Below are positions 1 to 35,716 of a stretch of 35,716 nt of DNA, piece by piece (the first letter of the stretch is position 1; each line of letters opens with the position of its first letter). Below the pieces are notes generated by a model. The model was not told the DNA's origin and ran no database searches. It saw only the letters and a list, made by a program, of their open reading frames with translations. This DNA comes from Reyranella sp. Its GTDB lineage: Bacteria; Pseudomonadota; Alphaproteobacteria; Reyranellales; Reyranellaceae. The translations under genes and the position numbers were made by a program. The DNA lies in the NCBI GenBank assembly GCA_030679805.1, contig JAUXST010000488.1, forward strand, positions 1 to 35,716, written 5' to 3'.

Positions 1-429
1 CGCGAACGGGCGCGGCTCGAGCAGGTCGAAGCCGAGAAACATATCGACCTGCACCTGTCGGGAATGTCGCGGCTCACCGGCATCGATTTCTCCAAATTCG
101 ACCTCGACACGCCGCTGCCGGAACTCAGCACCAACGGGCATCAGTCCTCGCTCGCCAAATGGATCGGCAAGACACCGCGCTCGATCGTGCAGAGCTACGC
201 CAGGAAGGCCGGCATCGACTTCACGGGTACCGCCGATCATGTCGCGGGCATGATGCAGGACCTCATGGAAGAGGTGGGCGGCGACGGCTTTCTCATCTTC
301 AACAGCTACTTCGACCGGCGCTACGTCATGGAAGTGTGCGACGGGCTGGTGCCGGAGCTGCAGCGCCGCGGCCTCACGCGAAAGGCCTATGCGCACAAGA
401 CCTTCCGCGAAAACCTGCTGGAGTTCTAG
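1..429 (+). CDS. LLM-class flavin-dependent monooxygenase (NtaA/SnaA/DszA-like), C-terminal part; 5' end outside window
   Basis: Frame 1 is open from base 1 (RERARLEQVEAEKHIDLHLSGMSRLTGIDFSKFDLDTPLPEL...) to TAG at 427-429. The C-terminal pattern GTADHVAGMMQDLMEEVGGDGFLI...VPELQRRGL resembles DszA/NtaA monooxygenases. Confidence 0.85.
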   Translation, partial: RERARLEQVEAEKHIDLHLSGMSRLTGIDFSKFDLDTPLPELSTNGHQSSLAKWIGKTPRSIVQSYARKAGIDFTGTADHVAGMMQDLMEEVGGDGFLIFNSYFDRRYVMEVCDGLVPELQRRGLTRKAYAHKTFRENLLEF

Positions 430-431
430 CC

Positions 432-1334
432 ATGACCGACAGCAAGGGCGGCGAAGTGGGCGGCAGCATTCGTGCCCGCCTGCCCTACCTGCCGATCCAC
501 AAGCGGCCGCCGCTGAAACTTCCCGGCGATGCCCGCGTGGCGGTGTGGACGATCGTCAATGTCGAGAACTGGAGCCCGACCGGTGCGATGCCGCGCGCCG
601 TGCTGCCGCCGCCGATGGGACAGCCGCTGCTGCCCGACGTGCCGAACTGGGCCTGGCACGAGTACGGCATGCGCGTGGGCTTCTGGCGCTTTCTCGAAGT
701 CCTGGGCAGCCGCAAGCTCAAGGCGACCTTTGCCGTAAACGGCACGGCCTGCTCGCTCTATCGCGAGGCCTGCGAGGCGGCGCGCGATGCCGGCTGGGAT
801 TTCATGGGCCACGGCTTCGTGCAGAAACCCATGCACCGGGTCGAGGACCAGCGCGCCGCCATCGCCGACACCATCGCGGCGATCAAGGACTTCACCGGCA
901 AGCCACCGCGCGGCTGGGAGAGTCCCGGTCTCACCGAGACCGACGAGACGCTCGACCTGCTGGCCGAGGCCGGCATTGAATATGTCGCCGATTGGGTGCT
1001 CGACGAGCAGCCCGTTTCGCTGAAAACGCGGGCCGGCGAGATCGTCTCGGTGCCCTACACCGTCGAGATCAACGACGTCGTCATCAGCGCCGTCCAGCAG
1101 CAGCCTTCGGACGAGATCCTACGCCGCGGCCGCGACCACTTCGACCGGCTCTATCTCGACGGCGCAAAAGCGCCACGCGTGATGGCGATCTCGATCCATC
1201 CCTACCTCACCGGCGTGCCGCACCGGATCAAATATCTGGAGATGCTCTACGATTACATTCTCGGCCACACCGGCGTGGTGATGTGGACCGGTGCCGAGAT
1301 CCTCGATTGGTATCGCACGCAACCGCGGGCCTGA
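432..1334 (+). CDS. Polysaccharide deacetylase family protein (NodB-like / PuuE-like)
   Basis: ATG at 432 just after the upstream stop. KATFAVNGTACSLYREACEAARDAGWDFMGHGF...RGWESPG...ISIHPYLTGVPHRIKYLEMLYDYI is typical of the family. The longer track ORF from 159 overlaps the previous gene. Confidence 0.88.
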   Translation: MTDSKGGEVGGSIRARLPYLPIHKRPPLKLPGDARVAVWTIVNVENWSPTGAMPRAVLPPPMGQPLLPDVPNWAWHEYGMRVGFWRFLEVLGSRKLKATFAVNGTACSLYREACEAARDAGWDFMGHGFVQKPMHRVEDQRAAIADTIAAIKDFTGKPPRGWESPGLTETDETLDLLAEAGIEYVADWVLDEQPVSLKTRAGEIVSVPYTVEINDVVISAVQQQPSDEILRRGRDHFDRLYLDGAKAPRVMAISIHPYLTGVPHRIKYLEMLYDYILGHTGVVMWTGAEILDWYRTQPRA

Positions 1335-1355
1335 TCCAATTCTTCCCCCGTCTGC

Positions 1356-2033
1356 CTAATCGAGCGTCAGGGTGTTGCGCACATTGTCGATCGCCCAGCC
1401 GTTGAGCCGGCGCAGGACGCTCTGCCCCAGCAGCACCCGGCTGTTGGGCGCGCTGACGGTGGCGACGACATTTTCCATGACCTTGTCGCCGATCTGCAGG
1501 GTCCGCAGCCGGAACACGCGCTGCTGCACACCCTTGCCGTCGGCCAGGATATAGCGGCGCTGCCCCAGCCCGTCGTCGTCGGTCAGGCTGCCGTTGCGGC
1601 GCAGTTCGTCGGCGACTTCCTGCGGGATCTGCAGGTTGCTGGCGCCCGAATCGAGGATCGCGAATTGCTTGACGGTGCCGTTCAGCACGACCGGCGCCAC
1701 GAAAATGCCGCCTGCCCGCGCGAGCTGCACCGTGGTCCTGGGCGGGGTGGCCGCCGTTGCGGTGGGGCACGGACGCCAAGCATCGGCCGCGGCCTGCGCG
1801 TCCGGGCAGAAATTCATCTGCATCAGCCGCTTGGCGTAAGTGTCCCGCTGCTCGCAGGCGGCTACCGCCGCCAGCGCCGTGGCGGCCGGGCTGCGGCAGG
1901 TCTCGTTATTGGAACGCCAAGCGGCAATGACCTGTTGCGGCGCGCCGCCCGAATCCTGGGCAGCGGCCCGGTCAGACAGTACAGCGCCCGACAGCACGGC
2001 AATCGACGCGAGCAGGCTCAGCGTGCTGCGCAA
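1356..2033 (-). CDS. Retropepsin-like aspartic protease (clan AA), exported
   Basis: N-terminal signal peptide (MRSTLSLLASIAVLSGAVLSDRAAAQ). Active-site motif FAILDSGASNLQIP and C-terminal VLLGQSVLRRLNGWAIDNVRNTLTL. Confidence 0.8.
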   Translation of the reverse strand: MRSTLSLLASIAVLSGAVLSDRAAAQDSGGAPQQVIAAWRSNNETCRSPAATALAAVAACEQRDTYAKRLMQMNFCPDAQAAADAWRPCPTATAATPPRTTVQLARAGGIFVAPVVLNGTVKQFAILDSGASNLQIPQEVADELRRNGSLTDDDGLGQRRYILADGKGVQQRVFRLRTLQIGDKVMENVVATVSAPNSRVLLGQSVLRRLNGWAIDNVRNTLTLD

Positions 2034-2039
2034 GTGCCG

Positions 2040-2591
2040 TTACTTCTTCGCGCCCGGCAGAAAATCGTCGAGCGGCACGCCGAAGCTGTTGAGCGCCCAC
2101 GAGACGAGATTGTACTGGCCGATGGTGAAGACCACGTCCATGAGCTGCTCGGTCGAATACTTCTTGGCAAGCACCGCCCAGGTCGTGTCGGAAACGACAG
2201 AGTTCTCGTAGAGATCGTCGGCGGCCTGCATCAGCGCCGCCTCATGCTCGCTCCAGGCGCCCTTGGGGCCCTTCTTGATGTTCTCGACGTCGGCATCGGT
2301 GACGCCGCCTTTCTTGGCGATCAGCTCGTGCTGGGCGAATTCGTACTCGGCCTGGTTCAGCCAGCCGATCCTGAGAATCAAGAACTCGCGGTCGCGGAAC
2401 GGCAGGGTCTGCTTGCCCAGCACGTGACCGGCAAACGGCGTCCAGCGCTTCACCAGCTTGGGGTGGTGGGCCAGCACCTTGAAGATGTTGAAGATCTGGC
2501 CGTTCATCGCGTTCTTCTCGACGGTCTCGCGATCCTCGGGGGCCATGGTGGCGAGATCGCGCATCGGAATGCGCTGCTTGCGCTGGATCAT
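2040..2591 (-). CDS. Carboxymuconolactone decarboxylase family protein (AhpD-like fold)
   Basis: KQTLPFRDREFLILRIGWLNQAEYEFAQHELIAKKGGVTDADVENIKKGP is a typical CMD-family helical core; no CxxC. Confidence 0.82.
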   Translation of the reverse strand: MIQRKQRIPMRDLATMAPEDRETVEKNAMNGQIFNIFKVLAHHPKLVKRWTPFAGHVLGKQTLPFRDREFLILRIGWLNQAEYEFAQHELIAKKGGVTDADVENIKKGPKGAWSEHEAALMQAADDLYENSVVSDTTWAVLAKKYSTEQLMDVVFTIGQYNLVSWALNSFGVPLDDFLPGAKK

Positions 2592-2615
2592 CGTGTTTCC
2601 TCCCTTTTGCTGAAA

Positions 2616-3335
2616 CTACCGCCCCTTGGCTTTCCGCCAGGCCGCGAAACCGGCCAGGGTTTTGTCGTCGGTGGCGGGATAGAGACCGAAGATGCCGCGG
2701 CCCTTGCGGACTTCCTCGGTGACGAAATCCTCGAAGGCCGTCATCTCGAAGGCTTCCTCCGCGATCTCGTCGGCGAGATGGGCCGGAATGACGATGACGC
2801 CGTCGCTGTCACCCAGGATCACGTCGCCGGGAAAGACCGGGGCATCACCACAGCCGATCGGCACATTGATGTCGATCGCCTGATGGAGCGTGAGGTTGGT
2901 GGGCGCGCTGGGGCGGTGATGGTAGGCGGGAAAGCCCAGCTTGCCGATCTCGGCCGAATCGCGGAAACCGCCGTCGGTAACGACGCCCGCCACGCCACGC
3001 TTCATGAGGCGCGTCACCAGGATGGCCCCCGCTGAGGCCGCCCGCGCGTCCTTGCGGCTGTCCATCACCAGCACGGCGCCGGGCGGGCAATCCTCGATCG
3101 CCTTCCGCTGCGGATGGCTGCGGTCGCGGAACACCGTGAGCTGGTTCAGGTCCTCGCGCGCCGGGATGTAGCGGAGCGTGAACGCCTCGCCGACCAGTAC
3201 GGGCTGATCGGGCGACAGCGGATGGACGTCCTGGATGAACTGGGTGCGGAAGCCGCGCTTGAACAACGCGGTGGCGACGGTGGCGGTGCTGATGGCTTTC
3301 AGCTTGGCGCGGGTCGCCGGTTTGAGCACCGTCAT
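2616..3335 (-). CDS. RraA family protein (HMG/CHA-aldolase-like or RraA-like demethylmenaquinone methyltransferase fold)
   Basis: ATG at 3335 (MTVLKPATRAKLKAISTATVATALFKRGFRTQFIQDVHPL). Motifs GAVLVMDSRKDARAASAGAILVTRLMKRGVAGVVTDGGFRDS and PGDVILGDSDGVIVIPAHLADEI. Confidence 0.88.
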   Translation of the reverse strand: MTVLKPATRAKLKAISTATVATALFKRGFRTQFIQDVHPLSPDQPVLVGEAFTLRYIPAREDLNQLTVFRDRSHPQRKAIEDCPPGAVLVMDSRKDARAASAGAILVTRLMKRGVAGVVTDGGFRDSAEIGKLGFPAYHHRPSAPTNLTLHQAIDINVPIGCGDAPVFPGDVILGDSDGVIVIPAHLADEIAEEAFEMTAFEDFVTEEVRKGRGIFGLYPATDDKTLAGFAAWRKAKGR

Positions 3336-3366
3336 GATTTCACTCCCCTTCTCATCGTCACTGCCG

Positions 3367-4632
3367 CTACGCCAGCAGGTCGCTTCCGGAAAGCGCCCGG
3401 CCGGTCTTTGCCTCCAGGATGATGGCTCCGAGGCCGGCGAGCTTGGCGAAAAAGTTGGGAAAAGTCTTGCGTACGCAGTCAGGCTTGCGCAGCCGGATTC
3501 CGGGTACGCGCAGGCCAAGCATGCCAAAGCACATGGCGATGCGGTGATCGTTGTAGGTCTCGATCTCGGCGCCGTTCAGCGGGCCGGGATGGACGGTGAG
3601 CGTGTCGCCGGTCTCTTCAACGCGCGCGCCGCATTTGGTGAGTTCGGTGCGGAGCGCCATGACACGCTCGCATTCCTGGACCCTGAGGCGCCCAAGATCG
3701 GTGAATTGCGTCGCCGTCGGCGCAAAAGGCGCGAGCACGATTGCGGTCATGATGCTGTCCGCCAAGTCGAACCGGCGCGAATAGGCCGGGCGCCACTCCC
3801 GCTGCACGATCAGGTCGAGGAATTTCTGATCGGCCTGCATGCCGCTCCTGGGAACGGGCATGACCGTGACGTGGCAACCGGCTTCGCGCAGAAGCCAATC
3901 CGCTCCCCAGAAGTAGCTAGCGCCTGACGCATCCGCCTCGATGTCGTAGACGCCACGGTTGGACGGAAAGTCAGCCACCAGACGTCGCGTCATATCGACA
4001 TAGGGCAGCTCGTCCTCGTTGGCGCCCGTGACACCGACCGTCCAGCCACCGACGTCGGCGCAGAGGAGCAACGCCGAGGCAAACTGCGAGCTTTCCCCGA
4101 CACTGACGCTGCACGTCGCGCCCGGGCGCGGGCCGGTGCCGTGAACGACGGCGGGCAGCCGGTCGTTGGGCGTATCGACCCGATAACCCAGCTCGCGCAA
4201 TGCCTTGACCAGGGCGGCTTGCGGTCGCTCGTGCATGCGGGCGATGCCGCTCACCCGGAAGCTGCCATGGCCGAGGCACAACAGAGGCGGCAGGAAGCGC
4301 GCGGCCGTGCCGGCATTCTCGACGAAGAGTTCGAGCGGTCGCTCGGGCGTGCCGGCGTTGGGGATCCTGCCGCCGCCCCCATCGACCGTGAGGGTGCGGT
4401 TCGCCGGCTCGGCCGGGTCCTCCGTCACCCGGATGCCGAACCCCAGCCGTTCGAGGCATTCGACCATCGCCTGCGTATCCTCGCTCCACAAGGCACCACG
4501 CAGAACCACGGGGCCGCTTGCAAGGGCGGCAAGGACCAGAGCACGATTGGTCAGGCTCTTGGAGCCCGGCAGGACGACCGTCGCATCCATCCGTCGAGCG
4601 GGCGGAACGATCTCGATGAGGTCAGGCAGCAT
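3367..4632 (-). CDS. aroA: 3-phosphoshikimate 1-carboxyvinyltransferase (EPSP synthase)-like protein, divergent
   Basis: PGSKSLTNRALVLAALASG, ENAGTAARFLPPLLCLG, RMHERP, SSQFASALLL, IEADASGASYF, LADSIMTAI, YNDHRIAMCFGMLGL and RKTFPNFF match EPSPS motifs in order. ATG at 4632. Confidence 0.82.
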   Translation of the reverse strand: MLPDLIEIVPPARRMDATVVLPGSKSLTNRALVLAALASGPVVLRGALWSEDTQAMVECLERLGFGIRVTEDPAEPANRTLTVDGGGGRIPNAGTPERPLELFVENAGTAARFLPPLLCLGHGSFRVSGIARMHERPQAALVKALRELGYRVDTPNDRLPAVVHGTGPRPGATCSVSVGESSQFASALLLCADVGGWTVGVTGANEDELPYVDMTRRLVADFPSNRGVYDIEADASGASYFWGADWLLREAGCHVTVMPVPRSGMQADQKFLDLIVQREWRPAYSRRFDLADSIMTAIVLAPFAPTATQFTDLGRLRVQECERVMALRTELTKCGARVEETGDTLTVHPGPLNGAEIETYNDHRIAMCFGMLGLRVPGIRLRKPDCVRKTFPNFFAKLAGLGAIILEAKTGRALSGSDLLA

Positions 4633-4649
4633 GAAGCGGCTGGACCGGC

Positions 4650-6392
4650 TCAGTAAATCGACGGTTCGGCCACCGGGGCGCCGAACGACGTTTCGAGGAA
4701 GTCGAAGTCGCAGCCCTCGTTGGCCTGCTTGATGTGGCGGGTGAACATCCAGCCGTAGCCACGTTCGTAGCGCGGTTCGGGCTTCTTCCAGGCGGCGCGG
4801 CGCCGGGCCAGCTCCTCGTCCGACACGTTCATGTCGATAGTGCGCTTGTCGACATCGAGCGAGATCATGTCGCCGGTGCGCACCAGCGCCAGCGGCCCGC
4901 CGACGTAGGACTCCGGCGAGACGTGCAGGATGCAGGCGCCGTAGCTGGTGCCGCTCATGCGGCTGTCGGAGAGCCGCACCATGTCGCGCACGCCCTGCTT
5001 CACCAGCTTCTTCGGGATCGGCAGCATGCCCCACTCCGGCATGCCCGGGCCGCCCTGCGGGCCGGCGTTGCGCAGGATCAGCACCGTGTCTTCCGTGACG
5101 TCGAGATCGTCGCGGTCGATCGCCTCCTTCATCGACGGATAGTCGTCGAACACCAGCGCCGGGCCGGTATGCTTCAGGAATTTCGGCGCACAAGCCGAAG
5201 GTTTGATCACACAGCCGTCGGGCGCCAGGTTGCCCTTCAGCACCGCGAGCGCGCCTTCCTTGTAGATCGCGTTCGCCGGTGTGCGGATGACGTCGTCGTT
5301 ATAGATCTCGGCGCCGGCGACGTTCTCGCCCACCGTCTTGCCGGTGACGGTCATCGTGTCGAGATGCAGGTGACCCCGGATCTGCTCCATCAGGCCGGGC
5401 AGGCCGCCGGCATAGAAGAAATCCTCCATCAGATATTTGTCGCCGCTCGGGCGGATGTTGGCGATGACGGGCACCTTGCGGCTGGCGCGCTCGAAATCGT
5501 CGAGGCCGACGTCCTGGCCGGCGCGGCGTGCCATTGCGATCAGGTGGATGATGGCGTTGGTCGAGCAGCCTACGGCCATGGCCACGGTGATGGCGTTCAG
5601 GAACGCCTCCCTGGTCAGAATCTTCTTTGGCGTGAGATCCTCCCACACCATCTCGACGATGCGGCGGCCCGACTCGGCGCTCATGCGGATATGGTTGGCA
5701 TCGGCCGCCGGGATAGACGAGGCGCCCGGCAAGGTCATGCCCAGCGTCTCGGCCATCGCCATCATGGTGGCGGCCGTGCCCATGGTCATGCAGGTGCCGT
5801 AGCTCCGCGCAATGCCCGCTTCGACATCGACCCAGTCGTCGTCGGAGATCTTTCCCGCGCGCCTTTCATCCCAGTACTTCCAGGCATCGGATCCCGAGCC
5901 CAGCACCTTGCCCTTCCAGTTGCCGCGCAGCATCGGCCCGGCCGGCAGGTAGATCGCGGGCAGGCCCATGCTGATGGCGCCCAGCAGCAACGCGGGCGTG
6001 GTCTTGTCGCAGCCGCCCATCAGCACAACCCCGTCCACAGGATGCCCGCGCAACAACTCCTCGGCGTCCATCGCCAGCAGGTTGCGGTAGAGCATGGTGG
6101 TGGGCTTGAGGAAGCTCTCCGACAGCGACAGCGCCGGCAGCTCCATCGGGAAGCCGCCGGCCTGCAGGATGCCGCGCTTCACGTCGTCGACGCGGCTCTT
6201 GAAATGCATGTGGCAGGGCTGGGCGTCCGACCACGTGTTCAGGATGGCGATGACCGGCCGGCCGGCCCATTCTTCCGGCGCGTAGCCCATCTGCATGGCC
6301 CGCGAGCGGTGGCCGAAGGCGCGCAGGTCGTCTGGCGCGAACCAGCGCGCACTGCGCAGCTCAGCAGGTTTCTTTCTCTTGGTGCCGGTCAT
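4650..6392 (-). CDS. IlvD/Edd family dehydratase (sugar-acid / L-arabinonate dehydratase-like)
   Basis: VVLMGGCDKTTPALLLGAISMGLPAIYLPAGPM, GTCMTMGTAATMMAMAETLGMTLPG, AVGCSTNAIIHLIA, NAGPQGGPGMPEWGMLPIP and MSGTSYGACILHVSPE. ATG at 6392 preceded by GGAGGGA. Confidence 0.9.
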   Translation of the reverse strand: MTGTKRKKPAELRSARWFAPDDLRAFGHRSRAMQMGYAPEEWAGRPVIAILNTWSDAQPCHMHFKSRVDDVKRGILQAGGFPMELPALSLSESFLKPTTMLYRNLLAMDAEELLRGHPVDGVVLMGGCDKTTPALLLGAISMGLPAIYLPAGPMLRGNWKGKVLGSGSDAWKYWDERRAGKISDDDWVDVEAGIARSYGTCMTMGTAATMMAMAETLGMTLPGASSIPAADANHIRMSAESGRRIVEMVWEDLTPKKILTREAFLNAITVAMAVGCSTNAIIHLIAMARRAGQDVGLDDFERASRKVPVIANIRPSGDKYLMEDFFYAGGLPGLMEQIRGHLHLDTMTVTGKTVGENVAGAEIYNDDVIRTPANAIYKEGALAVLKGNLAPDGCVIKPSACAPKFLKHTGPALVFDDYPSMKEAIDRDDLDVTEDTVLILRNAGPQGGPGMPEWGMLPIPKKLVKQGVRDMVRLSDSRMSGTSYGACILHVSPESYVGGPLALVRTGDMISLDVDKRTIDMNVSDEELARRRAAWKKPEPRYERGYGWMFTRHIKQANEGCDFDFLETSFGAPVAEPSIY

Positions 6393-6442
6393 TGGATCTC
6401 CCTCCGGCACCGAGGGAATACGTTAGCGCATCCGAGGTCAAG

Positions 6443-6640
6443 CTATGGGCGGGGCGCCTCGACCATCGGCGAGGGCTGCAGACGAGCGGCCGCCAGCTTG
6501 GCATGGCCGGGTGTCATGAACTGCACGCCGTCCAGCTCGAAAAACGGACGCGCGACCGCATGGAAGCGAAAGGCGTTGCCTTCCTTGAGGACGATGCCCG
6601 CGGGCTCGCCCCAGACTTCAACGACAAAGGGTTCGGGCAT
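6443..6640 (-). CDS. Small hypothetical protein (65 aa)
   Basis: MPEPFVVEVWGEPAGIVLKEGNAFRFHAVARPFFELDGVQFMTPGHAKLAAARLQP... with GGGAGA upstream of the ATG. Co-directional with the dehydratase cluster. Confidence 0.6.
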   Translation of the reverse strand: MPEPFVVEVWGEPAGIVLKEGNAFRFHAVARPFFELDGVQFMTPGHAKLAAARLQPSPMVEAPRP

Positions 6641-6852
6641 AGTGGTCTCCCTGGTCTTACCTGAGATGGTGCCACTCCAGCGATCCGGCAATGGTCGTGA
6701 CGATAAAAGCAGTCATTGGCGAATCTTCCTCGAGGCGCAGCAGAGACTGCGCGTGCGGCATCAATATGGCGGAAGTTTTTCTGAATATATCGTGATGCTC
6801 GATCTCAGAAGAATGTGACAGTCATGTTCAATCTTCCTAGTGTGACCTCGAC

Positions 6853-7773
6853 GTGACCATGACCCTGACACGCTCCGCCTTCCTCGTGACCATCGGCGCC
6901 GCTGTGTTGACCGCGGGGCGGAGTGTTGCCCAGACAGCTTCGGGAGCACGCATGCATCAACGCAAGATTCCGTCGAATGGCGAGTTGCTGCCCGTCGTCG
7001 GCTGCGGCACCTGGCGAACCTTTGATGCCGGCGCCAAGCTGGCGGATCGCGCGCCGCTGGCCGAAGTATTGCGCGTGTTGTTCGATGCCGGCGGCTCGGT
7101 GATCGACACCTCGCCGATGTACGGCGCCGCCGAGGCGGTGGTGGGCGACCTGCTGGCCGCGGCGGGAACGCGCGACAAGGCGTTCCTCGCCACCAAGGTC
7201 TGGACTTCCGGTCGCGATAGCGGCATCGCCCAGATGCGCCAGTCGATGCGGCTGCTCAGGACCGATCGCATCGACCTGATGCAGATCCACAATCTCGTCG
7301 ACTGGCGGGCGCATCTGCCGACACTGCGCGCCTGGAAAGCCGAGGGGCGCATCCGGCTGCTGGGCGTCACCCACTATACGCAAAGCGCCCACGACGAGCT
7401 CGAGGCGGTGCTGCGTGCCGAGAAGTGGGACTTCGTGCAGCTCAACTACGCGCTCGACGATCGCGCCGTCGAACGCCGCCTGCTGCCGCTCGCCGCCGAG
7501 CGCGGCATTGCGGTGCTGGTGAACCAGCCGTTTGGCGGCGGCGGGCTGCTGCGCAAGCTGCTCGGTCGCAAGCTGCCGGACTGGGCCGGCGACATCGGCT
7601 GTACGAGCTGGGCCCAGATCCTGCTGAAGTTCGTCCTGGCAAATCCCGCGGTCACCTGCGTGATCCCCGGCACCGGCAAGCCCGAGCACATGAAGGACAA
7701 TGTGCAGGCGGGCCTCGGTACCTACCCCGACGCTGCAATGCTGAAGAAGATGGTGGCCGAGATCGCCGTCTAG
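6853..7773 (+). CDS. Aldo/keto reductase with N-terminal signal-like sequence
   Basis: MTLTRSAFLVTIGAAVLTAGRSVAQ leader followed by an AKR domain. Catalytic-tetrad candidates: GGSVIDTSPMYG (D, Y), FLATKVW (K), LMQIHNL (H). Confidence 0.85.
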   Translation: MTMTLTRSAFLVTIGAAVLTAGRSVAQTASGARMHQRKIPSNGELLPVVGCGTWRTFDAGAKLADRAPLAEVLRVLFDAGGSVIDTSPMYGAAEAVVGDLLAAAGTRDKAFLATKVWTSGRDSGIAQMRQSMRLLRTDRIDLMQIHNLVDWRAHLPTLRAWKAEGRIRLLGVTHYTQSAHDELEAVLRAEKWDFVQLNYALDDRAVERRLLPLAAERGIAVLVNQPFGGGGLLRKLLGRKLPDWAGDIGCTSWAQILLKFVLANPAVTCVIPGTGKPEHMKDNVQAGLGTYPDAAMLKKMVAEIAV

Positions 7774-7800
7774 AGTCATTCCGGACGAGGTTGAATCATA

Positions 7801-8041
7801 TCCCTCCCCATTCAGATCTATAGGATTCACACATCTTTTCGGGTGTCGTTTTCCAGCTCGATCCAACACCAACCTCATGCTGAGGAGCGCCCCTTGGGCG
7901 CGTCTCGAAGCATGGGAAACAGACGCGGTGCTCGTTCCCATGCTTCGAGACGGCCCTTCGGGCCTCCTCAGCATGAGGTTGGGTGGGAAACCGACACTCG
8001 AAGAGATGTGTAAATACGATAGCCATTCAGATGGGGAGGAA
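7801..8041. repeat. ~240 bp imperfect palindromic (inverted-repeat) intergenic element
   Basis: 7871-7918 AACCTCATGCTGAGGAGCGCCCCTTGGGCGCGTCTCGAAGCATGGGAA is inverted at 7935-7980 (reverse complement AACCTCATGCTGAGGAGGCCCGAAGGGCCGTCTCGAAGCATGGGAA). Outer parts also pair: CCTCCCCAT...TTCACACATCTTTTCGGGTGTCG versus reverse complement CCTCCCCAT...TTTACACATCTCTTCGAGTGTCG. Confidence 0.85.
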
Positions 8042-8079
8042 CAGCTTGCCTTCATCGACACCGGAAGGACCCTAGCCGA

Positions 8080-9162
8080 TCAGAGTAGTCCCAGCGTGAG
8101 CTGGGGCGGCGCGGGCACCTCGTCGCGCCGGTGAAGGTTGTGCAGCGAGACGCCGAGCAGCCGCACTTTCTTTTCCAGGGGAAATATGGATCGCACCAGC
8201 TCAACGCTGACGCGCTCCAGCATGGCCTTGTCGGCCGGCGATTCGAGCAGGGTGCGGCTGCGCGTCACGATCTGGAAGTCGGCGTATTTGATCTTCACCG
8301 TCACCGTCCGGCCGGCGATGCCGTTCTTCTCGCAGTAGCTCCAGACATCCTCGAGCACCGAGGCGATCCCGGCCTCAACGTCCGCCGGGCGATCGAGGTC
8401 CTGCATGAAGGTCGTCTCCGACCCGACCGACTTGCGCGGCCGGTTGGGGACGACCTGGCGATGGTCCTGGCCACGGGCGATGGCATGGTAGTAGGGCCCT
8501 GATTTGCCGAAGTACTCCTGCAGGAGTTCGAGGGTCTGCGCCTTGAGGTCGGCCCCGGTATGGATGCCGAGGCGCTTCATCTTGGCCTCCGTTGCCGGGC
8601 CGACACCATGAAACCTGCCCACGGGCAGGCCCTCGACGAAGGCCGGTCCCTTCTCCGGCGGAATGACGTATTGCCCGTCGGGCTTGCGGTGATCCGACGC
8701 CAGCTTGGCCAGGAACTTGTTGTAGGAGATGCCGGCCGAGGCGGTGAGGCCCGTCTGTTCGAGGATCCGGGCGCGGATCTCGCGCGCGATCTCCGAGGCC
8801 AGCGGCATGCCCTTGAGATTGTTGGTGACGTCGAGATAGGCCTCGTCGAGCGACAACGGCTCCACCAGCGGCGTGTAGTCGAGAAAGATGGCGCGGATCT
8901 GGCGCGACACTTCCTTGTAGACGTCGAAGCGCGGCTTCACGAACACCAGTTCGGCGCACATCCGCTTCGCCGTGGCTGACGGCATGGCCGAGCGCACGCC
9001 GAACTTGCGCGCCTCATAGCTTGCCGCCATGACCACGCCGCGTTCGCGGCCGCCCACTGCCACGGGCCGGCCGCGCAGCGCGGGGTCGTCGCGCTGCTCC
9101 ACGGACGCGTAGAAGGCGTCCATGTCGACGTGGATGATCTTGCGGATCGCTGCTTCCGCCAT
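8080..9162 (-). CDS. dinB: DNA polymerase IV (Y-family)
   Basis: MAEAAIRKIIHVDMDAFYASVEQRDDPALRGRPVAVGG, YTPLVEPLSLDEAYLDVT, ASAGISYNKFLAKLASDHRKPDGQYVI. Confidence 0.96.
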   Translation of the reverse strand: MAEAAIRKIIHVDMDAFYASVEQRDDPALRGRPVAVGGRERGVVMAASYEARKFGVRSAMPSATAKRMCAELVFVKPRFDVYKEVSRQIRAIFLDYTPLVEPLSLDEAYLDVTNNLKGMPLASEIAREIRARILEQTGLTASAGISYNKFLAKLASDHRKPDGQYVIPPEKGPAFVEGLPVGRFHGVGPATEAKMKRLGIHTGADLKAQTLELLQEYFGKSGPYYHAIARGQDHRQVVPNRPRKSVGSETTFMQDLDRPADVEAGIASVLEDVWSYCEKNGIAGRTVTVKIKYADFQIVTRSRTLLESPADKAMLERVSVELVRSIFPLEKKVRLLGVSLHNLHRRDEVPAPPQLTLGLL

Positions 9163-9197
9163 GACGCCAGTATAGGAGAGTTCGGGCGGGAAGCGCC

Positions 9198-10679
9198 TCA
9201 GCGCTTGCTGAGGCCGCCGATCGGCACCGGCGGCGGCAGGTCGGCGTCGCGCCAGCCGCCGCCCAGCGCCTTCACCAGGTTGGCGCTGGCGACCAGACGG
9301 CTTTGCCGGATGTTCAGCAGGGTCTGCTCGGCCGACAGCGCCGCCGTCTGGGTCTGCACCACGGTCGTGTAGGGCACGGTGCCGATCCGGTACTGGTTGA
9401 GCGACAGCCGCTCGGCCTCGCGGGCGGACGCGACCGCGGCGCGCTGGACCTGCTCCTGCTGCACGAGGATGCGCTGCTGGGCGAGGGCATCCTCGACCTG
9501 CTGAAAGGCGGTCAGCACGGTCTGGCGGTAGGTCGCCACGGTATTGTCGTAGCCCGCCCGAGCACCTTCGACCTGGGCAGCACGCGCGCCACCGTCGATC
9601 AGCGTCGCGGCCAGCTGCGGGCCGAGCGACCACACCGACGAGCCAAGCTGAAGCAGCGTCCCTAGCCCGCCGCTCAGGAAGGTGATGGCGCCCCCCAGCG
9701 AGATGCTGGGATAGTAGGCCGCCTGGGCCACGCCGATCTTGGCGTTGGCCGACGCCATCAGCCGCTCGGCCGCGGCAACGTCGGGCCGCCGTTCCAGCAG
9801 CGCCGACGGCACGCCGGCGTCGACCGTCGGCACGTCCGCCGGCGGCGTCCCGGGCTCGAGACTGAACTCGGCGGGCGCCTTGCCGATCAGCACGGCGATC
9901 GCGTGCTCGTACTGCGCGCGCGCGATGCCCTCGGCGACCAGAAGCGACCGCGCCTGCTCATAGAGGGTCTGCGCCTGGGCGAGATCGACGCGGGAGGCGA
10001 TGCCGGCATCGACCTGGTTGCGGGCGATCTGCAGGGAACGCGCGTAGGCCGCCACCGTCGCTTCGTAGAGCCGGGTCCGCTGGTCGGAGACCCGCAGCGA
10101 GAAATAGTTGATGGCGACGTCGGCCTGGGCCGACAGACGCGCCGCCGCAAGATCGCCGGCGCTGGCCTGGGCCGCCGCCGAATCGCTTTCGATGGTGCGA
10201 CGGATGCTGCCCCAGACGTCGATCTCCCAGGCAAGCACGAAGCCGCCCTGATACTGGCTCGCAGTACTGGTGATGTTGCCGTTCTGGCTCTGGGTGACGA
10301 CGGCGGTGGTGCTGCCGCCACCGCCGCGCAGAGCGCCCGTTCCGGTCTGCTGCGCGCTGGCGTTCGCCGTGATTCCTGGATAGAGGCCCGACTGGTCCTG
10401 GCGAACGAGCGCGCGCGCCTGACGATAGGCCGCTTCGGACGCCTTCAGCGTCTGGTTGGAGATGTCCACCTGGGCCGCCAGCCGGTCGAGCGTCGGATCT
10501 CCGTAGATCTGCCACCACGGCCCGCGATCGACCGTGTCGTTGGGCATCGCCGGACGGAAGCCCATGGTTTCCTTGAATTCGGGCGTCGGCGGCGAGGCCG
10601 GCGGTGGCTGCTGGTAGTCCGGCCCGACCAGACACCCCGACAACGATGCCAGGCAAAGCAGGACCGCGAGCCGCCTCAT
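9198..10679 (-). CDS. Efflux RND transporter outer-membrane subunit, NodT/OprM-type lipoprotein
   Basis: Lipobox [28 protein letters not shown] repeats (INYFSLRVSDQRTRLYEATVAAYARSLQIARNQVDAGIASRVDLAQAQTLYEQ). Confidence 0.93.
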   Translation of the reverse strand: MRRLAVLLCLASLSGCLVGPDYQQPPPASPPTPEFKETMGFRPAMPNDTVDRGPWWQIYGDPTLDRLAAQVDISNQTLKASEAAYRQARALVRQDQSGLYPGITANASAQQTGTGALRGGGGSTTAVVTQSQNGNITSTASQYQGGFVLAWEIDVWGSIRRTIESDSAAAQASAGDLAAARLSAQADVAINYFSLRVSDQRTRLYEATVAAYARSLQIARNQVDAGIASRVDLAQAQTLYEQARSLLVAEGIARAQYEHAIAVLIGKAPAEFSLEPGTPPADVPTVDAGVPSALLERRPDVAAAERLMASANAKIGVAQAAYYPSISLGGAITFLSGGLGTLLQLGSSVWSLGPQLAATLIDGGARAAQVEGARAGYDNTVATYRQTVLTAFQQVEDALAQQRILVQQEQVQRAAVASAREAERLSLNQYRIGTVPYTTVVQTQTAALSAEQTLLNIRQSRLVASANLVKALGGGWRDADLPPPVPIGGLSKR

Positions 10680-13600
10680 GCCGGGGCCCCGGCGCTGCCC
10701 ATCGCGCGGGCAATCCGGCTGGGACGGTCGCGGTCGCAGCGGCGGAAACGGTCGAGATAGAGGTAGATCACCGGTGTCGTGTAGAGGGTCAGGATCTGGC
10801 TCACGATCAGGCCCCCGATGATCGAGATGCCGAGCGGCCGGCGCAGTTCGGCGCCTTCGCCGAAACCCAGCGCCAGCGGCAGCGCGCCCAGGATGGCCGC
10901 CATGGTCGTCATCAGGATGGGCCGGAAACGCAGCAGGCAAGCCTCGTAAATGGCGACGCGCGGGTCGAGCCCCTCGTTGCGCTCACGCTCCAGTGCCACG
11001 TCGATCATCATGATGGCGTTCTTCTTGACGATGCCGATCAGCAGCAGCACGCCGATCATGGCGATGATACTGAATTCCACGCCGCCCAGCCGCAGCGCCA
11101 GCAGCGCGCCGATGCCGGCCGACGGCAGGGTCGACAGAATGGTAAGCGGATGGATGTAGCTCTCGTAGAGGATGCCGAGCACGATGTAGACGGCGGCCAG
11201 CGCGGCGAGCACGAGCAGGAGCTGGTTGGTCGCCGACTGCTGGAAGGCGCGCGCCGTGCCCTGAAACGAGCCGTGGATGGTGGCCGGCATACCGATCTCA
11301 CTCATTACGCCGTTCACGTAGGCGATGGCATCGCTCAGCGTCTTGTCTGGCGCCAGGTTGAACGAGATCGTGCTGGCGACGAACAGACTCTGATGATTGA
11401 CGGCGAGCGGCGTGGTGCCAAACTCGTAGCGCGTCACCGCGGAGAGCGGCACCATCGTCTCCGGCGTCGTGCTGACCGCGGCACCGGTCGATGCCGAACC
11501 GCGACCGCTCACGGCGATCTGGTTGGTGCGCTGGTTGCGGACAGCCTGGGCCGGATCGACGACGCCAATCGGCGTTGGCGCCGCCGAGACGATGGCGCCG
11601 GTGGCCTGCGCACCGCTGATGGCGCCGCCGGAGGTGCTGACATAGATGTCCTTCAGGGTCTCCGGATTCTCCCAGTTCTCGGGAGAGACCTCCATCACCA
11701 CATGATACTGGTTGAGCGGATTGTAGATGGTCGAGACTTGGCGCTGTCCGAAGGCGTCGTAGAGGGCAGCGGAGATGCCGCGCGTGGAAACGCCGAGACG
11801 GCTCGCGGCATCGCGGTCTATGGTGAGATTGACCTGCAGGCCACGCTGCTGCTGGTCGGAATCGACGTCGGTGATGACCGATGAGTCAGCCTTCAGCGCC
11901 TCGACCAGCTTCGGCCCCCATGTATAGAGTTCGGATAGCGAATCCGCCTGTAGGGTGAACTGGTATTGGGCGTTGGCCTGGCGGCCGCCGACCCGGATGT
12001 CCTGCACCGCCTGCAGGAAGAGCACCGCACCGGGCACCTGGCTGAGACGCGGGCGCAGGCGGGCAATCACCTGGTCGGCCGATTCCTTGCGCTCGGCCAG
12101 CGGCTTCAGGGAGGCGAAGACGAAGCCGGAGTTGGTCTGGAAGCCGCCGGTGAAACCGGCGACGCTTTCGATCGCCGGGTCGGCGCGCATGATGCCCACG
12201 AACTGGCGGAACTTCCGGCGCATCGCCTGGAACGAGATGCTCTGGTCGGCGCGGATGCCGCCGACGATGCGGCCGGTGTCCTGCTGCGGAAAGAAGCCCT
12301 TGGGGATGGTGACGTAGAGGTGGATGTTGAGCAGCACGGTCGCGAGGAAGACCAGCATCGTCAACAGAGGATGGCGCAGCACGACCCCGAGGCTGCGTCC
12401 GTAGAGTGACTGCAGGGCACCGAAGGTGCGCTCGCTCACGCGGAAGAACAGCCCTTCCTTCCGGCCGTCGTGCGGACGCAGCACATAGGCGCACATCATG
12501 GGCGTTGTGGTGAGCGACACGACCATCGAGATCAGGATCGCGATCGACAGTGTGACCGCGAATTCCCGGAACAAGCGCCCGACTATGCCGCTCATCAGCA
12601 GGATCGGGATGAATACCGCGATCAGCGACATGCTCATCGAGACGACGGTGAAGCCGACCTCGCGCGCGCCCTGCAGCGCCGCGTCGATCCGGGACATCCC
12701 CGCCTCGATGTGGCGCGAGATGTTCTCAAGGACGATGATGGCGTCGTCGACGACGAACCCGGCGGCGATAGCCATCGCCATCAGCGACAGGTTGTTCAGA
12801 CTGTAGCCCAGCAGGTACATGGCGCCGAAGGTGCCGATCAGCGACACCGGCACCGCGACCGCCGCCACGAAACCGGCGCGGGCGGACCGCAGGAAAGCGA
12901 AGGTCACCAGCACGACCAGGATCACGCTGGCGATCAGCGCGTGCTCGACTTCCCGCAGCGAGGCGCGGATCGTCGTCGTGCGGTCGCTCACCACCGCGAG
13001 ATCTACGTCGTTGGGCATCGACGCCTGGAGTTCGGGCAGCAGTTCCTTCACCTGATCGACGGTCTCGATGATGTTGGCGTTGGGCTGCTTGTAGATGATG
13101 ACCAGCACCGAACGCTTGCCGTTGGCCTGCCCTTCATTGCGGATGTTTTCCGTCGAATCGATGACCTCGGCCACGTCGGACAGCCGCACCGGCGAGCCGT
13201 TGCGCCAGCCGATGATCAGGGAGCGGTACTCATCGGCCACCCTGGCCTGGTCGTTGGCATAGATCTGGTAGCGCCGTTCGCCGACCTCGAGGGCGCCCTT
13301 GGGGGCGTTGGCATTGGCGGCGGCAAGTGCCGCGCGCACGCTTTCGAGTCCGATGCGATACTTGGTGAGCGCGCTCGGGTTGATCTCGACGCGAACAGCC
13401 GGCAGCGAACTGCCGCCCAGCGTCACCTGGCCGACACCCGAAACCTGCGACAGCTTCTGCTGCAGGACGTTGGAAGCGGCATCGTAGAGCCGGCCCTGGC
13501 CCAGGGTGTTGGACGTGAGCGCCAGGACCAGCACCGGAGCGTCGGCGGGATTGACCTTGCGATATTGCGGATTGTTGCGCAGGTCGCTCGGCATGTCGGC

Positions 13601-13948
13601 GCGGGCGGCGTTGATGGCGGCCTGCACGTCCCGCGCTGCGCCGTCGATGCTGCGCGAAAGATCGAACTGCAGGGTGATGCGCGAGTTCCCGACCGAACTC
13701 GACGAGGTGATCTCGCTGACGCCGGCGATCGCGCCCAGCCGTCGCTCGAGCGGCGTCGTCACGCTGGTGGCCACCGTCTCCGGTGAGGCCCCGGGCAGGT
13801 TGGCGGTGACCTGGATGGTGGGAAAGTCGACCTTGGGCAGCGGCGACACCGGCAGGCCGGTGAAGGCCACCATGCCGGCCAGCGCCAGTCCGATCGTCAG
13901 CAGGGTCGTGGCGACCGGCCGGGCGATGAAAGGGGCGGACAGGTTCAC
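10676..13948 (-). CDS. mdtC: RND multidrug efflux permease, MdtC-like
   Basis: [100 protein letters not shown] start overlaps the upstream TGA. Confidence 0.93.
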
Positions 13949-16900
13949 GGCTGGCGGGCCTCAGGCGCCCCGACCAGGGGATGGCGCGGCGTGTCGAGCG
14001 GCTGGCCGCGCAACCGGCGGCCGAGCCGGTCGAAGGCGAGGTAAATCACGGGTGTCGTGAACAGCGTCAGGACCTGGCTCACGATCAGGCCGCCCACGAT
14101 GGTGAGGCCGAGCGGATGGCGAAGCTCCGATCCCGTGCCCGTGCCCAGCATGAGCGGCAGGGCGCCGACCATCGCCGCCACCGTCGTCATCAGGATGGGG
14201 CGAAAGCGCAGCAGGCAGGCCTGGTGGATAGCCTCGCGCGGCGTCTTGCCCTGGTGGCGTTCGGCATCGAGCGCGAAATCGATCATCATGATGGCGTTCT
14301 TCTTCACGATGCCGATCAGCAGCACGATGCCGATGATTGCAACCACGCTGAGGTCCGAACCCGCCAGCATCAGCGCCAGCAGCGCGCCGATGCCGGCCGA
14401 CGGCAGGGTGGACAGGATCGTGATCGGGTGGATGTAGCTCTCATAGAGCACGCCCAGCACGATGTAGACCGTGACGATGGCGGCCAGGATAAGCAGAAGC
14501 TGGCTGTTCAGAGACTTCTGGAAGGCGAGTGCGGCGCCCTGGAAATGGGTGGTGACCGACCGCGGCATGCCGATCTCGCGCTGTGCCGCGACGATCGCGT
14601 CGACCGCATGGCCGAGGGCGGCGCCCGGCGCCAGGTTGAAGGAGATCGCGGTCGCCGGAAACTGTCCGAAGCGGTCGAGCCGGAGCGGCGCGGTGCGCTC
14701 CTCGAAGGTGGCGATCGCCGACAGCGGCACCTGCTTGCCGCTCGCCGAGCCCGGCAGGTAGAGGTTGGCGAGCGAATCCAGCGAACGGGCCATCGAAGGC
14801 TCGACTTCGTAGATCACCCGATACTGGTTTGACTGCGTGTAGACCGTCGACACGATGCGCTGGCCGAAAGCGTCGTAGAGAACGTTGTCGACCGTCGCGA
14901 TGGTGACGCCGAAGCGCGCCGCAGCGTCGCGATCGACCCTGATGAACATCGACAGACCCTTGTTCTGCAGGTCGCTGGTGACGTCGACGATCTCGGGCAG
15001 CTTCTGCAGCCGATCCACGAGGCGCGGCACCCAGACGTCGAAGTCCTCCGGCCGGGCGCTTTCCAGGACGAACTGGTACTGCGTGCGACTCACCGTCGAA
15101 TCGATCGTGAGGTCCTGCGCCGGCTGCATGTAGAGCGAGATGCCCGGTACCGTGGCGGTATCGTGCTGCAGGTGCCGGATGATCTCGCTGGCGGTCAGAT
15201 CGCGCTGGCTACGCGGCTTGAGGTTGATCAGCATCCGCCCCGAGTTCAGCGTCGGGTTGGTGCCGTCGACGCCGATGAAGGACGTCAGGCTTTCGACGTC
15301 GGGGTCGCTCAGGATGGCCTCGACCAGGGCGCGCTGGCGTTCGCGCATCGCCTCGAAGGAAACGCTCTGCGGCGCCTCGGTGACGGCCTGGATCAGGCCG
15401 TTGTCCTGCACCGGAAAGAAGCCCTTGGGCACGACGACGTAGAGCAGCACGGTCAGCACGACCGTGCCGACGGCGACGAGGAGCGTAAGCGCCTGGTGGC
15501 GAAACACCACGATCAGCCAGCGGTCGTAGAGGTCGATCAATCGCCCGAACCAGCGCGCCCCCAGGGCCTGCGCCTCGGCATGAGCGTCGGCTTCGGGCAC
15601 GCCGGCCTCCGCGGCCGGCCGCTGCTTCAGCAGGTGGGCGCACATCATCGGCACCAGGGTGAGCGACACCACGGCGGAGATCAGGATGGTGACCGACAGG
15701 GTGACCGCGAACTCGCTGAACAGCCGGCCGACTACGTCGGCCATGAAGAGAAGGGGAATGAGGACGGCAATCAGCGACACCGTGAGCGAGACCACGGTGA
15801 AGGCGATCTGCCGCGACCCTTTTAGCGCCGCCGCCTTGGGATCTTCACCGCGCTCGATGTAGCGGGCGATGTTCTCGATCATGACGATGGCGTCGTCGAC
15901 GACGACGCCGGTGGCGATGGTGAGCGCCATGATCGACAGGTTGTTGAGGCTAAAGCCCGCCAGGTACATGACGGCCAGTGTGCCGACAAGCGACAGCGGC
16001 ACCGAGAGGCTCGGGATGAGCGTCGCGCGCGCGTCGCCGAGGAAGGCGAAGATGACCGCGACCACGAGGACCACCGCAAAGGTGAGTTCAATCTGCACGT
16101 CGCGCACCGAGGCCCGGATGGTGAGCGTGCGATCGGTGACGATGGCCACGTCGAGCGCCACCGGCAGGGAATTGCGAAGCTGCGGCAGCAGCGCCTTGAT
16201 GCGGTCGACGACCTCGATGACGTTGGCACCGGGCTGGCGCTGGACGTTCACGATCACCGCCGGCGTGTTGTTCACCCAGGCGGCGATGCGATTGTTTTCC
16301 TGGGCCTCCTCGACGGTGGCGACGTCCTTGAGGCGGACAGGCGCGCCGTTGCGGTAGGCGACAATGACGTCGCGAAAGATGCTGGGATCGGTGATCTGGT
16401 CGTTGGCGTTGATCGTGTAGGCGCGCGTCGGGCCGTCGAAATTGCCTTTGGGCGTATTGACGTTGGCGTTGGTGATCGTGGTGCGAAGATCGTCGATGTT
16501 GAGGCCGTAGGCGGCCAGTGCCGTGGGGTTGGCGCGGATCCGCACGCCGGGCTTCTGGCCGCCTTCGAGGCTGACCAGGCCGACGCCGGCGACCTGGGAG
16601 ATCTTCTGGGCGAGCCGCGTGTCGACAAGATCATGGACCTTGGTGAGGGACTCAGTTTTCGAGGTGACAGCAAGCGTCAGCACGGGCGCGTCGGCCGGAT
16701 TGACCTTGGCGTAGATGGGCGGGGCCGGCAGGTCGCCGGGCAGGAGGTTGCCGGCAGCATTGATGGCCGCCTGGACCTGCTGTTCGGCGATGTCGAGGCC
16801 GAGCGCCAGGTCGAACTGCAGCGTGATCGCCGAGGCGCCGGCCGAGCTGGTCGACGTCATCTGGTTGAGGCCGGGCATCTGGCCGAATTGGCGCTCGAGC

Positions 16901-17097
16901 GGTGAGGTGATCGAGGACGTCATGACCTCGGGGCTGGCGCCGGGATAGAGCGTGAGGACGCGGATCGTCGGGTAGTCGACCTGCGGCAGTGCCGACAGCG
17001 GCAGGAATTTGTAGGCGATCATGCCCACGAGCATGATCGCCACCATCAGCAGCGAGGTGCCGACCGGGCGCTCGATGAAAAGCCGCGACGGATTCAT
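13945..17097 (-). CDS. mdtB: RND multidrug efflux permease, MdtB-like
   Basis: [87 protein letters not shown]. Confidence 0.94.
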
Positions 17098-17109
17098 GTC
17101 GCGGCCGGA

Positions 17110-18330
17110 CTACTGGTTGGACCGGGCCGGCCGTCCTGCGCCACCGCCCGGTGGCGCCGCCGCGACGGGCGAGCCAGACGTGCCTCTCGGGCTGGCCGAA
17201 GGCTTGCGGATCTTGGCGCCCTCGCGCAGCCGGTCGGTGCCGTCGATGACGACCTGGTCGCCGACCTGCAGGCCCTTCGTGACGGCCACCCGCTCGCCGT
17301 CGGTCACGCCCAGTTCGACGACGCGGATCCCGACCGTGTCGTCGGCCTTGACCAGATAGACGAAGATTCCGGGCTGGCCGCGCTGGATGGCGGCGACGGG
17401 AACGATCGTCGCATCCTTCACGGTGTCGACCAACAGGCGGACATTCACGAACTGATTGGGGAACAGGCTCTCGTCGGTGTTGTCGAAGATGGCCCGGAGT
17501 TTCACGGTGCCGGTGGTGGTGTCGATCACGTTGTCGGTCGTGTCGAGCTTGCCGACGCCCAGCTCGGCCTTCTGCGCGCGGTCGAGGGCGCGCACTTCGA
17601 GGGACGCGCCCACCCGCAGGCGCTGGCGCACCGGCGGCAGGGAATCCTCCGGGATGGGGAAGATCACGGAGATCGGCTGGAGTTGGATGATGACGCAGAT
17701 GCTGGTGGCGTCGCCCATCGTGACGTAGTTGCCCTTGTCGACCATGCGCAGGCCGATGCGTCCGGTCAGCGGGGCAACGATCTTGGTGTAGGTGACGTTG
17801 AGCTTGGCTGCATCGACCAGCGCCTGGTCGATGACGATTGCCGCCTCGTACTGGCGCACCAGGGCGGCCTGGGTGTCGAGCTGCTGGCGGGCGATGGAGT
17901 CCTGGGCGACCAGCTTCCTGTAGCGTTCGAGGTCGACCTGGGCATTCTTCAGCAGGGCTTGGTCACGCTGCATCTGGCCCGTGGCCTGTTGCAGGGCGAC
18001 ATCGTAGGGCCGCGGATCGACCACGGCTAAAAGCTCGCCCTGCTTGACCAGCTGGCCTTCCTTGAAGAGTACCTCGACGAGCTGGCCGGTGATCTGGGTC
18101 TTGACGTTGACGGTGTTGAGCGGCGTGACCGTGCCCAGCGCCCGCAGCACCACCGGGATATCCCCCTTGGCGACCGTCGCCAGCCCGACCGGTACGGCCG
18201 CGCCGGCAGCTGCCCGGCCTGCCGAGGCCTGGCTGGGCGCAGGAGTTCCTCTCTGCGAAATATACCAGCCAGCGCCAGCCACGACAGCGAGCCCCACGCC
18301 GATCCCGAGAAGGGTCCGCAGCCGTTTCAT
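17110..18330 (-). CDS. mdtA: RND efflux periplasmic adaptor (membrane fusion protein), MdtA-like
   Basis: MKRLRTLLGIGVGLAVVAGAGWYISQ; VPVGLATVAKGDIPVVLRALGTVTPLNTVNVKTQITGQLVEVLFKEGQLVKQGELLAVVDPRPY; upstream of mdtB on the same strand. Confidence 0.93.
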   Translation of the reverse strand: MKRLRTLLGIGVGLAVVAGAGWYISQRGTPAPSQASAGRAAAGAAVPVGLATVAKGDIPVVLRALGTVTPLNTVNVKTQITGQLVEVLFKEGQLVKQGELLAVVDPRPYDVALQQATGQMQRDQALLKNAQVDLERYRKLVAQDSIARQQLDTQAALVRQYEAAIVIDQALVDAAKLNVTYTKIVAPLTGRIGLRMVDKGNYVTMGDATSICVIIQLQPISVIFPIPEDSLPPVRQRLRVGASLEVRALDRAQKAELGVGKLDTTDNVIDTTTGTVKLRAIFDNTDESLFPNQFVNVRLLVDTVKDATIVPVAAIQRGQPGIFVYLVKADDTVGIRVVELGVTDGERVAVTKGLQVGDQVVIDGTDRLREGAKIRKPSASPRGTSGSPVAAAPPGGGAGRPARSNQ

Positions 18331-18547
18331 CGTCCGATAAGCCCCCTTGAAGACAATCCATCTGTAATACGAACGGAACCGCTTGAGTCTCCCCCGACGT
18401 TCGGCACGGCGCAAGGCGGGCGGCCATCTTTGCACCCACCCATATAAATGGGCGGCGCCCAAAAAGGGTTCCATCAAGGACCGCGAGCCCGCTAAATCCT
18501 TCATATCGGGATCATATCGTTCGCCCTCGAGGGGGCGAGGGTCGTCG

Positions 18548-19897
18548 ATGGATCCCATATGTGGTGGGGAACGAGCCAGGATCTGGAGCGCTTGGCTTCT
18601 GACCGGATTGCTGATCGCGTCTCTCCAGCCCGCCTGGGCGCAAGATCGACTGACCTTGCCGTCAAAAGAGTCGACCACCACGACGTTGGGTAACGAGTTC
18701 CAGCGCTTTCTGTATGACGAGGCGATGGCGACGCTTCATATCCGCAGCTACTTCTTCGACCGCCAGAACATCAGGCCGCCCAACAACGTCGCCCTGGTCA
18801 CCGGCGGCTGGATAGGTCTCGAGAGCGGCTGGTTCTATGACACCTTCCAGGTGGGTGCCGTGGGATACACCGCCCAACCCGTCTGGGCGCCGCAGAGTCG
18901 CTGGGATACTTCCGACGGAACATCGCTTCTGAAGCCCGGTGGATATGGGTACTTCACGCTCGGTCAGGCCTATGCCTCCGCCCGCTGGAGAGGTCAAAAA
19001 TTCACAGGCTTTCGTCAATACGTCGACGAACTGGAGGTGAATCCGCGCGACGATCGAGAACTGCCGCAAACCTTCGAGGCCTACGCGCTGCGTGGCACGT
19101 TGAGAGAGGTCAACTACTTCGCGGGCTATGTCGCTGCCATGAAACCACGCGACTACTCGGCCTTCATCAACATGGGCGAGGCCGCCGGTGCTCCCAACCA
19201 CAATGCCGGAATGGGGTTGGTCAGCGTGAAATACGGAAGCATGGACGATCTACAGCTTCGGGCCTCGACCTACTACGTGCCCAATATCCTGTGGTCGAGC
19301 TATGGCGACGTCGGGCGGAGCTTCCCCATCGCCGACAGCTTCCTGGTCAAGCTGGCCGGCCAGTTCGCGGCGCAAGGCAGCAACGGTCAGAATTTCGTCA
19401 CCGGTAAGCCGTTCAGCACGTTTTGGGGTGGCGCGCGCGTCGACACCGTTTGGGGTCCAATGGCTTTCGGGCTGGCCTATACGCAGGTCGGAAGTTCCGC
19501 GGCCTGGCGCTCACCTTACGGCATCTGGATCGGCTACAACAAAAGACAGGTCCTGGACTTCAACCGGGCTGGCGAGACTGCCATCACCGTGAACGGGGCC
19601 TACGACTTCAAGGGGGTCGGCCTGCCCGGGCTGGTGATTGCGGCGACAGCCACCTATGGCGGCAACTCGGTCAATGCCGACACCGGCCGCGTTCTCCCGG
19701 AGACCTGGGAGTACGATTTCGACCTCCAGTTTCGGGCGGACCCGCTGCCGGTGCCCGACTGGTTGAAGCCGCTCCAGCTGCGGGGGCGGATCGCCTTCGT
19801 CAACCAGTACCTCAACAACACCATGAGCAATTCCATGACGGAGTACCGGGCCGTCCTGAACTACGAACTCACCTGGAAGGGTCCGCGCCGTCGGTAG
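18548..19897 (+). CDS. Outer-membrane porin, OprD-like
   Basis: Signal peptide (WSAWLLTGLLIASLQPAWAQ) and beta-barrel alternation: MATLHIRSYFFDRQN, ITVNGAYDFKGVGLPGLVIAATATYGGN, terminal TEYRAVLNYELTWKGPRRR. Confidence 0.72.
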   Translation: MDPICGGERARIWSAWLLTGLLIASLQPAWAQDRLTLPSKESTTTTLGNEFQRFLYDEAMATLHIRSYFFDRQNIRPPNNVALVTGGWIGLESGWFYDTFQVGAVGYTAQPVWAPQSRWDTSDGTSLLKPGGYGYFTLGQAYASARWRGQKFTGFRQYVDELEVNPRDDRELPQTFEAYALRGTLREVNYFAGYVAAMKPRDYSAFINMGEAAGAPNHNAGMGLVSVKYGSMDDLQLRASTYYVPNILWSSYGDVGRSFPIADSFLVKLAGQFAAQGSNGQNFVTGKPFSTFWGGARVDTVWGPMAFGLAYTQVGSSAAWRSPYGIWIGYNKRQVLDFNRAGETAITVNGAYDFKGVGLPGLVIAATATYGGNSVNADTGRVLPETWEYDFDLQFRADPLPVPDWLKPLQLRGRIAFVNQYLNNTMSNSMTEYRAVLNYELTWKGPRRR

Positions 19898-19913
19898 CAA
19901 CCAGAGCGCGGCT

Positions 19914-21131
<1,218 letters not shown>

Positions 21132-21734
21132 TTAATGGTGATTTATGTTGGCCGGGATGATGGCGCGGCCGGCCGCGATCTCGCTGCGCACGAACTCCGG
21201 CGTGATGAAGGCCGGCAAGGCCGCGCCAAAGCTTTCGCCGTCGGCCAGCCGCTCCTCGGCATCCTCGAGCATCTCCTTGCGGCCGAGGTTCTCGCGCGCG
21301 GCGACGTAGATCATCTCCTTGGTGATGATGCCCGCGCGGGCGAACTCGAACTGGGTGATCGGCTTGCCGCCCTGCCCGCGCAGCGGCCGCGCCGAGCCGG
21401 GAAAGGGCTGCAGGGCCGAGACCTTCACGTTGCCGTTGTCGATCGGCGCGATCGGCCGGCCGTCGTATTCCTCGACGCCGCCACGTTCAAGCACCCAGGC
21501 GCGGCGCATGCGCGCCAGGCCCTTGCGGACGTCGATGGTCACCGAGGCATCGGTATAGGGACCGGTCGTATCGTAGACCCGCACCGACGGCTCGGTCGGC
21601 ACGGACATGGTGATCTCGCGCAGGGGCACGCGGATGTCGGGCGCTGCATCGGGTGAAACGTAGACCTTGGCCGAGGACGGCAGCGGGCCGGTGGTGACTG
21701 TCGGCTGTAACGGCGTCGAAACGATAGTGTCCAT
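21132..21734 (-). CDS. thiC: ThiC phosphomethylpyrimidine synthase, N-terminal part, ends at in-frame TAA (possible pseudogene or split gene)
   Basis: [29 protein letters not shown]...[26 protein letters not shown]...[20 protein letters not shown]. Normal ThiC continues NINHPE[10 protein letters not shown]. Confidence 0.9.
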
Positions 21735-21800
21735 GACGAGGATCTCCCGTGGCTAAAAGGCATACGGAGACCCGGTGGTGTCGTGCAAAGGAGGCAAGCA

Positions 21801-21910
21801 TCCAGTCCCTTCGCCGGCATGACCCGGATCAGGTTCAAAGGGTCACCGCGCTGTCGCCACGTCGTGGCGGCCGTCGGTATCTCAGCCCCTTGTCGGGACC
21901 CCCCTTGGAC
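21801..21910 (-). promoter_or_regulatory. TPP riboswitch (THI element) upstream of thiC
   Basis: Minus strand contains GGGGTCCCGACAAGGGGCTGAGATACC ... TGACCCTTTGAACCTGATCCGGGTCATGCCGGCGAAGGGA, the conserved THI-box sequence, ~70 nt upstream of the thiC start. Confidence 0.95.
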
Positions 21911-22182
21911 GAGGCCAACCTAGCCCTCCGTTCGCGACGGTCAAGTGGACCATTTCGTGGCACGCCTCATTGTGCCACGCGTTGTGCCGCTGCCTGTGCC
22001 ACGGATCGGCACCAAGCTCTTGAGCACGCGAACGAATCGCCCCCCGATTGCCTGTGCCATCTCGCCCGGTCACCCGGCATCGTCGGAATCCCGCTCTTTG
22101 CGCGCGAACTCGCGCACGAAGCGGCCCTGCGACCGCCAGCAGCGTTTGATCCGGGGCATTCGAAGGTCCCGTTTGGGCAAAG

Positions 22183-22214
22183 AAAAACGCCCGCGGATGG
22201 GGCCGGAGGGCGTT
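22183..22214 (-). terminator. Rho-independent terminator
   Basis: Minus strand AACGCCC-TCCGGCCCCATCCGC-GGGCGTT followed by TTTCTTT: 7-bp stem with a U-rich tail, ~140 nt after the CoA-transferase stop. Confidence 0.75.
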
Positions 22215-22353
22215 GTTTGCAGCGGGCGCGGAGATACCCACTCTAGTTGTTTTCATAGCAGGAACCTGCTGAACCTGCAAATCTCTCTGCCGGGTGCACG
22301 CCATTCCAGTGGCGCTCACGGTCATGAGAAGTGGCGCGCTCCCGGCAACGAAC

Positions 22354-23547
22354 TCAGACGACCTTGGCGTCGCGCATTTCCGCGACCTCGGCCGGCGAAT
22401 AGCCCGCCTCGCCCAGCACCTCGTCGGTGTGCTGGCCCAGCGTCGCCGGCGGGCGCTCGACCGAGCCGCCGCCGTGCTCCAGGCGGAAACCGGAGCCGAT
22501 GACCTTGATCGGGCCGTGCGGCGTGTCGACCGATTGCAGGATCGTGCGGTGCTGGAACAGGTCGAGCTGCGCGGTTTCGGGAATGCTCAGCACCCGGCCG
22601 GCCGGGATGTCGTCCTTGGCGAACTGCTCGGTCCAGGCCGCGGAGGTCCGCTGCTTCATCACTTCCTCGATGAGGTCGTGCAACACCTTGTTGTGCTCGA
22701 TGCGCTTGGGCCAGTCGGCGAAGCGCGGATCGGCCAGCGCCTCGGCGCGGCCGATGGTCTTCATCAGGCGCTGGAACTGCGGCTCGGTCATGACCGCGAG
22801 CACGATCCAGCCGTCCTTGGTCTTGTAGAGATCGCCGGTGGGCTTGCGCGTGACCGAGAGGTTGGCGCTCTGGCCGTGGACGCGGCCGGTCATCATGTGC
22901 TCGGTGAACTGCTGGGCGAGATAGCCCATGACCGCGTCGATCATGGCGACGTCGACGAGCTGGCCCTTGCCGGTATGGGTGCGCTGGAACAGCGCCGAGG
23001 CGATGCCGAAGGCCGCCGTCGCGCCTGACATCACGTCGGCGCCGGCGAAGCCCACGCGCGTCGGGCCGTTCGACTCGAAACCCGTGATCGACATCAGCCC
23101 GGACATCGCCTGGATCATGCCGTCGAACGCCGCCGTCTTGGCCTGCGGGCCGACCTGGCCGAAGCCCGACACCGCGCAATAGATCAGCTTGGGATTGATC
23201 TTGCGCAGCGTCTCGTAGCCGATGCCGAGATTGTCCATCACGCCCGGCCGGAAATTCTCGATCACCACGTCGGCCTTGGCCGCGAGGCGCTTCACGGCCT
23301 CGATCGCCTTGGGTTTCTTGAGATCGAGCGTGATCGAACGCTTGCCGGCGTTGACCGCGACCCAGGGGGCGGCCAGGCCGCGCTTCTCCCAGGCATCGGC
23401 ACGGTTGCCGTAGCGCATATCGTCGCCTTCGCGCGACTCGACCTTGATGACGTCGGCGCCCAGCAGAGCAAGCTGGTAGGAGCCGTAAGGACCGGCGAGA
23501 ACGCGCGTGAAATCGAGGATTTTCACACCGGAGAAAGGCTTGCTCAT
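22354..23547 (-). CDS. CaiB/BaiF family CoA-transferase (type III)
   Basis: MSKPFSGVKILDFTRVLAGPYGSYQLALLGADVIKVESREGDDMR, GKRSITLDLKKPKAIEAVKRLAAKADVVIENFRPGVMDNLGIGYETLRKINPKLIYCAVSGFGQVGP. Confidence 0.95.
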   Translation of the reverse strand: MSKPFSGVKILDFTRVLAGPYGSYQLALLGADVIKVESREGDDMRYGNRADAWEKRGLAAPWVAVNAGKRSITLDLKKPKAIEAVKRLAAKADVVIENFRPGVMDNLGIGYETLRKINPKLIYCAVSGFGQVGPQAKTAAFDGMIQAMSGLMSITGFESNGPTRVGFAGADVMSGATAAFGIASALFQRTHTGKGQLVDVAMIDAVMGYLAQQFTEHMMTGRVHGQSANLSVTRKPTGDLYKTKDGWIVLAVMTEPQFQRLMKTIGRAEALADPRFADWPKRIEHNKVLHDLIEEVMKQRTSAAWTEQFAKDDIPAGRVLSIPETAQLDLFQHRTILQSVDTPHGPIKVIGSGFRLEHGGGSVERPPATLGQHTDEVLGEAGYSPAEVAEMRDAKVV

Positions 23548-23560
23548 GTAAGCGGTGATC

Positions 23561-24487
23561 CTAGGCGACGCCCGCCTGCTTGCGTTGGTTGAGCGCCACC
23601 TGCTTCACCTTGTCGAACTCGGCGCGCCGCTTGGCGACCTCTTCGGGTGGCATGCGGGCGATGTTGTTGTAGTCGTTCTTCCAGTCGCCATCCTCGGTCC
23701 AGCGCAGCGGCGACTGCACCGTGGTGCGCGGGCCGACAGCGCTCTCGAACACTTTCAGCGCCAGGTCGAGCGTGAAGGCCTGGGTGTCGGGTTCGTGCGG
23801 CTTGCCGCAGGAATTGCCGAGCGGGAAATCGCTGAACAGGAAGCGCGGCACGCCGGTGTATTCGACGATGTCCTTGGCCGCTCCCATAACCACCGTCGGG
23901 ATGCCGTTCCGTTCGAGATATCGGGCGACCAGACTCACGGTCTGGTGGCAGACGGGTCAAGTCGGGACCAGCAGCGCGGCGTCGACCTGGTCCTGCCGGC
24001 AACGCGCCAGGATTTCCGGCGCGTCGGTTTCCAGGGTCACGCGCTGGCTGCGGTTGGTCGGCGCGCCATGGAAGCGCGGCGCCAGCGTGAAACGGCCCTC
24101 GGCCGCAAACCGGCGCATCAGCGGCAGCGGGAACCAGGTGTTGCTGTCCTTGGCCGTCGTGTGCTTGCGGTCGTAGCCGATATGGGAGATGCGCGTGTCG
24201 TGGTCGACCGCGGTGTCGCCCGAAAAGACGGTGTAGAATTTGGCGCCGGCGTTGTAGGCCGCCCCGGGTCCCTGGTCGCCCTTGTCGGGCTGATAGGGCG
24301 CCGCCGTCGTGATCAGCGCCAGCGTGCTGTCTTTCAGCGGCTTCTTGAGCGGCTGGAAAGGCGCATCGACATAGTGCGCCCAGCGATAGGGATTGTCGTA
24401 GCCGAGGGCCAAATAATAGTCGCGCGTGCGGCGCATGTAGTCGAGCGGGACGTCGTATTCCGGCGCGAAATTCATGGTGTCAGTCAT
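23561..24487 (-). CDS. Putative selenoprotein: glycine/sarcosine/betaine reductase selenoprotein B (GrdB)-like family, UGA at 23957-23959 read as selenocysteine in a UxxC motif
   Basis: ORFs 23957..24487 (MTDTMNFAPEYDVPLDYMRRTRDYYLALGYDNPYRWAHYVDAPF...AALLVPT) and 23561..23956 (PVCHQTVSLVARYLERNGIPTVVMGAAKDIVEYTGVPRFLFSDFPLGNSCGKPHEPDTQAF...) are in the same frame, split only by one TGA: VPT-U-PVCHQT. A SECIS-like hairpin lies just downstream. Confidence 0.82.
23928..23959 (-). promoter_or_regulatory. Candidate bacterial SECIS element (UGA plus hairpin)
   Basis: Minus strand TGA-CCCGTCTGCC-ACCAGAC-CGTGA-GTCTGGT: 7-bp perfect stem, 5-nt loop with G at loop position 2, loop starting 17 nt after the UGA. 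Confidence 0.7.
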
Positions 24488-24518
24488 GGATGAAACCTGA
24501 GACGCGCCCGCCGCGAAG

Positions 24519-25409
24519 TCAAATCTGGAGACCGAGAAACCCGAGGTCGAGTTTCCCACTGCGGACCGGCGGACACCAATAGTAGCCGCCGGTGACCGGA
24601 CGCGAATAGGCGAAGGTGGCATCGACGATGCCGTCGTCGAGGCCGGCCATGCGCCGCATCACCCGCTCGTAGGCGTCGAGCGAGCGCCCGTAGGCGATGA
24701 ACTCCAGACCCTGGCCCCACACGGTCGCCCACGGCATCGAGCGGCGCATCATGAAGGCGGGCGGGTCGTAGTCCTCCTGCGTGCTGCGCTTGACGTGCGA
24801 CGTCGCGGGCGCCCGCGGCAGTTCGGCATTGTCGCGCCGGCGGCGGCCCATGATGGCGTCGCGGACCTTTTCCGGATGGCTGTTGAAGTGGTCGAGGTCG
24901 TGTTCCCAGCGCTGAACGGCCACGAAGCTCGAGCCGGCAAGACCCTTGCCCGTCTCGACGACGGCCGCCTTGGCCGCCGCCTTGCCCTTGGGATTTTCCG
25001 TGCCGTCCTCGTAGCCCGTGACATCGCGGTGGTCTGCATAGATGAAGGTCGGCATCGAATCGGCCAGCACGAACGCCTCAGCGGTGAGCGCCTCGACTTT
25101 CCTGAAGATATCGAAGACGCCGCCCTGGTTGGCGGCCGTCACCAGGATCCACAGCGGCTGTTGCGTCGACGGCACGCCGCAACCGGGCGCCGACATCGCC
25201 GGAAAGGGACGCAAGCCCGGAACCTGCCGGCCTATCGCCTTGGTCAGCGGCTCGCCGATGCCCACCGTGCCCCAGGCCGGCTCGAAGCCCTCGGCCAAGC
25301 CGCGCAACGCCTCGTGCGCGTCGGCCCCATTCGCCAGCGCGTAGCACAGGGAAAGGCCGCTGAGAGGGGACGGCGCCAAAATGTAGGGCTGGGAGGAAGC
25401 TGTTGTCAT
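24519..25409 (-). CDS. Dyp-type (dye-decolorizing) heme peroxidase
   Basis: GYEDGTENPKGKAA (GxxDG motif), GSSFVAVQRWEHDLDHFNSHPEKVRDAIMGRRRRDNAEL, SHVKRSTQEDYDPPAFMMRRSMPW. Confidence 0.92.
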   Translation of the reverse strand: MTTASSQPYILAPSPLSGLSLCYALANGADAHEALRGLAEGFEPAWGTVGIGEPLTKAIGRQVPGLRPFPAMSAPGCGVPSTQQPLWILVTAANQGGVFDIFRKVEALTAEAFVLADSMPTFIYADHRDVTGYEDGTENPKGKAAAKAAVVETGKGLAGSSFVAVQRWEHDLDHFNSHPEKVRDAIMGRRRRDNAELPRAPATSHVKRSTQEDYDPPAFMMRRSMPWATVWGQGLEFIAYGRSLDAYERVMRRMAGLDDGIVDATFAYSRPVTGGYYWCPPVRSGKLDLGFLGLQI

Positions 25410-25513
25410 TGCCAACACCTACCCGACGCCGGGGAATGATGACAAGCCGCCGACCAGCCCGTAGCGTTGCCAAAAGCCGGCCAAAATCAGGTCAAAAAAC
25501 AGGGAGGCCAAGA

Positions 25514-26488
25514 ATGATCGGACTCAATCGACGTGCCGTGCTGGGCGCGGCCTCGGCGCTCGCCGTGGCGCCGCGGGCCTCGGCGCAAACTTGGCCCGAC
25601 AAGCCGCCGCATTTCCTGGTGCCCTATCCGGGAGGCGGCATCGTCGACATCGTCGCGCGCACGCTGGCCGATCCAATCCAGGCCGATCTCGGCCAGTCGA
25701 TCGTCGTCGAGCCCAAACCCGGCGGCAATTCGACGATCGCGACGGCGCTCGTGGCCCAGGCCCCGGCCGACGGCAACACCTGGGTGATGGCGACCATCTC
25801 GCACGTAGTGGCGCCGCACCTGCAAAAGGTCTCCTACGACCCTATCGCAGACTTCCAGCCAGCCGCTTTCGTGGCGGTGGCCACCTCGGTCGCGACGGTC
25901 CATCCCTCGGTGCCGGTGAAGACGCTCAAGGAGCTGGTCGAATACGGCAAAGCCAATCCGGGCAAGCTGCACTACCTCAATCCGGGCAATGGCTCATCGA
26001 TCCATCTCTCGGCTGAACTGCTGAAGAGCCATTCCAAATTCGACATGGTTTCGGTCCCCTACAAGGGAATTCCGCCGGGAATGGCGGACCTGCTGGAAGG
26101 CCGCCTGCAAGTCGGCCTCCTGCCCGGGCCGCTGGCCCATCAGCACGTCGAGTCGGGCAAGCTGCGGGCGCTCGCCGTGCTCGCCGAAAAGAGGCTGCCG
26201 CAGCTTCCCGACGTTCCGACCTTCGCCGAAGCGGGCTTCGGCGACGCCCAGGTGACGAGTTGGTACGTCATCGCCGTTCGCGCCGGCACGCCGCCGGCCA
26301 TCGTTGCCCGCCTGCATGGCGCGGCGATGAAGGCTCTTCAGAATCCCCAGACACAGGAGCGGCTCGCCAAAGCCGGCTGCTATGTGCCCGCGGCCCGCTC
26401 GCCCGCCGACATCCTGGCGATGTGGAAAGCCGACTACGCGCGCTACGGCAAATTGGTCAAGGATGCGGGAATCGCGACTCAAAGCTGA
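25514..26488 (+). CDS. Tripartite tricarboxylate transporter substrate-binding protein (Bug/TctC family)
   Basis: ATG at 25514 with AGGGAGG upstream; signal peptide then WPDKPPHFLVPYPGGGIVDIVARTLADPIQADLGQSIVVEPKPGGNSTIATALVAQAPADGNT, a classic Bug start. Confidence 0.95.
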   Translation: MIGLNRRAVLGAASALAVAPRASAQTWPDKPPHFLVPYPGGGIVDIVARTLADPIQADLGQSIVVEPKPGGNSTIATALVAQAPADGNTWVMATISHVVAPHLQKVSYDPIADFQPAAFVAVATSVATVHPSVPVKTLKELVEYGKANPGKLHYLNPGNGSSIHLSAELLKSHSKFDMVSVPYKGIPPGMADLLEGRLQVGLLPGPLAHQHVESGKLRALAVLAEKRLPQLPDVPTFAEAGFGDAQVTSWYVIAVRAGTPPAIVARLHGAAMKALQNPQTQERLAKAGCYVPAARSPADILAMWKADYARYGKLVKDAGIATQS

Positions 26489-26576
26489 CAGGCCTGTAAC
26501 CCTGCAGCCATAGTACGGCCCAAGTCGGGCACGCTATATGTATCGCTGAAATCGGCAGGGCTTGGGAGAGCGGTTC

Positions 26577-28436
26577 ATGGCGATCGGACGGCGTGGCGTA
26601 CTGGCGGGCGGCGCGGCCCTCTGCGTCGGTGGAGGGGTGATCGGTGCACCAGCGATCCTGCGGGCGCAAAGCTCTTCGAAGATCAATGTCGGACACGGCA
26701 TGGCCATGCACGGCGCGCCCAAATACGCCACCGATGCATCGACGCCCGACTATGTGAACCCCACCGCACCCAAGGGCGGTGCCGTCAAGTTCGGCACCCA
26801 GGGCACCTTCGATTCGCTGCATCCCTTCATCCTGAAGGGCGTTCCGGCCACCGGTCTCGGCACGCTGTGGGAGACGCTGTGCTGGCACGCACGCGACGAG
26901 GCCTTCACCGTCTACGGCATGATCGCCGAGACCATCGAATGGCCCGACGACCGTTCGTGGGTCGCCTTCAATCTCCGCCCACAGGCCAAGTGGCACGACG
27001 GCGCGCCGATCACGCCTGAGGACGTGATCTTCAGCCTGGAAACCCTGAAGGCCAAGGGCCCGCCGATGTACGCCTCCTACTATGCCGACGTACAGAAGGT
27101 CGAGAAGACCGGCCCCGCCAAGGTCCTGTTCACCTTCCGCGGGGGCGTCAATCGCGAACTGCCCCTGATCATCAGCTCGCTGCCCATCCTGCCGTCGAAA
27201 TGGTGGGCCGGCCGCGACTTCGAGAAGGTATCGCTGGAGCCGGCACTGGGCAGCGGTGCCTACAAGATCGACAGCTTCGACGTCGGCCGCTCGATCACCT
27301 ATCGCCGCGTGCCCGACTGGTGGGCCAAGGATCTCTGGATGAATCGCGGACGCAACAACTTCGAGACCATGCGCTACGAATACTACCGCGATGCCGAGGT
27401 CGTATTCGAAGCCTTCAAGGCCGGCGACACCGACATCCGCCGCGAGAATTCAGGGCGCAACTGGATGACGCGCTACGACATTGCCGCGGTCAAGGACGGC
27501 CGCATCCGCCGGGACGAAATCGAACACGAACTGCCGCAGCCCATGCAGGGTTTCATCTTCAACCTGCGGCGCGACATGTTCAAGGATCGCCGCGTGCGCG
27601 AAGCGATCGGCCAGATGTACGACTTCGAATGGCAGAACAAAAACCTCTCCTACGGCTTCTACAAGCGTTCACGCTCCTACTTCGGCAATTCCGAGCTCGA
27701 GGCGAAGGGACTGCCCTCGCCCGAGGAATTGGCGATCCTCGAGCCGCTGCGCGGCAAGATCCCGGCCGAAGTCTTCACCGCCGAGTACAATCCTCCCGTC
27801 ACCGACGGCTCGGGCAACACGCGCGAGCAGGCACGCAAGGCCATCGGGCTCCTGAAGGAGGCAGGCTGGGAGATCAAGGATGGCAAGATGACCGACAAGG
27901 CGGGCAAGAAGTTCGCCTTCGAACTGCTGCTGAACGAGGCCGGCTTCGAGCGCATGGCGCTGCCGTTCAAGCAGAACCTCGAGCGCATCGGCGTCGACAT
28001 GAGCGTGCGTACCGTCGACACCTCGCAGTACCGGCGGCGCACCGACGGCTACGACTTCGAGATGATCATCGACCTGTGGGGCCAATCGTTGTCGCCGGGC
28101 AACGAGCAGCGCGAGTTCTGGGGCTCGAAATCCGCCGGCCAGCCGGGCGGCCGGAACACCATGGGCATCAAGGACACCGCCATCGACCAGCTCATCGAGC
28201 TGGTGGTCGCGGCACCCGACCGCGAAAGCCTGGTCATGCGCACCAGGGCACTCGATCGTGTCCTGCAATGGCACCAGTTCCTGATCCCGCAGTTTCGCTC
28301 CGGCAAGGAGCTGGTGGCTTACTGGAATCGCTTCACGCGGCCCGAGAAGATCGCCAAGTATTCGCCGCTGGCCTACGACACCTGGTGGGTCGACGAAGCC
28401 AAAGACCGCGCCCTGCAGCGCGGGGAGCAGAAGTGA
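26577..28436 (+). CDS. yejA: ABC transporter substrate-binding protein, family 5 (YejA-like)
   Basis: Tat-like leader MAIGRRGVLAGGAALCVGGG; GHGMAMHGAPKYATDASTPDYVNPTAPKGGAVKFGTQGTFDSLHPFILKG is YejA-type; followed by yejB, yejE and yejF homologues. Confidence 0.92.
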   Translation: MAIGRRGVLAGGAALCVGGGVIGAPAILRAQSSSKINVGHGMAMHGAPKYATDASTPDYVNPTAPKGGAVKFGTQGTFDSLHPFILKGVPATGLGTLWETLCWHARDEAFTVYGMIAETIEWPDDRSWVAFNLRPQAKWHDGAPITPEDVIFSLETLKAKGPPMYASYYADVQKVEKTGPAKVLFTFRGGVNRELPLIISSLPILPSKWWAGRDFEKVSLEPALGSGAYKIDSFDVGRSITYRRVPDWWAKDLWMNRGRNNFETMRYEYYRDAEVVFEAFKAGDTDIRRENSGRNWMTRYDIAAVKDGRIRRDEIEHELPQPMQGFIFNLRRDMFKDRRVREAIGQMYDFEWQNKNLSYGFYKRSRSYFGNSELEAKGLPSPEELAILEPLRGKIPAEVFTAEYNPPVTDGSGNTREQARKAIGLLKEAGWEIKDGKMTDKAGKKFAFELLLNEAGFERMALPFKQNLERIGVDMSVRTVDTSQYRRRTDGYDFEMIIDLWGQSLSPGNEQREFWGSKSAGQPGGRNTMGIKDTAIDQLIELVVAAPDRESLVMRTRALDRVLQWHQFLIPQFRSGKELVAYWNRFTRPEKIAKYSPLAYDTWWVDEAKDRALQRGEQK

Positions 28437-28461
28437 CTTTGCAATGACGTTCGCCGTCTAG

Positions 28462-29571
28462 ATGCTCGCCTACATCCTGCGCCGACTGTTCCTGGTCGTG
28501 CCGACGCTGTTCGGCATCATGGTGTTGAACTTCTTCATCGTGCAGGCCGCCCCCGGCGGGCCGGTCGAACAGATGATCGCCCGCATTGAAGGCACCGCCG
28601 TCGGCGCCACCGAACGCTTTTCCGGCAGCTCCTCGGGTGGCGAACTCATGCAGCGAGGCTCGGCCAACGACGCAGCGGGCGGCAGCGGCGCCTACCGCGG
28701 CGCACGCGGCCTGCCAAAGGAACTGATCCAGCGCATCGAGCGCATGTACGGTTTCGACAAGCCGATCGGCGAGCGCTTCCTCCTGATGATGAAGAACTTC
28801 CTCGTCCTCGATTTCGGCGACAGCTTCTTCCGCAACCAGCGGGTCGTCGATCTGGTGATCGACAAGCTGCCGGTCTCGCTGTCGATCGGCCTGTGGACGA
28901 CGCTTCTGGTCTATTTCGTGTCCATTCCGATCGGCATCCGCAAGGCCGTCCGCGACGGCTCGCGCTTCGACATCTCGACGTCGGCCGTGCTGGTCGTGCT
29001 GAACGCCATTCCCGGCTTCCTGTTCGCGGTCCTGCTGATCGTGGTGTTCGCCGGCTCGAGCTACTTCAAGTGGTTTCCGCTGCGCGGCCTGGTGTCGGAC
29101 GACTGGAGCAGCTTCGGCGCCGTGCACAAGGTCCTCGACTATTTCTGGCACATGGCGCTGCCGATCGTCGCCATGACGATCGGCGGTTTCGCCAGCCTCA
29201 CCTTCCTGACCAAGAACTCCTTCGTCGAGGAAATCGGCAAGCAGTACGTCATGACGGCGCGGGCCAAGGGCCTCAGCGAACCGCGCGTGCTCTACGGCCA
29301 TGTCTTCCGCAATGCCATGATGATCGTCATCGCCGGCATCCCAAGCGCCTTCATCCACGTGCTGTTCGCAGGCTCGCTGATCATCGAGGTGATCTTCTCG
29401 CTCGACGGCCTCGGCCTCCTCGCCTTCGAGTCGGCGCTCAATCGCGACTATCCGGTGATGTTCGGCACGCTCTACGTCTTCGGCCTGATCGGCCTGATCA
29501 TGGGGATCGTGGGCGATCTCACGTACACGGTCATCGACCCCCGCATCGACTTCGAGGCGCGCGGCCGATGA
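28462..29571 (+). CDS. yejB: Microcin C/oligopeptide-type ABC transporter permease YejB
   Basis: MLAYILRRLFLVVPTLFGIMVLNFFIVQAAPGGPVEQMIARIEG...YVMTARAKGLSEPRVLYGHVFRNAMMIVIAG. Confidence 0.94.
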   Translation: MLAYILRRLFLVVPTLFGIMVLNFFIVQAAPGGPVEQMIARIEGTAVGATERFSGSSSGGELMQRGSANDAAGGSGAYRGARGLPKELIQRIERMYGFDKPIGERFLLMMKNFLVLDFGDSFFRNQRVVDLVIDKLPVSLSIGLWTTLLVYFVSIPIGIRKAVRDGSRFDISTSAVLVVLNAIPGFLFAVLLIVVFAGSSYFKWFPLRGLVSDDWSSFGAVHKVLDYFWHMALPIVAMTIGGFASLTFLTKNSFVEEIGKQYVMTARAKGLSEPRVLYGHVFRNAMMIVIAGIPSAFIHVLFAGSLIIEVIFSLDGLGLLAFESALNRDYPVMFGTLYVFGLIGLIMGIVGDLTYTVIDPRIDFEARGR

Positions 29572-30587
29572 GCCCCATCAACCGCCGGCGATTCGCCCAG
29601 TTCCGGGCCAGCCGGCGCGGCATGATCTCGCTGATCGTGTTCGGCACGATGTTCTTCACGTCCCTGTTCGCCGAGTTCCTGGCCAACAACAGACCGATCC
29701 TCATCTACTACGATGGCGGCCTCTATTCACCGGTGTTCCGCGACTATCCGGAAACGACGTTCGGCGGCGACCTGCCGACCAACGCCGTTTACACCGACGC
29801 GGAGGTCGTCCACGCAATCGACGCCAAGGGATGGATGCTGTGGCCGCCGATCCCCTACCGCTACGACACCATCATCAAGGGCGAGGGGCGGAGCGCGCTG
29901 TTGCCGCCGTCGCTGCGCCACCTGCTGGGGACCGACGACCAGGCGCGCGACGTGATGGCCCGCCTGATCTACGGGTTTCGCATCTCCGTTCTGTTCGGCC
30001 TCGTCCTCACGCTGCTGAGTTCGGTCGTCGGGATCGCCGCCGGGGCGGTGCAGGGCTATTTCGGCGGCGTGGTGGACATCGTCTTCCAGCGCTTTCTCGA
30101 AGTCTGGTCGAGCATGCCGACGCTCTATCTTCTGATCATCCTCGCCAGCTTCATCCAGCCCGGCTTCTGGATCCTGCTCGGCATCATGTTGCTGTTCAGC
30201 TGGATGGCGCTGGTCGGCTACGTCCGGGCGGAATTCCTGCGCGGCCGCAATCTCGACTATGTGCGGGCCGCCCGGGCGCTGGGCATGACCGACGTGCGCA
30301 TCATGCTCCAGCACATCCTGCCCAATGCCATGACGACCAGCCTCACCTTCCTGCCCTTCATCCTGGCCGGATCCGTCACCACCCTGACGGCCCTCGACTT
30401 CCTGGGTTTCGGCCTGCCGCCCGGCTCGCCATCGCTCGGAGAACTCGTGCTGCAAGGCAAGAACAACCTCATTGCCCCCTGGCTCGCCTTCACCGCCTTC
30501 TTCATCATCTCCCTCATGCTGTCGTTGCTGGTGTTCATCGGCGAAGCGGTGCGTGATGCCCTCAATCCGCGCAAGGTGCTGGCATGA
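29568..30587 (+). CDS. yejE: ABC transporter permease YejE
   Basis: MSPINRRRFAQFRASRRGMISLIVFGTMFFTSLFAEFLANNRPILIYYDGGLYSPVFRDYPETTFGGDLPT; DYVRAARALGMTDVRIMLQHILPNAM. ATG overlaps the yejB TGA. Confidence 0.94.
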   Translation: MSPINRRRFAQFRASRRGMISLIVFGTMFFTSLFAEFLANNRPILIYYDGGLYSPVFRDYPETTFGGDLPTNAVYTDAEVVHAIDAKGWMLWPPIPYRYDTIIKGEGRSALLPPSLRHLLGTDDQARDVMARLIYGFRISVLFGLVLTLLSSVVGIAAGAVQGYFGGVVDIVFQRFLEVWSSMPTLYLLIILASFIQPGFWILLGIMLLFSWMALVGYVRAEFLRGRNLDYVRAARALGMTDVRIMLQHILPNAMTTSLTFLPFILAGSVTTLTALDFLGFGLPPGSPSLGELVLQGKNNLIAPWLAFTAFFIISLMLSLLVFIGEAVRDALNPRKVLA

Positions 30588-32215
30588 GCGACAGGCTTCT
30601 CGAGATCAGCGATCTGTCGGTGACCTTCGGCGCCGGCGACAATGCCGTGCGGGCCGTTCGTGGCGTCAGCTTCGAGATCCGCCGCGGCGAGACCGTGGCG
30701 CTGGTGGGCGAATCGGGATCGGGCAAATCGGTGACGGCGCTGTCGGTCCTGCAGCTGCTGCCCTATCCGACGGCCAGGCATCCCACCGGCAGCATCCGCT
30801 TCCAGGACCGCGAACTGGTGGGCGCGCCGCCCTCCGAGCTGCTGGCCGTGCGCGGCAACCGCGTGTCGATGATCTTCCAGGAGCCGATGACGTCGCTCAA
30901 CCCGCTGCACACGATCGAGCGGCAGGTGAACGAGGTCCTGATCCTGCACAAGGGGCTCTCACGGGATGCCGCGCGAAAGCGCACGCTCCAGCTCCTGGAG
31001 CAGGTCGGCATTCCCGAGGCCGCCAAGCGCCTCGATGCCTATCCGCACCAGCTTTCGGGCGGCCAACGCCAGCGCGTGATGATCGCCATGGCGCTCGCCA
31101 ATGAGCCCGACCTGCTGATCGCCGACGAACCCACCACCGCGCTCGACGTCACCATCCAGGCGCAGATCCTGAAGCTGTTGAAGACCCTGCAGGCGCGCTA
31201 CGGCATGGCGCTGCTGTTCATCACCCACGACCTCGGCATCGTCCGCAAGATGGCCGACCGCGTCTGCGTCATGACCAAGGGGCTGATCGTCGAGCAGGGG
31301 CCGGTCGCCCGGGTCTTCGACGATCCGCAGCACAGTTATACGCAGCACCTGCTCTCGGCAGAGCCGAAGGGCCGGCCCGCCGCCGTCGATCCCGCGGCGG
31401 CGGAGATCCTGCGCCTTGACGATATAAAAGTGCACTTCCCGATCCGGCGCGGCCTGCTGCGCCGCATCGTCGGCCACGTGAAGGCGGTCGACGGCGTCAG
31501 CCTGGCGCTGCGGCAGGGCCACACCATCGGACTGGTGGGTGAATCGGGGTCCGGCAAGACGACCCTGGGCCTTGCCCTGCTGCGCCTCGAGAAGAGCCAG
31601 GGCGGCATCCGGTTCGACGGTCACGACCTGCAGACGCTCGGCGCGCGCGAGCTGCGGGCGTTGCGGCGGCAGATGCAGATCGTCTTCCAGGATCCCTTCA
31701 GCTCGCTCAGCCCGCGCATGTCGGTGGGCGAGATCGTGGGCGAAGGGCTAGAAGTCCATCGCATCGGCAGCAAGGCGGAGCGCGACCGGGCGATCGACCA
31801 GGCACTGGACGAAGTGGGCCTCGACGTGTCCAGCCGCGAACGCTACCCGCACGAATTCTCGGGCGGACAGCGCCAGCGCATTGCTATCGCCCGCGCGCTG
31901 GTGTTGAAGCCGCGCTTCATCGTGCTCGACGAGCCGACGTCGGCGCTCGACATGAGCGTACAGGCCCAGATCGTCGACCTGCTGCGCGACCTGCAGGCCC
32001 GGCACAAGCTGGCATATTTGTTCATAAGCCATGACTTAAGAGTCGTTCGCGCCCTGGCTGACGAAGTCATCGTGTTGTGCAACGGCAAGGTCGTCGAGCG
32101 CGGACCGGCCGGACAGGTCTTCGAGGCGCCGCAGACGCCATACACCCAGGCATTGATCGCTGCCGCGTTCAATCTCGAAGCCATCGGCGCCGAAGGCCAG
32201 GGGATTGCCAGCTGA
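30584..32215 (+). CDS. yejF: Dual-domain ABC transporter ATP-binding protein YejF
   Basis: Two nucleotide-binding domains: Walker A GESGSGKS and GESGSGKT, signature LSGGQRQR and FSGGQRQR, Walker B LLIADEPT and [11 protein letters not shown] overlaps the yejE TGA. Confidence 0.95.
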
Positions 32216-32316
32216 ATCTCTGCCCAGCCGAACCTCTGCTACGCGGCGCCGTTGTGGACTTGCCCGCAGAATCCGGCGACGTTGCGAACAACAAGATGAA
32301 AGGGAGGAGTCCTGGA

Positions 32317-33282
32317 ATGAGCGGATTCCGTCGCCGCCTGCTGGCCGTTGCCATCGCCTTTGCAGCCACGACACCTGCCCTCGCGCAGCCTGTCCCCATG
32401 ACCCTCGGCACGGCATCGGTCGGCGGGACCTATTTCGTTTATGGCGGCGCCGTCGCCGACCTCCTGTCCGACAGGGCCGGCATCAAGGTCACGCCCCGGC
32501 AGACCCAGGGCCCGAACCAGAACGTGATCCTGGTCGACGAAAAGAAGATCGAACTCGGCATGACCACGATGGGCGTGGCGTCTCAGGCGGTGCTGGGCTC
32601 CGCCACGTGGACCAAGGGAAAGAAGTACGAGAACATCCGGGCCCTGTTTCCGATGTACGACACGCCGATGCAGTGCGTCGTGCTCAGGAAGTCCGGTATC
32701 ACGAACTTCCGCCAGCTCGACGGCAAGACAGTCGGCGCCGGGCCGAAGGCCGGCACGGCTGGGACCTACTATCCCCTCATCTTCGATGCGCTCGGCATGA
32801 AGACGATGGTCCGCTACGGCCAGGGCGACGAGATGGGCAACCAGCTCGGCGACGGCATTCTCGACGCCTTCTGCTTCGGTGCCGGCACGCCGGTGCCGAT
32901 CTTCAGCCAACTCGACCGCGAGAAGGACGTCGTCTTCTTCACCGAGACCGATGACGACATCGCCGCGATCCGCGGCAAGTTCCCCGAGTTCTCCGCATCG
33001 CTGATCCCGAAGGGAACCTATCGGCAGCAGACCGCCGACCAGAAGACCATCGGCATGTACAATTTCGCCATCGCCCACAAGGACATGAGCGACGATCTTG
33101 CCTACGCGATCACCAAGACCGTGCTCGAAAACAGTGCACGTCTGGCCAAGGGCCACCCGGCCGGCAAGGAAACGATCGCCGCCAACGCCAGCCGGAATTC
33201 ATTCCTGCCTTTTCATCCCGGCGCGGTACGCTATTACAAGGAGAAGGGCGTCAAACTCGACCCGGCGACCCTGCCCAAGTAG
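32317..33282 (+). CDS. TAXI family TRAP transporter solute-binding protein
   Basis: Signal peptide; MTLGTASVGGTYFVYGGAVADLLSDR...QTQGPNQNVILVDEKKIELGMTTMGVASQA. SD GGGAGGAG before ATG 32317. Confidence 0.9.
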   Translation: MSGFRRRLLAVAIAFAATTPALAQPVPMTLGTASVGGTYFVYGGAVADLLSDRAGIKVTPRQTQGPNQNVILVDEKKIELGMTTMGVASQAVLGSATWTKGKKYENIRALFPMYDTPMQCVVLRKSGITNFRQLDGKTVGAGPKAGTAGTYYPLIFDALGMKTMVRYGQGDEMGNQLGDGILDAFCFGAGTPVPIFSQLDREKDVVFFTETDDDIAAIRGKFPEFSASLIPKGTYRQQTADQKTIGMYNFAIAHKDMSDDLAYAITKTVLENSARLAKGHPAGKETIAANASRNSFLPFHPGAVRYYKEKGVKLDPATLPK

Positions 33283-33319
33283 CGTCATCAAGTAGCTAGC
33301 GTATCGCAGAAGGAGTTCC

Positions 33320-34255
33320 ATGGCCGGCGCCATCGCCTACATCAGCCGCGACACCGACGGCCAGCTCTGGAAAAAAGCCTTCGAAGCGGCCCTCGGCCCG
33401 GTCGATTTCCGCACCCTCGACAATCTCGGCGACAAGGCCGACGTCGACATCGTGCTGGCGTGGAAACCACCCAGCGGCCTGATCGCCTCCTTCCCCAACG
33501 TCAAGATGATCGTGTCACTCGGCATGGGCGTCGACCATCTGCTGGCCGACGACAGGCTGCCCGAGGGCGTGCCGATCACCCGCATCATGGACGACGGGCT
33601 GGTGGGCCAGATGAGCGAGTACGCGCTCTACTGGGCGCTCCGGCATCACCGAGACATCGACAAGTACGCCGCCAGTCAGCACGCCCGGCAGTGGAAGCCC
33701 GAGGAGTTCGTCGACACCATCCACCGTCGCGTCGGCGTCCTGGGTCTGGGCACGATCGGGCAGGACACGGCCGGCAAGTTCGCCGCCCTCGGGTTTCCGA
33801 CGGCGGGCTGGAGCCGGACGCAGAAGACCCTGCCCGGTATCGAAACATTCCATGGCCCGGACGGCCTCGCGCAGGTGCTGGCGCAGAGCGACATCCTGAT
33901 CAACGTGCTGCCGCTCACCCGCGATACGCGAGGTATCCTGAACGCCAAGATGTTCGCGGCGCTGCCTCGGGGGGCCTACTTCATCAACATGGCGCGCGGC
34001 GGGCACGTGAACGACGAGGCGCTGCTGGCGGCGCTGGAGTCAGGACACTTGAGCGGCGCGGCGCTGGACGTATTCAACACCGAGCCGCTGCCCGCCGATC
34101 ACGCCTATTGGAGCCACCCGAAGGTCCATGTGACGCCGCACATCGCCGGCGCCACGAATCCAAGGACGGCCTCGCCCGGCGTGATCGAGAACATCAGGAA
34201 CGTCCGCGCCGGCCGGGCGCTGATCAACCGGATCGATCCTAAGTCGGGTTACTGA
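33320..34255 (+). CDS. ghrA: D-isomer-specific 2-hydroxyacid dehydrogenase, glyoxylate/hydroxypyruvate reductase A-like
   Basis: RRVGVLGLGTIGQDTAGKFAALGFPTAGWSRTQK, DILINVLPLTRDTRGILNAKMFAALPRGAYFINMARGGHVNDEALLAALESGHLSGAALDVFNTEPLP. Confidence 0.93.
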   Translation: MAGAIAYISRDTDGQLWKKAFEAALGPVDFRTLDNLGDKADVDIVLAWKPPSGLIASFPNVKMIVSLGMGVDHLLADDRLPEGVPITRIMDDGLVGQMSEYALYWALRHHRDIDKYAASQHARQWKPEEFVDTIHRRVGVLGLGTIGQDTAGKFAALGFPTAGWSRTQKTLPGIETFHGPDGLAQVLAQSDILINVLPLTRDTRGILNAKMFAALPRGAYFINMARGGHVNDEALLAALESGHLSGAALDVFNTEPLPADHAYWSHPKVHVTPHIAGATNPRTASPGVIENIRNVRAGRALINRIDPKSGY

Positions 34256-35630
34256 TCCGCTTCTCGATGGCCGCGAAGATGGCACGCGCTGCCTGCGCCT
34301 CGCCGCCTTCCGGACGGCCGGGCCGGCTCGCATTGTTCCAGGCCATCATGTCGAAATGCGCCCACGGCACGTCGTCGGGCACGAACTCTTTCAGATAGAG
34401 CGCCGCCGTGATGGCGCCGCCGAAAGCGACGCCCGGCGCGTTGTTGATGTCGGCCACCTTGCTGTTCAGAAGATGCCGGTAGCCCGCGAACAGCGGCAGC
34501 CGCCACATCGGGTCGGTGACGTCCCTGCCCGCCGCCAGCAGATCCTCGGCCAGCGCATCGTCATTGCAGAACAGCGCCGGCAGATCGGTGCCCAACGCCA
34601 CGCGCGCCGCTCCCGTCAGCGTCGCGCAATCGACCATCATGGTGGGCTTCTCCGAGGCGCCCTCGTGCAGGGCATCGCACAGGATCAGCCGCCCCTCGGC
34701 ATCGGTGTTGCCGATCTCGACGGAAATGCCCTTGCGCGTCGGCACGACGTCGAGCGGCCGGAAGGCATTTCCCGAAACGCTGTTCTCGACCGCCGGAACC
34801 AGCATGCGCAATCGCACCGGCAGCTTGGCTGCCATCACCATCGCCGCCACCGCCAGCACCGTGGCGGCGCCGCCCATATCCTTCTTCATGTTCAGCATGC
34901 CACCCGCCGGCTTCAGGTCGAGCCCGCCGGTGTCGAAGCACACGCCCTTGCCCACCAGCGTTACCTTCGGATCGCTCTCGCGGCCCCACACCAGATCGAT
35001 CAGGCGCGGCGCGCGCGTGCTGGCGCGGCCCACGGCATGAACCATCGGATAGTTCTGCTTCAGAAGATCGTCGCCCACGATCACCTTCACCTTAGCCTTG
35101 TGCGCCTTGGCCAAATCCTGCGCCGCCGCCGCGAGTTCGGCCGGCCCCATGTCCGACGACGGCGTGGTGATGAGATCGCGCGCCATCGCGATCGCCTCGA
35201 TCATCGCCGTCGCGCGTCCCTTGTCGGCCGCCTCCGGCCACACGAAGCGCGGCCCCTGCTTGGCCTTCTTCGCCTTGTAGCGCTCGAACTTCCAGGTCCC
35301 GAGCCCGATCGCCACCATCGCATCGGTCATCGACACCGGCGCTGGGTCCGACACCAATCGCCAGGTGCCGGCCGGCAGTTTCGATGTGAGCACGCCGAAA
35401 TCCCACAGCGTCGGCGCCGGCGGTATCACCAGCACCGCGCCCGCCACCTTGCCGTCGCGCCCCGGCAGCACGACGAGATCGCCGGAATGTCCCGAAACGC
35501 CGGTCGACTCGATCCAGCCGCGCCGCGCCGCGCTCTGCTCGCGCAGCCACGTCCGCCACTTCGGCTGGCCGACAAACTGCACGGGGAGAGAAGAAGAAGA
35601 GCGGTCGACGAAGGGCAGCGACATGGCCAT
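34239..35630 (-). CDS. Leucyl aminopeptidase family protein (peptidase M17); start codon uncertain
   Basis: VTLVGKGVCFDTGGLDLKPAGGMLNMKKDMGGAATVLA and IGNTDAEGRLILCDAL (NTDAEGR motif). In-frame starts at 35636 (GTG), 35630 (ATG) and 35624 (ATG). Confidence 0.93.
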   Translation of the reverse strand: MAMSLPFVDRSSSSLPVQFVGQPKWRTWLREQSAARRGWIESTGVSGHSGDLVVLPGRDGKVAGAVLVIPPAPTLWDFGVLTSKLPAGTWRLVSDPAPVSMTDAMVAIGLGTWKFERYKAKKAKQGPRFVWPEAADKGRATAMIEAIAMARDLITTPSSDMGPAELAAAAQDLAKAHKAKVKVIVGDDLLKQNYPMVHAVGRASTRAPRLIDLVWGRESDPKVTLVGKGVCFDTGGLDLKPAGGMLNMKKDMGGAATVLAVAAMVMAAKLPVRLRMLVPAVENSVSGNAFRPLDVVPTRKGISVEIGNTDAEGRLILCDALHEGASEKPTMMVDCATLTGAARVALGTDLPALFCNDDALAEDLLAAGRDVTDPMWRLPLFAGYRHLLNSKVADINNAPGVAFGGAITAALYLKEFVPDDVPWAHFDMMAWNNASRPGRPEGGEAQAARAIFAAIEKRISNPT

Positions 35631-35697
35631 GCTCACAATTCTGTAGGTTAATGGTCAAGATTGCCGGCCAAACTGTACGGCTGGCAAGGAGGGCGTC

Positions 35698-35716
35698 ATG
35701 GCTGATTTCACGCTGG
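35698..35716 (+). CDS. Start of an unidentified CDS (MADFTL...), truncated by window end
   Basis: ATG at 35698 preceded by a strong SD (AAGGAGGGCGTC). Confidence 0.5.

Follow-up and report, generated by a model that had tools for sequence, protein, structure and literature searches.

Why does practically all of the intergenic DNA between two convergent genes of a Reyranella-type genome fold back on itself? The window, a stretch of 35,716 nucleotides, is contig C84 of this genome. An aldo-keto reductase gene (6853-7773, plus strand) faces an ORF containing DNA polymerase IV (dinB; 8080-9633, minus strand); the gene ends at 7773 and 8080 are those given in the first-pass annotation. In the listed dinB ORF, about 155 N-terminal residues are surplus, and because homology to Pol IV begins only near residue 161, the gene probably starts at the internal MAEAAIRK. 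The large imperfect palindrome reported in the first-pass annotation is real. Folding of 7795-8045 gave -154.8 kcal/mol, whereas shuffled sequences averaged -78.8 (sd 5.0; z-score -15.1), and none of 200 shuffles was as good. The inverted arms placed there earlier were also recovered, with two arm pairs (7869-7887/7964-7982 and 7901-7918/7935-7952) being 100% complementary. The limits first assigned to the palindrome, 7801 and 8041, were too narrow, however: it is prolonged via TAGAGTCATTCCGG (from 7771) and CCGGAAGGACCCTA (to 8074), and both ends of the true extent, 7771-8074, are insertion boundaries.

The region is very probably a nest of non-autonomous mobile elements, in which four dispersed layers were built up stepwise. 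The earlier suggestion of a MITE-like element was right as to the dispersed, MITE kind of the DNA but not as to a single element, as two nested inverted-repeat elements, a hairpin and a REP dimer were distinguished, and each mobile layer has its own boundaries and duplication. An Rfam scan gave chance matches only, under the gathering scores of the families. A literature search using the letters of the repeat returned primer coincidences only, and no paper joining Reyranella, intergenic repeats and transposable elements was found.

The outermost layer (level 1) is a non-autonomous element of 300 bp (7773-8072) with the ends GAGTCATTCCGG and GGGTCCTTCCGG, delimited by filled and empty sites and by a dispersed TIR motif. 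Copies of the duplicated TA lie at 7771-7772, in CTAG 7770-7773, and at 8073-8074, in CTAG 8072-8075; the left one belongs to the aldo-keto reductase stop codon, TAG, which is the insertion target and is regenerated. The junction is empty in two relatives, reading ctcTAGgccggTCA in L035 and gtcTAGgcctgcTCA in L038 (a gtcTAG-type stop, then gccgg(TCA) and gcctgc(TCA), respectively), with the convergent dinB stop only 5-6 bases past the TAG stop. The window has the same stop codon, then the insert, then CTAGcCGATCA. The comparison of empty and filled sites thus indicates a 300-bp insert at CTAG with TA, or possibly the four bases YTAR, duplicated. Variation in the duplicated target is greater at the outer than at the inner bases, but the inner ones were set by the search patterns.

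The consensus form of the outer-element ends is GRGTCNTTCCG (short form GAGTCTTTCCGA). The end motif CTAGRGTCNTTCCGR was present in 33 of 65 genus genomes, well above the reversed-pattern control, and paired copies of about 165-195 bp were found in nine of the 65. The sample was drawn partly with a pattern requiring CTAG and partly with a pattern lacking this requirement. The cargo of the 31 paired copies consisted of REP dimers (17), CCTCCCC hairpins (8), and others (6). Both neighbours are known for 29 of these copies, of which 22 sit in convergent and none in divergent gene pairs. In 24 of the 31, a neighbour's stop codon falls exactly on the junction, versus 43 of 173 control CTAG sites; the genes were called with a simple codon-usage model, not a full annotation. 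The element at 7773-8072 has the TA duplication within YTAR/CTAG known from IS630/IS5 MITEs, and a transposase gene between the same inverted repeats was not found among 30 IS630-type (PF13358) and 30 IS5-type (PF13340) Reyranella loci. These elements use TA or YTAR-like targets, often CTAG, and their ends often start with GAG. Derivation from IS630 found no support in the 30 PF13358 loci: the IS630 elements with recognisable ends use CTAG/TA and often start with GAG, but none has GAGTCNTTCCG ends. With regard to an IS5 origin, the ends of some PF13340 loci, e.g. GAGCCTATCCGG, are similar to those of the outer element, not identical. No assembled autonomous copy was reached from the contig ends of G079 that start with the outer TIR.

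With the inner MITE left out, the outer element reduces to an 89-bp shell with one hairpin, CCTCCCCATTCAGATGGGGAGG (level 2). Its left half occupies 7803-7817 and its right half, including the duplicated loop, 8023-8039, as established by sequence comparison and by an uninterrupted 22-bp type at other loci. The same outer element with an uninterrupted hairpin and no MITE is found at another locus, L102 (98 bp, CCTCCCCATTCCGATGGGGAGG). The 22-bp type was also detected outside the outer element (L073, L082, and L083), and such hairpins are common outside the shell.

An IS4-type MITE of 205 bp (7818-8022; level 3) with the ends CTATAGGATTCACACATCT and CTATCGTATTTACACATCT, shared by other copies, sits in the loop of the hairpin repeat. 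It is bordered by a perfect 10-bp direct repeat, CCATTCAGAT, at 7808-7817 and 8023-8032. The element is short, carries no transposase gene, and has inverted ends (CTATMGGATTCACACATCT) matching 17-18 of 19 consensus positions. Duplications of 10-12 bp border 13 of 16 complete IS4-type elements. Genus-wide, an arm of the CCTCC(C)/CCTCTCC type was present at 58 of 68 distinct IS4-type outward flanks, versus 1.35% of random 28-mers. REP-free MITEs of about 168 bp with the same ends were detected in G029, G033, G067, and G068. The window's own genome also has a REP-free IS4-type MITE of 160 bp (L032, contig C698), which lies in a hairpin of the CCTCTCC type and is bordered by a duplication of 11 bp. 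Partial insertion-sequence copies in G017 and G029, truncated where the contigs end, carry near-identical ends. Contig C610 of the window's genome contains an IS4 element with a 455-codon ORF and the ends CTAGGGCATTCACACATG, which are related to the MITE ends, not identical. Its transposase scored 260.7 bits against NF033590 (cut-off 160) and contains Y(2)R(3)E(6)K as signature. The search for a transposase with matching repeats, proposed in the first-pass annotation, gave one with related ends for the IS4-type layer and none for the outer element.

The innermost layer (level 4) is a dimer of REP units, CCTCATGCTGAGGAG..CGTCTCGAAGCATGG. Unit 1 (7873-7915, plus strand), with its CCTC tag outside, was recognized by pattern match, and unit 2 (7938-7978, minus strand), inverted and head-to-head with unit 1, by arm complementarity and pattern match; the spacer is 7916-7937. 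The likeness of the core to the repeat family CCTCATxxTGAGGAG..CGTCTCGAAxxATG, noted at the outset, holds by pattern match. The core is not single-copy, as similarity searches placed it at about 20 more loci of this genome. The REP motif pair occurred in 17 of 289 sampled alphaproteobacterial genomes and never in the reversed control. CGTC-tagged REPs, described in 2013 (PMC3733652), are found mainly in alphaproteobacteria, including Bradyrhizobium and Rhodopseudomonas, and their end tag (CGTC/TGTC/CCTC) is often CCTC. The REP of the window resembles them in the tag (CCTC in both units), the AT stem start (ATGCT..AGCAT), and the head-to-head dimers with tags outside. In contrast to the loop of 4-5 bases and the CCA tail in that paper, it has a GC-hairpin as loop and the tail GG(G). 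Because loop and tail differ, it is called CGTC-like and not a member; odd loops are noted in that paper for Bradyrhizobium CGTC-1.

Taken together, the layers suggest the following assembly. An element with GRGTCNTTCCG ends would first have entered the TA of CTAG at the aldo-keto reductase stop, where the two convergent genes lay only about 5 bases apart. The stop codon is regenerated by the duplicated TA, and therefore neither gene would have been damaged. The outer element would have brought the hairpin CCTCCCC(ATTCAGAT)GGGGAGG, and an IS4-family transposase acting in trans may then have put the 205-bp MITE into the hairpin loop, duplicating 10 bp, with the head-to-head REP dimer already aboard on arrival. 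This order, the outer element and hairpin before the MITE and REP, is inferred from the duplications together with intermediate forms found elsewhere; at this very locus, a relative with an intermediate nesting state was not seen. Spread of the family would likewise have proceeded by transposition in trans. The nesting would have begun at a stop codon, a site at which an insert carries no cost, and continued by repeated transposition of elements into each other. The long palindrome would then be a by-product of symmetrical elements nested on one axis, the inner element favouring the axes of existing hairpins.

The palindrome might instead be maintained as a functional bidirectional transcription barrier between nearly overlapping convergent genes, which is rather unlikely. 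The convergent setting of 22 of the 29 outer elements, with none in a divergent one, speaks in its favour. However, purifying selection alone would give the same pattern if divergent regions, which hold promoters, are avoided and stop codons are the insertion sites. The REP loci of the window's genome are mostly in tandem contexts (8 tandem, 5 convergent, and 2 divergent), and a general preference of all REP dimers for convergent genes was thus not seen. The same junction is filled differently in other species, which speaks for a barrier, although two relatives have nothing there. An independent REP dimer without a MITE shell or a clear target duplication occupies it in L036 (G023), and long near-perfect hairpins, e.g. 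GGGAGCGCGGGCCTCTGGCCCGC..GCGGGCCGGAGGCCCGCGCTCCC, fill the same convergent gap in L051 (G020) and L041 (G032). Such independent palindromes fit tolerance and a useful barrier alike. A search for intrinsic terminators gave none with a clear T-tract across the palindrome, the sole weak match being a 5-pair stem in a REP. On the nest reading, there is probably no strong host function.

It is improbable as well that the REP dimer moved alone, by means of a REP-associated tyrosine transposase, into a palindrome already in place. Sixteen of the 21 examined REP loci in the window's genome lack a MITE shell, and REP dimers inside palindromes are reported for Anabaena variabilis and Halothiobacillus neapolitanus (PMC3733652). 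The proposition that REP dimers are always MITE-borne was ruled out by these shell-free loci, and carriage by MITEs is therefore one route of spread, not the sole one. Against solitary movement here, five complete MITE-plus-REP composites with alignable arms around the dimer were found in three genomes, and the literature ties no transposase to CGTC-type REPs (PMC3733652). Because these five copies share alignable arms, and because the same composite is present elsewhere in this species and in further species of Reyranella, the dimer of the window most likely came inside the MITE.

That the region is a single, non-nested MITE, about 300 bp in length and bounded by long terminal inverted repeats, is very improbable. 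The whole region is indeed palindromic with a target duplication at its ends, and outer ends, hairpin, and MITE are found together once more in the window's genome, in C284. This reading is contradicted because both parts occur separately: the MITE family without the outer element at L067, L069, L080, and L293, and the outer element without the MITE at L093, L102, and L173-L187. Moreover, a perfect 10-bp duplication lies inside, and the C284 copy differs from the window in the hairpin sequence and in what comes after. A dedicated role as a cruciform or recombination site, e.g. in replication or site-specific recombination, is scarcely credible in spite of the very strong self-complementarity, given that presence at the site varies by species and that many dispersed copies have different cargo.

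The nested arrangement has partial counterparts in known systems. ISRm22, a rhizobial IS4-family element, inserts at the palindromy axis of a REP in all nine chromosomal copies (PMC1525189, 2006), and the Reyranella MITE is likewise an IS4-type insertion at the axis of a palindrome. The repeats made by ISRm22 are 6 bp long, whereas duplications made by the Reyranella family span 10-12 bp; this family is directed to hairpins of the CCTCC(C)..GGGGAGG kind and includes MITE derivatives with REPs as cargo. Target duplications near 10 bp and the Y(2)R(3)E(6)K motif of the transposase agree with the IS4 family (PMC2266710, 2008). Insertion at CTAG or YTAA is shared with MITEPsy1 of Pseudomonas syringae (PMC3189936); unlike the outer element, MITEPsy1 is 100 bp long, has other ends, is reported to duplicate 4 nt, and has no palindromic cargo described. 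In contrast to the CGTC-tagged REPs of PMC3733652, the Reyranella dimers also travel in MITEs of two different families.

As far as the literature shows, each layer is of a known kind, and the new features are the fourfold nest, the carriage of REP dimers by MITE shells of two unrelated kinds, and the preference of the outer family for stop codons exactly at the junction. CGTC-type REPs have been reported without an associated transposase, which puts their route of spread in question; here, they are found as MITE cargo, and one of the two REP-carrying shells can be assigned to a named transposase family. It is tentatively proposed that MITE shells of at least two transposon families serve as a regular vehicle for transposase-less REP dimers, that the stop-codon CTAG target lets convergent junctions be filled harmlessly, and that palindromes pile up on one axis via loop insertions. 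The exact stop-codon insertion of the outer family at convergent genes offers a clean, testable case of harmless targeting. The locus also serves as a warning that a long intergenic palindrome need not be one functional unit.

Several further observations concern individual copies. Named records containing the outer element are nearly all from Reyranella, and these congeners are the ones covered by the searches; it also occurs in records titled Methylocystaceae bacterium FeB_33 (L209) and Rhizobium sp. Q54 (L210). The name of the L210 record looks wrong, judging from its correspondence to contig C364 of the congener G084. A bare shell, GAGTCTTTCCGACGGCGTCGGAAAGACTC, in which the two outer ends stand almost back to back with nearly no cargo, was found at L098 (G064) and is possibly a product of excision or deletion. 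An additional small palindrome, reading GGGCGGGGGTTACCCCGCCC or nearly so, lies within a REP unit of the dimer at L018 (C585), L016 (C359), and L012 (C757) of the window's own genome and at L071 of G084, and might represent a fifth layer. Another small palindrome, GGCGCATTCACATGCGCC, was observed within a REP unit of the IS4-type MITE at L070 and L266 (G075).
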